From Herbaspirillum sp. LeCh32-8 (GTDB taxonomy: Bacteria > Pseudomonadota > Gammaproteobacteria > Burkholderiales > Burkholderiaceae_D), in assembly GCF_017814915.1 (NCBI RefSeq), contig NZ_JAGIPZ010000006.1:186001-250000 (forward strand): DNA of 64,000 bases, given 5' to 3'. Below the pieces are notes generated by a model, which did not search any database, was not told the origin of the DNA, and worked only from the letters and a program-made list of their open reading frames with translations. The position numbers were made by a program, and so were the translations under genes. This document shows, piece by piece, positions 1 to 64,000 of the stretch (positions within the stretch are counted from its first letter, which is position 1; each line of letters opens with the position of its first letter).

Positions 1-533
1 TGCCCAAGTGGCGCGACGTCGGCATCGGCCTGTGGGAGCGCGGCAGCATCTTCCTGAAGCGCCTGACCGGCGTGATGCTGGCGCTGACCGTGCTGATGTG
101 GGCCATCTGCACCTTCCCCGCGCCGCCGGCCGGCGCCACCGAAGCGGCCATCGATTATTCGCTGGCCGGCCACATCGGCCACACGCTGCAGTACGTGTTT
201 GCGCCGCTGGGCTTCAACTGGCAGATCAGCTTGTCGCTGATCCCGGCCTTCGCCGCGCGCGAAACCGCAGTGGCCACGCTGGCCACCGTGTACTCGGTCG
301 CCGGCGACGAAGGCGTGGGCCTGCAGCAGGCGCTGGCGGCACACATTTCGCTGGCCAGCGCGCTGTCGCTGATGGTGTGGTTCGCCTTCGCGCCGCAGTG
401 CATGTCGACGCTGGCCATCATCCGCCGCGAGACGCAGTCCTGGCGCATGGTGGCGCTGTCCTTCGGCTACATGTTCGTGCTGGCCTACGCGGCCTCCTTC
501 ATCACCTACCGCGTCGCGGGGTGGCTGGCATGA
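1..533 (+). CDS. feoB: Ferrous iron transport protein B, C-terminal part
   Basis: Partial gene; the reading frame enters from the left edge with its first full codon at base 3, and about 176 residues remain. FeoB is the inner-membrane Fe(II) permease with an N-terminal GTPase. Only the C-terminal membrane part is here: three or four hydrophobic segments and the gate-like stretch FAARETAVATLATVYSV, typical of the second FeoB Gate domain. The N-terminal G domain must lie outside the window. The stop codon overlaps the next start (ATGA), so the two genes are probably translationally coupled. The family call is firm; nothing can be said about its promoter. Confidence 0.93.
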   Translation, partial: PKWRDVGIGLWERGSIFLKRLTGVMLALTVLMWAICTFPAPPAGATEAAIDYSLAGHIGHTLQYVFAPLGFNWQISLSLIPAFAARETAVATLATVYSVAGDEGVGLQQALAAHISLASALSLMVWFAFAPQCMSTLAIIRRETQSWRMVALSFGYMFVLAYAASFITYRVAGWLA

Positions 534-814
534 GCACGCTGTGGTGGCAATACGTGATCGTCGCGCTGCTGGTGGCCGCCAGCCTCGTCTACATGGTGCG
601 CAAGCTGGCGCCGGCGTTGTCGTGGCGCTGGCAGGCAGGGTTCGCGGCCTGGCTGCTGCGTCGCCGCTGGTCCCGCTGGCAGGCGCTGGGACGCCATCTG
701 CTGCCGCCGCGCAGCACCGGCGGATGCGGCGGCGGCGCGTGTGACGGTTGCGGCGATGACGGCGACGCGCAAGCGCCGCTGGAACAGAAGATCACCTTCC
801 ATCGCCGGCGCTGA
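530..814 (+). CDS. Small FeoB-associated Cys-rich membrane protein (DUF6587-like)
   Basis: A 94-residue protein whose ATG overlaps the feoB stop. One hydrophobic segment spans about residues 5-22. It is followed by a strongly basic, Trp/Arg-rich stretch and a Gly/Cys cluster, CGGGACDGCG, near residues 67-76, then a charged tail. Small membrane proteins with a C-terminal Cys cluster commonly follow feoB and are thought to assist iron uptake, replacing FeoC. The cysteines could bind Fe(II) or zinc, but that is inference. The coupling to feoB is the strongest evidence that it is real and iron-related. Confidence 0.8.
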   Translation: MSTLWWQYVIVALLVAASLVYMVRKLAPALSWRWQAGFAAWLLRRRWSRWQALGRHLLPPRSTGGCGGGACDGCGDDGDAQAPLEQKITFHRRR

Positions 815-832
815 TCCGCGCGCCTTGATGCC

Positions 833-1324
833 TCAGTCCTTTTTCTTCCCCGGGCGCGTCGCCGACTTCTTCACTTCCACCTGATGCGCGGCGACCGGCT
901 TGCCGTCGGCGCCCAGCGGCTGCATGCGCGGGAGCGCCTTGCCGCTCTTTTTCTCCACCAGCTTTGAATGGCCTTCGCCCGGCGCGAACAGGTATTGCTC
1001 GCCCCACTGGCGCAACCCGATCACCACCGGCAGCAGCGCCTCGCCCATCCCGGTCAGCTCGTATTGCTGGTAGGCGCTGCCGTCCGCAGCCGGCGCGCTG
1101 TCCAGGATGCCGGCGTCCACCAGCTTCTTCAGGCGATCGGCCAGGATGTTGCGCGCCACCCCCAGGTTGTCGCGGAACTCGCTGAAGCGGGAGAGGCCGT
1201 CGAAGGCGTCGCGCACGATCAGAAGCGCCCAGCGGTCGCCGATCAGTTCCAGCGCCCGTCCCGTGGGGCAATGCTCGGCATAGCGAGGGTGTTCGATGTC
1301 GGCGGGTGTCTTGATGGCTGGCAT
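833..1324 (-). CDS. HxlR-family transcriptional regulator
   Basis: A 163-residue winged-helix regulator. The HxlR hallmarks are visible: a Cys near the N terminus (HCPTGRALELIGDRWALLIVR), the FSEFRDNLGVARNILADRLKKL recognition region split by the wing, and a C-terminal helix (LRQWGEQYLF). The last 45 residues are Lys-rich and look disordered. HxlR proteins are dimeric sensors of electrophiles or oxidants that usually repress an adjacent gene. It is divergent from the MFS pump at 1484, and the 159 bp between them hold two related palindromes, so it probably controls that pump and itself. It is convergent with the feoB unit. Confidence 0.88.
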   Translation of the reverse strand: MPAIKTPADIEHPRYAEHCPTGRALELIGDRWALLIVRDAFDGLSRFSEFRDNLGVARNILADRLKKLVDAGILDSAPAADGSAYQQYELTGMGEALLPVVIGLRQWGEQYLFAPGEGHSKLVEKKSGKALPRMQPLGADGKPVAAHQVEVKKSATRPGKKKD

Positions 1325-1410
1325 GGTGGAGGGGCGGGGTAGTTTCCTGCGATGTTAGCAAAGCGGACGCGGCGGCTTCAAGGCAAGGCGACCGCGCTGC
1401 AATGTTGATA

Positions 1411-1466
1411 GGTTGCATTTTAAAACCACATTGGCATACACTGTCACGTAGTTTCAATTTGCAACC
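1411..1466. promoter_or_regulatory. Paired operator sites between HxlR gene and MFS gene
   Basis: Two related 17-bp imperfect palindromes face each other: one at 1411-1427 beginning GGTTGCA, the other at 1450-1466 ending TGCAACC. The 16 bases 1411-1426 match the reverse complement of 1451-1466 at 13 positions. Each site has one perfect GGTTGCA half and one degenerate half around a 3-bp centre; the centres are 39 bp apart. The second site lies 17 bp before the MFS start. Assignment to the HxlR regulator is inference from position. Confidence 0.6.
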
Positions 1467-1483
1467 ACAATGGAGGCCTCGCC

Positions 1484-2737
1484 ATGTCATCCCTCATGTC
1501 GCCCGCCACGCCCGTCGCCGCCTGTTGCGATCCTCGCGATCCCTGTCATCGGCCGGTGCTCAGCCGCACGCGGATCCTGCTGTTCGCTGTCGCGGCCGGC
1601 ATCAGCGTGGCCAATGTCTACTACGCCCAACCGCTGCTGGATGCGCTGGCGGCCGATTTCGGCATCGCCACCGCCGCAGTCGGCGGGGTGGTCACCGCCA
1701 CCCAGGTCGGCTCGGTGCTCGCACTCCTGTTGTTGGTGCCGCTGGGTGACGTGCTGCCGCGCCGCCGGTTGATGCTGACGCAAGCGGCGGCACTGGTGCT
1801 GTCGCTGCTGGCGCTGGCGGGCAGCGCGTCACTATGGATGCTGCTGGGCGGGATGCTGCTGGCCGGCATGCTGGGCACGGCGATGACGCAGGGCCTGATC
1901 GCCTACGCCGCCGCTTTGTCGGCGCCGCAGCAACGGGGCGGCGTGCTCGGGGTGGTGCAGGCGGGCGTGATCACCGGGTTGTTGCTGGCCAGGGTGGCGT
2001 CGGGCGCGCTCGCCGATCTGGGCGGCTGGCGCCTGGTATATCTGTGTTCGGCCGCGTTGGTCGCGGTGCTGGCAATAGTGTTGGCGCGCATGCTGCCGCC
2101 GTCGCCTCACCCCGCCGCCGCAGTGGCCTATCCGCAGCTGCTGCGCTCGATGGCCGGATTGATGCGCCATGAGCGCAGCCTGCAGCTGCGAGGCGTGTTG
2201 GCCTTGCTGATGTTCGCCGTGCTCAATATCTTCTGGAGCGCGCTCGTGCTGCCGCTGTCGGCGCCGCCGTATTCGCTGTCACACGGCGTCATCGGCGCAT
2301 TCGGCCTGGTCGGGGTCATCGGCGTTCTGGCCGGCGCGCGCGCCGGCAACTGGGCCGATAGTGGGTTTGCCCAGCACGCCACCGGCGCGGCCCTTTTGCT
2401 GCTGGTTGCGGCATGGTGGCCGTTATCCTTCACCGACGCCAGCCTGTGGGCGCTGGCCGGCGGCATCCTGGTGCTGGACATCGGCGCACAGATGATCCAC
2501 GTCGCCAACCAGAGCCTGATCCTGCGCACCCGCCCGGAGGCCCACAGCCGCATGATCGGCTGCTACATGATGTTCTATGCGGTAGGCAGCGGCGCCGGTG
2601 CGCTGGCGGGTACGCACATGTACGCTTACGCAGGCTGGCGCGGCGTCTGTCTGCTGGGCTCGGCCGTCAGCCTGGCGGCCTTGGGCTGGTGGGTGGCCAC
2701 GTTAAGGTGGATGCCGCGCGCCGGGGCGGCGGCGTAA
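1484..2737 (+). CDS. MFS transporter (putative drug/metabolite efflux)
   Basis: A 417-residue major facilitator with about 12 hydrophobic segments. The first has the motif ISVANVYYAQPLLDAL, typical of the YdhP/YnfM-like arabinose/chloramphenicol exporter group. The loop between segments 2 and 3 carries GDVLPRRRLM (motif A). The start is chosen at the ATG 8 bases after GGAGG. The preceding HxlR gene is divergent, which fits an inducible efflux pump; the substrate is unknown. A paralogue of the same family lies at 25124-26329. Confidence 0.85.
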   Translation: MSSLMSPATPVAACCDPRDPCHRPVLSRTRILLFAVAAGISVANVYYAQPLLDALAADFGIATAAVGGVVTATQVGSVLALLLLVPLGDVLPRRRLMLTQAAALVLSLLALAGSASLWMLLGGMLLAGMLGTAMTQGLIAYAAALSAPQQRGGVLGVVQAGVITGLLLARVASGALADLGGWRLVYLCSAALVAVLAIVLARMLPPSPHPAAAVAYPQLLRSMAGLMRHERSLQLRGVLALLMFAVLNIFWSALVLPLSAPPYSLSHGVIGAFGLVGVIGVLAGARAGNWADSGFAQHATGAALLLLVAAWWPLSFTDASLWALAGGILVLDIGAQMIHVANQSLILRTRPEAHSRMIGCYMMFYAVGSGAGALAGTHMYAYAGWRGVCLLGSAVSLAALGWWVATLRWMPRAGAAA

Positions 2738-2764
2738 AAAAGCCGGCTGCCTTGCGGCGCCGGC
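2735..2764 (-). terminator. Hairpin between convergent genes
   Basis: A GCCGGC stem (2742-2747 with 2759-2764) is followed on the minus strand by a run of six T (2736-2741). It fits a rho-independent terminator for the minus-strand gene ending at 2819; it is weaker as a terminator for the plus-strand MFS gene. Confidence 0.6.
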
Positions 2765-2818
2765 CTTGTTGTCGATTGCGTCCCGTCGTGCATTGAATTG
2801 CGATGCACGTCAATATCG

Positions 2819-3322
2819 TCAGTTCGGCCTGCGATAGCCGCTTGCGATCCAGCGCTCGGCGCTGTCGGCGCTCAGTTTGTAGTTCGGCGCGGTTTGCACC
2901 TTGGCCAACAGGTCGCCCATTTCGTCCCATGCGCTCAGGTCGGCGTAGGGGAAGTCCTCATCCGGCACGATGTCCAGCGTGACCTTGATGCGGCCCTCGG
3001 CGGTGTCGACGGTGATGTGCTTGTGCAATTGCGCATGCAGCTGCTGCTCGCTGCGGCGGCGGAACTCCGATGCGGTCTTGACCAGAGTATTGAAGGCTGA
3101 CTTGTCCAGCGGCTTGGGGTTCTTCTTGTCACGGCCCATGGTCCAGGGGCCGATCAGCGCCGGTTCGCGCTCGCCGTCGCGTGTCATCTCGACGGCCCAG
3201 CCGTCGTCGTCTTCGTTCTTGATCACGCGCGCGGTCCAGCCTTCGTCGCGCCACAGCCGGGCATCGTGGATGGCGTCGTCGTCAGTGGAAAAGGTGTCGT
3301 TGTTGCTGTCAATCTCTTGCAT
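2819..3322 (-). CDS. Conserved hypothetical acidic cytoplasmic protein
   Basis: A 167-residue protein I do not recognise. It starts MQEIDSNNDTFSTDDDAIHD. It has no signal peptide or membrane segment and is rich in Asp, Glu and Lys, with a mid-region GPWTMGRDKKNPKPLDKSAF and a C-terminal part resembling a small alpha/beta fold. A longer reading to 3430 would add a Cys/Pro-rich N terminus that looks non-coding, so the internal ATG was preferred. It stands alone between the terminator at 2735 and ilvA. Function unknown. Confidence 0.65.
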   Translation of the reverse strand: MQEIDSNNDTFSTDDDAIHDARLWRDEGWTARVIKNEDDDGWAVEMTRDGEREPALIGPWTMGRDKKNPKPLDKSAFNTLVKTASEFRRRSEQQLHAQLHKHITVDTAEGRIKVTLDIVPDEDFPYADLSAWDEMGDLLAKVQTAPNYKLSADSAERWIASGYRRPN

Positions 3323-3482
3323 CGTGGGTATGGGTATGTCGAATAGAACCGAACCGCCATCCGGATGTGGATGCGGGCGGCAGGAAGGATAGCAGCAGGA
3401 GCAGGGGAAGAGGCGACCCGCACCCGGCATTGAAGCGGGCGCAGGTCAATGGCAGCGTGACGGCCTCTTGCAGAGGCGCGGC

Positions 3483-4688
3483 TCAGTGCAGCTCTTCGGC
3501 CTCGAACCCGGCTGCGCGCAGGGCTTGCAGCACCTGGGCCAGGTGCGGGCGGCCGCGGGTTTGCAGCACCAGCTCGATGTCTACGTTCTGCGCCGCCAGC
3601 AGCGTGAAGGCGCGCTGATGGTGGACCTCGTCGATGTTGGCGCCGGCCTCGGCGACGATGCCGGTGATCTTGGCCAAGGTGCCGGGCACATCGCGCGAGC
3701 TGACCTTCACGCGCGCCAGGCGGCCGGCGCGCACCATGCCGCGCTCGATGATGGCGGTCAGCAGCAGCGGGTCGATGTTGCCGCCCGAAAGCACCAGGCC
3801 AACGCGCTTGCCGCGGAAGCGGTCAGGGTAGCGCACCAGGGCGGCCAGGCCGGCGGCGCCGGCGCCTTCCACCAGGGTCTTTTCAATTTCCAGCAGCATC
3901 AGCACAGCTTGTTCGATGTCGCCTTCATCCACCAGCAGCAGGTCGTTGACCTCGCGCGCGATGACTGCGCGCGTCAAGGTGCCGGGCGTACCCACGGCAA
4001 TGCCCTCGGCGATGGTGCTGGTGCCCACCGGGTGGTCGGTGCCCTTGACGGCGTTGACCATGGTCGGGAAGCGGCGCGTCTGCACGCCGACGATATCGAT
4101 CTCGGGTTTGATGGCGCGCGCGGCCACGGCCATGCCGGCCATCAGGCCGCCGCCGCCGATGGCCACCACCAGCGTGTCCAGATCCGGCACCGTCTTGAGC
4201 ATCTCCAGCGCCACCGTGCCCTGGCCGGCGATGATGGCTTCGTCGTCATAGGGGTGGACGAAGGTCAGCTTTTCCTTCTCGGCCAGCTCATAGGCGTGGG
4301 CGCGCGCAGCCTCCAGCGTGTCGCCATGCAGCACGACTTTGGCGCCGAAGCCGCGGGTGCGTTCGATCTTCACGCCGGGGGTGAAGCGCGGCATGACGAT
4401 GGTGGCCGGCAAGCCCAGGCGCTGCGCGTGATAGGCCACGCCCTGGGCATGGTTGCCGGCCGACATGGCGACCACGCCGCGGCTGCCGTCGCCGCTGGCG
4501 GCGACGTCCACCATCTTGTTGCAGGCGCCGCGCTCCTTGAAGGAGGCGGTGAACTGCAGGTTTTCGAACTTGAGGAATACCTGGGCGCCGACGATCTGCG
4601 AGAGCGTGCGCGACTCGACACAGGGCGTCTCCAGGATCTGGCCTTGCAACCGCTTGGCGGCTGCTTCGATGTCATTAAGCGTAGTCAT
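3483..4688 (-). CDS. ilvA: Threonine ammonia-lyase (threonine dehydratase)
   Basis: A 401-residue PLP enzyme converting threonine to 2-oxobutanoate and ammonia, the first step toward isoleucine. The PLP-binding lysine is K51 in TASFKERGA, the phosphate-binding loop is AIGGGGLMAG, and the SAGNHAQG substrate loop is present. A single ACT-type regulatory domain occupies about residues 325-401, the shorter architecture (near 400 residues) rather than the roughly 510-residue two-ACT E. coli IlvA. The start was set at MTTLNDIE; an upstream ATG eight codons earlier is possible. Biosynthetic versus catabolic (TdcB-like) use cannot be decided from sequence. Confidence 0.9.
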   Translation of the reverse strand: MTTLNDIEAAAKRLQGQILETPCVESRTLSQIVGAQVFLKFENLQFTASFKERGACNKMVDVAASGDGSRGVVAMSAGNHAQGVAYHAQRLGLPATIVMPRFTPGVKIERTRGFGAKVVLHGDTLEAARAHAYELAEKEKLTFVHPYDDEAIIAGQGTVALEMLKTVPDLDTLVVAIGGGGLMAGMAVAARAIKPEIDIVGVQTRRFPTMVNAVKGTDHPVGTSTIAEGIAVGTPGTLTRAVIAREVNDLLLVDEGDIEQAVLMLLEIEKTLVEGAGAAGLAALVRYPDRFRGKRVGLVLSGGNIDPLLLTAIIERGMVRAGRLARVKVSSRDVPGTLAKITGIVAEAGANIDEVHHQRAFTLLAAQNVDIELVLQTRGRPHLAQVLQALRAAGFEAEELH

Positions 4689-5164
4689 CCGGCGATTGTA
4701 GAGCCATTGCACCGATTTGTAGCGTTTCAGTCATGCGCGCATGCAGGATGACCAGAAATCGACAGGTTGCTCCCCTTCGTTTTCATTCATCAAAAATTCA
4801 GCGCTCAAATGTGGGCGGCTATGAATCCGCGCGCAGGCATAGCGACGTTCTTGCTGCTGGGCTTGTTCGATGCATGCGGCGCATCAAAGCGCAGGTGCAG
4901 CATCGGACATGCCAATGTGGCAAGTCGTCGGACGCCGGGCGCATACCTTTATGCGCGAGATCAACGATAGAAAAATTCTTTTGAACTTACCATTGCGCTC
5001 GGCGGATGGGCCGACTAGAGTGAATTCTCCGTCGCACCGCAAGCCTGTATTTCCCGCCAACGTGGAAAGCGACACCCGGCCGGCAGCAGAAGGGCGCCAG
5101 GCCACCTCAAGCAGCAAGGCAACATCCCCCGCAAGCTTCTGCAGTTCTCACCAAGGAGACACGA
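4689..5164. other. 476-bp intergenic region, divergent ilvA / Cys-rich gene
   Basis: I see no convincing gene. It must contain the ilvA promoter on the left. The right part (about 4960-5164) precedes the small Cys-rich protein and is unusually long for a simple leader. An AAGGAG ribosome site at 5153-5158 belongs to that gene. No clear terminator, repeat or known riboswitch motif was recognised. Confidence 0.4.
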
Positions 5165-5521
5165 ATGAGCATCGCAACCCGGCATCCGGATGTCAGGCCA
5201 TCCCCGCCACCGCCGTTCACGCCACTGGGCGGCCAGCGCGTCACTGCGCGCTATGAGCAGCGCACCTCGCCGCTGCTGTTGTCGCTGGTCGAACTCGACC
5301 CGCGTGAAGTCGTGGAAGGCGTCATGACCGAGAAAGGTTTCCTGGCCGCCGACGTGGTCCCGGTCGGCCCCATGCGCGAGGCTTGCCCGCATTGCCCGGG
5401 CGTGGCCCTGCAGCTGGTGCTGCGCCACCGCCATGTCAAACGCTCCCACCTGTTTTGCCGCGTCTGCACTCGTTGCTATGACGCATTGAACGACGGCGGC
5501 CATTCGGTATTGACGGTCTGA
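5165..5521 (+). CDS. Hypothetical protein with putative zinc-binding cysteines
   Basis: A 118-residue protein I do not recognise. The N terminus is Pro-rich and probably disordered (about 8-20). The C-terminal half carries C74-x2-C77 and C98-x2-C101, with a further C104, spaced like a zinc ribbon or zinc knuckle. There is no signal peptide. A good AAGGAG ribosome site lies 6 bases before the ATG, and a hairpin follows the stop, so it is probably a real monocistronic gene. A small metal-binding or redox protein is the most that can be suggested. Confidence 0.65.
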   Translation: MSIATRHPDVRPSPPPPFTPLGGQRVTARYEQRTSPLLLSLVELDPREVVEGVMTEKGFLAADVVPVGPMREACPHCPGVALQLVLRHRHVKRSHLFCRVCTRCYDALNDGGHSVLTV

Positions 5522-5559
5522 ACGCCGGCGGATTTCTTCCCTCTCATTTCACTGCATGT

Positions 5560-5589
5560 GCGGGGCGCCATTTTTGGATGGTGCCCCGC
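5560..5589 (+). terminator. Strong hairpin after the Cys-rich gene
   Basis: A 12-bp stem, GCGGGGCGCCAT pairing with ATGGTGCCCCGC and closed by a TTTTGG-type loop, followed by GTCATTTTT. It lies between two convergent genes and ends two bases before the stop of the gene on the other strand, so it may serve both directions. Confidence 0.65.
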
Positions 5590-5590
5590 G

Positions 5591-6244
5591 TCATTTTTCG
5601 CTCTGCAATGGCGGCGGTGCAGCATCGGCCGGCTTTTCCATTTCCCTGACCACCGCTTCCAGCATGGCCGTCAGGTCGCGCCGCATCAGCACACCGCCGA
5701 ACAGGCCGGGCACATAGAAATCGGGCGCGATCAGCCCGGTGTAACGCAGCAGCACGCCTGGCCCGCCGGCGACGTCCCTCGGCTCAAGCTCCCAGCGCGC
5801 GTGGTACTTGCGCATGTTGCCGCTTTGCAGCGACATGTCGATGGCCGAGCTCGGCTGTTCCTGCACGCGCAGCACCAGGTCGATCGGCTGGCGGATGAAC
5901 AGGAACTTGCCATAGCCGTGCTGCTCGACCAGGTGTTCGTTGGGCGCGGCATCGGGAAAGGGCAGCTCGCGCGAGGATTGCAGGTTGGGCACGAATTCGG
6001 CCAGCCGGTCATAGGCTGTCAGCACTTTCCAGGCGCGCGCGATGTCGGTGCGGGCATAGGCTTCGGCGCGCACGTCGAACTCGGCGCGGCCATCGACCCG
6101 GTTGGTGTTCACGCTGACCAGCGGCGGCGTCTGCGCAGCGGCGACGGCCGGCAGGAGCGTCGCCAGCACGGCGCACAGCAGCGACAAGGCGCGGCGCAAG
6201 GGGAGCGGATGTGGGACGGCTTGCCTGGTCGTCATGCGGGTCAT
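5591..6244 (-). CDS. Exported SRPBCC/START-like (cyclase-dehydrase) protein
   Basis: A 217-residue protein with an N-terminal signal peptide (hydrophobic stretch about 19-37, cleavage plausible after VAAAQ). The rest reads as a polyketide-cyclase/START-like ligand-binding domain: ARTDIARAWKVLTAYDRLAEFVPNL is the characteristic opening strand-helix, followed by alternating strands and a C-terminal helix (LMRRDLTAMLEAVVREME). Such domains bind lipids or other hydrophobic ligands; an enzymatic role is not implied. The gene is divergent from the flavin reductase. Its ligand cannot be inferred from the neighbours. Confidence 0.75.
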   Translation of the reverse strand: MTRMTTRQAVPHPLPLRRALSLLCAVLATLLPAVAAAQTPPLVSVNTNRVDGRAEFDVRAEAYARTDIARAWKVLTAYDRLAEFVPNLQSSRELPFPDAAPNEHLVEQHGYGKFLFIRQPIDLVLRVQEQPSSAIDMSLQSGNMRKYHARWELEPRDVAGGPGVLLRYTGLIAPDFYVPGLFGGVLMRRDLTAMLEAVVREMEKPADAAPPPLQSEK

Positions 6245-6454
6245 GCGTGGAGGATGTGCTGGCGTGAAGGTCGGGATGGCGCAGCATACCGCAGATGCGG
6301 GCGCGGGTTGTTACGGCAGCATGTGATGCACGTATCGCCGGTATCGCATATGGAGCGCGTTATGCGTGGGGAACCCATGCCGTAGTGACATGCTCCATCG
6401 AAAGAAGTGTCATCGTCACGCTATCTCGCTCAAATGTCGCCATCAGGAGCCGTC

Positions 6455-7015
6455 ATGCCCCGTTTGCCCTCTCGCCAGGATTTTCCCGTCCATCAGGTTC
6501 GGCGCTACTTGGAGCCCGGCCCCATCGTGCTGGTGTCCTCGGCCCACCGCGGGCAGCGCAACATCATGACCATGGGCTGGCATACCGTGATGGAGTTCGC
6601 GCCTTCGCTGCTGGGGTGTGTGATCTCAGCCGGCAACCACAGTTTCGAGCTGATCCGCAAAAGCCGCGAATGCGTGATCAACCTGCCCACGGTCGCGCTG
6701 ATCGACCAGGTGGTGGGTATCGGCAATTGCTCAGGCACCGAAGGCGACAAGTTCACGCGCTTCGGGTTGACGGCGCTGCCCGCCGCGCAGGTGGGGGCAC
6801 CGCTGATCGGCGAATGCCACGCCAGTTTCGAGTGCCGGCTGCACGACGGCAGGCTGGTCGGCAAGTACAACTATTTCATCTTCGAGGTGGTGCAGGCGCA
6901 CGTGGCGCGCACGCCGAAAAATCCGCAGACCATGCACTACAAGGGCAACGGCGAATTCATGGTGGCCGGCGAAGTCATCAGCCGTCGGGCGAAATTCCGC
7001 CGCGAATATCTCTGA
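6455..7015 (+). CDS. Flavin reductase family protein
   Basis: A 186-residue FMN-binding split-barrel protein. The typical sequence is HRGQRNIMTMGWHTVMEFAP near the N terminus, then SFELIRKSRECVINLP and a C-terminal basic strand. These enzymes reduce free flavin with NAD(P)H or supply reduced flavin to monooxygenases. The start was set at MPRLPSRQDF, preceded by CAGGAG at 6444-6449; an in-frame ATG 16 codons upstream lacks a ribosome site. No partner monooxygenase is adjacent, so the physiological acceptor is unknown. Confidence 0.82.
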   Translation: MPRLPSRQDFPVHQVRRYLEPGPIVLVSSAHRGQRNIMTMGWHTVMEFAPSLLGCVISAGNHSFELIRKSRECVINLPTVALIDQVVGIGNCSGTEGDKFTRFGLTALPAAQVGAPLIGECHASFECRLHDGRLVGKYNYFIFEVVQAHVARTPKNPQTMHYKGNGEFMVAGEVISRRAKFRREYL

Positions 7016-7019
7016 TCGC

Positions 7020-7925
7020 TTATTTCTGCAGTCCCAGCACGAAGTCGAGGAAGGCGCGCACCTTGGCCGGCGGATGGTGGCGTGAGGGATAGAGCGCATA
7101 CAGCGGGAAGCGCTCGTCCGGCCAGTCCGGGAAAAGGTCGACCAGGCGGCCGTCGTCCAGCATCGGCTGCAGGCCGAGGTCGAACACTTGCGCCACGCCG
7201 TAGCCCGAGAGACAGGCGCTGTAGAGCGAGCCGCCGTCGTTGACGGTGAGTTGGCCGTCCATCTCCAGCTCGATGCGCTTCCGGCCGCGGATGAACTCCC
7301 AAGTGAACGGCCGGCCGCTGCGCGAATCGCGAAACAGGATGCAGGTATGGCCGGGCGCTTGCAGTTGCTGCGGCGTGGCCGGTCGGCCGTGGCGTTTCAG
7401 GTAGCCGGGCGCGGCGATGGTGACGATGCGGCAATCCATCAGCTTGCGCGCCACCAGCGTGGCCTGCGCCGGCTGGCCGAAGCGCAGCGCCAGGTCGTAG
7501 CCGTCGGCCACCATGTCGCCCAGCTCGTCGCGCGTGATCAGTTCCAGCTCCAGGTCGGGATGCACGGCGAGGAAGTCGCCCAGGCGCGGCGCCAGCACCA
7601 TGCGCGAGAAGAAGGGATCGACGTTCACCCGTAAGCGCCCCCGCACCGTACCCTTGCCGGCCTGTGCGGAGGACGCGGCTTCTTCCAGCGCGTTCAGCAG
7701 CGGCGCCACCTGCGCGTGAAAGCGGCGGCCCTCGTCGGTGAGCGTGATGGAGCGTGTGGTGCGGTCGAACAGGCGGATGCCCAGCCGCGCCTCCAGCCGG
7801 GCCACCGCGCGGCTCACGCCCGAGGGCGTCATGTCCAGCAATGCGGAGGCGGCGGCGAAGCTGCCGCTGTCCACGATCGCGCACAGCACGCTGATGCCGT
7901 TCATCATGCGTTCGTCGAAGGCCAA
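7020..7925 (-). CDS. LysR-type transcriptional regulator (TTG start)
   Basis: A 301-residue LysR regulator. The N-terminal winged HTH is clear (SVLCAIVDSGSFAAASALLD, then GVSRAVARLEARLGIRLFDR), followed by a two-lobed LysR substrate domain. The start was placed at a TTG because GAGGAA lies 7 bases before it and related LysR proteins begin with the AFDERMLNG-type sequence seen here. The ATGs 6-7 codons later have no ribosome site, and an ATG further upstream gives an implausible N terminus. It is divergent from the NmrA-like gene, with a palindrome between them, which suggests it controls that gene. Confidence 0.85.
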   Translation of the reverse strand: MAFDERMMNGISVLCAIVDSGSFAAASALLDMTPSGVSRAVARLEARLGIRLFDRTTRSITLTDEGRRFHAQVAPLLNALEEAASSAQAGKGTVRGRLRVNVDPFFSRMVLAPRLGDFLAVHPDLELELITRDELGDMVADGYDLALRFGQPAQATLVARKLMDCRIVTIAAPGYLKRHGRPATPQQLQAPGHTCILFRDSRSGRPFTWEFIRGRKRIELEMDGQLTVNDGGSLYSACLSGYGVAQVFDLGLQPMLDDGRLVDLFPDWPDERFPLYALYPSRHHPPAKVRAFLDFVLGLQK

Positions 7926-7946
7926 GGTGATTTTCCTCGTGATGAA

Positions 7947-7967
7947 TTGATGCCGGATCAGCATCAA
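7947..7967. promoter_or_regulatory. Perfect 21-bp palindrome, probable LysR operator
   Basis: TTGATGC and GCATCAA are separated by seven bases. It lies 21 bases upstream of the LysR TTG start, within the 150-bp divergent region. The size and dyad are typical of a LysR recognition site (T-N11-A core). The assignment is inference from position. Confidence 0.65.
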
Positions 7968-8075
7968 TGAAGTGACATCGATGATATCGTAAAACTTGCC
8001 GCCGACGCCCAGAATGCGCTCCATGTCCACGTTGGCCGCCATCCCGGCGGCCTTGCACAATCAAAGGAGCGCAAC

Positions 8076-8945
8076 ATGTATGCAATCACGGGAATCACAG
8101 GCCAAGTCGGCGGTACGCTGGCCCGCACACTCTTGGCGGCCGGGCGCGAGGTGCGCGCGGTGGTGCGCGACGCCGCCCGCGGCGAGCCATGGGTGCGCCA
8201 GGGCTGCGAGCCGGCGCTGGCCGAGCTGACCGACGTACCGGCCTTGATCCGCGCCTTCAGCGGCGCCGAGGGCGTCTTCATCCTGTTGCCGCCGGCCTTC
8301 GATCCCAAGCCGGGATTCCCGGCGGCGCGCCGCATCATCGCCGCGGTGCGCGAGGCGCTGGAGATGGCGGGGCCGAAGAAGGTGGTGGCGTTGTCCACCA
8401 TCGGCGCCGATGCCGACCGGCCCAATCTGCTGAACCAGCTGCGCATCATGGAAGAGCAGTTCTCCACGCTGGGGCTGCCCGTCACCTTCCTGCGCGCGGC
8501 GTGGTTCATGGAGAACGCCCGCTGGGATATCGACGCCGCCCGTGCCGGCGCCATCACCAGTTACCTGCAACCGGCTTCACGCGCGATTGCGATGGTGTCG
8601 ACCGCCGACGTCGGACGCACCGCCGCCGAGCTGCTGCAGGAAGACTGGAAGGGCCGTCGCGTGGTGCAGCTGGAAGGTCCGCAACGCACCAGCCCGGACG
8701 ACATCGCCGCCGCCTTCGCGCGCTTGCTGGGACGTGAGGTCAGGGTCGACACCGTGCCGCGCGCCGAATGGGAAGGCATCTTCCGCGCGCAGGGCATGGA
8801 AAATCCGTTGCCGCGCATGCAGATGGTGGATGGCTTCAATGCCGGATGGATCGATTTCGCGCACGGTGGGCGTGAGTCGCGCAAGGGACGTGTCGGCATC
8901 GAGGCGGCCCTGCGCGCCATGCTCGACGACCAGGCCGCCGCCTGA
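8076..8945 (+). CDS. NmrA-like NAD(P)-binding oxidoreductase
   Basis: A 289-residue atypical short-chain dehydrogenase of the NmrA/quinone-reductase-2 (QorB-like) group. The N terminus is the dinucleotide-binding motif YAITGITGQVGGTLAR (GxxGxxG type), followed by a basic VRAVVRD that favours NADP. The usual Tyr-x3-Lys catalytic pair is not evident, as is common in this group, which includes redox sensors as well as enzymes. AAGGAG precedes the ATG. It is divergent from, and probably regulated by, the LysR gene at 7020-7925. Substrate unknown. Confidence 0.85.
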   Translation: MYAITGITGQVGGTLARTLLAAGREVRAVVRDAARGEPWVRQGCEPALAELTDVPALIRAFSGAEGVFILLPPAFDPKPGFPAARRIIAAVREALEMAGPKKVVALSTIGADADRPNLLNQLRIMEEQFSTLGLPVTFLRAAWFMENARWDIDAARAGAITSYLQPASRAIAMVSTADVGRTAAELLQEDWKGRRVVQLEGPQRTSPDDIAAAFARLLGREVRVDTVPRAEWEGIFRAQGMENPLPRMQMVDGFNAGWIDFAHGGRESRKGRVGIEAALRAMLDDQAAA

Positions 8946-8958
8946 GCGAAATGCTAGC

Positions 8959-9888
8959 TCAGCCGCCGCGCTCGCCGCTGGCGCGGTCGGCGATCTCGTT
9001 CCACAGGTGTTGCGCGGCATAGGCGCGGTAGGGGCTCCAGGCCTGGCTGCGCTGTTTTTGCTGCGCGGGTTTGATCAGTGCGGGGTCGCGTGCGGCGATG
9101 GCCTGCATCAGCACCAGGTCGCTGGCCGGCCAGCCGTCGGCGTCGCGCCAGGCGCGCATGGCGACGTATTCCACCGTCCACGGGCCGATGCCGGGCAGGG
9201 CCAGCAAGGTTTGCCGCAGGCCGGTGAGTTGTTCGGCCGAATACGGCTGGCCCGGCGGATCGATGGGCGCCGCCCCTTCGGCCACGGCGCGCGCCAGACC
9301 TTGCAGCGCTTCCACCCGCTTGCCCGGCATGCCGATGGCGCTGAGGTCGGCGTTGGCCAGCGCGAACGGCGTGGGGAAGCGCCAGGCGGTGCATTCATGT
9401 GCGTGGCCGGGGATGTGTTCGCCGGCGCGTTGCACCACGCGGCCGACGATGGTGGTGGCTGCCTTCACGCTGACCTGCTGGCCGACGATGGTGCGCACCA
9501 CCAGCTCGAAGGCCGACCACGCGCCCGGCACGCGCAGGCCGGGTGCGGCCTTGAGCAGGGGCTTGAACCACGGGTCGGCGCACAGCACTTTCTTGATGGT
9601 CGCAGGGTTGGCGTGCAGGTCGAACATGCGCGACAGCGGTTCTTGCAGCGCATCGGCATGACGCGCCACTGCACCGCTGAGCGTGGCCACCAGACAGTGC
9701 TTGCCGGCGTCCAGCGTCACCGCCAGCGTGCCGGCGTCGCCTTCCCATTCGATGGCGCGCAGGTAGGCGCCGTCTTCCACCGCTTCCACGCCGGGCGTGG
9801 CGCGCCCGTTGAAAAAGCGCAGCATGCGCGGCCAGTCGAACGGCGGCGTGTAGGGCAGGTGGAGCAGGGCGGTGGACGGTTTGGGCAT
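8959..9888 (-). CDS. DNA-3-methyladenine glycosylase II family (AlkA-like)
   Basis: A 309-residue base-excision repair glycosylase that removes alkylated purines. The AlkA N-terminal beta domain opens with LHLPYTPPFDWPRMLRFF. The HhH-GPD core follows: IVGQQVSVKAA helix, then the hairpin LPGIGPWTVEYVAMRAW, and the catalytic aspartate in PASDLVL. The full-length two-domain architecture matches AlkA (about 280-300 residues). It is divergent by 73 bp from an O6-alkylguanine methyltransferase, so the pair forms an alkylation-repair locus. No Ada-type regulator is visible. Confidence 0.88.
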   Translation of the reverse strand: MPKPSTALLHLPYTPPFDWPRMLRFFNGRATPGVEAVEDGAYLRAIEWEGDAGTLAVTLDAGKHCLVATLSGAVARHADALQEPLSRMFDLHANPATIKKVLCADPWFKPLLKAAPGLRVPGAWSAFELVVRTIVGQQVSVKAATTIVGRVVQRAGEHIPGHAHECTAWRFPTPFALANADLSAIGMPGKRVEALQGLARAVAEGAAPIDPPGQPYSAEQLTGLRQTLLALPGIGPWTVEYVAMRAWRDADGWPASDLVLMQAIAARDPALIKPAQQKQRSQAWSPYRAYAAQHLWNEIADRASGERGG

Positions 9889-9961
9889 GCGGCATCTTAG
9901 CGCATGCAGTCAGGCGCAGGATTCCACAGTAGAATCGATGGCCTTGAAGTATGGAGGTGTA

Positions 9962-10534
9962 ATGGACTACGCATACAAGCTCATCGATTCGCCGGTCGGC
10001 CAGCTGACGCTGGTGGCCAGGGGCGACAGGCTCGCCGCGATCCTGTGGGAAAACGACCGCGCCGGTCGCGTGCGCCTGGGCGAGATGGTGCAGGACGACG
10101 AGCGCGCGGTGCTGGTGAAGGCAGCGGCGCAGCTGGTGGAGTATTTCGCCGGCAACCGTAACGAATTCGACGTGCCGCTGGACTTCGACGGCACCGATTT
10201 CCAGAAGCAGGTGTGGGCCGCCTTGCTCACCATTCCCTACGGCCAGACCCGCACCTATCTGCAGATTGCACGCCAGCTCGGCAACGAGAAGGCGGTGCGT
10301 GCGGTGGGCGCGGCCAACGGCCGCAATCCGATTTCCATCATCGCCCCCTGCCATCGCGTGATCGGCGCCGGCGGTGAGTTGACCGGTTTCGCCGGCGGCC
10401 TGCATGCCAAGAAATTGCTGCTGGCCATCGAGGGCATTTCCACCGAAGGGCGCGATGCCGGCCAGAGCATCGATCCGCGCCGCAAGGCCCAGCATCGCCG
10501 CATCGAGGATCCCAACCAGCTGCCGCTGCTGTGA
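9962..10534 (+). CDS. ogt: Methylated-DNA-[protein]-cysteine S-methyltransferase
   Basis: A 190-residue suicide repair protein that transfers methyl groups from O6-methylguanine to its own cysteine. The active site PCHRV is present with the acceptor Cys at residue 130. The upstream DNA-binding helix-turn-helix reads TIPYGQTRTYLQIARQLG, and AVGAANGRNPISIIAPC is the asparagine hinge. The C-terminal tail (about 25 residues) is longer than in E. coli Ogt and basic. It starts at the ATG after GGAGGTGTA. Divergent from the AlkA-like gene. The Ada N-terminal regulatory domain is absent, so it is the stand-alone type. Confidence 0.92.
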   Translation: MDYAYKLIDSPVGQLTLVARGDRLAAILWENDRAGRVRLGEMVQDDERAVLVKAAAQLVEYFAGNRNEFDVPLDFDGTDFQKQVWAALLTIPYGQTRTYLQIARQLGNEKAVRAVGAANGRNPISIIAPCHRVIGAGGELTGFAGGLHAKKLLLAIEGISTEGRDAGQSIDPRRKAQHRRIEDPNQLPLL

Positions 10535-10555
10535 GCGCGCAGCGCTGACGCCGCT

Positions 10556-11422
10556 TCAGCGCTGCATGCCCCACTTCTTCACCGTCACGCGCTCCAGCGT
10601 GTTGAACACCAGGTTCTCCACCAACAGGCCGATGATGATCACCATCGCCAGGCCGGCGAACACCTTGTCCGTATAAAGCTCATTGCGGTTCTGGAAGATA
10701 TACCAGCCCAGGCCGCCCTTGCCGCTGGTGGCGCCGAACACCAGCTCGGCCGCGATCAGCGTGCGCCAGGCGAAGGCCCAGCCGATGCGCAGGCCGGCCA
10801 GGATCGACGGCAGCGCCGCCGGGACCAGTACCTGCAGCACGAAGGACAGGCCGCGCAGGCCGTAATTGCGCCCGGCCATGCGCAGCGTGTCGGACACGCC
10901 GAGAAAGCCCGCATAGGTATTCACCGCCAGCGCCCACAGCACCGAGTGCACCAGCACGAAGATCAGGCTGCCCTCGCCCAGGCCGAACCACAGCAATGCG
11001 ATGGGCAGCAGCGCGATGGCCGGCAGCGGGTTGAGCATCGAGGTCAGCGTGCCCAGCAGGTCGCGCCCGAACTGCGTGGATACCGCCAGCGTGGTCAGCA
11101 CGAAGGCGGCGGCGATGCCCAGCAGATAGGCCTTCAGCAGCACCTGCAGCGACAGCCAGGTCTTGTTGACCAGCTCGCCGCTGGCGAGTCCCTCGACGAA
11201 GGCCTGCGCGGTCTGGTCGAAGGTCGGCAGCAGCAGGTCGTTGTTCTGCCAGCGGCCGATGGCTTCCCAGATCAGGGCCAGCAGCAGCAGGATCACGCCC
11301 TTGCGAATCCAGCCTTGCTGCCAGATGCGGCGCGGCAGCGAGAACTGGCGCTCCAGCGTCAGCCCCGGCAGCGGCGCCAGCGGGAGTTCATATTCTTCGC
11401 GAACGGGAGGAGTGAGGCTCAT
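10556..11422 (-). CDS. ABC transporter permease, NitT/TauT family
   Basis: A 288-residue inner-membrane permease with a cytoplasmic N terminus, about six transmembrane segments and the typical inner loop MAGRNYGLRGLSFVLQVLVP followed by AALPSILAGLRIGWAFAW (the EAA-type motif contacting the ATPase). Of the SsuC/TauC/NrtB group. Last gene of the four-gene minus-strand operon; 23 bp follow the ATPase stop. The substrate class is nitrate, taurine, sulfonate or a similar small organic anion; which one cannot be told. Confidence 0.88.
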   Translation of the reverse strand: MSLTPPVREEYELPLAPLPGLTLERQFSLPRRIWQQGWIRKGVILLLLALIWEAIGRWQNNDLLLPTFDQTAQAFVEGLASGELVNKTWLSLQVLLKAYLLGIAAAFVLTTLAVSTQFGRDLLGTLTSMLNPLPAIALLPIALLWFGLGEGSLIFVLVHSVLWALAVNTYAGFLGVSDTLRMAGRNYGLRGLSFVLQVLVPAALPSILAGLRIGWAFAWRTLIAAELVFGATSGKGGLGWYIFQNRNELYTDKVFAGLAMVIIIGLLVENLVFNTLERVTVKKWGMQR

Positions 11423-11445
11423 GGCAAATTCCAGTGGCGACGCGC

Positions 11446-12321
11446 TCAGTAGGAGAAGCGCACATCGCCGAAGTTGATCGGTTGCTCGACGGCAGCCGCC
11501 GGGGCGCCGCCTTCGTCGAACAGCAGCCGGTGAATGCGTTGCGCGGTCTGCTGGAAACCGGCGCCGCCCAGGCTGGAAAGGTCGTACTGGTGGCTGTTGA
11601 TCTCGGCCCGCACCCGGCCCGGATGCGGCGACAGCAACAGGATGCGGTTGCCCACCACCAGCGCCTCTTCGATCGAGTGGGTGACGAACAGCAGCGTGAA
11701 GCGCACCTCATCCCACAGCGTCAATAATTCTTCCTGCATCTTGCGGCGGGTGAGCGCGTCGAGCGCGGCGAAGGGCTCATCCATCAATAGCATCTTGGGC
11801 TGCATCGCCAGCGCACGGGCGATCGCCACGCGCGCCTTCATGCCGCCCGAGAGGGTGTGCGGATAGGCATCGGCAAAGCGCGCCAGGCCGACCTTGTCGA
11901 GGTAATGGCGGGCGCGTTCGGCGGCTTCCTTCTTGCCCAGCGTCTTCGAGGCCAGCAGCGGGAACATCACGTTCTGCAACACCGTCTTCCACGGCGGCAG
12001 CTGGTCGAACTCCTGGAACACCACGATGCGGTCCGGCCCCGGGTTGCGCACTGACTGACCGTCCAGCCGGATCTCGCCGGCGGCCGGCGGCAGGAAGCCC
12101 GCCACCGACTTCAGCAGGCTGGACTTGCCGCAACCCGACGGCCCCAGCAGCACGAAGCGGTCGGCCGGATGGACGTCGAAGCTGACCTCATGTGTGGCCT
12201 GCACTACGGCGGTGGCGGTGCGGTACTGCAGGCTGACGCGGTCGACCTGCAGCAGCGGCGTCAGGCTCGCGCCGGCTGCCGCGGCCGACACCTGCGCGGT
12301 CTCAGCTGCCGGGTTGTGCAT
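11446..12321 (-). CDS. ABC transporter ATP-binding protein, NitT/TauT family
   Basis: A 291-residue ATPase with Walker A (GPSGCGKSSLLKSVAG), a Q-loop (VVFQEFDQLPPWKTV), the signature LSGGMKARVAIARALAMQP and Walker B (LLMDEPFAALD). A C-terminal extension of about 60 residues follows the core, as in SsuB/TauB relatives. Its start overlaps the end of the second binding-protein gene by 20 bp, which shows one operon. It energises uptake with the permease at 10556. Confidence 0.9.
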   Translation of the reverse strand: MHNPAAETAQVSAAAAGASLTPLLQVDRVSLQYRTATAVVQATHEVSFDVHPADRFVLLGPSGCGKSSLLKSVAGFLPPAAGEIRLDGQSVRNPGPDRIVVFQEFDQLPPWKTVLQNVMFPLLASKTLGKKEAAERARHYLDKVGLARFADAYPHTLSGGMKARVAIARALAMQPKMLLMDEPFAALDALTRRKMQEELLTLWDEVRFTLLFVTHSIEEALVVGNRILLLSPHPGRVRAEINSHQYDLSSLGGAGFQQTAQRIHRLLFDEGGAPAAAVEQPINFGDVRFSY

Positions 12322-13309
12322 ACGCTTCCTCGAAGAAGTAGTCTTTCCACGACGACGCGCGATTTTTCAGCACGCCGATCTCATGCAGTTTTTCGGCGTA
12401 GACAAAGCTGCGTTCGGGCGAGACGGTGAAATTGATTTCCGGATCCTCCACGATCTTGCGCACGAACTCCGGCGACAGCTTGGACTTTTGCACGCGAATG
12501 AAGGTGTCGGCCGCCTTGGCCTTGTTGTGGCGGATGAAATCGGCCGCTTCCACCAGCGCGTTGTAGAAGGCGCGGTAGGTCTTGGGATTGTCGTCGTGGA
12601 ATTTCTGCGTGGTGTACAGGAAGTTGAAGGTGGCCGGGCCGCCGAGGATGTCGTAGGAGCTGATCACCTTGTGCACGTTCTTGTTTTCCAGCGCCTGGTA
12701 CTGGAACGGCGGGCTGGAGAAGTGCGCATTGATCTCCGAGCCGCCGGCGATCAGCGCGGCGGTGGCGTCGGGGTGCGAGAGGCTGACGGTGATGGCGTCG
12801 AAGCGCTTGTAATCAGCCTTGCCATACAGCCTGGCGGTCTCGATCTGCAGCGTGCGCGACTGGAAGCCGACGCCGGCGGCTGGCACGGCGATGCGGTCGC
12901 GGTCAGAGAAGTCCTTGATCGTCTTCACGTTCGGATTATTGGACAGCAGGTAGTTCGGCATCGAGCCCAACGAGGCGATCGCCTTGACGTTCTGGCGGCC
13001 GCGCGTGCGATCCCACAGTACCAGCGCCGGCGGCGCGCCGGCCGAGACCACGTCCAGCGCGCCGGCCAGGAGCGCCTCGTTCATGCCGGTGGCGCCGGAC
13101 AGGCTGGTCCACTCGACCTTGATATCCACGCCTTCCTGCTTGCCGTATTTCTCGATCAGCTTCTGGTCCTGCACTACGTCCAGGATCAGGTAACCGATGC
13201 CGAACTGCTGGGCGATACGGATCTGGCCTTCCGCCCGCGCGGCAGACGCCAGGCCCAGCGCGATGAGGCCGGCGGCCAGCGCCGGGATGAGCTTGCGTGC
13301 GAACGGCAT
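12302..13309 (-). CDS. ABC substrate-binding protein, NitT/TauT family (second copy)
   Basis: A 335-residue periplasmic protein with a signal peptide (about 1-26, cleaved after ARA). The body (GQIRIAQQFGIGYLILDVVQ onward) is closely similar throughout to the product of the gene upstream, including shared WDRTRGRQNVK, LSNNPNVKTI and HPDATAALI blocks, so the two arose by duplication. The spacing to the upstream gene is 1 bp. One or both proteins would deliver ligand to the single permease/ATPase pair. Confidence 0.88.
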   Translation of the reverse strand: MPFARKLIPALAAGLIALGLASAARAEGQIRIAQQFGIGYLILDVVQDQKLIEKYGKQEGVDIKVEWTSLSGATGMNEALLAGALDVVSAGAPPALVLWDRTRGRQNVKAIASLGSMPNYLLSNNPNVKTIKDFSDRDRIAVPAAGVGFQSRTLQIETARLYGKADYKRFDAITVSLSHPDATAALIAGGSEINAHFSSPPFQYQALENKNVHKVISSYDILGGPATFNFLYTTQKFHDDNPKTYRAFYNALVEAADFIRHNKAKAADTFIRVQKSKLSPEFVRKIVEDPEINFTVSPERSFVYAEKLHEIGVLKNRASSWKDYFFEEAYAQPGS

Positions 13310-13310
13310 A

Positions 13311-14351
13311 TCAGCTGCCTCCGTTGATGTGGGCGTCGTCGAAGAAGTAATCCTTCACCGAGGCGGGCTTGTTCTTGATGGCGCCGACGCGGTGCATGAA
13401 TTCGGCCAGGCCATAGGTGTTCTGCGGGCCGATCTTGAATTGCACCTCGGGGTTCTTGATGATCTGCAGCAGCAGCTTGCGGTCGGTGTTGCCCTTGTTA
13501 ACCTTGAGATAGATGTCGGCCGCCTTCTCGGGGTTGGCCGAGATGAATTTGGCCGCCTCATCCAGCGCGCCGACGAAGGCGCCGTAGGTCTTGGGATTGT
13601 CGCGGCGGAATTTCTCGGTGGCGTACAGCACCGTGGCCGAGGACGGGCCGCCCAGCACCTGGTAGGAGTTCAGCACGATATGGGCCTTGGGATTGCCGGC
13701 CAGCTCTTGCTCCTGGAACGGCGGGTTGCCGAAGTGGCCGGTGATCTCGGTGCCGCCGCTGATGATGGCGGCGGTGGCGTCCGGGTGCGGCACGGCGATG
13801 CTGATCTTGTCGAGCCGGTTGTACTGGGCGTCGCCCCACAGCTTGGCCGAGGCGTACTGCAGCACGCGCGACTGCACCGACACGCCCACCGCCGGCAGGG
13901 CGATGCGGTCTTTGTCGGTGAAGTCGGCGATGCTCTTCACGTTGGGGTTGTTGCTCACCAGGTAGTAGGGGAAGTTGCCCAGCGAGGCTACGCCGCGCAC
14001 GTTCTGGCGGCCATGGGTGCGGTCCCAGATGGTCAAGAGCGGCCCTACGCCGGCGCCGGCGATGTCCACCGAGCCCGACAGCAGCGCGTCGTTGACCGCC
14101 GAGCCGCCGGAGAGCTTGAGCCACTCGACCTTGATGTCGACGCCGGCGGCCTTGCCGTGCTTTTCGATCAGTTGCTGATCCTGCGCCACATTGAGCAGCA
14201 GGTAGACGATGCCGAACTGCTCGGCGATGCGCAGCTGGCCTTCGGCGTGCGCCGCCAGCGGCACGGCCAGGGGCGCTGTCAGCAGCGACAGCGCCAGGGT
14301 CTTGGATAGGAGACGCCGGAGACGTCCCGGCGCGGGGCGAGCTGGTTTCAT
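13311..14351 (-). CDS. ABC substrate-binding protein, NitT/TauT family (first copy)
   Basis: A 346-residue periplasmic binding protein with a longer, twin-Arg-containing but ordinary Sec-like signal peptide (about 1-36, ending LAAHA). The mature part begins EGQLRIAEQFGIVYLLLNVA and parallels the next gene block by block. First gene of the operon. The two copies differ in the region lining the expected ligand cleft (GGTEITGHFGNPPF versus GGSEINAHFSSPPF), so they may bind different but related ligands. The call is to family level only. Confidence 0.88.
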   Translation of the reverse strand: MKPARPAPGRLRRLLSKTLALSLLTAPLAVPLAAHAEGQLRIAEQFGIVYLLLNVAQDQQLIEKHGKAAGVDIKVEWLKLSGGSAVNDALLSGSVDIAGAGVGPLLTIWDRTHGRQNVRGVASLGNFPYYLVSNNPNVKSIADFTDKDRIALPAVGVSVQSRVLQYASAKLWGDAQYNRLDKISIAVPHPDATAAIISGGTEITGHFGNPPFQEQELAGNPKAHIVLNSYQVLGGPSSATVLYATEKFRRDNPKTYGAFVGALDEAAKFISANPEKAADIYLKVNKGNTDRKLLLQIIKNPEVQFKIGPQNTYGLAEFMHRVGAIKNKPASVKDYFFDDAHINGGS

Positions 14352-14828
14352 AGGTTTGCGTTCCGTTCAGTGGGGAAGCCGGCGTGACCGGCGAGATTGG
14401 CTTTAGAACCGTCTTGCTGAAAATCTGCGGCTCTTTATTCGTTGGGAGTATATAAAGCGGCAGGAAGAAAGAAAAACTCGATTACCGCATATCCATATGA
14501 GGTGGCGGTATAGGCCGCAAAGCCGCGCCGGTTGTGGATGCCAGGCGCTGCATGCGAGGCTGGCGCAAGGCTCGGGGGCGGGGCGCCGATCGCCGGCGTT
14601 GCGTTCGCCGCCGCCGGCGGGATCCCCGGTTTCGGAACTGCGCCATTGCCGCGCTGTCAAGTTTTGCGGCGGCAGACAGAGGCGGCGACGCAACGGCGCG
14701 GGCATTTTCAGCGCACCGCAGGTAGAGTGAGATAAAGTACGCCTCCTGCCGCGGGGGATGCCCATGACATCATCCGTGCAAGGCTTGCGCGCCCGGCGGC
14801 AACAATTTGAAGAAGCAAAGGGAGCCAG
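14352..14828. other. 477-bp divergent region, ABC operon / kup
   Basis: It holds the promoters of the ABC operon (left, AT-rich segment about 14435-14510) and of kup (right). No gene or clear operator was recognised. The middle, about 14520-14710, is very GC-rich with short overlapping open frames that look like noise. GGGAG at 14820-14824 is the kup ribosome site. Confidence 0.4.
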
Positions 14829-16730
14829 ATGAGTTCGTCTCACACCAGTCCAAATCTTTCCTTCCGTTCGCAGAAGCTGCACCTGATCACCCTGGCCGCC
14901 CTTGGCGTGGTGTTCGGCGACATCGGCACCAGCCCGTTGTACGCGCTCAAGGAGTGCTTCAGTCCGGATCACGGCATCGCCTTTTCTCCCGACGCGGTGC
15001 TGGGCATCATTTCCATGCTGTTCTGGGCCATCACGATCGTGGTGACCATCAAGTACGTGCTGTTCGTGCTGCGCGCCGACAATAACGGCGAAGGCGGCGT
15101 GCTGGCCCTGATGGCGTTGTCGCTGCGTTCAGCCGTTTCCGGCTCGCCGCGGGCCAAGCTGTTGATGATGCTGGGCGTGTTCGGTGCCTGCATGTTCTAC
15201 GGCGACGTGGTGATCACGCCGGCCATCTCGGTGCTGTCGGCCGTGGAAGGGCTGGAGATTGCCGCCCCGCAGACCGCGCACATCGTGATTCCGCTGACCA
15301 TCGTCATCGTGGTGGTGCTGTTCCTGATCCAGCGCCACGGCACCAGCGTGGTGGGCAAGTTCTTCGGGCCGGTGATGTTCGCCTGGTTCCTGTCGCTGGC
15401 GCTGCTGGGCCTGTACAACATCACCAAGGCGCCGGAAGTGCTGGTGGCGATCAATCCCTACTACGCCGTGCGCTTCATGGCCGATCACTCGTTGCAGGCC
15501 TTCATCGTGCTGGGCTCGGTGGTGCTGGTGCTGACCGGCGCCGAAGCGCTGTACGCCGACATGGGCCACTTCGGCATCAAGCCGATTCGCTATGCGTGGG
15601 TGTTCACCGTCATGCCGGCGCTGCTGATCAACTACTTCGGCCAGGGCGCCAACCTGATTGCCAACCCCGAGGCGATCAAGAACCCGTTCTACCTGATGGT
15701 GCCCGACGCGCTGGTGCTGCCCATGGTGCTGCTGTCGACCTGCGCCACCGTGATCGCCTCGCAGGCGGTGATCTCGGGCGCCTTCTCGCTGACCAGCCAG
15801 GCCATCCTGCTGGGTTTCGTGCCGCGCATGCGCATCCTGCACACCTCCGAGGATGAGCAGGGCCAGATCTATATCCCTCTGATCAACTGGATGTTGCTGG
15901 TGGTGGTGGTGGCGGTGGTGCTGGCCTTCAAGAAATCCGACAACCTGGCCGCGGCCTACGGCGTGGCGGTGACGACCACGATGGTGATCACTACCATGCT
16001 GCTGGGGGTGGTGATGCGCCATATCTGGAAGTGGCGCATGCCCGCGGTGGTGGTGGCGATCGGCTGCTTCCTGACGGTGGACATCGCCTTCTTCGCCGCC
16101 AACCTGTTGAAGCTGACCGAGGGCGGCTGGTTCCCGCTGGTCATCGGCGGCGCCGCCTTCTTCCTGCTGATGACGTGGTACTCCGGCCGCATGCTGCTGC
16201 GCATGCGCATCAAGGATGACGGCATCCCCATCGAGCCCTTCGTCGAAGGCCTGCTGGCGCACCCGCCGCATCGCGTGGGCGGCACTGCGGTCTTCATGAC
16301 CGGCAACATCGCCACCGTGCCGGTGGCGCTGCTGCACAACCTGAAGCACAACCGCATCCTGCACGAGCGCGTGTTCTTCCTGAAGATCAGTATCTGGGAC
16401 GTGCCTTACGTGGCCGACAGCGAGCGCCTGACCATGAAGGACCTGGGCGGCAACGTCTACCTGCTGCGCGCCTCCTTCGGCTTCAAGGAAACGCCGGAAG
16501 TGAACAAGGTGATGGCGCTGACCGAGCAGCAGTTCGGCCACCATTTCGACCTGATGGACACCTCCTTCTTCCTGGCGCGCGACACCGTGGTGCCGAGCAA
16601 GCTGTTGGGCATGTCGCTGTGGCGTGAGCGTCTGTTCGCCTGGATGTACCAGAACGGCGCCAAGCCTTCGGACTTCTTCAACATCCCGGCCAACCGGGTG
16701 GTGGAGCTGGGGACCAAGGTGGAGATCTGA
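14829..16730 (+). CDS. kup: Low-affinity potassium uptake protein Kup
   Basis: A 633-residue inner-membrane K+/H+ symporter. The start of the transport domain has the family motif [21 protein letters not shown]. About twelve hydrophobic segments run to residue 440, followed by a roughly 190-residue cytoplasmic domain (GTAVFMTGN to the C terminus). The length agrees with the family (about 620-630). It is monocistronic: a good ribosome site at the start and a strong terminator 53 bp after the stop. Confidence 0.95.
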
Positions 16731-16782
16731 CACGGTGCCGAGAAAACGACGATGAGAGATCGTCGCCGTCAGCCTGGTGATG

Positions 16783-16817
16783 AACCCCGTGTTTTCGAAC
16801 ACGGGGTTTTGTTTTTT
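16783..16817 (+). terminator. Rho-independent terminator of kup
   Basis: A perfect 11-bp stem (AACCCCGTGTT with AACACGGGGTT) closed by a TTCG tetraloop and followed by TTGTTTTTT. A textbook intrinsic terminator. Confidence 0.93.
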
Positions 16818-16864
16818 GGGGAGGGAATCTGGAGTCTCTTCAGACCTGTTTTCAATTCAACCAG

Positions 16865-16983
16865 ACCCATCCCCACCCCAGCCCTCCCCTTGAAGGGGAG
16901 GGAGTGTTCTCTCTCTGATCTGGTCCTGGCCTCGGCTCACATGCCCCCTCCCCTTCAAGGGGAGGGCTGGGGTGGGGATGGGT
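16865..16983. repeat. 119-bp element with perfect 38-bp inverted arms
   Basis: Bases 16865-16902 are the exact reverse complement of 16946-16983. Each arm contains its own 21-bp palindrome (CCCTCCCCTT, G, AAGGGGAGGG) plus a C/A-rich segment ACCCATCCCCACCCCAG. The spacer is 43 bp. It lies between the kup terminator and the end of the EamA gene. The form is that of a REP/BIME-like or small MITE-like interspersed repeat; no other copy is obvious in the window. Confidence 0.85.
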
Positions 16984-17033
16984 TCAAATGCAAAGCTGCG
17001 CAAGCGATGGGTGCAAGCGTAAGACCAACCGGC

Positions 17034-17879
17034 TCAGTGCCGCATCCCCAGCACCACCGCGCCGGCCGCGATCACCAGGCAGGACAGCACGCGCCGCGGC
17101 GTAAGCTTTTCGCCCAGGAAGAGCCAGCCGATCATCAGCGCGAACAGCACCGAGGTCTCGCGCAACGCCGACACCATACCCATGGGCGCCAATGTCACTG
17201 CCCAGATCACGATAGCGTAGGCCAGCAGCGACATCACGCCGCCGGCCAGTCCGATCCAGGTCTCGCGTTCGTTCAGCGCGACCGGGATGCGGCCGTGGCG
17301 GCGCCAGTAGATCAACGCCAGGGGGATGCTGTCCAGCACGAACAGCCAGCCGGAGTAGGAGATCGAATCGCCCGCCAGGCGCGCGCCGATGCCGTCGGTG
17401 ACAGTATAGGCGGCGATGAAGGCGCCGGTGGTGAAGGCCGCGGCCGGGCCCGCTAGGTTCTCGCGCCGGTCCAGCTGGCGCAAGTTGGCCAGGCTGACGA
17501 TGCCGGCCGACACCAGCGCGATGCCGATCACCGTGTAGATGCCCAGCTGCTCGCCGGCGAACAACGCCGCGCCCAGCGCCACCAGCAGCGGCGAGGAGCC
17601 GCGCGCGATCGGGTAGGACTGGCCGAAGTCGCCGATCTTGTAGGCGCGGATCAGGAACAGGTTGTAGCCGGTGTGCAGCACGCCGGAGAGGAAGATGCAG
17701 AACCAGCTCGCCGGGTCGGGCAGCGGGCGCCACACGATAAGCGGGATGGCGGCGACGCCGGCGCCGATGGTCATCAGCGAGAGCGAGGCGAGGCGGTCGG
17801 CGCTGCTCTTGAGCAGGGCGTTCCAGGAGGCGTGCAGGAGGGCGGCGGCCAGCACCAGGCCGATCACGGCGAGGTTCAT
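17034..17879 (-). CDS. EamA/DMT-family transporter
   Basis: A 281-residue inner-membrane protein with ten hydrophobic segments in two homologous EamA halves (first about 4-135, second about 147-278). Family signatures include HASWNALLKS in segment 1, SYPIARGSSPLLVALGAALFAGEQL at the end of the first half, and SALRETSVLFALMIGWLFLGEKL in the second. Members export amino acids and metabolites; the substrate here is unknown. It stands alone on the minus strand, 96 bp from the TrmB-like gene. Confidence 0.87.
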   Translation of the reverse strand: MNLAVIGLVLAAALLHASWNALLKSSADRLASLSLMTIGAGVAAIPLIVWRPLPDPASWFCIFLSGVLHTGYNLFLIRAYKIGDFGQSYPIARGSSPLLVALGAALFAGEQLGIYTVIGIALVSAGIVSLANLRQLDRRENLAGPAAAFTTGAFIAAYTVTDGIGARLAGDSISYSGWLFVLDSIPLALIYWRRHGRIPVALNERETWIGLAGGVMSLLAYAIVIWAVTLAPMGMVSALRETSVLFALMIGWLFLGEKLTPRRVLSCLVIAAGAVVLGMRH

Positions 17880-17975
17880 GGGGCGGTGGCGATTGTGGTT
17901 GTCATCTCGTTCGCCTGCGCATGCCGGGGCGGCGCAGGAGGGCGGTGAAAAGACGAGATGATACCGCTTCGGCGC

Positions 17976-18662
17976 TCAGTGCGGCGTGGCCCCGCTCGTT
18001 GCGTCAAGGTCGGCGCGACAGCGCCAGAGTGCGTGGCCGGAGGCCAGGTACTTGCGCTCGAACGGCGTGATGGGGGCATCGGTCGCGTATGGCTCGGCGG
18101 CAACCTCGATGCCGCTCAGCTGCGCCAGCGCGGCAGCGAATTCTTCGACGTAGATGCGCCAGTTGCTGCGGCATTCGATCTGCCCGCCCAGCGCCACGAT
18201 GGCGGGAAACACGGCGTGGCCCTGCCAGCGCCGCGCCAGGTGGCCGATCTTGGGCCAGGGGTTGGGGTAGAGCAGGTAGTGGCGCGCCGGGCGCAGGCCG
18301 GCCTCCAGCGCCAGGCGCCAGTAGTCGACCAGGTCGGCGCGCACGAAGCACAGGTTGTCGGGCTCGGGGCCATGCCACAGCGTATTGCGCGCCAGGCGGT
18401 CGGCCGACTGGTCGATGCCGATCACGAAGTGGTCGGGATATTGCGCGGCCAGGTTCAGCGTCGACAGGCCCACGCCGCAGCCGGTGTCGAGGATCAGCGG
18501 CGCAGCGCCGGCGGCGTGCCAGGCGGCCATGCTGTCGTCGAAGGCGCGCCGGTTGTAGTCGGTCACGGGCTTTCTGAACGGATGGGCGGCATGGCGCGCG
18601 ACCAGTTCGGCCAGTTGGTCGTGCACGCCGGTCTGGGCGCTGCTGATGGGGGAAGAGTTCAC
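17976..18662 (-). CDS. TrmB-like tRNA (guanine-N7) methyltransferase
   Basis: A 228-residue SAM-dependent methyltransferase with the GTG start VNSSPISSAQTG. SAM motif I is ILDTGCGVGLSTLNLA and the acidic ribose-binding end is VIGIDQS. The TrmB-type catalytic region reads YPNPWPKIGHLARRW instead of the usual PDPWxKxRHxKRR, so the Asp is Asn and the basic residues are partly lost. It is therefore a divergent paralogue, possibly not making m7G46. An in-frame ATG 37 codons upstream would put the N terminus inside an inverted repeat and was not used. Confidence 0.72.
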   Translation of the reverse strand: MNSSPISSAQTGVHDQLAELVARHAAHPFRKPVTDYNRRAFDDSMAAWHAAGAAPLILDTGCGVGLSTLNLAAQYPDHFVIGIDQSADRLARNTLWHGPEPDNLCFVRADLVDYWRLALEAGLRPARHYLLYPNPWPKIGHLARRWQGHAVFPAIVALGGQIECRSNWRIYVEEFAAALAQLSGIEVAAEPYATDAPITPFERKYLASGHALWRCRADLDATSGATPH

Positions 18663-18696
18663 AAGTGCGTGGGCAAATCGGCAAAGCGCAATCTTA

Positions 18697-18794
18697 GAGA
18701 CGGCTTCATAAAGAAACAAGAGCACAAGCAATTCGCCCGAACGGGCCGCTCCCTCCGGGTTCTTCCCGATCATGTTTCTTGATGAAACCGTCTC
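18697..18794. repeat. 98-bp imperfect inverted repeat
   Basis: The 21-bp ends 18697-18717 and 18774-18794 are inverted copies matching at 19 of 21 positions (GAGACGG and GTTTC ends conserved); the spacer is 56 bp and contains a smaller GC-rich dyad (CCCGAACGGG). It sits between the TrmB-like gene and the DUF3567 terminator. A miniature mobile-element remnant or a large RNA hairpin are both possible. Confidence 0.6.
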
Positions 18795-18813
18795 TTGTTG
18801 AAAACGGCGGGCG

Positions 18814-18842
18814 GAAAAAAAGCCGCGCGTGTCCGCGCGGCC
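18814..18842 (-). terminator. Rho-independent terminator of the DUF3567 gene
   Basis: An 8-bp stem GCCGCGCG/CGCGCGGC (18822-18829 with 18834-18841) around TGTC. Read on the minus strand it is followed by seven T and lies 45 bp after the stop of the DUF3567 gene. Confidence 0.85.
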
Positions 18843-18886
18843 TTGGACGGCGTTCCCGCCGGCGCTGCCGGTTGCCCGGATTGCGC

Positions 18887-19144
18887 TCAGTGCAGCGTCA
18901 TCGGATGGCGCATCAGCATGTCGTAGCGACTCAGGAAGGTGTCGATGTCTTCCATGGTGGGCTCGCTGGCGATCAGCTCTTGCACATCCTTGCGGAACAA
19001 CTCTGCGGCGGGTCCGTCGATATAGATTTCCCGCTGGCCCGACTTGTCCATGATCTCGTAACCGCCGAAGCGCAGGGCTTCGTGGTCATTGTCGGCACCA
19101 AACTCGACGACGCTGTACTGTTCACTGTTGTAGATCAGGTTCAT
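18887..19144 (-). CDS. DUF3567 family protein
   Basis: An 85-residue acidic cytoplasmic protein beginning MNLIYNSEQYSVVEF, with GGYEIMDKSGQREIYIDG and the C-terminal helix PTMEDIDTFLSRYDMLM. This matches DUF3567, a short protein seen across Burkholderiales. Function unknown. It is preceded by GGAGTCACC on its own strand and followed by a strong terminator, so it is a single-gene unit. Confidence 0.85.
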   Translation of the reverse strand: MNLIYNSEQYSVVEFGADNDHEALRFGGYEIMDKSGQREIYIDGPAAELFRKDVQELIASEPTMEDIDTFLSRYDMLMRHPMTLH

Positions 19145-19778
19145 GGTGACTCCTTATGCTGGAATACTGCTTCGAAAAGGAAGTGGCGTCTTCACCGGGA
19201 ATTTCAAGGGCTTGCCCCCCGGCTTGCCCTGGTGCATGTCTGCACCCTCGTTACAGCACCCTCACGGAGCCCCCCGTTGCATGACAAATGCGCGCTCCTG
19301 AGTCTGGTTACGGCGCATGGGACGAAAACTTTTGCAGCCCGCCTGCACCTTTGTCCTGTTCTTACTCTGTTTTGCCGCGGCGTGGTTTCCCGCTTTCAAA
19401 AATAGATGAAGCGGCGGGTCGGAAGTTCATTGCCCCGTATCCATTGCCATGGCGCTAATGGCTTTTCCATCCGGCAAACCTCACCCAAAACGCACGCCGC
19501 GACAGCGCTTGCGGCGCATGCCCCGAACGCCCCGGCAGCCGCGCCCGAGCGCGATACCGTAGAACTACGAGGGTGCTTGCGATGGTCAGGATGGAAACTG
19601 AGCCGCCATGGATCCCAGCATGAGGCCGGGCCGCGCAAAAGAACATCAGGAAAATTCTGACCCCCGAAAAGGTGGGACGGGAAGCAGTGCGCACGTAATG
19701 CCGCGCCCAAATGCAAACAGGACCGCAATGCGGTCCTGTCGGGTGTCCGGGACGACGCTGCCTGCGCCGTCGTGCCGT
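19145..19778. other. 634-bp region with no supported gene
   Basis: The left end must hold the DUF3567 promoter. A short frame at 19317-19409 (30 residues, hydrophobic, signal-peptide-like) has no ribosome site. The stretch 19410-19700 has no frame with believable codon use. A hairpin near 19717-19739 marks the end of the ntrX-like unit. No known RNA was recognised, but the length is unusual here and it could hide a small RNA. Confidence 0.4.
19717..19739 (-). terminator. Hairpin after the ntrX-like gene
   Basis: A perfect 11-bp stem ACAGGACCGCA/TGCGGTCCTGT with a one-base centre, 40 bp after the minus-strand stop. The downstream T content (TTTGCATTT) is modest, so it may be a terminator or an mRNA-stabilising hairpin. 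Confidence 0.55.
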
Positions 19779-20528
19779 TCAGTGGTTCTTCTTGGCCAGC
19801 TTGCCCGGCTCCACGCCCAGCTGCTTGAGCTTGCGATAGAGGTGGGTGCGTTCCAGGCCGGTGCGCTCGGCCACGCGCGTCATGCTGCCGTTCTCGCGCA
19901 CCAGGTGGTACTCGAAATAGGCACGCTCGAAGGCATCGCGCGCTTCGCGCAGGGGCAGGTCGAAGGAGATGTTGGCGGCGTTGTCGGCCACCTGACCATA
20001 GGGCGCGGCGGCCGGCGTGCCGTGGTGCAGGGTGTCGCCGCCCAGCGCCGGCGCGTAGCTGGTGATGGGGGCGGCGTGTTCGGGCGTGTGCAGGCCTTCG
20101 GCGGCGCCGTTGGCAACCGCGGTCACCGCCGCCGGGCGATAGCTGGCCGGGCGCACCGGTTCGCGGCTGTGCGACAGGCCCTGCTGCACGGCCTTCAACA
20201 GCTTTTGCAGCGCGATCGGCTTTTCCAGGAAATTGAGCGCGCCGATGCGGGTGGCTTCGACGGCGGTGTCGATGGTGGCGTGGCCGGACATCATGATCAC
20301 CGGCATGGTGAGCAGGCCGTCGCGCTGCCATTCCTTCAACAGGGTGACGCCGTCGGTGTCGGGCATCCAGATGTCCAGCAGCACCAGGTCGGGCACGCTG
20401 CCCTGGCGCAGCTCGCGGGCCTGCTGCGCATTTTCCGCGGTGGCCACGACGTGACCCTCGTCACCCAGGATTTCTGAGAGCAATTCGCGGATACCCATTT
20501 CGTCATCGACGACCAGGATGTTTGCCAT
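19779..20528 (-). CDS. Response regulator, receiver plus Fis-type HTH (NtrX-like, no AAA+ domain)
   Basis: A 249-residue regulator. Receiver domain about 1-120: acidic pair D8/D9, phosphoacceptor D52 in LVLLDIWMPD, MMSGHA and the lysine in FLEKPI. Then a low-complexity Ala/Pro linker about 125-185. Then a Fis-type (HTH_8) DNA-binding domain (ERAYFEYHLVRENGSMTRVAERTGLERTHLYRKLKQLG). The central sigma-54-interacting AAA+ domain of NtrC/NtrX (about 240 residues) is missing altogether, so it cannot activate sigma-54 promoters. It follows its kinase gene by 139 bp. Probably the last gene of the rsmB-DUF4390-kinase unit. Confidence 0.88.
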   Translation of the reverse strand: MANILVVDDEMGIRELLSEILGDEGHVVATAENAQQARELRQGSVPDLVLLDIWMPDTDGVTLLKEWQRDGLLTMPVIMMSGHATIDTAVEATRIGALNFLEKPIALQKLLKAVQQGLSHSREPVRPASYRPAAVTAVANGAAEGLHTPEHAAPITSYAPALGGDTLHHGTPAAAPYGQVADNAANISFDLPLREARDAFERAYFEYHLVRENGSMTRVAERTGLERTHLYRKLKQLGVEPGKLAKKNH

Positions 20529-20667
20529 GTGCTGCGTTCCTCGTTGCTAGTTCATTGTCCAAGTTCTCGGTCTTGTTCCGGCCGATGCTGCCTGATGCGC
20601 CGAGCATCAGACAGGCTTCGATGAACCGCCGATTTTCCCCAGTGGGTGCTGCCTTGAATCTTGAGTC

Positions 20668-22950
20668 TTATTCAATAGGTGCTAACTTTACCAGCAAAAT
20701 TACTATTTTTGCGCCTCTGCCGTCGGTACGGTTCTGGATATCGATTCTTCCACCGTGTTCTTCGACGATTTTCTTGACCATTGCCAGTCCGAGACCTGTG
20801 CCGCGCGCCTTGGATGTGACGTAAGGCTCGAATGCGCGCGCCAGGATCTTGGGTGAAAACCCTGGGCCGTTGTCGCTGATGGAAAGGCGCACCGCCGGCC
20901 GGCGCGCGCCGTCGGCGCCGGCGATCTCGATCTGCTCGGTCAGCACGTCGATGCGCGGCGCGTCCGGGTTGTCGTCGCCGACCGCGTCCTGGGCGTTCTG
21001 CAGCAGGTTATGGATGACCTGGCGCATCTGGGTGGCGTCGCCCATCACCTTGGCCATGTTGGCGGCCAGGCGCGGATGGATCACATCGCGGCCGTCGCCG
21101 GCGAGGTAGAGGTTGAGGATTTCCTCGATCAGCGCGTTCAGGTCCAGCGCCAGCGGCTTGGCCGGCGGCGTCTTGGCGTAGTCGCGGAAGTCGTCGACCA
21201 TGCGCTTCATGGCCGTGACCTGGTTGACGATGGTAGTGGTGCCCTTGTCGAGGATGGCGGCGTCGGCCGGCATCAGCTTGTCCGACAGGCGGTGCTGCAG
21301 GCGCTCGGCCGAGAGCTGGATGGGCGTGAGCGGGTTCTTGATCTCGTGCGCCAGTCGGCGCGCCACCTCACCCCAGGCGATCGAGCGCTGGGCCGAAATC
21401 ACGTTGCTGATGTCGTCAAACACCACCACATAGCCCACGCCGCTTTCCACCGGCAGGTGCGAGCCGCGCGCGAACAGGGTGATCTTGTCGTGATCGGGTT
21501 TGCCGCCCTGGTCGTCATCCGGATGCAATTGCGCGCCGGGCTGGCGCGGCAACTCGATTTGGCGCTGCCAGTGCAAGGCGTCCTGCGGCGACTCGGTGCT
21601 TTGCTGGGCGCGCTGCTCGGAAAAGGCGCGGATGATGGCCTGGGCGAACAGCGCCTGGCCTTCGATGGTTTGCAGCGGCGTGCCGATGTCGCCGCCGAAG
21701 TCGTAGCCCAGGATACGGCGCACCGAGTCGTTGCTGCTGACGATGTTGAACTGGTCGTCCAGCACCATCACGCCGGCCGACATGTTGGCCAGCACCGATT
21801 CCAGATAGGCCTTGGCGTTCTCCAGCTCGGCGCGGTTCTTCTCGACCGAGGTGCGCGCCTCCAGCAGCTGGCGCGTCATGGTATTGAACGACTGCGTCAG
21901 CGTGCCCAGCTCGTCGGAGGTGCTGACGATCGGGCGCGGCGACAGGTTGCCTTCGGCCACGGCCTTGGTGCCTTCGGCCAGCAGCAGCAGCGGCTTGGCC
22001 AGGTCGCTGGCGATCAGGAAGGCGCTGGCAATGGCGGCGAAGATGGCCAGCAGCAGGGTCAGCGTCAGCGTCACCAGGTAGATCTTGCGCAGGCCCGAGC
22101 GCGACACCGAGCGCTGCTGGTATTCGCTGTAGGCCTGGCGCAGGGTTTCGGCGTTGGTCGCCAGGTAGTCCGGCACTGGCTGCAGGATCTGCAGGTAACG
22201 GACCTCGTTTTGCAGCGACAGCCCGCGGCTGGCGCCGGGAATCTGCACCACCACGTGCAGCCGCAGGTTGGCGTCGGAGTCCGATTCGCCGCCGGCCGGC
22301 CGGCTGTCGTCGCTCTCCACCGCCGCGAAGCCGCGCGAGATGCGCGCCTGGCGCAGCGCCTGGCCGCTGGGCAGCACCGGGGTCAAGGAGCCGATGCTGC
22401 CGCCCACGGTCGACAGCACCTGGCTGTTGCCGTTGACGATGGTGATTTCCATGTTCTGGTCACGCAGGCGCGACAGGTAGGTCACCTGCTCCGAGTCGCT
22501 CATGTCAGAGAGCTCCTGGGCCATGCTGCGCGCGCGCGAGGAAAGATCCGACAGCGACGAGTCGAGCGCGTTGCGGCCCAGGTTCAGGCCCGACTCCAGC
22601 GCCGCCTCCATGCGTACGTCGAACCACGACTCGATCGAGCGCGACACGAATTGCACCGACATCAGGTAGATCACCGCCCCCGGCAAAATGCCGATCAGGG
22701 CGAACATCAGCACCAGCCGCGCCAGCAATTTGGAGCCGAACTTGCCGCGCCGGTAGCGCTTGTACAGCCGCGTGAGCAGCAGCAGCACCAGGCCCAGCAG
22801 CGAGATGGCGGCCAGGCCGTTCAGGAACAGCAGCCAGGGATAGTGTTGCTCGAAGAGGGCGGAGTTTTCGGAGGCCGAGGCCAGCAGGAACAGCAGGATG
22901 CTGATGACGCCCCCGCCGACCACCAGCAGATAGCGTAAGGTGCGGCTCAT
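20668..22950 (-). CDS. ntrY: NtrY-like membrane sensor histidine kinase
   Basis: A 760-residue kinase. Three N-terminal membrane segments (about 7-25, 39-60, 78-100), a periplasmic domain, a fourth segment near 292-315, then HAMP (SDLAKPLLLLAEGTKAVAEG), a PAS domain (VLANMSAGVMVLDDQFNIV), the phosphoacceptor H-box RRLAHEIKNPLTPIQLSAERL, N-box NLLQNAQDAV and G-boxes DNGPGF and GTGLGLAMVKKIV. This is the NtrY layout, a sensor linked in other bacteria to nitrogen and redox/envelope control. Its start overlaps the DUF4390 stop (ATGA). The gene symbol follows domain architecture, not proven orthology. Confidence 0.9.
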   Translation of the reverse strand: MSRTLRYLLVVGGGVISILLFLLASASENSALFEQHYPWLLFLNGLAAISLLGLVLLLLTRLYKRYRRGKFGSKLLARLVLMFALIGILPGAVIYLMSVQFVSRSIESWFDVRMEAALESGLNLGRNALDSSLSDLSSRARSMAQELSDMSDSEQVTYLSRLRDQNMEITIVNGNSQVLSTVGGSIGSLTPVLPSGQALRQARISRGFAAVESDDSRPAGGESDSDANLRLHVVVQIPGASRGLSLQNEVRYLQILQPVPDYLATNAETLRQAYSEYQQRSVSRSGLRKIYLVTLTLTLLLAIFAAIASAFLIASDLAKPLLLLAEGTKAVAEGNLSPRPIVSTSDELGTLTQSFNTMTRQLLEARTSVEKNRAELENAKAYLESVLANMSAGVMVLDDQFNIVSSNDSVRRILGYDFGGDIGTPLQTIEGQALFAQAIIRAFSEQRAQQSTESPQDALHWQRQIELPRQPGAQLHPDDDQGGKPDHDKITLFARGSHLPVESGVGYVVVFDDISNVISAQRSIAWGEVARRLAHEIKNPLTPIQLSAERLQHRLSDKLMPADAAILDKGTTTIVNQVTAMKRMVDDFRDYAKTPPAKPLALDLNALIEEILNLYLAGDGRDVIHPRLAANMAKVMGDATQMRQVIHNLLQNAQDAVGDDNPDAPRIDVLTEQIEIAGADGARRPAVRLSISDNGPGFSPKILARAFEPYVTSKARGTGLGLAMVKKIVEEHGGRIDIQNRTDGRGAKIVILLVKLAPIE

Positions 22951-23612
22951 TCGGGTTTGTAGGTGAATTCGATCCAGTCGGAGGACAGACGCCAGTCGCT
23001 GTTGTTGAGCGCGTTGACCTGGAAGGGCTTGGGCAGCTGCGCCACGTCCAGGCGCATGCGCACGCCCACGCTGTAGGCGTCACCCGACTTGAGGGTATTG
23101 TTGTCGGCGATGATCCAGCGCGGCGGGCGGCGGATCAGCGCCATGGCGTCTTCCAGGCTGGGGAAGCTCTGCTGCAGCTGGCCGCTGATGGCGGTGTGAT
23201 ATTGGCGGGTCAGCACGTTATAGGATAGGCGCACGGTGCGCGTGGCCGACACGCTGGTCTCGTCGAACCAGTACCAGCGGCGGCGCGTCATTTGCACCTC
23301 GGTCGTGAAGTACAGCGGCACGCCGCGTGAGAGGGCGTCCTCCAACCCGCGGTTGAGCTCGAAGGAATACGCCAGCGACAGGCGGTAGCCTTCATCGCCG
23401 GCTTCTATCGAGGCCTGGGAGATGGTGATCTCGGCCGCATGCGCCGGCAGCACGCCGCTGCACATCAGCATCAGCGCCAGCAGCAGCCGGCGCAACGCCG
23501 ACATGAAGCGGGAAGAAGCGGGAGAGCCGGAACGAGGATGAGCGCCGCTGCGGGCCGGGCGCGGGCCGGATGGCGAGCTGCAGGGGGAGAAGGCCGATTG
23601 CGTCAAATTCAT
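22947..23612 (-). CDS. DUF4390 exported protein
   Basis: Up to 221 residues. With the first ATG, which overlaps the rsmB stop (ATGA), a Pro/Ser/Arg-rich stretch of 36 residues precedes a signal peptide (MSALRRLLLALMLMCSGVLPAHA). The alternative start at 23504 begins with that signal peptide directly. Neither has a good ribosome site; the coupling favours the longer one. The mature part (AEITISQASIEAGDEGYRLS onward) is the DUF4390 fold, mostly beta strands. It nearly always lies just upstream of an NtrY-like kinase, so a periplasmic role in signal sensing is plausible but unproven. Confidence 0.82.
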   Translation of the reverse strand: MNLTQSAFSPCSSPSGPRPARSGAHPRSGSPASSRFMSALRRLLLALMLMCSGVLPAHAAEITISQASIEAGDEGYRLSLAYSFELNRGLEDALSRGVPLYFTTEVQMTRRRWYWFDETSVSATRTVRLSYNVLTRQYHTAISGQLQQSFPSLEDAMALIRRPPRWIIADNNTLKSGDAYSVGVRMRLDVAQLPKPFQVNALNNSDWRLSSDWIEFTYKPE

Positions 23613-24928
23613 GCACCAGTTTTTTGGAACAGCGCGTAAAACAGGCCATCGTGGTCGGTTTCTGCACTGGCAGTGGGCAACAGTTGACCTGGGGCTGGCA
23701 GTCGTGTGGCGTTATTTCTTTGCGCGAAGGCAACTGCCTGCTGTTCCGATTCCTGTGGCCACAGCGAGCATGTTACGAGCAGCAATTTACCATCCGGTCG
23801 CAGCATCTGCCAAAGGTTGTCCAAAATTTGCGCGGAAAGTGTTGCAAGCTGCGCGGTGTCGGTCTTGCGGCGCAGCCAGCGGATATCGGGGTGGCGGCGC
23901 ACGATGCCCGAGGCGGTGCAGGGCACGTCGGCCAGGATGCGGTCGAACGGCTGGCCGTCCCACCAGTCGCGCGCGCGGGCGTCGCCGGTGGCGAGGGTGG
24001 CGTCCAGGCGCAGGCGCTGCAGGTTTTCTTCAATGCGGGTCAGGCGGCGCCGGTCGTGATCCAGCGCCTGCAGCTGGAGGTCGACCAGCTCCAGCAGGTG
24101 GCCGGTCTTGCCGCCGGGGGCGGCGCAGGCGTCCAGCACGCGCATGCCGTCGGCCACGTCCAGCAGCGGCGCGGCCAGCTGGGCCGCCGCGTCCTGCACC
24201 GAGACTACGCCTTCGGCGAAGCCCGGGATCTGCTGCACCGGCACCGGCTTGTCCAGCCGCACCGCGGCCGGGCCGACCTGGCGGCCCGCCATGCCGGCCG
24301 CAGCCAGGGTGGCGAGATATTGTTCAACCGTGCTGCGACGACGGTTCACCCGCAAGCTCAGCGGCGGCGCCTGGTTGCCCGCATATAGGATGCGCTGCCA
24401 ATCGTCCGGATAGGCCGCCTTCAGGCGATCGATCCACCAGGTCGGGTAGTTCCAGGTGCCGGGCGGGGTCTTGGTGGCCTGCGGCATCAGCGCCGCGCGC
24501 TCGCGCAGGAAGCGGCGCAGGATGGCGTTGACCACGCCCTTGGCGAAGGCCATCTCCGGGCTGATCGCGGCGGCTTCCACCGCCTGGTTGACCACGGTGA
24601 AACCGTCGTAGCCGGCGTCTTCCTCGTCGACCAGCAGGGCCAGCGCGCAGTCCAGCAGGCCGCGCAACACCTCGGGCTGGGGCGGCTTGTTGGCCAACAG
24701 CGCCAGCAGGCTGTCGGTCAGGCCCAGGCGGCGCATGGCGCGGTAGCTGATGTCCTGGATCGCGCCGCGCGTCGGCGGCGGCGCGTCGCTGCGCGCGAAG
24801 ATCTGCGTCAGCGCCTGCGGCAAGGCGGTGCCGGCGCGCACGGCGATGACGGCCTGCGCGGCGTAGGCCAGCTGGTAGGCCAGCGAGTCGGCCTTGGCCG
24901 AGGGGGAAATAAGGGAAATCTGGATCAC
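23609..24928 (-). CDS. rsmB: 16S rRNA (cytosine(967)-C(5))-methyltransferase RsmB
   Basis: A 439-residue enzyme making m5C967 in 16S rRNA. The N-terminal NusB-like RNA-binding domain covers about 10-150. The catalytic domain has the SAM motif VLDACAAPGGKTGHLLEL, the motif PCTASGIVRRHPDIRW with one catalytic Cys, and TCSLWPQESEQQ with the second. It starts at a GTG (GTG ATC CAG ATT); the open frame continues upstream, but that part lacks coding character and runs under the divergent MFS gene. First gene of the rsmB-DUF4390-ntrY-ntrX-like unit. Confidence 0.92.
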   Translation of the reverse strand: MIQISLISPSAKADSLAYQLAYAAQAVIAVRAGTALPQALTQIFARSDAPPPTRGAIQDISYRAMRRLGLTDSLLALLANKPPQPEVLRGLLDCALALLVDEEDAGYDGFTVVNQAVEAAAISPEMAFAKGVVNAILRRFLRERAALMPQATKTPPGTWNYPTWWIDRLKAAYPDDWQRILYAGNQAPPLSLRVNRRRSTVEQYLATLAAAGMAGRQVGPAAVRLDKPVPVQQIPGFAEGVVSVQDAAAQLAAPLLDVADGMRVLDACAAPGGKTGHLLELVDLQLQALDHDRRRLTRIEENLQRLRLDATLATGDARARDWWDGQPFDRILADVPCTASGIVRRHPDIRWLRRKTDTAQLATLSAQILDNLWQMLRPDGKLLLVTCSLWPQESEQQAVAFAQRNNATRLPAPGQLLPTASAETDHDGLFYALFQKTGA

Positions 24929-25123
24929 GTCAATTCTTGCAAGAAGCGGGCTGGGCGCCCGGATCGCGACCGCGACCCGCAGCCGCCGGCCGGGACGCCA
25001 GTTTAACAGCCGTCGGCGCGCCCGTGGCGTCTCCGGCAGGATTTCGCGAGTTCGGCTAAAGTGGCTGCCTCCATGAGCCGGGGCCACCCGGACGCCACCC
25101 CACGCCAAGCCACAGGACCCACC

Positions 25124-26329
25124 ATGCAAGCCGCTACGGCCGACTCGACCCTGCAACAGGATATTCCCCGCTGGATGGTGATGCTGCTGGCCGCGGCCTG
25201 CGGCATCATCGTCGCCAATCTTTATTACGCCCAGCCGCTGATCGGCCCGATCAGCCGCGCCACCGGCATTTCGCTGGGCGCGGCCGGCCTGATCGTGACG
25301 CTGACCCAGATCGGCTACGGCCTGGGCCTGCTGTTCATTGTGCCCATGGGCGATTTGTTCGAGAACCGCCGCCTGGTGCTGACCGGCCTGGTGGTGACCT
25401 GCATTGCGCTGGTCGGCGCGGCGCTGGCCGAGAGCGCCACCCAGCTGCTGGTGTCGGTGCTGCTGATCGGCGTGTCTTCGGTCGGCGCCCAGGTGCTGGT
25501 GCCGTATGCGGCGCACTTCTCGCGTCCGGAGACGCGCGGGCGCGCGGTCGGCAACGTGATGAGCGGGCTCCTGCTGGGCATCCTGCTGGCGCGGCCGCTG
25601 GCCAGCCTGGTGGCAGACCTGTTCGGCTGGCACGCCATCTTCGGCCTGTCGGCGGTGGTGGTGGCGGCGTTGAGCGCGGTGCTGTCGCGCTACCTGCCGG
25701 CGCGTCGCCCGCCGGCTGGCATGCATTACCTGGCGCTGCTGGCGTCGATGTGGACGCTGGTCAAGACCACGCCGGTGCTACGCCGGCGCGCCGCCTACCA
25801 TGCCATGCTGTTCGCCTCCTTCAGCCTGTTCTGGACTGCCTCGCCGCTGTGGCTGGCCAGCCCCGAGTTCGGCATTTCGCAAAAGGGCATCGCGCTGTTC
25901 GCCTTCGCCGGCGTGATCGGCGTGATCGCCGCCCCGGTGGCGGGCCGCATGGCCGATCGCGGCTGGAGCCGGCCGGCCACGGGCGCTGCGCTGCTGTGCG
26001 CGTCGCTGTCCTTCCTGCTGCCGCACCTGCTGCACGGCGGGCGCGAGTTCTCGCTGGCGGTGCTGCTGCTGGTGGCGATCCTGCTGGACTTCGCCGTAGC
26101 CGCCAACCTGGTGCTGAGCCAGCGCGCCATCTATGCGCTGGGCGGCGAGATCCGCAGCCGCCTCAACGGCCTGTTCATGGCCACCTTCTTTGCCGGCGGC
26201 GCGCTGGGCTCGGCGCTGGGCGGCTGGATCTACGCGCAGGCCGGCTGGAGCGGCGTCACCTGGCTGGGTTTCGCCTTCCCGTTTGCGGCGCTGCTGTTTT
26301 ACCTGACCGAGCTGCGCGCTTCCAAATAA
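25124..26329 (+). CDS. MFS transporter (putative efflux)
   Basis: A 401-residue major facilitator with 12 hydrophobic segments and the same N-terminal signature (IIVANLYYAQPLIGPIS) as the pump at 1484. Motif A appears as GDLFENRRLVL. The start is at the ATG giving MQAATADST; the ribosome site is weak (AGGACC), and an ATG 21 codons upstream is possible. It is divergent from rsmB and has no adjacent regulator. Substrate unknown. A terminator hairpin follows at once. Confidence 0.85.
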   Translation: MQAATADSTLQQDIPRWMVMLLAAACGIIVANLYYAQPLIGPISRATGISLGAAGLIVTLTQIGYGLGLLFIVPMGDLFENRRLVLTGLVVTCIALVGAALAESATQLLVSVLLIGVSSVGAQVLVPYAAHFSRPETRGRAVGNVMSGLLLGILLARPLASLVADLFGWHAIFGLSAVVVAALSAVLSRYLPARRPPAGMHYLALLASMWTLVKTTPVLRRRAAYHAMLFASFSLFWTASPLWLASPEFGISQKGIALFAFAGVIGVIAAPVAGRMADRGWSRPATGAALLCASLSFLLPHLLHGGREFSLAVLLLVAILLDFAVAANLVLSQRAIYALGGEIRSRLNGLFMATFFAGGALGSALGGWIYAQAGWSGVTWLGFAFPFAALLFYLTELRASK

Positions 26330-26351
26330 AGAACTCGCCGGGCCAAATGCA

Positions 26352-26390
26352 AAACGGCTGACGCGTGGATGATCGCGTCAGCCGTTTTTT
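26352..26390. terminator. Bidirectional rho-independent terminator
   Basis: A 14-bp stem (AAACGGCTGACGCG with CGCGTCAGCCGTTT), loop TGGATGAT, then six T on the plus strand and four on the minus strand. It lies between the convergent MFS and DUF1840 genes and can serve both. Confidence 0.92.
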
Positions 26391-26426
26391 CATGCAGCGC
26401 CGGGGCGCCGCATCAGCAGCAGGGAA

Positions 26427-26771
26427 TTACACGCCCCACAGCACGTCGTAATTACCCTTCTTGGCTTCGCGCAGCATGTCCAGCAGCGGATAGGCGCGCG
26501 CCGAGAAGGTGACGGCCTCGATCTTCTCGTGGTTGTGGTCGTCGGTGTTGGCATTGTGGTGCGCATTGACGTCGCGCTCCAGCGCGTCGGCGGCTTCGTG
26601 CGCCTTGCTGGCGGTGATGTGCTTCTCCAGCAGGGAGATCGCGTCGCCGGCTTCGGCGGCGGTGATCACGCCGCGACCGGCGTCCTTGTGCAGCAGGTCC
26701 AGGATGGGTTTGGCATGCGACTCGTACATCACCACATCGGCGGCCGCTTTCGATTTGAATGTGATCAGCAT
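26427..26771 (-). CDS. DUF1840 family protein
   Basis: A 114-residue cytoplasmic protein beginning MLITFKSKAAADVVMYESHA. It continues with a helical region (HKDAGRGVITAAEAGDAISLLEKHI) and ends FSARAYPLLDMLREAKKG. This matches DUF1840, a family common in Betaproteobacteria with no known function. A His/Asn/Asp-rich linker (HHNANTDDHNHEK) occupies about 70-82. It is a single-gene unit with its own terminator. Confidence 0.87.
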   Translation of the reverse strand: MLITFKSKAAADVVMYESHAKPILDLLHKDAGRGVITAAEAGDAISLLEKHITASKAHEAADALERDVNAHHNANTDDHNHEKIEAVTFSARAYPLLDMLREAKKGNYDVLWGV

Positions 26772-26942
26772 ATTTCCTCAGGGTCTTTGATTGATAACGA
26801 TTTTTGTCGGTGAGGCCGGTTTGGCGCCGGGTCATCGGGAAATGCGCTGCAGACTGCATCCGCACTTCTGCGGGCATCGGTCCTTAGAATACTCCGCGCC
26901 GCAGGCCTTTGTCACCCGGCCGGTGCGCGGTCATATCCCCGC

Positions 26943-27482
26943 CTATGTTGGTTTGAAAGAGGCGAAAAAGGTTTCAACAATCTCATCCGTGACGGCCTTG
27001 TCCTCGCCCAGGATCAGGATCTGGTAGACCCGCCGGTCGCGCGCCGCCAGCCGCGCCACCAGCCGCTGCGGGCGGCCGCGCACGACGCCGCGGGCGTCGA
27101 TGTCGATGACGCGGGCGTAGCCGTCGGTCTTGCCCGGCAGCACCGTCGCCGCGTCCGGCTTGCCGCCGATGTTGTTGAGCAGGGCCGTGGCCATGGCGTC
27201 GATCGCCTTGCCGGCGGCGGCCGCGTCGCCCAGTTCGGCCGTGCCCACGGCGAAGGTGCTGCCGTCGACCTCGGCGGCGGTCATGTTCATGTCGACCTTG
27301 GGGCCGTTGAGGTCGACGCTGCGGGTCACGCTGGCCGGTTTGCCCGGCAGCAGCACCACGAAATGCGCGCCGTTGTCGCTGCTTTCGCGCCAGTTATAGG
27401 TGGGCGAGCAGGCGCCCAGCGCCAGGGTGACGAGCAGCGCGGCAGTGGCCAGCGGCAGGCGGCGGGAGCGCATCATCGGCAT
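26943..27482 (-). CDS. Putative lipoprotein
   Basis: A 179-residue protein with a lipoprotein signal: hydrophobic ATAALLVTLALG then ALGAC, lipidated Cys near residue 25. The mature domain is of mixed alpha/beta character (FVVLLPGKPASVTRSVDLNG, then ALLNNIGGKPDAATVLPG) and resembles small envelope proteins of unknown role. Its start overlaps the stop of the upstream exported protein by ten bases (ATGs at 27482 and 27476 are both usable), so the two form one operon. Confidence 0.75.
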   Translation of the reverse strand: MPMMRSRRLPLATAALLVTLALGACSPTYNWRESSDNGAHFVVLLPGKPASVTRSVDLNGPKVDMNMTAAEVDGSTFAVGTAELGDAAAAGKAIDAMATALLNNIGGKPDAATVLPGKTDGYARVIDIDARGVVRGRPQRLVARLAARDRRVYQILILGEDKAVTDEIVETFFASFKPT

Positions 27483-27859
27483 TCGTTCTGGTAGCGCAGT
27501 TCCAAGCTTTGCAGGTCGGAGGATGGCGCGCCCGGCTGCGGGCCGGCGGTCGGCCGGCGCGCCCCGGCATAGCCGGCGGCCGGAAGCTCAGCCTGCGGCG
27601 GCGCTTCGCGCAGCCGTTCCATGCGCATGCGTAGCTGGCGGCAGGCGGGGCTTTCCTTGCCGGCGCCCTCAGTGAGTCGTGGCGCGGCCTCGCCCGGCGC
27701 GGGCGCGATCGCGCGCCGCACGTCGGCGGCGTAGGGATTGAAGCTCAGGTCCTTGCCGCTTGGCGTTTGTGAATGGGCCGGCGGCAAGACCAACAGCGCC
27801 AGCCAGGACAGGGCGGCGGCAAGACGCAAGAGCTGGGACGGAAAATCGGATCGGCGCAT
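27473..27859 (-). CDS. Hypothetical exported protein
   Basis: A 128-residue protein with a signal peptide (hydrophobic LLRLAAALSWLALLVLPPA, cleavage near HSQ). The mature part is Pro/Ala-rich and probably flexible, ending in a helix with ESPACRQLRMRMERLREA and a C-terminal YQNEC. Two cysteines could form a disulfide. I do not recognise a family. Cotranscribed with the overlapping lipoprotein downstream, and divergent from the OPT transporter. Confidence 0.65.
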   Translation of the reverse strand: MRRSDFPSQLLRLAAALSWLALLVLPPAHSQTPSGKDLSFNPYAADVRRAIAPAPGEAAPRLTEGAGKESPACRQLRMRMERLREAPPQAELPAAGYAGARRPTAGPQPGAPSSDLQSLELRYQNECR

Positions 27860-28027
27860 GGAAGACTCGGTTGACGGCGGGGGCGCCGGGAGTCAAATCA
27901 TAGCAAAAGCATGCCCTCCCGCCGCGGCGCCGCTTCCAGCGAAAAATCGGATTTTGTCTGACAGTGGCGCCCGCATTCTTGCGGTATAAGATCGCATTCA
28001 ATAATTCAAAGGAAAAAGGACCGCGAC

Positions 28028-30031
28028 ATGCATAACAATCAAGCCGGCCTGCCCGAACTGACCCTGCGCGGCATGGTGCTGGGCGCGCTGATTACGGTGG
28101 TCTTCACGGCATCCAACGTCTACCTCGGCCTGAAGGTCGGGCTGACCTTCTCCTCAGCCATTCCCGCCGCCGTGATCTCGATGGCGGTGCTGCGCATGTT
28201 CAGCGGCGCCAACATCCTCGAAAACAACATGGTGCAGACCCAGGCCTCGGCCGCGGGCACGCTGTCGTCCATCATCTTCATCCTGCCCGGGCTGGTGATG
28301 ATGGGCCACTGGCACGGCTTTCCCTTCCTGGAGACGCTGGGCATCTGCGCCGCCGGCGGCATGCTGGGCGTGATGTTCTCGATCCCGCTGCGGCGCGTGA
28401 TGGTGGTGCAGGGCGAGCTGCCCTATCCGGAAGGCGTGGCGGCAGCCGAAATCCTGCGCGTGGGCAGCGCCGACGCCGACGGCGGCGAGGAAACCCGCCG
28501 CGGCCTGCGCGATATCCTGTTCGGCGGCGCGCTGTCGGCCGCCTTCAGCCTGGTGGCCAGCGGCTTCAAGATCTTCGCCGAGAACATGAACCTGTGGTTC
28601 TCCGCCGGCGCCTCGGTATTGCGGCTGCCGATCGGCTTTTCGCTGGCGCTGGTCGGCGCCGGCTACATGATCGGCATCGTCTCCGGCATCGCAATCCTGA
28701 TCGGCCTGGTGATTGCCTGGGGCGTCGCCGTGCCCTACCTGACCGCAGTAACGCCGCGCGACGCCGGCACCGCCGTCTCGGCCTTCGCCAACGGCATCTG
28801 GAGCAGCCAGGTGCGCTTCATGGGCGCCGGCATGATCGGCGTGGCGGCGGTGTGGACACTGGCCACGCTGTTCAAGCCCATGCTTGACGGCGTCAAGGCA
28901 TCGCTGTCGACCTTCTCGCGCCGCCAACAGGGCAGCGGCGAGCAGAACGACCGCGACATGCCGCCCGGCTGGATCATCGCCATCAGCCTGGCCATGATCG
29001 CGCTGCTGGCGGTGGTGTTCGCCTCCTTCCTGTCGGACGCGCCGGTGTCGCAGGGACTGTTCATCGGCCTGATCGTCTACGCGGTGGCCTTCGCCTTCAT
29101 CTTCGGCTTCCTGGTGGCGGCGGCCTGCGGCTACATGGCCGGCCTGATCGGCTCGTCCTCCAGCCCGATCTCGGGCATCGGCATCGTCGCGGTGATCCTG
29201 GTGTCGTTGCTGCTGCTGGCCTCGGGCGCGGTCGATCCGCTGCTGGCCACGCCGCAGGGCAGCAAGCTGGCCATCGCCATCGCCCTGTTCGTGACGGCCG
29301 CCATCATCGCCGTGGCCGCCATCGCCAACGACAACCTGCAGGATCTGAAGACCGGCCAGCTGGTCGGCGCCACGCCCTGGCGCCAGCAGGTGGCGCTGCT
29401 GGTGGGTTGCGTGGTCGGCGCGCTGGTCATTCCGCCGGTGCTGAACCTGCTCTACACCGCCTACGGCTTCACCGGCGCGCTGCCGCGCGAGGGCATGGAC
29501 GCCGGCGCCGCGCTGGCCGCGCCGCAAGCCACGCTGATGACGGCAATCGCCACCGGCATCTTCACCCGCGAGCTGAACTGGACCATGCTGGTGATCGGCA
29601 TGGGCCTGGGCATCGTGCTGATTTTTATCGACTGGCTGCTGGAAAAGCGCGGCGGCGTGGCGCGCCTGCCGGTGCTGGCGGTGGGGATCGGCATCTATCT
29701 GCCGCCGGTGGTGAGCATGGCGCTGTTCTTCGGCGCCATGTTGGGCTGGCTGATTGACCGCGCGCTGCGCCGTCGCGCCCACGCCGCCGGAAAAGACCTC
29801 GACGCCTATGCCGAGAAGCCGCGTCAACGCGGCATCCTGGTGGCCTCCGGCCTGATCGTCGGCGAGAGCCTGGTCGGCGTGCTGCTGGCGGCCGTCATCG
29901 GCTTTACCGGCAAGGATTCACCGCTGGCGCTGGTGTCTTCCGGGCTTGAGAACATCGGGCAGTGGCTGGGCCTGGCGGCTTTCCTGCTGATCCTGTTTGC
30001 GTTCGCGCGTCGCATCCTGCCTGCGCGCTGA
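28028..30031 (+). CDS. OPT-family oligopeptide transporter
   Basis: A 667-residue inner-membrane protein with about 15-16 hydrophobic segments. It opens with LTLRGMVLGALITVVFTASNVYLGLKVGLT, the typical OPT N terminus, and includes SAIPAAVISMAVLRMF and QTQASAAGTLSSIIFILPG. OPT members take up small peptides, and some take up metal chelates. AAAGGAAAAAGGA precedes the ATG. Single gene; substrate unknown. The 168-bp region upstream is shared with the divergent exported-protein operon. Confidence 0.92.
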   Translation: MHNNQAGLPELTLRGMVLGALITVVFTASNVYLGLKVGLTFSSAIPAAVISMAVLRMFSGANILENNMVQTQASAAGTLSSIIFILPGLVMMGHWHGFPFLETLGICAAGGMLGVMFSIPLRRVMVVQGELPYPEGVAAAEILRVGSADADGGEETRRGLRDILFGGALSAAFSLVASGFKIFAENMNLWFSAGASVLRLPIGFSLALVGAGYMIGIVSGIAILIGLVIAWGVAVPYLTAVTPRDAGTAVSAFANGIWSSQVRFMGAGMIGVAAVWTLATLFKPMLDGVKASLSTFSRRQQGSGEQNDRDMPPGWIIAISLAMIALLAVVFASFLSDAPVSQGLFIGLIVYAVAFAFIFGFLVAAACGYMAGLIGSSSSPISGIGIVAVILVSLLLLASGAVDPLLATPQGSKLAIAIALFVTAAIIAVAAIANDNLQDLKTGQLVGATPWRQQVALLVGCVVGALVIPPVLNLLYTAYGFTGALPREGMDAGAALAAPQATLMTAIATGIFTRELNWTMLVIGMGLGIVLIFIDWLLEKRGGVARLPVLAVGIGIYLPPVVSMALFFGAMLGWLIDRALRRRAHAAGKDLDAYAEKPRQRGILVASGLIVGESLVGVLLAAVIGFTGKDSPLALVSSGLENIGQWLGLAAFLLILFAFARRILPAR

Positions 30032-30084
30032 GCGAACTCTCTCCCTGGCCGGCGGCCATGCCAGGTCGCCGGTTTCCCCTTCTT

Positions 30085-31608
30085 TTACTGTCCCTGGAAC
30101 GCCCGGCGATACTGGATCGCCTCGGCCACGTGGGAACGGTCGACCTGCGCTTGGCCGGCAAGGTCGGCGATGGTGCGCGCGACTTTCAGTACGCGGTGGT
30201 AGGAGCGCGCCGACCAGTTCAGCCGCGTGATCGCGGTCTGCAGCAGTTGCGCGCCGGCCGCGTCCGGACTGCAAAAGCGATCAATTTCCGCGCCGGCCAA
30301 CTGGCTGTTGGCCTTGTTCTGGCGTTGCTGCTGATGCTCAAAGGCGGCTGCGACCCGTGCGGCGATGGCCGCCGTCGTCTCGCCTGCGGCCTGGTCGGCC
30401 AGCTCGGATGGCGCGAGCGACGCGACCGGCATCTGCATGTCGATGCGGTCCAGCAGCGGGCCGGAGATGCGATCCTGGTAGCGCCGCACGAGGTCCGGCG
30501 TGCAGCGGCATTTGCCGCTGGTATGGCCATGGAAGCCGCACGGACATGGGTTCATCGCCGCCACCAGCTGGAAGCGGGCCGGGAAGTCTGCCTGGCGCGC
30601 CGCGCGCGAGATGGTGATGTGGCCGGACTCCAGCGGCTCGCGCAGGACTTCCAGCACTGCGCGCTGATATTCAGGGAGCTCATCCAAAAATAGCACCCCA
30701 TGATGCGCCAGCGAGATCTCGCCCGGGCGCGGGGTGCCGCCGCCGCCGACCAGCGCGACCGCCGAGGCGGTGTGGTGCGGTGCGCGGTACGGCCGCTGCT
30801 TCCAGCGCGCGGCGTCAAAGCCGCCAGACAGCGAGCGCACCGCCGCAGATTCCAGCGCCTGCTCGTCGGTCATGGGCGGCAGGATGCCGGGAAAGCGCGT
30901 AGCCAGCATCGACTTGCCGGCGCCGGGCGGGCCGACCAGCAAGATGCTGTGATTGCCCGCCGCGGCAACCTCCATGGCGCGCCGCGCCTGCAGCTGTCCC
31001 TTGATGTCGCTGAAGTCGGGGTAGGCCGCGATGGCGTTGGCGGTGCTCACCCGGTGCCGCTGCAGGCGGCCGTCGGCATCGCGCGCGGCGAAATGGGCGC
31101 AGACATCCAGCAATGACGCCGCCGGCAGGATGGCGGCGTCGGTCACCAGCGCGGCCTCGTCGGCGTTGGCGGCGGGCAGGATGAAGGCGCGCTTGCGGCC
31201 TTCGTCGTGGCCGGCGCGATGCATGGCGTAGGTCATCGCCAGCGCGCCGCGCACAGCGCGCAGTTGGCCCGAGAGCGAGAGCTCGCCGGCGAATTCGTAA
31301 TCGTCCAGCTGGTCGCCCGGCATTTGCTCGGATGCCGCCAGGATGCCCAGCGCGATGGGCAGGTCGAAGCGGCCGGATTCCTTGGGCAGGTCAGCCGGCG
31401 CCAGGTTGACCGTAATTCTTCTGGCGGGGAATTCGAAGCGGGCGTTTTGCAAGGCCGCCCGTACGCGGTCCTTGGCCTCCTTCACCTCGGCTTCGGGCAG
31501 GCCGACGATGGTGAAGGAGGGCAGGCCGTTGGCCAGGTGAACTTCCACCGTAACCGGCGGGGCGGCCATGCCGGCCAGAGCGCGGCTGCGCAGCACGGCC
31601 AGGCTCAT
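30085..31608 (-). CDS. comM: YifB/ComM family Mg-chelatase-like AAA ATPase
   Basis: A 507-residue protein. The N-terminal Lon-like (ChlI) domain covers about 20-140 (GLPSFTIVGLPEAEVKEAKDRVRAAL). The AAA+ core has Walker A GPPGAGKSMLATRFPG, Walker B HHGVLFLDELPEYQR and a Cys cluster MNPCPCGFHGHTSGKCRC. A C-terminal Mg-chelatase helical domain follows (YHRVLKVARTIADL). ComM-type proteins are helicases promoting branch migration in natural transformation. It is probably cotranscribed after ubiK (76-bp gap). Confidence 0.92.
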   Translation of the reverse strand: MSLAVLRSRALAGMAAPPVTVEVHLANGLPSFTIVGLPEAEVKEAKDRVRAALQNARFEFPARRITVNLAPADLPKESGRFDLPIALGILAASEQMPGDQLDDYEFAGELSLSGQLRAVRGALAMTYAMHRAGHDEGRKRAFILPAANADEAALVTDAAILPAASLLDVCAHFAARDADGRLQRHRVSTANAIAAYPDFSDIKGQLQARRAMEVAAAGNHSILLVGPPGAGKSMLATRFPGILPPMTDEQALESAAVRSLSGGFDAARWKQRPYRAPHHTASAVALVGGGGTPRPGEISLAHHGVLFLDELPEYQRAVLEVLREPLESGHITISRAARQADFPARFQLVAAMNPCPCGFHGHTSGKCRCTPDLVRRYQDRISGPLLDRIDMQMPVASLAPSELADQAAGETTAAIAARVAAAFEHQQQRQNKANSQLAGAEIDRFCSPDAAGAQLLQTAITRLNWSARSYHRVLKVARTIADLAGQAQVDRSHVAEAIQYRRAFQGQ

Positions 31609-31684
31609 GGTGATGAGCCCGGTGCTGCGTCAGAACAATGGGAGGGGTGAGGCGGGGTAGGGTGTGTGGGATCGGCGTCCGGCG

Positions 31685-31930
31685 TCATTGAGTTTGTTTT
31701 TGCTGAGCCTCAAGCTCGGCCACACGCGCTTCCAGCGCTTCCAGGCGGGCGCGGGTCTTGGCCAGCACCTGGGCCTGGACGTCGAATTCCTCGCGCGTGA
31801 CCAGGTCCAGCTTGGCGAAGCCCTGGCTCAGCATGGCCTTGACGTTCTTTTCGATGTCCTTGGCCGGAGAGTTTTCGATTGCCTGGTTGATTTTGGATTG
31901 CAGGTCTTCAAAGAATTGGGGCTTGTCCAT
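31685..31930 (-). CDS. ubiK: Ubiquinone biosynthesis accessory factor UbiK
   Basis: An 81-residue protein beginning MDKPQFFEDLQSKINQAIENSP and ending in a long coiled coil (RARLEALEARVAELEAQQ). This is the BMFP/YqiC family; UbiK helps assemble the cytosolic ubiquinone-synthesis complex together with UbiJ and the lipid. Length and start match the family. Divergent from the nitrogen-regulated porin operon. Confidence 0.9.
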   Translation of the reverse strand: MDKPQFFEDLQSKINQAIENSPAKDIEKNVKAMLSQGFAKLDLVTREEFDVQAQVLAKTRARLEALEARVAELEAQQKQTQ

Positions 31931-32186
31931 GTCGGATCTCCTGGGCAGGTTGCAGTTGCGTCAAGTTTAGCCGTTTCCCGGCCATCCATAAACTCCCGGC
32001 CGGGTTTGGGTCAGACCGCGGATTCGCGACTATGTGCCGTTGACGCTGCCGTAATGATGTTGGAAACCTGTCGGCCGGCAATGTGCCGACTTGGTGATTC
32101 GACCGGTGGGCAGCCCGCTGCGCACCAAATGTGTTTGCCGATATCGAGACAATATTGTCAAAAGGAAATAACGAAAAATCAATATC

Positions 32187-32201
32187 GCACCAATTTCGTG
32201 C
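32187..32201 (+). promoter_or_regulatory. NtrC-binding site upstream of the porin-glnK-amtB operon
   Basis: GCAC-CAATTTC-GTGC has the perfect GCAC-N7-GTGC dyad of NtrC sites. Two weaker copies flank it: CGTGCAC-TATTTTG-GTC at 32214-32230 and GCACCAAATGTGTTT at 32122-32136. All lie 95-210 bp upstream of the expected start of transcription, a normal distance for NtrC enhancers. The rest of 31931-32382 (divergent from ubiK) is AT-richer than its surroundings and shows no gene. Confidence 0.8.
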
Positions 32202-32301
32202 CATTTGCCGTTTCGTGCACTATTTTGGTCTGTAACCACAAAAAAATCGGTTGGAATGTCTTGTTTCTCTGGAAAAGCCGAGTGTGCCGCGTCCAACGGA
32301 C

Positions 32302-32318
32302 TTGGCACGGCTCCTGCT
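32302..32318 (+). promoter_or_regulatory. Sigma-54 promoter of the porin-glnK-amtB operon
   Basis: TTGGCACGGCTCCTGCT: the -24 GG (32304-32305) and -12 GC (32316-32317) are separated by the required ten bases, and TGGCAC and TGC are both conserved. Transcription is expected to start near 32329, 54 bases before the ATG. Together with the NtrC site it indicates induction under nitrogen limitation. Confidence 0.85.
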
Positions 32319-32382
32319 ACATGGTTTGGGCAAAACACAAAAAAAGACTTTTATTGTTCAACAACAAACCAGAGGGAAAGTC

Positions 32383-33180
32383 ATGAAGAAACTGATTCTT
32401 GCAACAGCCATCGCAGCATCGTTCGTTTCTACCGTGGCCCGTGCGGAAGACGCCAAGCCGGATAACGAATTCAGCTTCAACGCCGCTGTCGTGAGCGACT
32501 ATCGCTACCGCGGCCTGACCCAGACCCGCTTCGATCCGGCCCTGCAAGTTGGCGCTGATTACACGCACAACCCGACCGGCCTGTACGCAGGCACCTGGCT
32601 GACCAACATCAAGTGGATCAAAGACGCCGGCACCAACACCAATACCAGCACCAAGGGCGACGTCGAGTGGGACATCTACGGCGGCAAGCGCGGCGACATC
32701 GGCGGCGGTTTCACCTATGACGTCGGCGGCCTGTATTACTACTACCCGGGCAACACCCTGGCCAACAGCGGTGCCAAGAATGCCAATACCTTCGAGCTGT
32801 ACGGCCAGATCGGCTACGGCCCGGCCTACTTCAAGTATTCGCACGCGCTGACCAACCTCTTCGGCACCGTCGACAGCAAGAACAGCCAGTACTACGACCT
32901 GGGCGCCAACATCGACACCTTCTACGGCGTGATCCTGGGCCTGCACGTGGGTCACCAGACCGTCAAGGGCGCTCCCAACGGCGTGTCCAACAGCCAATAC
33001 AGCTACACCGACTGGAAGGTCGGCCTGTCCAAGACCTTCGACGAAGTCGCCGGCATTACGCTGGGTGTGGCTTACGTCGGCACCGACCTGAAGAACGGCG
33101 TGAACGTGACGCCGACTTCCGATGGCTCCAAGAACGTCGGCAAGAAGGGCTTCGTCGTCTCCCTCAGCAAAACTTTCTAA
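32383..33180 (+). CDS. TorF-family putative porin, nitrogen-regulated (NlmA-like)
   Basis: A 265-residue outer-membrane beta-barrel protein. Signal peptide about 1-22 (MKKLILATAIAASFVSTVARA). The mature start NEFSFNAAVVSDYRYRGLTQT is the hallmark of the TorF/gcw_chp porin family, and the protein ends in Phe (SLSKTF), as barrel proteins do. First gene of the operon with glnK (12-bp gap) and amtB. In H. seropedicae the corresponding first gene was named orf1, later nlmA. A role in passing small nitrogenous solutes across the outer membrane is inferred. Ribosome site AGAGGGAAAG. Confidence 0.88.
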   Translation: MKKLILATAIAASFVSTVARAEDAKPDNEFSFNAAVVSDYRYRGLTQTRFDPALQVGADYTHNPTGLYAGTWLTNIKWIKDAGTNTNTSTKGDVEWDIYGGKRGDIGGGFTYDVGGLYYYYPGNTLANSGAKNANTFELYGQIGYGPAYFKYSHALTNLFGTVDSKNSQYYDLGANIDTFYGVILGLHVGHQTVKGAPNGVSNSQYSYTDWKVGLSKTFDEVAGITLGVAYVGTDLKNGVNVTPTSDGSKNVGKKGFVVSLSKTF

Positions 33181-33531
<351 letters not shown>

Positions 33532-33546
33532 AAAAGGGGAATTCTA

Positions 33547-35076
33547 ATGAGCATGAAGAAACTGTTTTCCGGCGCCGTCGCCATGGGCGCCCTGCTGTTG
33601 GCGGTTGGTTTTACCGCCCCGGCCCAGGCGCAGGACGCGCCCAAGCCTGAAGCTGCCGCGGCTACCGCAGCAGCACCCGCCGCCGTCGAAGCCCCCAAGG
33701 CTGAGGCCGCTGCCCCGGCCGCCGCCGCACCTGCGGCACCGGCTGCCGCTGCAGCTGCGCCGGCGCCCGTCCCCAACAAGGGCGACACCGCCTGGATGCT
33801 GGTGTGTACCGCATTCGTGATCCTGATGACCCTGCCCGGCCTGGGCCTGTTCTACGGCGGCCTGGTCCGCAGCAAGAACATGCTGTCGGTGCTGATGCAG
33901 TGCTTCATGATCTTCTCGCTGATCTACATCCTGTGGTTCGTGTACGGCTACAGCATCGCGTTCACCGAGGGCGGAGCATTCTTCGGCGGCTTTGATCGCC
34001 TGTTCCTGCACGGCCTGACCGGCGACTCCAACACCGCCACCTTCAGCAAGGGCGTGGTGATTCCGGAGCTGGTGTTCGTGGCCTTCCAGGGCGCGTTCGC
34101 AGCCATCACCGTGTCGCTGATCATCGGCGCCTTCGCCGAGCGCGTGAAGTTCTCGGCCGTGATCCTGTTCTCCATCATCTGGTTCACCTTCTCCTACCTG
34201 CCGATGGCCCACATGGTCTGGTTCTGGCCGGGTCCGGACGCCTTCACCGACGCTGCCGCTGCTGAAAAGGCAACCGCGATCGCGGGCTGGCTGTTCCAGA
34301 AGGGCGCGCTGGATTACGCCGGCGGCACCGTGGTGCACATCAACGCCGCTGTTGCCGGCCTGGTGGGTGCGTATGTGATCGGCAAGCGCGTCGGTTACGG
34401 CAAGGAAGCTTTCAAGCCGCATAGCCTGACCCTGACCATGGTCGGCGCTTCGCTGCTGTGGTTCGGCTGGTTCGGTTTCAACGCAGGTTCCGGCCTGGAA
34501 GCCAACGGCGGCGCCGCTCTGGCCTTCGTCAACACCATCCTGGCAACCGCAGCCGCCGTGCTGTCGTGGAGCTTCGGCGAGTGGATCGGCAAGGGCAAGC
34601 CCTCGATGCTGGGCGCTGCTTCCGGCGCCGTGGCCGGCCTGGTGGTCATCACTCCGGCTGCCGGCTTCGTCGGCCCGATCGGTTCGGTGGTCATGGGCCT
34701 GATCGGCGGCCTGCTGTGCCTGTGGGGCGTGACCGGCCTGAAGAAGCTGCTGGGCGCCGACGATGCGTTGGACGTGTTCGGCGTGCACGGCGTGGGCGGC
34801 ATCCTGGGCGCCCTCCTGACCGGTGTGTTTGCGGCTCCCAGCCTGGGCGGCACCGGCATCTACGACTACGTGGCCAACGCCGTCGCTCCGGACTACTCCA
34901 TCGCCGGCCAGGTGTGGGTGCAGTTCGAAGGCGTGCTGACCACCGTGGTGCTGTCGGGCGTGGTTTCCTTCATCGCCTTCAAGATCGTCGACGTGGTTCT
35001 CGGCCTGCGTGTGACCGAAGAAGAAGAGCGCGAAGGCCTGGATATCTCCAGCCACGGCGAATCGGCCTACCACTGA
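33547..35076 (+). CDS. amtB: Ammonium transporter AmtB
   Basis: A 509-residue inner-membrane ammonium channel. A signal peptide (about 1-27, ending AQAQ) is followed by an Ala/Pro/Glu-rich linker to about residue 77. Eleven membrane segments follow, with TAWMLVCTAFVILMTLPGLGLFYGGLV at the start and the pore histidines in VVHINAAVAGLVGA and VFGVHGVGG. The channel is normal; the 50-residue low-complexity periplasmic N-terminal extension makes it longer than E. coli AmtB (about 428). Last gene of the NtrC/sigma-54 operon. Confidence 0.95.
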   Translation: MSMKKLFSGAVAMGALLLAVGFTAPAQAQDAPKPEAAAATAAAPAAVEAPKAEAAAPAAAAPAAPAAAAAAPAPVPNKGDTAWMLVCTAFVILMTLPGLGLFYGGLVRSKNMLSVLMQCFMIFSLIYILWFVYGYSIAFTEGGAFFGGFDRLFLHGLTGDSNTATFSKGVVIPELVFVAFQGAFAAITVSLIIGAFAERVKFSAVILFSIIWFTFSYLPMAHMVWFWPGPDAFTDAAAAEKATAIAGWLFQKGALDYAGGTVVHINAAVAGLVGAYVIGKRVGYGKEAFKPHSLTLTMVGASLLWFGWFGFNAGSGLEANGGAALAFVNTILATAAAVLSWSFGEWIGKGKPSMLGAASGAVAGLVVITPAAGFVGPIGSVVMGLIGGLLCLWGVTGLKKLLGADDALDVFGVHGVGGILGALLTGVFAAPSLGGTGIYDYVANAVAPDYSIAGQVWVQFEGVLTTVVLSGVVSFIAFKIVDVVLGLRVTEEEEREGLDISSHGESAYH

Positions 35077-35126
35077 TCCGCCTGCAACAGAGTCTTATTC
35101 CTTCGGGGCCGGCGACGGTCCCTTTC

Positions 35127-35153
35127 AAAAGCGCCCTGCGGGGCGCTTTTTTT
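35127..35153 (+). terminator. Rho-independent terminator of amtB
   Basis: A perfect 10-bp stem AAAAGCGCCC/GGGCGCTTTT with loop TGCG, extended by three more T. It ends the nitrogen operon. Confidence 0.94.
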
Positions 35154-35400
35154 ATGGCTGTTTCATTTGCGCCAATTTCTCGGTGGAAAATAAATAATTC
35201 CCGACCATTTAAGTCGGGCTCTTTAAAAAGCCTGCGCAGCCGCCATCTACATAGCCAAGGCTCCGGTCATGCAGCGAAGCGGAGCGGGTAAACGATTCCA
35301 CGCAAGCGGCTGCCGCGCTCTTGCGCGTTGCAACACGATTTCAGGAATCCGCTAAAATCATCGTTCGCTGCCGGCATTTATATATCGTTAAGGTCTTTTT
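35154..35400 (+). other. gshA upstream region
   Basis: 247 bp between the amtB terminator and gshA. It includes a CCCGACcatttaaGTCGGG hairpin (35201-35219) in an AT-rich stretch, and further right possible -10-like TAAAAT at 35353-35358 with a TTGCAA 19 bp upstream, a poor spacing. No gene seen. Confidence 0.4.
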
Positions 35401-36699
35401 ATGGTCCCGCATCTTGTCACCGCTCTGAATGGTCCCCTGCTGGAGCTGGAGAAGAAAATCCTGGGCGCCACGCCGGCCATCGAACGCTGGTTCCGCATGG
35501 AGTGGCAGGAACACACGCCGCCGTTCTATTGCTCGGTCGACCTGCGCAACGCCGGTTTCAAGCTGGCCCCGGTCGACACCAACATGTTCCCGGGCGGCTT
35601 CAACAACCTCTCGCCCGAGATGCTGCCGCTGGCGGTGCAGGCGGCGATGGCGGCCATCGAGAAATATTGCCCGGATGCGCGCAACTTGCTGCTGATCCCG
35701 GAAAACCACACCGGCAACACCTTCTACCTGCAAAACATCGGTCGGTTGATGCAAATCTTCCGCCAGACCGGCCTGAACGTGCGTCTCGGTACGTTGCAGC
35801 CCGGCGTCACCAAGCCCAAGGACATCGAACTGCCGGACGGCACCAGCATCACGCTGGAGCCGCTGGAGCGTTCGGCCAACGGCCGTCGCCTGGGCCTGAA
35901 GAACTTCGACCCCTGTACCGTGCTGCTCAACAACGACCTGTCCATCGGCGTGCCGTCGGTGCTGGAAGGCCTGCACGAGCAAAGCGTGCTGCCGCCGCTG
36001 CATGCCGGCTGGGCGCTGCGCCGCAAGAGCAACCACTTCGCCGCCTACGATGAGGTGGTCAAGAAATTCGCCAAGATGGTCGAAGTCGATCCGTGGATGC
36101 TCAACCCCATGTTCACCAAGGTCGGCGAGATCGATTTCCAAGAAAGCACCGGCACCGACGCGCTGGCTGACAGTGTCTCTTCGTTGCTGTCGAAGATCCG
36201 CAAGAAGTACAAAGAATACGGCATCAAGGAGCAGCCATTTGTCTTCATCAAGGCCAATGCCGGCACCTACGGCATGGGCATCATGACGGTCAAGGACGCC
36301 AGCGAGATCAAGGACCTCAACCGCAAGCAGCGCACCAAGATGGTCGCCGGCAAGGAAGGCTTGGAAGTGTCGGAAGTGATCGTGCAAGAAGGCGTGCACT
36401 CCTTCGAGCGCATCAATGAGGCCGTGGCCGAGCCGGTGGTCTACATGATCGACCGCTATGTGGTGGGCGGCTTCTACCGCGTGCATGCCGACCGCGACGT
36501 CAACGAAAACCTGAACGCGCCCGGCGCGCACTTCGTGCCGCTGGCCTTTGCCCAGCAGCACGCGCTGCCGGACATGCTGGCCAAGCCCGGCACCGCCGCG
36601 CCCAACCGCTTCTACATGTACGGTGTGGTCGCGCGCCTGGCGTTGCTGGCGGCATCGCTGGAAATGGAAAAGACCGACCCCAATCCGGAAGTATATTAA
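35401..36699 (+). CDS. gshA: Glutamate-cysteine ligase (GshA, Proteobacterial type)
   Basis: A 432-residue enzyme making gamma-glutamylcysteine, the first step to glutathione. The sequence is that of the compact GshA family found in Betaproteobacteria and Neisseria, not the E. coli type: MVPHLVTALNGPLLELEKKI, then FYCSVDLRNAGFKLAPVDTN, LLIPENHTGNT and the ATP-grasp-like FVFIKANAGTYGMGIMTV. It begins directly at an ATG after AAGGTC. It is 35 bp before gshB, so the two steps of the pathway are cotranscribed. Confidence 0.93.
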   Translation: MVPHLVTALNGPLLELEKKILGATPAIERWFRMEWQEHTPPFYCSVDLRNAGFKLAPVDTNMFPGGFNNLSPEMLPLAVQAAMAAIEKYCPDARNLLLIPENHTGNTFYLQNIGRLMQIFRQTGLNVRLGTLQPGVTKPKDIELPDGTSITLEPLERSANGRRLGLKNFDPCTVLLNNDLSIGVPSVLEGLHEQSVLPPLHAGWALRRKSNHFAAYDEVVKKFAKMVEVDPWMLNPMFTKVGEIDFQESTGTDALADSVSSLLSKIRKKYKEYGIKEQPFVFIKANAGTYGMGIMTVKDASEIKDLNRKQRTKMVAGKEGLEVSEVIVQEGVHSFERINEAVAEPVVYMIDRYVVGGFYRVHADRDVNENLNAPGAHFVPLAFAQQHALPDMLAKPGTAAPNRFYMYGVVARLALLAASLEMEKTDPNPEVY

Positions 36700-36734
36700 T
36701 CTCGAGCCCGCCAGGCTCAACAGGACCCAGCCCC

Positions 36735-37685
36735 ATGAAAATTGCTTTTCTCGCCGATCCGCTCGATACGTTCAAGACGTACAAGGATTCCACCTTCGCC
36801 ATGATGCGCGAGGCCGCCCGCCGCGGCCATGCGATCTACGCCTTCGAGCAGGCCGACCTGGTGCTGGAGAGCGGGCTGGTGACGGCCAATGCCTTCAAGG
36901 TGACGCTGACCGGCGACGCCGACGACTGGTATCGGGCCGACAAGCCGGTGGCCAGTTTCCTGTCGGAATTCGACGCCGTGATCGTGCGCAAGGATCCGCC
37001 GTTCGACATGGAGTACATCTACACGACCTACCTCCTGGAGCTGGCCGAAAAGCAGGGCGCGCGGGTGTACAACAAGCCGGCGGCAATTCGCAGTCACAAC
37101 GAAAAGCTGGCGATCGCCCAGTTCCCGCAATACACCGCGCCCACGCTGGTGACGCGCGACGACAAGCGCCTGCGCGCCTTCCATGCCGAGCACCAGGACG
37201 TGATCCTGAAGCCGCTCGACGGCATGGGCGGCATGGGCATCTTCCGCGTCAAGGCCGACGGCATGAACCTGGGCTCCATCATCGAGACGCTGACCGACAA
37301 CGGTCAACGCACGATCATGGCGCAGCGTTTCATTCCTCAGATCAGCGCCGGCGACAAGCGCATCCTGTTGATCGGCGGCAAGGTGGTGCCCAATGTGCTG
37401 GCACGCATTCCGCAGGGCAATGAAGTGCGCGGCAACCTGGCCGCAGGCGGTCTGGGTAAGGCACAACCTGCCTCGGAACGCGACCTGGAAATCGGCCAGG
37501 CGCTTGCGCCCGTGCTGTATGAGCGTGGATTGTTGCTGGTAGGATTGGATGCGATCGGCGACTATCTCACGGAGATCAATGTGACCAGCCCGACCTGCTT
37601 CCAGGAAATTACCCAGCAGACCGGTTTCGATGTGGCGGCGATGTTCGTCGACGCGCTCGAGGCGGTCGTGGGTGCAGGCGCATAA
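36735..37685 (+). CDS. gshB: Glutathione synthetase
   Basis: A 316-residue ATP-grasp ligase adding glycine to gamma-glutamylcysteine. N-terminal domain MKIAFLADPLDTFKTYKDSTFAMM; ATP-grasp features DVILKPLDGMGGMGIFRV, RILLIGGKVVPNVLARIP, VRGNLAAGG and LTEINVTSPT. Length and start match E. coli GshB. It follows gshA and overlaps or abuts the PTS EIIA unit downstream (66 bp to that start), so the operon probably continues. Confidence 0.96.
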   Translation: MKIAFLADPLDTFKTYKDSTFAMMREAARRGHAIYAFEQADLVLESGLVTANAFKVTLTGDADDWYRADKPVASFLSEFDAVIVRKDPPFDMEYIYTTYLLELAEKQGARVYNKPAAIRSHNEKLAIAQFPQYTAPTLVTRDDKRLRAFHAEHQDVILKPLDGMGGMGIFRVKADGMNLGSIIETLTDNGQRTIMAQRFIPQISAGDKRILLIGGKVVPNVLARIPQGNEVRGNLAAGGLGKAQPASERDLEIGQALAPVLYERGLLLVGLDAIGDYLTEINVTSPTCFQEITQQTGFDVAAMFVDALEAVVGAGA

Positions 37686-37751
37686 ATGGGTTCGGTGGAG
37701 CATGACGGGCTGCTCGGGGAAAAGCGCGTCGCATCAGATGGCAACAATTTC

Positions 37752-38162
37752 ATGGTTGGTATTCTTCTTTTGACGCACGCCCCGCTGGGGCAAGCTTTTC
37801 TGGATGCCGCGACCCACGTCTTTCGCGGCCGGCCCGAACGGATTGAAGCGATCGACGTGATCGCCGACCAGAATCCGGCGGATGTGCAAAAACTGGCCAT
37901 CGAAGCCGTCAAGCGCCTCGATGACGGCAGCGGCGTGCTGGTGATCACCGACGTCATGGGCGGCACGCCGTCCAACTGTACGGGCTTCCTGTGCGGGCTG
38001 GAGAACGTCTCGGTCATCGCCGGCATCAGCCTGCCGATGCTGCTGCGCGCGCTGACCTATCGCAACGACACGCTGGACGTGGTGGTCGAGATGGCGCTGG
38101 CCGGCGGACAGAACGGCGCGGTGCGCATCGACAATCGCATCCGCGTGGCGGCCTCGGCCTGA
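37752..38162 (+). CDS. PTS EIIA component, mannose/fructose family
   Basis: A 136-residue EIIA(Man)-type phosphocarrier beginning MVGILLLTHAPLGQAF, with the phosphorylatable His at residue 9. VITDVMGGTPSN is the other signature. The start was set at this ATG; an upstream in-frame ATG adjacent to the gshB stop gives 22 atypical residues. No EIIB, EIIC or EIID partner is visible, so together with HPr and EI downstream it probably forms a regulatory, non-transporting phosphorelay as in other Betaproteobacteria. Confidence 0.9.
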   Translation: MVGILLLTHAPLGQAFLDAATHVFRGRPERIEAIDVIADQNPADVQKLAIEAVKRLDDGSGVLVITDVMGGTPSNCTGFLCGLENVSVIAGISLPMLLRALTYRNDTLDVVVEMALAGGQNGAVRIDNRIRVAASA

Positions 38163-38216
38163 GCACATCGGCCACCTGGCGCCGGGCAAGAAGACATAAA
38201 AAACGAAAGCTGAAAA

Positions 38217-38486
38217 ATGATTCAAAAAGAACTAGAGATCGTCAACAAGCTCGGCCTGCATGCGCGCGCCTCCGCCAAATTCACACAGCTCGCCGGCAAG
38301 TTCAAGAGCGAAGTCTGGATGACCTTCAACAAGCGCCGCGTCAACGCCAAGTCCATCATGGGCGTGATGATGCTGGCCGCCGGCAAGGGCAGCATGGTCA
38401 TGCTGGAAACCAACGGCGAGGATGAGCAGGAATGCTTCGCCGCGCTGGAAGCGCTGATCGCCGATAAATTCGGAGAAGGCCAGTAA
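38217..38486 (+). CDS. ptsH: Phosphocarrier protein HPr
   Basis: An 89-residue HPr. The active histidine is H15 in NKLGLHARAS, and the regulatory serine is S46 in AKSIMGVMML, the target of HPr kinase where present. It passes phosphate from EI to the EIIA encoded 54 bp upstream. No extra domain. Confidence 0.95.
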   Translation: MIQKELEIVNKLGLHARASAKFTQLAGKFKSEVWMTFNKRRVNAKSIMGVMMLAAGKGSMVMLETNGEDEQECFAALEALIADKFGEGQ

Positions 38487-38749
38487 GCGTTTGCGGTTGT
38501 TGCTGCGGCGTTGCGCTGCAGCATATTCCCTCGCTGGAACGCTTCTTGCGACGCGTTGGCTGCCGTGGCCGGGCGTGACCTGCGCCTGCCTCGGCCGATA
38601 CGGTTTTTCACACAAGCTCCTCGTTCGCATGTTCCCCGTTGCCGCGCGCCTGCCGCGATTGCCAAACCGTCATTTGTTCGGTAACTTGCTCTCAGCTACC
38701 GCGACCGGAATTCACGGCGGAATATAAAAATCAGGCAGGAGATAACGCG

Positions 38750-40537
38750 ATGGCTTCTTTTAGCTTACATGGAATCGCGGTGTCGCAAGGCATCGCCATC
38801 GGACGTGCGCACTTGATGGCGCCGGCCGCCTTGGACGTCAAACATTACCTGATCGCCGACGAGCAGGTCGAGGCCGAGATCGAGCGCTTGAAAAGCGCCA
38901 TCAAGGCGGTGCACGAAGAGCTGCACACGATCCGCTCCGATCTTCCCAAGGACGCGCCGGCCGAGCTGGGCGCCTTCATCGACGTGCATTCGCTGATCCT
39001 GTCGGATCCGATGCTCTCGGAAGTGCCGCTCAACATCATCCGCCATCGCTACTACAACGCCGAGTGGGCGCTGGTGACGCAGATCGAGGAGCTCTCGGCC
39101 CAGTTCGACGAGATCGAGGATCCCTACCTGCGCGAGCGCAAGGCCGACATCCAGCAGGTCGGCGAACGCATCCTCAAGGTGCTCACCGGCAGCGCCATCC
39201 ATCTTCCGCCGACCGGCGAGGCCGCCGCCAATATCATCGTGGTGGCGCACGACATCTCCCCGGCCGACATGTTGCAGTTCCGTGACAGCGCCTTCGCCGG
39301 CTTCGTCACCGACCTCGGCGGCCCCAACTCCCATACCGCCATCGTTGCCCGCAGCCTGGATATCCCGGCGGCGGTCGGCATGCACAACGCCTCGGTGCTG
39401 GTGAAGCACGACGACCTCTTGATCATCGACGGCGACGCCGGCGTGGTGATTGTCGACCCGTCGCCGCTGGTGCTGGCGCAATACCGCGCGCGCCAGGAGC
39501 GCCTGCTGCGCGAGCGCAAGAAACTGTCGCGCCTGAAGAAGACGCCGGCCCTGACCCAGGACGGCGAGCTGATTACGCTCCTGGCCAACATCGAATTGCC
39601 GGCCGACGCTACCACCGCCTGGGAGGCGGGCGCCATGGGGATCGGCCTGTTCCGTTCCGAATTCCTGTTCATGGGGCGCGCGGGCCATCTGGAGAAATTC
39701 CCGTCCGAGGACGAGCAGTTCGAGTCCTACAAGCAGGCGGTGATCGCCATGAAGGGCCGGCCGGTCACCATCCGCACGCTGGATGTGGGCGCCGACAAGC
39801 CGCTGGACGAGGACGAAGAAACCGCGCTGAACCCGGCGCTGGGCTTGCGCGCGATCCGCTACTGCCTGTCCGAGCCGCAGATGTTCCTGACCCAGTTGCG
39901 CGCCATTCTGCGCGCCTCGCATTTCGGGCCGATCAAGCTGCTGGTGCCGATGATGGCGCACGCCTTCGAGATCGACCAGACGCTGGGTATCATCGAGCAG
40001 GCCAAGCAGCAGCTGCGCGAGCGCAAGCAGAAGTTCGACGAAGAGATCCCGGTCGGCGCCATGATCGAGATCCCGGCGGCCGCGCTGGCCTTGCCCTTGT
40101 TCATCAAGCGCCTGGATTTCCTCTCCATCGGCACCAACGACCTGATCCAGTACACGCTGGCCATCGACCGCGTCGACCACGAAGTGGCGCACTTGTACGA
40201 CCCGCTGCATCCGGCGGTGCTGTATCTGCTATCGACCGTGATCTCGCAGGGCCGCAAGGCCGGCATTCCGGTCTCGGTGTGCGGCGAAATGGCGGGTGAC
40301 CTGAAGTGGACGCGCCTGCTGCTGGGGATGGGCCTGCTGGAGTTCTCCATGCATCCTTCCCAGATCCTGTCGGTGAAGAACGAAATCCTCAACAGCGACC
40401 TGCGACTGTTGGAGCCCCAAGTGAAGAAGGTGCTGCGCGCCAGCGAGCCGGCGGCGATCAGTGCGGCCATGGCGCAATTGCAGGCGCTGGCGGCCGAGCC
40501 GGAGGTGCGCGAAGCCAAAGTGGCGCGACGTCGCTGA
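38750..40537 (+). CDS. ptsI: Phosphoenolpyruvate-protein phosphotransferase (EI)
   Basis: A 595-residue EI, the first enzyme of the PTS. The N-terminal domain carries the phospho-His H195 in GGPNSHTAIVARSLDIPAAVG. The C-terminal PEP-binding barrel contains GIGLFRSEFLFMGR, TIRTLDVGADKP, PVGAMIEIPAAAL and the SIGTNDLIQYTLAIDR motif. It starts at the ATG after GCAGGAGATAACGCG. A 263-bp gap after ptsH holds no recognised gene, so ptsI may also have its own promoter. Length is normal (about 575-595). Confidence 0.95.
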   Translation: MASFSLHGIAVSQGIAIGRAHLMAPAALDVKHYLIADEQVEAEIERLKSAIKAVHEELHTIRSDLPKDAPAELGAFIDVHSLILSDPMLSEVPLNIIRHRYYNAEWALVTQIEELSAQFDEIEDPYLRERKADIQQVGERILKVLTGSAIHLPPTGEAAANIIVVAHDISPADMLQFRDSAFAGFVTDLGGPNSHTAIVARSLDIPAAVGMHNASVLVKHDDLLIIDGDAGVVIVDPSPLVLAQYRARQERLLRERKKLSRLKKTPALTQDGELITLLANIELPADATTAWEAGAMGIGLFRSEFLFMGRAGHLEKFPSEDEQFESYKQAVIAMKGRPVTIRTLDVGADKPLDEDEETALNPALGLRAIRYCLSEPQMFLTQLRAILRASHFGPIKLLVPMMAHAFEIDQTLGIIEQAKQQLRERKQKFDEEIPVGAMIEIPAAALALPLFIKRLDFLSIGTNDLIQYTLAIDRVDHEVAHLYDPLHPAVLYLLSTVISQGRKAGIPVSVCGEMAGDLKWTRLLLGMGLLEFSMHPSQILSVKNEILNSDLRLLEPQVKKVLRASEPAAISAAMAQLQALAAEPEVREAKVARRR

Positions 40538-40575
40538 ACGCGCGCGTCGCCCGGTCGCTGCGTCTGCTGCAAGAC

Positions 40576-40597
40576 AAGGCCGCCCATGGGCGGCCTT
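40576..40597 (+). terminator. GC-rich hairpin after ptsI
   Basis: A perfect palindrome AAGGCCGCCCATGGGCGGCCTT 39 bp after the ptsI stop (10-bp stem, AT centre). No T run follows, so intrinsic termination is uncertain; it may act with Rho or protect the mRNA end. Confidence 0.5.
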
Positions 40598-40637
40598 GCG
40601 CATTCATGCAGGCCCGGAAGGCTTATTGCGCGCGGGT

Positions 40638-40666
40638 TTGACGGAGGTGTCCGACTTGGGTATTCT
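40638..40666 (+). promoter_or_regulatory. Sigma-70 promoter of metX
   Basis: -35 TTGACG (40638-40643), 17-bp spacer, -10 TATTCT (40661-40666). Transcription should start near 40673, three bases before the first helix of the SAM-II-like aptamer, which supports both calls. Confidence 0.7.
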
Positions 40667-40675
40667 TACGTCACT

Positions 40676-40750
40676 GCGCCGATTTGAACGGTTTGACCAA
40701 CCTCAGCTTGCGGGCGCCGGGAGATTGCTCCCATCTAAATGCGGCTAAAG
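40676..40750 (+). promoter_or_regulatory. Probable SAM-II (SAM-alpha) riboswitch aptamer upstream of metX
   Basis: The conserved SAM-II blocks occur in order: P1 5' strand GCGCC (40676-40680), GATTTG (40681-40686), GCTTGC (40706-40711), P1 3' strand GGCGC (40713-40717), TAAATG (40736-40741) and GGCTAAAG (40743-40750). AGCTTGC (40705-40711) can pair with GCGGCT (40741-40746), bulging one U, to form the pseudoknot. Two extra hairpins lie in the variable parts: GGTT/AACC (40690-40702) and GGGAG-ATTG-CTCCC (40719-40732). SAM-II aptamers sense S-adenosylmethionine and turn off methionine genes. It lies between a promoter and a terminator ahead of metX. Recognised by eye; not scored with a covariance model. 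Confidence 0.8.
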
Positions 40751-40791
40751 CGAGCTTGGAGTCAGCTGTTCCTCCCCAAGACCTCGAGACG

Positions 40792-40821
40792 AGCCCGCAA
40801 GCAATGCTTCCGGGCTTTTTT
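40792..40821 (+). terminator. Riboswitch-controlled terminator before metX
   Basis: Stem GCCCG-C-AAGC / GCTT-C-CGGGC (40793-40802 with 40806-40815), one C-C mismatch, loop AAT, then six T. The 5' arm GCCCGCAAGC is the exact reverse complement of aptamer bases 40706-40715 (GCTTGCGGGC), which would form the antiterminator when SAM is absent. The 115-bp stretch from here to the metX ATG has no further signal noted. Confidence 0.82.
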
Positions 40822-40936
40822 GTTGCCCGATCAGCAGGTGGCCAACCTTCGCTCGACGCGAAGCGATCGTCCACGCCCGTTGCAGGCTTCACAGCCCTTG
40901 CAACGATGGACGCCTTGCCACTCAAGCAGAACAATC

Positions 40937-42076
40937 ATGTCGATCGGAATCGTATCACCCCAGGTCATGCAATTCGCCGAGCCGCTCCCCTTGCAGGGAG
41001 GCGCGCAGCTGGCCGACTATTCGCTGACCTATGAAACCTACGGCACGCTCAATGCCGACAAGTCCAATGCCGTACTGGTGTGCCATGCGCTCAATGCCTC
41101 GCATCACGTGGCCGGCGTCTATGCCGACCAGCCCGACAACGTCGGCTGGTGGGACAACATGGTCGGACCCGGCAAGTCGCTGGACACCAACAAGTTCTTC
41201 GTCATCGGCGTCAACAACCTCGGCTCCTGTTTCGGCTCGACCGGGCCGATGCACGCCAATCCGGCCACTGGCAAGCCTTACGGCGCCGACTTCCCGGTCG
41301 TCACGGTGGAGGACTGGGTCAACGCCCAGGCGCGCCTGGCCGACCGCCTCGGCATCACGCAATTCGCCGCGGTGATGGGCGGCTCGCTGGGCGGCATGCA
41401 GGCGCTGGCCTGGAGCATCATGTATCCGGGCCGCCTGCGCCATTGCCTGGTGATTGCCTCCACGCCCAAACTGTCGGCGCAGAACATCGCCTTCAACGAC
41501 GTCGCGCGCCAGGCTATCCTGACCGATCCGCAATATCACGGCGGCGATTTCTACGCGCATGGCGTGGTGCCCAAGAACGGCTTGCGCGTGGCGCGCATGG
41601 TGGGCCACATCACCTATCTCTCGGACGACGACATGGCCGAGAAATTCGGTCGCGACCTGCGCTCGGGCAGCTATCAGTTCGGCTACGGCATCGACTTCGA
41701 GATCGAGTCCTACCTGCGCTATCAGGGCGACAAGTTCTCCACCTACTTCGACGCCAACACCTACCTGCTGATCACCAAGGCGCTCGATTACTTCGATCCG
41801 GCGCGCGAGTTCGGCGGCGACCTGGTCAAGGCGCTGGAGCGTACGCGCGCCAAGTTTCTGCTGGTGTCATTCACCACCGACTGGCGCTTTTCGCCGGAGC
41901 GCAGCCGCGAGATGGTGCAGGCGTTGGTGGCCAACAAGCGCCGCGTCAGCTATGCGGAAATCGACGCCCCGCACGGGCACGATGCCTTCTTGCTGGAGGA
42001 CGCGCGTTACATGAAAGTGGTGCGCGAGTACTACGCAAGCATCTGGAGTGAATTGGGGCAGGAGGGCCGCGCATGA
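40937..42076 (+). CDS. metX: Homoserine O-acyltransferase MetX
   Basis: A 379-residue alpha/beta-hydrolase-fold acyltransferase activating homoserine for methionine synthesis. Nucleophile S150 lies in [13 protein letters not shown], and the catalytic His is in [34 protein letters not shown] is conserved in the family. Whether it uses acetyl- or succinyl-CoA cannot be settled by eye; many betaproteobacterial MetX enzymes are succinyltransferases. It starts at MSIGIVSPQ; the ribosome site is weak (AAGCAGAAC). Its stop overlaps metW (ATGA). Under control of the riboswitch described upstream. Confidence 0.94.
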
Positions 42077-42675
42077 CTTTCAATGAACTGAGCCTGTTGC
42101 GCCCGGACCTGGCGTTCATCGCGCACTGGGTGCGCGAGCAATCCAATGTGCTGGACCTGGGCTGCGGCGACGGCGTGATGCTGGACTACCTGCAGAGCGA
42201 CAAGCAGTGCGCAGGATATGGCGTGGAGATCGACGACGACCAGATCCCCAAGTGCGTGGCGCGCAACGTGTCGGTGATCCAGCAGGACTTGAACGGCGGG
42301 CTCGCCATGTTCGAGGACAACGCCTTCGACACGGTGTTGTGCCTGTCGGCGCTGCAGATGGTCAAGGACGTCGAGGGCACCTTGCGCGAGATCGCGCGGG
42401 TGGGGCGCGAGGCCACGGTTTCCTTCCCCAACTTCGCGTACTGGCCGCACCGTGTGGCGCTCTTGCGCGGGCGCATGCCGGTGTCCAAATCGCTGCCTTA
42501 CCAATGGTATGATACGCCGAACCTGCGCTGCGCCACGATCAGGGATTTCGAGGCGCTGGCCAACGAGGTCGGGCTGGAGGTGCTGGAATGCGTGGCGCTC
42601 AAGGACGGCAAGCCGGTGCGTTATCTGTCCAACTGGCGTGGCAGCCTGGCGGTGTTCAGGCTGCGCAAGAAGTAA
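42073..42675 (+). CDS. metW: Methionine biosynthesis protein MetW
   Basis: A 200-residue class I methyltransferase-like protein. SAM motif [15 protein letters not shown], then [28 protein letters not shown], and the [20 protein letters not shown] block typical of MetW. MetW is always paired with MetX in this lineage, and biochemical work in other bacteria shows it is needed for MetX activity. Translationally coupled to metX by a 4-bp overlap. Confidence 0.94.
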
Positions 42676-42787
42676 GCCCGCCGGCCATCTTCTCGCCCTC
42701 CCTGCCTATCCCCGAACGCCGGTTCGACCGCGGCATGTCCGCCGGCCACCGGCGTTTTTCTTTTCTTCTTCTGATTCGGTTTCGCCC

Positions 42788-44050
42788 ATGACCGCACCCG
42801 CCGCTTCCTGGCGTCAATACCTCAACCGGCGCATGCTGATCTGCGTATTCCTCGGTTTCACTTCCGGCCTGCCTTTGTTCATCCTGCTGTCGCTGCTGCA
42901 GGCCTGGCTGGCCAAGTCGGGCCTGAACGTGAAGACGCTCGGCCTGTTCGCGCTGGTGATGTTCCCTTACACCTGGAAGTTCGTCTGGTCGCCGCTGATG
43001 GATCGCTTCCATTTCGGCCGTATGGGGCGCCGGCGCGGCTGGATGTTCTTCACGCAGCTGCTGCTGTTTCTCGGCATCGGCGCCATGGGCATGCTCGATC
43101 CGCAGACCGAAGTCGGCGCCATCGCATTCATGGCGTCGGTGGTGGCCTTCCTTTCGGCCAGCCAGGACATCGCCATCGACGCCTATCGGCGCGAGATCCT
43201 GCCGGACGAAGAATTGGGTCTGGGCAGCGCCATCCACGTCAACGCCTATAAGCTGTCCGGCATGGTGCCGGGCGCGCTGTCGCTGGTGCTGGCCGACCAG
43301 ATGCCGTGGACCAGCGTGTTCTGGATCACCGCCGCCTTCATGCTGCCGGGCCTGCTGTGCTCGCTGTTGGTGACGGAGCCCAAGGTCTACGGCGCGCCGC
43401 CCAAGAACCTGTCCGAGGCGGTGGTGCTGCCGTTCCGCGAATTCATCGCGCGCGGCGGCTGGCGCAATGCGCTGTGGGTGCTGGGCTTCATCTTCCTCTA
43501 CAAGCTGGGCGACAGCATGGCTACTGCGCTGGCCACCAAGTTCTATATCGACCTCGGCTTTTCGATGACCGAGATCGGCGTGGTCTCCAAGACCACCAGC
43601 CTGTGGGCCAGCGTGGCCGGCGGCATCCTCGGCGGCATCTGGATGGTGAAGCTGGGCATCAATCGCGGCTTGTGGGTGTTCGGCGTGCTGCAGGCGATTC
43701 CGATCCTGGGCTTTGCCTGGCTGGCCCATGTCGGCGCCAGCCTGCCGGTGCTGGCCGCGGTGATCGGCGTGGAGGCCTTCGGCGTGGGGCTGGGGACCAC
43801 CGCATTCGTGGCCTACATCATGCGCGAGACCGATCCGCGCTACACGGCGACCCAGTTTGCGCTGTTCACTAGTTTGATGGCGGTGCCCCGGACTTTCGTC
43901 AATTCTTCGGTCGGATATATCGTGGCGGAAACAGGCTGGTTAAATTTTTTTATCATTTGCTTCGTTCTGGCCTTGCCTGGAATGCTGATGTTGCCTAGAA
44001 TTGCGCCCTGGAATGAAAAGCCGGTTGAGTCGCAGACAACAAAAGCCTGA
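42788..44050 (+). CDS. ampG: AmpG-like MFS permease
   Basis: A 420-residue major facilitator with about 12-14 hydrophobic segments. It opens RRMLICVFLGFTSGLPLFILLSLLQAWL and contains WSPLMDRFHFGRMGRRRGWM and SASQDIAIDAYRREILPDEELGLGSA, both characteristic of AmpG, the importer of anhydro-muropeptides for cell-wall recycling. Length falls between E. coli AmpG (491) and shorter homologues. It lies 112 bp after metW; a separate promoter is likely, but none was identified. Confidence 0.88.
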   Translation: MTAPAASWRQYLNRRMLICVFLGFTSGLPLFILLSLLQAWLAKSGLNVKTLGLFALVMFPYTWKFVWSPLMDRFHFGRMGRRRGWMFFTQLLLFLGIGAMGMLDPQTEVGAIAFMASVVAFLSASQDIAIDAYRREILPDEELGLGSAIHVNAYKLSGMVPGALSLVLADQMPWTSVFWITAAFMLPGLLCSLLVTEPKVYGAPPKNLSEAVVLPFREFIARGGWRNALWVLGFIFLYKLGDSMATALATKFYIDLGFSMTEIGVVSKTTSLWASVAGGILGGIWMVKLGINRGLWVFGVLQAIPILGFAWLAHVGASLPVLAAVIGVEAFGVGLGTTAFVAYIMRETDPRYTATQFALFTSLMAVPRTFVNSSVGYIVAETGWLNFFIICFVLALPGMLMLPRIAPWNEKPVESQTTKA

Positions 44051-44134
44051 AGATTCGAAAAAACGTCGCGGTTCGTTCCTGAGAGCAACTCTCGGGCCTT
44101 CGCTAAAAATATTTGCTTAATTGCTTGTTTTTAG

Positions 44135-44163
44135 TTGACAACCAAAAGATGTTCCTCTATAGT
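44135..44163 (+). promoter_or_regulatory. Strong sigma-70 promoter of the tRNA-tuf cluster
   Basis: -35 TTGACA (44135-44140), 17-bp spacer, -10 TATAGT (44158-44163). The spacing and -35 are consensus; the start is expected near 44170, ten bases before tRNA-Tyr. The AT-rich sequence upstream (TTTGCTTAATTGCTTG) could act as an UP element. Confidence 0.88.
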
Positions 44164-44179
44164 TTTGAGTTCCCTGCGA

Positions 44180-44265
44180 GGAGAGGTGGCCGAGTGGTTA
44201 ATGGCAGCAGACTGTAAATCTGCCCTCTTACGAGTACGCTGGTTCGAATCCAGCCCTCTCCACCA
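44180..44265 (+). tRNA. tRNA-Tyr (GTA)
   Basis: 86 nt including encoded CCA. Acceptor GGAGAGG/CCTCTCC, anticodon GTA in ACTGTAAAT, T-arm GGTTCGAATCC and the long variable arm expected of a class II tRNA. First gene of the cluster. Confidence 0.97.
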
Positions 44266-44334
44266 TAAGGCCGGGAAGTAAAAAGAAGTTCGCGACAAAA
44301 AGTCGCGGCGGATGTGAAGTGAAAGTTGGTCCTC

Positions 44335-44408
44335 GCGGGTGTAGCTCAATGGTAGAGCTGAAGCCTTCCAAGCTTAAGACGAGGGTTCGATTCCCTTCAC
44401 CCGCTCCA
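44335..44408 (+). tRNA. tRNA-Gly (TCC)
   Basis: 74 nt including encoded CCA. Acceptor GCGGGTG/CACCCGC, anticodon TCC in CCTTCCAAG, T-arm GGTTCGATTCC. It follows tRNA-Tyr by 69 bp, with a CGCGAC/GTCGCG hairpin between them that may aid processing. Confidence 0.97.
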
Positions 44409-44454
44409 AGTTTTGGTTCGGTTGCATGTTTGGTTGTTGTGCAATCGACAAAAT

Positions 44455-44529
<75 letters not shown>

Positions 44530-44610
44530 GTTTTGAGTCGTACGCTATAGCAGGTCAGCAATCGGTCGGGCGTGTTGCCTGGACATTCTCATCAAATTTA
44601 GGAGTCTAAA

Positions 44611-45801
<1,191 letters not shown>

Positions 45802-45876
45802 GATCAAGCAGCAAAACACCTTGCCGCGGTGCGAATTTCGTATCGCGGCATTCGTGTCTCAATCGCGAGTTTTTGT

Positions 45877-45952
45877 AGGGGCGTAGCTCAATTGGCAGAG
45901 CGTCGGTCTCCAAAACCGAAGGTTGGGGGTTCGAGGCCCTCCGCCCCTGCCA
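45877..45952 (+). tRNA. tRNA-Trp (CCA)
   Basis: 76 nt including encoded CCA. Acceptor AGGGGCG/CGCCCCT, anticodon CCA in TCTCCAAAA, T-arm GGTTCGAGGCC. It lies between tuf and secE, as in many Proteobacteria. Confidence 0.97.
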
Positions 45953-45984
45953 CCGAATCTGGTGCAGGGTACAGAAAGTAAGCA

Positions 45985-46365
45985 ATGTCTAACCAGCCAG
46001 TCCAAACCGTCAACACCTCCAACGACAAGATCAAGATTGCCCTGGCAATCGTGGCTGTCGTCGCAGGCGTGGTCGGTTTTTTTGTGTTGTCTGATCAAGC
46101 GACCCCGGTGCGCGCCGCCGCCCTGGTCGCAGGTCTGCTGGTGGCTGTGGCATTTGCCTGGACCTCTGCACAAGGCCGCGGCTTTGTCGGTTTCGCCAAG
46201 GAGTCCGTGCGCGAAACCAAGAAGGTCGTCTGGCCCACCCGCAAGGAAGCGATGCAGATCACCGCGGTGGTGTTCGCATTCGTGCTGATCATGGCGATCT
46301 TCCTGTGGGGCACGGACAAGTTGCTCGAGTTCTTGTTGTACGACGTAATTTTGGGCTGGAAATAA
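45985..46365 (+). CDS. secE: Preprotein translocase subunit SecE
   Basis: A 126-residue inner-membrane protein of the SecYEG channel. Three hydrophobic segments (about 12-32, 36-55 and 93-115), with the conserved cytoplasmic amphipathic region [23 protein letters not shown] before the last. This three-segment form matches E. coli. It is followed one base later by nusG. Confidence 0.96.
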
Positions 46366-46366
46366 C

Positions 46367-46957
46367 ATGAGCGATAGCACACAAGACAGCGCACCGATTG
46401 GTGCGCAAAGCGTTTCAGGCGCCGGAAAAAAGCGCTGGTACGTGGTGCATGCGTATTCCGGCATGGAAAAGAGCGTTCAGCGTGCGCTGACCGAGCGCAT
46501 CACGCGTGCAGGCATGCAGGACCAGTTCGGCCAGATCCTGGTGCCGACCGAAGAAGTCGTGGATATGAAAAACGGTCACAAGTCGGTGACCGAGCGTCGT
46601 TTCTTCCCGGGCTACGTCCTGGTCGAGATGGAAATGACCGACGAAACCTGGCACCTGGTGAAGAACACCAGCAAGGTGACCGGTTTCATCGGCGGCAAGT
46701 CGAATCGTCCGACGCCGCTGCCGCAGCACGAAGTGGATGCGCTGGTGCGCCAGATGCAGGAAGGCGTTGAAAAGCCGCGTCCGAAGGTGCTCTACGAAGT
46801 CGGCGAAATGGTGCGCATCAAGGAAGGCCCGTTCACCGATTTCAACGGCAACGTCGAAGAAGTGAACTACGAAAAATCGCGTGTGCGCGTTTCGGTCACC
46901 ATCTTCGGTCGCGCCACCCCGGTCGAACTCGAGTTCGGCCAGCTGGAAAAAGTCTGA
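46367..46957 (+). CDS. nusG: Transcription termination/antitermination protein NusG
   Basis: A 196-residue protein: NGN domain about 18-130 ([20 protein letters not shown], then [22 protein letters not shown]) and a C-terminal KOW domain ([21 protein letters not shown]). It binds RNA polymerase and Rho or S10. A short Ser/Gln-rich N-terminal extension of about 17 residues precedes the domain. Cotranscribed with secE. Confidence 0.97.
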
Positions 46958-47118
46958 TCCCTTTCCCGGAATCCCGCTTTCTCTGTACAGAATCAGCGCC
47001 CGCAGGAGCGCATCGGACGGGTATCCCCGTTCGCTCAATCCGGCAAGCCGAGGAGCCAAAGTAAAGAGTCGCAAGACGAATGAACCGGCGCTAAAACTCA
47101 ATCAATACAGGAGCCGTC

Positions 47119-47550
47119 ATGGCAAAGAAAATCATCGGTTTTATCAAGCTGCAAGTGCCAGCTGGTAAGGCCAACCCGTCCCCCCCGATCGGTCCTGCGC
47201 TGGGTCAGCGCGGTCTGAACATCATGGAATTCTGCAAGGCCTTCAACGCCCAGACTCAAGGTGTTGAACCGGGTTTGCCGATTCCCGTCGTGATCACCGC
47301 TTTCGCCGACAAGTCCTTCACCTTCGTGATGAAGACCCCGCCGGCAACGATCCTGATCAAGAAGGCCGCCGGCATCCAGAAGGGTTCCGCCAAGCCGCAT
47401 ACCGACAAGGTCGGCAAGATCACCCGCAAGCAAGCGGAAGAGATCGCAACCCAGAAGAAGCCGGACCTGACCGCTGCTGATCTGGAAGCTGCAGTGCGCA
47501 CCATCGCTGGTTCCGCACGTTCGATGGGCATCACGGTGGAGGGTCTGTAA
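47119..47550 (+). CDS. rplK: 50S ribosomal protein L11
   Basis: 143 residues, standard length. [32 protein letters not shown] is the conserved N-terminal domain; TVEGL is the usual end. It binds the GTPase centre of 23S rRNA. GGAG 9 bases before the ATG. Its stop overlaps the rplA start by one base. The 161 bp between nusG and rplK probably carry a separate promoter or the L1 control site. Confidence 0.98.
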
Positions 47551-48245
47551 TGGCTAAGGTATCCAAGCGCATGAAGGCATTGAAGGAAAAGGTCGATCGT
47601 ACCAAGGCCTATCCGTTCGACAACGCCGTTTCCCTGATCAAGGAATTCGCCACTGCCAAGTTCAACGAGTCGATCGACGTCTCGGTGCAATTGGGCGTGG
47701 ACGCCAAGAAGTCCGACCAAGTGGTCCGTGGCTCCGTGGTGCTGCCGGCTGGTACCGGCAAGACCGTTCGCGTGGCCGTGTTCGCCTCCGGCGACAAGGC
47801 TGAGGCTGCCAAGGCAGCCGGCGCCGACGTGGTCGGCATGGAAGATCTGGCAGAGCGCGTGAAGGCCGGCGACATGCCGTTCGACATCGTGATCGCTTCG
47901 CCGGACACCATGCGTATCGTCGGTACCCTGGGTCAGATCCTGGGTCCCCGCGGCCTGATGCCGAACCCGAAGGTCGGCACCGTGACCCCGGACGTCGCTA
48001 CCGCCGTCAAGAACGCCAAGGCTGGTCAGGTTCAGTACCGTACCGACAAGTCGGGCATCATCCACGCTACCATCGGCCGCAAGTCGTTCTCCGATGCCGA
48101 TCTGAAGGCCAACCTGCTGGCCCTGATCGACGCCCTGAACAAGGCCAAGCCGGCTTCGAGCAAGGGTATCTACCTGCGCAAGATCGCACTGTCGTCCACC
48201 ATGGGTGCCGGCGTGCGTGTCGACCAGGCTTCCCTGGCTGGCTAA
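47550..48245 (+). CDS. rplA: 50S ribosomal protein L1
   Basis: 231 residues, standard length. [23 protein letters not shown] opens it; the conserved [19 protein letters not shown] and [22 protein letters not shown] are present. L1 binds 23S rRNA and typically represses its own operon at the rplK leader. Overlaps rplK by one base (TAATG). Confidence 0.98.
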
Positions 48246-48573
48246 GAAGGAATCAAGTCCCCGCACTCCGGTTGGAGCGCGGGGCGCATCTTTGGGCTGT
48301 AGCGGTTGAAGCTGATCGCTGCAGGCAATCAAAGACCGTTGGGCGGACATCGGCAGCAACAACGCCGGGAGAAGTTAAACAGAGCGCATGCAAATGCAAT
48401 CGACCCAACGCAGATGGTGAACCCGAACAAGTTTTGTAGTCTCAGGCAGCGAATCGAGCTTTGCTCTATGCTGCAATGAACTCCTAAACCTCGGACGCCG
48501 TGTTCGAACCGGTGTAAGGCAAGCAGGCATCTTCGCCTGTGTCGTCGCCGAGCACTATTTTTGGAGGTTGATC
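48246..48573 (+). promoter_or_regulatory. rplJ leader region with hairpin
   Basis: 328 bp between rplA and rplJ. A stable hairpin lies at 48259-48284: CCCCGC-A-CTCC, GGTT loop, GGAG-C-GCGGGG, just after the rplA stop; no T run follows. In other bacteria the long leader here carries an rplJL promoter and the L10-L7/L12 autoregulatory site. The rest has no gene and no element I could fold with certainty. Confidence 0.55.
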
Positions 48574-49071
48574 TTGAGTCTCAATCTGAATGACAAGAAG
48601 GCCGTTGTCGCCGAAGTTTCCGCGAAAGTTGCAACCGCGCAAACTATCGTCGTGGCCGAATACCGTGGCATCCAGGTTGGTTCCTTGACGCAACTGCGCG
48701 CACAAGCGCGTGCCCAAGGCGTGTACCTGCGCGTGTTGAAAAACACGCTGGCTCGTCGCGCTGTTGAAGGCACCCAGTTTGCCGACCTCGCCTCGCAACT
48801 GACCGGTCCGCTGATCTACTCGATCTCGGAAGACGCCGTGGCCGCTGCCAAAGTCGTGTCCGACTTTGCCAAGACCAACGACAAGCTGGTTGTGAAGGCA
48901 GGTAACTTCGCAGGCAAGCAGCTGGATAAGGCTGCTGTTGCTGCGTTGGCAAACATCCCGTCCCGCGAAGTTCTGCTGGCCCAGGTTCTGGGCATGATGC
49001 AGGCTCCCGTGTCGGGCTTTGCTCGCGCCTTGGCTGCTCTGGCAGCCAAGAAGGAAGCCGAAGCCGCATGA
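48574..49071 (+). CDS. rplJ: 50S ribosomal protein L10
   Basis: 165 residues. It starts at a TTG (TTG AGT CTC AAT) placed 6 bases after GGAGG; a TTG two codons earlier directly abuts GGAGG and is too close. The protein [15 protein letters not shown] has the expected L10 N terminus. The C terminus binds L7/L12. Ends in a Lys/Glu/Ala-rich tail. Confidence 0.96.
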
Positions 49072-49165
49072 TGCACGGCCGCCATGGGCGGCCAGCTCTG
49101 CAGTTTCGACGTTCCGCGTCACTACCAATCTGATGTTATTACCGAAATAAATTTAGGAGTTTCAA

Positions 49166-49546
49166 ATGGCAATTAGCAAAGAAGACATCCTGGAAGCCGT
49201 TGGCGCGCTGTCCGTGATGGAACTGAATGACCTGGTCAAGGCATTCGAAGAGAAGTTTGGTGTTTCCGCTGCCGCTATGGCCGCTCCGGCCGCCGGTGGC
49301 GCTGCTGGTGGTGGTGCTGCCGCTGCTGAAGAACAGACCGAATTCACCGTGGTTCTGGCTGAAGTCGGCGCCAACAAGGTCGGCGTCATCAAGGCCGTGC
49401 GTGAAATCACCGGTCTGGGCCTGAAGGAAGCCAAGGATCTGGTCGACGGTGCACCGAAGCCGCTGAAGGAAGGTGTTGCCAAGGCTGACGCCGAAGCTGC
49501 CAAGAAGAAGCTGGAAGAAGCTGGCGCCAAGGCCGAACTGAAGTAA
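49166..49546 (+). CDS. rplL: 50S ribosomal protein L7/L12
   Basis: 126 residues: N-terminal dimerisation domain, Ala/Gly hinge ([18 protein letters not shown]), and C-terminal factor-binding domain ([27 protein letters not shown]). Forms the ribosomal stalk. TTAGGAG precedes the ATG. Highly biased codon use. Confidence 0.98.
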
Positions 49547-49594
49547 TTCTCTTGCCTTCCAAAGGCTAGTTTATTACTCCGGAGTCAAAGTGCA

Positions 49595-49616
49595 GAATCC
49601 CTTGAAAAAGGGATTC
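49595..49616 (+). promoter_or_regulatory. Hairpin in the rplL-rpoB spacer
   Basis: A perfect 9-bp stem GAATCCCTT/AAGGGATTC with a GAAA tetraloop, 48 bp after rplL; no T run follows. In E. coli this spacer carries a partial attenuator and an RNase III site that lower rpoB expression relative to rplL; this hairpin is a candidate for the same role. The remainder of the 294-bp spacer has no gene. Confidence 0.6.
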
Positions 49617-49840
49617 GGCTTTGGCTCCTTTGTCGTTTCTTATTTTTGTACGTCGTTTGTGCGCTGCAATCTTTCCCCGCCCGCAATGCTCGGAATATTA
49701 AGCGCGAACGAAGCAAAAAACTAGGGTAGAAACTTGAAGATTTGAGTTGCCGGTTTTCCGGGTCTGCATGTCCCCCCGCAGGCCGCGCGGTTTGATCGAA
49801 TCTTGAACTCTCTATCCTTCCTGTCACTCACGGAGTGTCC

Positions 49841-53947
<4,107 letters not shown>

Positions 53948-54229
53948 TGTAACAGGGGATGCATGGCGCCACGCCGTGCATCCCCGCCGGCGCTTTGAAC
54001 GGCCGGCGAAGACAAGAATTCAAGAAGTCAAAGCAGTAGAGTCGCCGGCGCTATATCGCAATGTTGCATATACGCCGGTTATTCATTAGGCCGGGGAGGT
54101 CTGTCCCGGTACCGAGCGGAACCAGAAGACGAGAAGTCTTCAAGGCTCTCCCGCCGGTGCGAACAGGGTTCAGCAGGGTGAACCGGCCCACACGTAAATT
54201 TAGTTTTTTCACGCCAACTGGAGTGATAC
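53948..54229 (+). other. 282-bp rpoB-rpoC spacer with strong hairpins
   Basis: A 14-bp, nearly perfect hairpin at 53955-53985 (GGGGATGCATGGCG, CCA, CGCCGTGCATCCCC) is followed directly by a smaller GCCGGC dyad (53986-54007). The rest, up to the ACTGGAG ribosome site, contains no credible gene. rpoB-rpoC spacers are usually near 60-110 bp, so this is long. The hairpins lack a T run and probably tune or protect the message. Confidence 0.6.
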
Positions 54230-58471
<4,242 letters not shown>

Positions 58472-58530
58472 GTTGTCCGCTGAGGCGACCGGAACATCGG
58501 TCGTCTCGCCGCAAGCGCCATGCAAGACAG

Positions 58531-58566
58531 AACGGCGCCGGAAGAAATTCCGGCGCCGTTTTTTTC
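58531..58566 (+). terminator. Rho-independent terminator of rpoC
   Basis: A 13-bp stem AACGGCGCCGGAA/TTCCGGCGCCGTT around a GAAA tetraloop, then five further T, 60 bp after the rpoC stop. It ends the secE/rplK-rpoC supercluster. Confidence 0.95.
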
Positions 58567-58756
58567 GTCCTGAGAATAGGGATCTGCGCTCGCGCTGTCC
58601 GTCGGAATGCCAAGGGATAAATCGACGTTTGCCGACGCAGGCGGTGGAGCGACGTGTTTCGTGTCCTGTCGAGACGGCCGGCTATTGCAAGGCATCACAC
58701 GGCACCTATCAGTGCTGTGCGCATACCCGTCATATGCGAGCAGGATCAAGTCGGGA

Positions 58757-58785
58757 TTGCCTAAATTCGCGCAATCTCTTATCAT
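58757..58785 (+). promoter_or_regulatory. Sigma-70 promoter of the heme receptor operon
   Basis: -35 TTGCCT (58757-58762), 17-bp spacer, -10 TATCAT (58780-58785). Expected start near 58792, inside the Fur-like sequence, which fits direct repression by Fur with iron. Confidence 0.65.
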
Positions 58786-58789
58786 CTTC

Positions 58790-58836
58790 AAATAATAATT
58801 ATTCTCATTTGAGTTGCCTCAAAAAAATAATTATCA
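58790..58836 (+). promoter_or_regulatory. Fur-box-like AT-rich operator
   Basis: AATAATAATTATTCTCATT (58791-58809) matches the Fur consensus at about 12 of 19 positions, and AATAATTATCA (58826-58836) is a second half-site-like stretch. It stands out as an AT island in GC-rich DNA right after the promoter. The remaining leader to the receptor start (58837-58979) has an AAGGAGG ribosome-site-like sequence at 58914-58920 with no ATG, GTG or TTG 4-10 bases after it. Confidence 0.7.
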
Positions 58837-58979
58837 CGTCCCGACTTGCGCGCTCAGGCTTCGTATTCCGCTCCGGGGAGCGGTGAATTGCGTTGCCGTC
58901 GCCACAACGCGCAAGGAGGATTCAACATCGAGGTAGCCAGCCGACGCTAGTAACCGATCCATAGAAGGGGTGGTTACCA

Positions 58980-61262
58980 GTGTTTCCATGCAAATCGACA
59001 TTTGCAGCGGCCATGTTGTTGGCGCTGCAGCAGTGGCCCTGCGCGAACGCTTTCGCGCAGACGGCCAATGATTCCATCAATCTCGCGCAGGCCTCCGACA
59101 GCGAGACATCCAAAGCGACTGCCGGCAAGCGGCTGCAGGACGTGGTCGTCACGGCCAACCGCTCGGGCAGCACTGATCTCGATCACGCGGCGGCCACAGT
59201 GTCGGTGATTACCTCCGAGGACATCGAAGAGCACAACGCGCGCGACATCAAGGATGCGCTGCGCTATGAGCCGGGCGTTGAAGTGCGTCGCAACGTCTAC
59301 CGCATGTCCGGCATCACCGGTGCATCGGCGACCACCGGGCGCGGCGGCAACGAGGGCATCACCATCCGCGGGCTGGACGGCAACCGCGTGCTGATGCTGG
59401 AAGACGGTATCGCCATGCCGCGCGCCTTCAGCCAGGGCGTGGCCAGCGTCGGCCGCGGCGCTTACACCGACACCGAGCTGTACCAGCGCATCGAAGTGCT
59501 GCGTGGCCCGGCGTCATCGCTGTATGGCAGCGACGGTATGACCGGCGCGGTCAACTTCATCACCAAGGATCCGCAGGATCTGCTGAAGGTGTTCGGCAAG
59601 AGCACCTATTTCTCCTTCAAGCCTTCCTACGACTCGGGCGACCGCAGCTACGGCGGCACCGCCAGCGCCGCATGGGGCGGCGAACAGTGGCAGGGCATGC
59701 TGATCCTGAATGCGCGTCACGGCCACGAAGCCGACAACAAGGGCAGCAACAACGTCACCGGCAGCGCGCGCACCACGCCGGATCCAATGAGTTACACCAA
59801 CCGCTCGGCACTGGGCAAGCTGGTGTTCAAGCCCAACGGCCTGGACACATTCAAGCTGACGCTGGAAAACACCGAGCAGCGCGACAGCGGCGACAGCCTC
59901 TCTGCCCTGGGCAGCGGCATCACCAGCTACCAGACCAGCAGCAAGGCCAAGAGCAATCGCGTCGTCTTGGGCTATGAGCACGTGGATCCCGAGCATCCGT
60001 GGCTGCAAAAATTCAAGGCCAACGTGTACTACCGCGACGCCGACACCAATCAGTACACCTTCGAAGGCGGCACCACCACGTCGCCGGCCCGCCCGCGCTT
60101 CCGCGAGGTCTGGTACAGCGACCAGGTGGTCGGCGGCAACCTGCTGGCCGAGAGCAACTTCGGGCCGCAATGGTGGCGTCACAAGCTGGTCTACGGCCTC
60201 GACCTCAGCGTGTCGACGCTGAAGGTGAACGCCAACGGCACCGGCTGGACCACGTGTACCGGCACCCAGTACTGCGAATACTTCCCCAAGACCGAGTACA
60301 CCTCGCTGGGCGCCTACGTGCAGGATGAAATGCGCACCGGCGCGCTGACCACCATCGCCGGCCTGCGCTACGACGCCTACGATCTCAAGCCCCAGGCCAG
60401 CGCCAAGTACGATGCGCAGGCCGTGGCCAGCGGCCAGCCGGCAGCGTCGAGCAAGGACAGCGCGTTCTCGCCGCGCCTGGCGTTCCTGTATGAGGTCACG
60501 CCGGCGTTCATCCCCTACATCCAGTACGCGCGCGGCTTCCGTTCTCCCTCGCCACAGGAGGTCAATTCCTTCTTCAACAACACCGTCTACAAGCAGATCT
60601 CCAATCCTGATCTGAAGCCGGAGACCAGCAATACCTTCGAACTCGGCCTGCGCGGCAAGCTGCCCGCCGGCGAGGGCGCGCTGCGCTACAGCGCGGCCGC
60701 CTACAAGGGCAGCTACCGCAACTTCATCGACCTGGTGACCGTGGGCGGCAACCTGACCGTGGCCAACCCGACCATCTTCCAGTACCGCAATGCCTACAAG
60801 GCCGAGATCCACGGCTTCGAGGGACGCGTGGACTGGCAGATGGACAACGGCGTGAGCGTCAAGGGCGGCTTTGCCTGGACCAAGGGCACAACCACCAACA
60901 ACGGCGTCGAGCAGGGCTTGGAATCGGTGGCGCCACTGTCGGTGGTGACCGGCGTGCGCTATGAGCCGACCAAGGTGTGGTTCGTGCAGACCGACATGGT
61001 CTATAACGCGGCCAAGAAGAAGGGGGACATCCCGACCTCGACCAACTTCGTTTCGCCGTCCTTCTTCGTGATGGACCTGTCGGGCGGCTACCGCTTCAAC
61101 AAGAACATGATCTTGTACGCAGGCATCCGCAATCTGTTCGACAAGAAGTACTGGAGCTGGACCGACATCCGCGGCTTGTCGCTGGCCGACAGCGCGGTCA
61201 ACAAGGATGCCTACACCGAGCCGGGCCGCAGCTTCAACGTGAGCATGAAGTTCGAATACTGA
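58980..61262 (+). CDS. TonB-dependent receptor, probable heme/hemoprotein receptor
   Basis: A 760-residue outer-membrane receptor. GTG start nine bases after AGAAGGGG; signal peptide about 1-26 (FAAAMLLALQQWPCANAFAQ). TonB box region DVVVTANR near 53-60, plug domain about 65-190 (VSVITSEDIEEHNARDIKDAL), then the barrel, ending in SMKFEY. The motifs FRSPSPQEV and NPDLKPET parallel the FRAP and NPNL boxes of heme receptors, but no His lies between them, where heme receptors usually have one. The Fur-like promoter and HemS-like neighbour support heme; another iron ligand remains possible. Confidence 0.85.
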   Translation: MFPCKSTFAAAMLLALQQWPCANAFAQTANDSINLAQASDSETSKATAGKRLQDVVVTANRSGSTDLDHAAATVSVITSEDIEEHNARDIKDALRYEPGVEVRRNVYRMSGITGASATTGRGGNEGITIRGLDGNRVLMLEDGIAMPRAFSQGVASVGRGAYTDTELYQRIEVLRGPASSLYGSDGMTGAVNFITKDPQDLLKVFGKSTYFSFKPSYDSGDRSYGGTASAAWGGEQWQGMLILNARHGHEADNKGSNNVTGSARTTPDPMSYTNRSALGKLVFKPNGLDTFKLTLENTEQRDSGDSLSALGSGITSYQTSSKAKSNRVVLGYEHVDPEHPWLQKFKANVYYRDADTNQYTFEGGTTTSPARPRFREVWYSDQVVGGNLLAESNFGPQWWRHKLVYGLDLSVSTLKVNANGTGWTTCTGTQYCEYFPKTEYTSLGAYVQDEMRTGALTTIAGLRYDAYDLKPQASAKYDAQAVASGQPAASSKDSAFSPRLAFLYEVTPAFIPYIQYARGFRSPSPQEVNSFFNNTVYKQISNPDLKPETSNTFELGLRGKLPAGEGALRYSAAAYKGSYRNFIDLVTVGGNLTVANPTIFQYRNAYKAEIHGFEGRVDWQMDNGVSVKGGFAWTKGTTTNNGVEQGLESVAPLSVVTGVRYEPTKVWFVQTDMVYNAAKKKGDIPTSTNFVSPSFFVMDLSGGYRFNKNMILYAGIRNLFDKKYWSWTDIRGLSLADSAVNKDAYTEPGRSFNVSMKFEY

Positions 61263-61341
61263 TCCGCCACCGGCCGCGCCTGCGCGCCGGTGGAGGCGCG
61301 GCCGTTTCCATTGCAACGCCAAGACCTGAAAGGAAGCACAC

Positions 61342-62499
61342 ATGAACAAGCAACACAGCAAGAGCAGGACGCTGCGCGCGGCCACGACCGCCATTGCATT
61401 GGCCGCCGCCATGCTGGCCGCCGGCTGCGCCTCGCAGCAGCCGCTGGCCGAGCGCTGGGCGCAGTTGCGCACCGCAGAGCCCAAGGTACATCCGCGCGAC
61501 GCCGCGCAAAAACTGGGCGTGTCGGAAGCCCAGCTGGTCGCCACCGAGGTGGGTCGCCAGGCTGTGCGTCTGAACGACGGCGAGCAGAATTTCAAGGCCA
61601 TCTTCGAGCGCTTGCCTGAGCTGGGCCGGATCAAGGCCATCACCCGTAACGACAACGTTGTGCTGGAGCGCGCCGGCGTTGTCACGCCTGCGCAGCGGGA
61701 CGCCGAAGGGCGCGCGCGTCCGGGCACCGGATTCGCCGGCGGGCCGATCGATCTGCGCTTTTCGACGGGGCAGTGGGCCAGCGCCTTTGCCGTGGTGCAG
61801 CCTGGGCGCGCCGGCAAGACCAGCCACAGCCTGCAATTCTTTGACCGCCATGGCGACGCCGTGCACAAGGTCTATCTCGACAATGAGGAGCACGTCGCCG
61901 CCTTCGACAAGCTGGTTGCCGATTTCAGGATGAGCGTGCAGAACACCGCGTTGACGGTGGAGCCGGCACCGGCTCCCGGCCCGGTGATCGCCAATCCGAA
62001 GCCGTCCGAGGAAGACATCAAGGAGCTGCGCCTGTCGTGGCATGAGTTGACCGATGTGCACCAGTTCCCGCGCCTGCTGCGCGAGCTCAAGCTCACCCGC
62101 GAGCAGGCATTGCAACTGATCGGCGCCGAATCGGCCTGGCGCATCCAGCCGCAGGCGGCGCAGGCGCTGATCGAGCAGGCGCGCACCCGTCAGCAGCCCA
62201 TCATGGTGTTCGTCAGCAACCGCGGCATGACGCAGATCTACAGCGGGCCCATCGAAAAGACCTCGAGCTCCGGCGAGTGGTACAACGTGCTCGACCCGGA
62301 TTTCAATCTCCACCTGCGACAGGCGGCAGTGGACCACGGTTGGGTGGTGCGCCGGCCGACCGACCATGGCGTGGTGACGTCGGTCGAGTTCTATGACGCC
62401 CGCGGCAACATGATCGTCAACTTCTTCTCGCGCCGCGAGCGCGGGCAGGAGGAAACGGTGCTCTGGCGCAATATCGTGGGCGCCTTGCCGCGCGGCTAA
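61342..62499 (+). CDS. HemS/ChuS-like hemin-degrading factor with lipoprotein signal
   Basis: A 385-residue protein of the HemS/ChuS family, which binds or degrades heme after uptake. Two homologous domains: about 35-190 (AERWAQLRTAEPKVHPRDAAQKLGVSEAQLVA) and about 215-380 (LRLSWHELTDVHQFPRLLRELKLTREQAL). Family members are cytoplasmic, but this one begins MNKQHSKSRTLRAATTAIAL followed by AMLAAGCASQQ, a lipobox with C29 as the lipidated residue. AAAGGAAGC precedes the first ATG, so the signal is part of the gene. It lies 79 bp after the receptor. Heme-ligand residues could not be assigned with certainty. Confidence 0.82.
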   Translation: MNKQHSKSRTLRAATTAIALAAAMLAAGCASQQPLAERWAQLRTAEPKVHPRDAAQKLGVSEAQLVATEVGRQAVRLNDGEQNFKAIFERLPELGRIKAITRNDNVVLERAGVVTPAQRDAEGRARPGTGFAGGPIDLRFSTGQWASAFAVVQPGRAGKTSHSLQFFDRHGDAVHKVYLDNEEHVAAFDKLVADFRMSVQNTALTVEPAPAPGPVIANPKPSEEDIKELRLSWHELTDVHQFPRLLRELKLTREQALQLIGAESAWRIQPQAAQALIEQARTRQQPIMVFVSNRGMTQIYSGPIEKTSSSGEWYNVLDPDFNLHLRQAAVDHGWVVRRPTDHGVVTSVEFYDARGNMIVNFFSRRERGQEETVLWRNIVGALPRG

Positions 62500-62548
62500 A
62501 TTTCCAGTCTGCCAATAGTGTCTCCGTGGCAATGCGGTAAACGTCGCA

Positions 62549-62571
62549 AAATGGCCTCAGGAAGGCCATTT
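62549..62571 (+). terminator. First hairpin after the heme operon
   Basis: AAATGGCCT/AGGCCATTT, 9-bp stem, loop CAGGA, 49 bp after the hemS-like stop. Only a short T stretch follows; the main terminator is the next hairpin. Confidence 0.5.
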
Positions 62572-62581
62572 CAGCCCCAAA

Positions 62582-62611
62582 AGCCCGGTCCAGGTTGACC
62601 GGGCTGTTTTT
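62582..62611 (+). terminator. Rho-independent terminator of the heme operon
   Basis: AGCCCGGTC/GACCGGGCT, 9-bp stem with loop CAGGTT, followed by GTTTTTT. Its 3' arm contains the -35 element of the next promoter. Confidence 0.88.
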
Positions 62612-62623
62612 GAGGCATATACT
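62595..62623 (+). promoter_or_regulatory. Promoter of the str operon (rpsL-rpsG-fusA)
   Basis: -35 TTGACC (62595-62600), 17-bp spacer, -10 TATACT (62618-62623). Start expected near 62630, giving a 180-nt leader to rpsL. The -35 lies within the terminator stem of the preceding operon. No gene is present in 62500-62812. Confidence 0.7.
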
Positions 62624-62812
62624 CGCGAGTTCTCGATTTTAGGCTCGCCCGGGCTTATGCGTTCTTTGGTCTGATCTTTCGCTTCTGCGACGCCTATTCC
62701 TCTCCGGTCTTAAATCGAAGCGCGCGGTTTCTCGCGTGAAAGTTTTCTGTGTGGTTCCGGGCAACCGTTTCCGGAATCTGTTTTCAATGTCGTACTTTGT
62801 TGGATTAAAACG

Positions 62813-63196
62813 ATGCCAACCATCAATCAATTGATTAGCAACCCACGTGTCCGCGAGACCGTGAAGAGCAAATCGCCGGCGCTGGAGAACAGCCCGCAAA
62901 AGCGTGGTGTTTGCACTCGCGTGTACACCACCACCCCGAAGAAGCCGAACTCCGCGCTGCGTAAGGTCGCCAAGGTGCGCCTGACCAACGGTTTCGAAGT
63001 CATTTCGTACATCGGCGGTGAAGGCCACAACCTGCAAGAACACAGCGTCGTGCTGATCCGCGGCGGCCGTGTGAAGGACTTGCCGGGTGTGCGTTACCAC
63101 ATGGTTCGCGGTGCACTGGATACCCAGGGCGTCAAGGATCGTAAGCAAGCTCGCTCGAAGTACGGTGCCAAGCGCGCCAAGGCAGCGAAGAAGTAA
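62813..63196 (+). CDS. rpsL: 30S ribosomal protein S12
   Basis: 127 residues. [20 protein letters not shown], then [21 protein letters not shown]; the lysines in TTTPKKPNS and in [12 protein letters not shown] where streptomycin-resistance changes arise are wild type. Ends in a basic AKRAKAAKK tail. First gene of the str operon. Confidence 0.98.
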
Positions 63197-63344
63197 TAAT
63201 TGGTCTTTATCATGGCGCTTGTCGCCTGATGAAAAGTGTCGGTCCGGATGGGCCGAGTAAGTGGAAGCCATGATGGCTCTCCGCGAGTGCAGGCGAAGTT
63301 GAATCAGGGTTCGCCCACTCAACTGAAGATTGAAAGGAATCGAA

Positions 63345-63815
63345 ATGCCACGTCGTCGTGAAGTACCCAAGCGTGAAATTCTGCCGGATCCGAAGTTCGG
63401 CAATGTTGATGTCGCCAAGTTTGTGAACGTGCTGATGCTGTCCGGCAAGAAGTCTGTCGCCGAAAACATCATCTACGGCGCCTTCGATCACATCCAGCAA
63501 AAGTCCGGCAAGGACCCGCTGGAAGTGTTCGCTGCCGCCCTGGCCAACTGCAAGCCGATGGTGGAAGTGAAGTCGCGTCGCGTTGGCGGCGCCAACTACC
63601 AGGTGCCGGTCGAAGTGCGTCCGGTTCGTCGTATGGCGCTGTCGATGCGCTGGCTGCGTGAAGCTGCCAACAAGCGCAGCGAGAAGTCCATGCCGCAACG
63701 TCTGGGTGGCGAGCTGATGGAAGCCGCCGAAGGCCGCGGCGGTGCAATGAAGAAGCGTGACGAAGTGCACCGTATGGCAGAAGCGAACAAGGCGTTCTCG
63801 CACTTCCGCTTCTAA
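63345..63815 (+). CDS. rpsG: 30S ribosomal protein S7
   Basis: 156 residues, standard. It starts [19 protein letters not shown], with AAAGGAA before the ATG; an ATG five codons upstream overlaps that site. It binds the 16S rRNA 3' domain and usually represses the str operon. The 148-bp rpsL-rpsG spacer probably holds the S7 control site. Confidence 0.98.
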
Positions 63816-63941
63816 CAAAGACAGGATGAAGCCCTGGTCGCATCGGCAGGGGCTTCGTCTATATCTGAATTGGTTCGAGCCGAGCGTTTATTTGAAAAAA
63901 ATGACGCTCGGTTTCGTGCATTAAAGACTTAGGAATAAATC

Positions 63942-64000
63942 ATGGCTCGCAAGACCCCCATTGAGCGCTACCGTAACATCGGTATTTCCGCCCACATCGA
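63942..64000 (+). CDS. fusA: Elongation factor G, N-terminal start only
   Basis: The first 19 codons, MARKTPIERYRNIGISAHI, are in the window and match EF-G up to the start of its G1 region; the gene runs off the right edge. TTAGGAATAAATC precedes the ATG. Position after rpsG confirms it. Confidence 0.95.
   Translation, partial: MARKTPIERYRNIGISAHI

Follow-up and report, generated by a model that had tools for sequence, protein, structure and literature searches.

In the window, as we call the whole 64,000-nt stretch of Herbaspirillum DNA analysed here, metX (40937-42076, plus strand, ATG at 40937) is followed by metW (42073-42675, plus strand), which overlaps its end by four bases. The metX product scores best with the NCBIfam model of homoserine O-succinyltransferase MetX (NF047916, 684.7 bits, cut-off 560); with 578.6 bits it passes the cut-off of the acetyltransferase model NF001209 as well. 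The metW product matches TIGR02081 (238.4 bits, cut-off 189.5). The upstream neighbour of the leader is a long ORF ending at 40537. Elsewhere in the window, four tRNA genes are found at 44180-45949, three of them 5' of an ORF at 44611 that we take to be tuf-like and one just after it.

The features of the metX leader are all on the plus strand. A sigma-70-type promoter, TTGACG-17-TATTCT, is located at 40638-40666 (-35 TTGACG 40638-40643, -10 TATTCT 40661-40666) and would start transcription at around 40673; a promoter scan of the region found a single site, where shuffled sequences averaged 0.1. Next is a SAM-II core (40676-40754), in which the P1 helix (40676-40717; GCGCC 40676-40680, GGCGC 40713-40717) encloses loop L1. 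Between the two strands of P1 lie GATTTG (40681-40686), by homology the L1 third strand of the SAM-II triplex, an extra hairpin in L1, GGTT/AACC (40690-40702), the 5' strand of the P2 pseudoknot, CTC-A-GCTTGC (40702-40711, with GCTTGC at 40706-40711), and the P1a base, a G at 40712. Loop L3 has an extra hairpin of its own, GGGAG/CTCCC (40719-40732), and TAAATGCG-GCTAAAGCGAG (40736-40754) comprises the L3 A-rich block and the 3' strand of the P2 pseudoknot, including TAAATG at 40736-40741 and GGCTAAAG at 40743-40750.

Between aptamer and gene, folding gives a weak linker hairpin (40755-40780; CTTGG 40755-40759, CCAAG 40776-40780) 5' of an intrinsic terminator at 40793-40821 (stem 40793-40815, U-tract TTTTTT 40816-40821), whose hairpin folds at -15.7 kcal/mol. 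A terminator scan of the region reported no terminator, probably because of a C.C mismatch in the stem. The terminator 5' arm, GCCCGCAAGC (40793-40802), is the exact reverse complement of GCTTGCGGGC (40706-40715), which overlaps the pseudoknot strand and the 3' strand of P1; the two are candidate 3' and 5' strands of an antiterminator. An earlier note on this DNA, made from its letters, had placed a promoter, a SAM-II-like aptamer and a terminator in this order, and every element it named is where it had put it: the blocks GATTTG, GCTTGC, TAAATG and GGCTAAAG, the closing helix GCGCC/GGCGC and, on recomputation, the exact complement in the terminator arm. The two additional hairpins it had described are those in L1 and L3, to which folding adds the weak third one before the terminator.

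Identity and distribution of the aptamer

The Rfam SAM-II models give no match to the window copy, even at E 10, whether searched in the window region or at its place in the genome. RF00521 (SAM_alpha) has a cut-off of 36 bits, and the 44-bit cut-off of RF01726 (SAM-II long loops) is not reached by the window copy; none of six close relatives scanned with the standard models at E 10 was matched either (0/6). The covariance-model hit that the earlier note had proposed as a check did not, therefore, materialize for this copy. The missing match is probably due to the extra hairpins in both loops, since short-loop homologues do match. A match to RF00519 suhB in the window (18.1 bits, cut-off 41) was set aside, as were the remaining Rfam matches in the region, all below their own cut-offs.

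A descriptor combining the SAM-II blocks with P1 complementarity matches the window once, at 40676, and has no match in any of 300 Markov random windows; it is satisfied by 29 of the 30 loci fetched with RF00521, but its spacers were set wide with this element known. The GATTTG block is likewise found in 29 of these 30 loci. The binding-pocket blocks GATTT, CTTGC and GCTAAA are in order and in register in the window copy, the SAM-contacting bases of SAM-II being in part those of PMC11508383 and PMC6061858. Leader DNA was matched in all 33 genomes of the same genus, in some over part of its length only.

Homologues were sought with a covariance model built from 16 distinct Oxalobacteraceae-type copies. 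The DNA pattern that supplied these copies was too narrow, returning 29 stretches: one from a 'Betaproteobacteria bacterium' and 28 from Oxalobacteraceae genera or bins, some of which we presume to belong to this family. The model has matches in 252 of 399 genomes of the order, representing 116 of 158 genera, and in 7 of the 13 genomes sampled from the family of the window. Many of the listed matches span no more than about 62 nt and have short loops. Of 30 returned loci, 18 were scanned with SAM_alpha: three were above the cut-off (40.4, 40.4 and 37.4 bits), eight more matched below it at the same place and on the same strand, and seven had no match. Run over all 399 genomes, SAM_alpha has matches in 183 of them at E 0.01 and above the cut-off in 69. 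By eye, at least 32 of the RF00521 places above the cut-off coincide, on the same strand, with listed places of the element-derived model; 28 of these were fetched and 26 could be assigned, of which five are before metX (L129, L140, L167, L174, L182), all with short loops.

As judged by homology, then, the window copy is a long-loop relative of RNAs, some of them before metX, that Rfam calls SAM-II. Its membership is claimed from this homology to elements that pass RF00521, not from its own score, and we regard it as very probably a genuine SAM-II riboswitch, with a terminator as its platform, ahead of metX. The SAM-II identity proposed in the earlier note is thus upheld through the homologues above the RF00521 cut-off and through covariation of P1 and the pseudoknot, which it had proposed looking for in relatives and for which 0/500 shuffles were as good (see below).

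The fetched set consists of listed places only (30 loci and 100 regions), which leaves weak matches under-represented; elements were searched for in 28 of the 30 loci and in the 100 regions, 128 loci in all. A first parsing pattern missed 8 of 138 distinct matches, and a slightly different one yielded 151 distinct elements, 145 of them of the first type, among which long-loop copies are over-represented because pattern and model were derived from such copies. The gene 3' of the element is metX in 50 cases, metZ in 53, metH in 13, a metY-like gene in 5 and metK in 4, so that 125 of the 145 elements precede one of these genes; targets were named from blastp against a single reference for each gene, which left 7 of the 145 without assignment. 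In 95 of the 145, the 90 nt ahead of P1 contain a promoter of the form TTGACN-16..18-TANNNT, a raw count made without a random control.

The metK leaders are those of L089, L096, L119 and L121, the product being identified by TIGR01034 at L119 and by blastp at the others. Model matches also occur before genes outside methionine synthesis (L117, L146, L170, L133), where the neighbours include a large protein (no NCBIfam match for the L170 product) and a protein that we take to be HD-like; L117 and L146 have a very long L3, of 79 and 85 nt. At 11 of the 128 loci (L154, L113, L136, L112, L190, L162, L181, L144, L127, L157, L090) a second, weaker match is found downstream of the first match and its terminator, by eye mostly shortly 5' of a start codon. 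Downstream of such tandem copies there are often a small ORF beginning M[FY]DC... (one was tested, with no NCBIfam match) and a MATE transporter, a product confirmed at L123. Tandem SAM-II with mixed platforms has already been published (PMC9481103); the available text of that account does not mention the small ORF or MATE genes.

Covariation and loop hairpins

Covariation was evaluated in an alignment of 110 matches (109 distinct, including 10 weak second-aptamer matches), into which the pseudoknot pairs were written by hand, the covariance model not having been fitted to them. P1 and the pseudoknot together are 95.3% paired; both sides have changed in 6 of the 13 pairs, and 0/500 shuffles, which ignore kinship, were as good on any of five measures. 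In P1, 4 of 6 pairs are changed on both sides, three of these in a single sequence each; the covariation of this helix consists mostly of rare changes plus the outer pair. For example, GCGCC/GGCGC becomes GCGTC/GACGC in L228-L230, and another variant is GCGCT/AGCGC. Within the 16 Oxalobacteraceae-type copies P1 is invariant.

In the pseudoknot, the pair beyond the bulged A is T-A in 86 of the 145 elements, A-T in 13, T-G in 11 and C-G in 3, the A-T copies being spread over five families. This position is 78.6% paired, against 61.2% after shuffling (0/2000 shuffles, kinship ignored). Among the 145 elements no covariation is seen at the two pseudoknot positions that follow or at the second outer P1 pair; several pseudoknot pairs are invariant and thus uninformative, and one is unpaired in 20 of 107 sequences. 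The P1a base between GCTTGC and P1 is a G paired with C in 143 of the 145. By eye, this pair is A-T in the RF00521 comparison loci, which belong to different classes of the phylum, presumably the Alphaproteobacteria. Among the betaproteobacterial copies there are one A-U and one C-G. The P1a Watson-Crick pair is the pair predicted in the available text of a mutual-information study of 2007 (PMC2258182). In these alignments, the P2 pseudoknot is supported by one clearly covarying pair together with the P1a pair.

The pairing of the extra loop hairpins was assessed in the 16 copies, their stability in the distinct long loops. In the L1 hairpin, 93.7% of cells are paired and 2 of 4 pairs are changed on both sides, and it is energetically weak, with 10 of 25 distinct long L1 loops beating 95% of their shuffles in stability. 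In the L3 hairpin, 78.2% of cells are paired and 2 of 5 pairs are changed on both sides; it is a common feature, since 46 of 56 distinct long L3 loops surpass 95% of their shuffles in stability. Long forms of both loops occur together in 24 of 50 metX elements, all 24 from the family of the window or from the Oxalobacteraceae-derived pattern, and in 2 of 13 metH elements. This double insertion plausibly explains why Rfam misses the window copy.

The expression platform

An intrinsic terminator is found within 260 nt after the element in 137 of the 145 cases, corresponding to 125 distinct hairpins. The 5' arm contains CCCG in 116 of these 125. Control terminators were taken from these loci and from the window, their arms having nearly the same G+C; 47 of 424 have CCCG, as do 28 of the 249 whose arm G+C is at least 60%. 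The controls may include reverse-strand images of element terminators, which would also carry CCCG and raise the control value. The complement of CCCG is the CGGG at the P1/P2 junction. For the window copy this complementarity extends to ten pairs, a length of aptamer-leader complement reached in 16 of 2000 leader shuffles, and the ten pairs are kept in 17 of 24 Oxalobacteraceae-type elements, the other 7 keeping only 5. Averaged across the elements, complementarity to the aptamer strand is barely above control (4.61 vs 4.08 Watson-Crick pairs; 5.56 vs 5.53 with G-U). Only CCCG is distinctive across elements, and the longer complementarity is not general. Pairing of GCTAAAG with the terminator arm was considered as a second antiterminator strand and is absent in the window; it reaches at least 6 Watson-Crick pairs in 21 of the 125 hairpins, against 2.4% of control pairings, and may act in some families.

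Folding of the nascent RNA of the window gives the antiterminator a probability of 0.86-0.91 in transcripts ending at 40804-40810, while P1, in a program that does not handle pseudoknots, is at or below 0.08 in transcripts ending at 40796-40810. At equilibrium the terminator has a probability of 1.00 without ligand from 40816 on, and when the P1 and P2 strands are held in the folding the terminator is free to form. Since the terminator wins at equilibrium without ligand, the switch would have to be kinetic.

RNA polymerase would make the aptamer first. At low SAM, GCTTGCGGGC (40706-40715) would be free and pair with GCCCGCAAGC (40793-40802) once this was transcribed, and the antiterminator would delay the terminator until polymerase was beyond the U-tract, so that metX would be read. 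Once SAM was bound, 40702-40717 would be held in P1 and the P2 pseudoknot; GCCCGCAAGC would then pair with GCTTCCGGGC, and transcription would stop before metX. We consider a SAM-II aptamer with SAM-induced kinetic termination ahead of metX the best explanation of the locus, and are highly confident of it. The compared sequences and the folding models show aptamer identity, pseudoknot, terminator and complementarity, with its conservation; from these we infer that SAM is the ligand, that it turns the gene off and that the steps follow in this kinetic order, and SAM-dependent termination is probably kinetic. The terminator/antiterminator platform of the earlier note is borne out by the terminators after 137 of the 145 elements, the CCCG arm rule and the folding of the window leader.

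Relation to described RNA families

The claim that a betaproteobacterial SAM-II of this kind would be new is not supported, as such riboswitches with terminators have been in print since 2005/2007. Bordetella is a betaproteobacterium. The 2005 description of SAM-II includes Bordetella bronchiseptica in its organism figure and, in the text available, has promoters just 5' of P1 and terminators 3' of P2 (PMC1273637), and a paper of 2009 places it, in its available part, in Alpha-, Beta- and Gammaproteobacteria (PMC2704228). Moreover, Leyn et al. (2014, PMC4239095) reported an element, metXZ, before metXW or metZ in 35 betaproteobacterial genomes, with no ligand named in the text available. A conserved element with a terminator before metXW or metZ in betaproteobacteria is also what is found here, and very probably the same element was reported in 2014 under that name, without being called SAM-II. 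The Rfam-match table of a Herbaspirillum RNA survey (PMC7011215) is without SAM-II in its available part, and the available text of PMC12452182 has nothing on SAM-II in betaproteobacteria; PMC10853860 (spermidine), followed as a lead, concerns SAM-I. No paper joining metXZ or RF02424 to SAM-II was found among the main texts of the open-licence literature.

RF02424 (Bp2_287, cut-off 70 bits) has no match in the window. Three of the 399 genomes have a match above the cut-off, in each case with the riboswitch on the opposite strand (L228, L229, L230). Among the best 20 RF02424 matches, compared by eye with the riboswitch places, 17 overlap one, all on the opposite strand; the other 3 have no listed place for comparison. 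Read by eye in the alignment, RF02424 starts as the reverse complement of a terminator and continues into that of the aptamer. One RF02424 match in an E. coli control genome passes E 0.01, and the match in G024 is not at the metX leader; weak matches may be due to chance. From its sequence, RF02424 looks like the reverse complement of riboswitch and terminator. In the portions available, Bp2_287 appears together with RIT77 among the expressed RNAs of B. cenocepacia in the table of a review (PMC10987360), and a Herbaspirillum RNA survey lists it for H. hiltneri (PMC6337395).

That the functional RNA is the sRNA of RF02424, on the opposite strand, would agree with the matches on that strand in relatives and with an RT-PCR product reported in B. 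pseudomallei (PMC3521395, text available). We give this next to no weight: pseudoknot, promoter and terminator are all on the metX strand, the family reads by eye as a reverse complement and misses the window, and its own authors, in that text, suggest Bp2_Cand287 as a cis element before methionine genes (Khoo et al. 2012). It is very unlikely, if somewhat less so, that the element is a separate metXZ RNA with its own fold and no assigned ligand, only resembling SAM-II. Leyn et al. published metXZ as novel and, in the available text, state SAM_alpha only in Rhizobiales and Rhodobacterales, and the window copy falls below the Rfam SAM-II model; against this, homologues before metX and metZ are above the SAM_alpha cut-off. 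Moreover, region 3 of metXZ, partnerless in that text, would be the conserved GC-rich block that forms the pseudoknot strand in SAM-II register and covaries at one pair plus P1a, the region match being drawn from the text of the paper.

The strongest competitor, though still improbable, is an aptamer that binds SAM while the terminator is constitutive or a processing site and control is exerted at the promoter or through mRNA stability. Equilibrium folding, which favours the terminator without ligand, is consistent with this, as is an available account of S. meliloti in which the terminator after the metA SAM-II riboswitch is not predicted to be SAM-responsive and promoter activities change. 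By contrast, the CCCG 5' arm recurs across families and is complementary to the P1/P2 junction, and at high SAM in S. meliloti the metZ riboswitch sRNA is reported, in the part available, to go up and the read-through mRNA down.

What is new here is that the window element, metXZ and, on the opposite strand, RF02424 look like one thing, that the targets include metH and metK, and that Rfam misses the window copy. Taken together, we think it likely that the Betaproteobacteria share one SAM-II subtype, in which the P1-adjacent base is nearly always G and the CGGG junction offers a constant toehold to CCCG, the motif at the start of nearly every downstream terminator; that this is a main SAM-sensing switch of the group (metX, metZ, metH, metK, metY-like genes and the MATE locus with tandem copies); that metXZ and RF02424 are this riboswitch; and that the double-hairpin Herbaspirillum-type form is a branch missed by current models. 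An orphan candidate, metXZ, would thereby gain a probable ligand, a database sRNA family, RF02424, is suggested to be on the wrong strand, and standard models are seen to miss the SAM-II copy of the window. The riboswitch field would gain a simple expression-platform rule, the CCCG arm, rather than a new class.

With SAM-II RF00521, the window copy shares the GATTT, GCTTGC and GCTAAA blocks, P1, the P2 pseudoknot and the association with methionine genes, as well as a promoter just before P1 and a terminator after P2 (PMC1273637, text available). It differs in its extra L1 and L3 hairpins, in having G-C for A-U at P1a and in scoring below the Rfam threshold; its P2a appears to be short, with a bulged A, whereas most SAM-II have a longer C-G-rich helix according to the available text of PMC6061858. 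Like the window element, metXZ (PMC4239095, as described in the text available) precedes metXW or metZ in betaproteobacteria and has six conserved regions, a pseudoknot and a terminator-antiterminator. In that text, however, it is given without ligand or SAM-II connection, with a partnerless region 3 and as one copy per genome; the match rests on genes, taxa and description. RF02424 Bp2_287 (PMC3521395, text available) shares loci, terminator and aptamer in relatives, but is modelled on the opposite strand and labelled an sRNA. RF01726 (PMC2864571) is by name a SAM-II with long loops, listed for Bacteroidetes and marine sequences. SAM-V has a closely similar pocket and pseudoknot with a short P2a (PMC6061858, text available), but differs in its translational control and its marine taxa.
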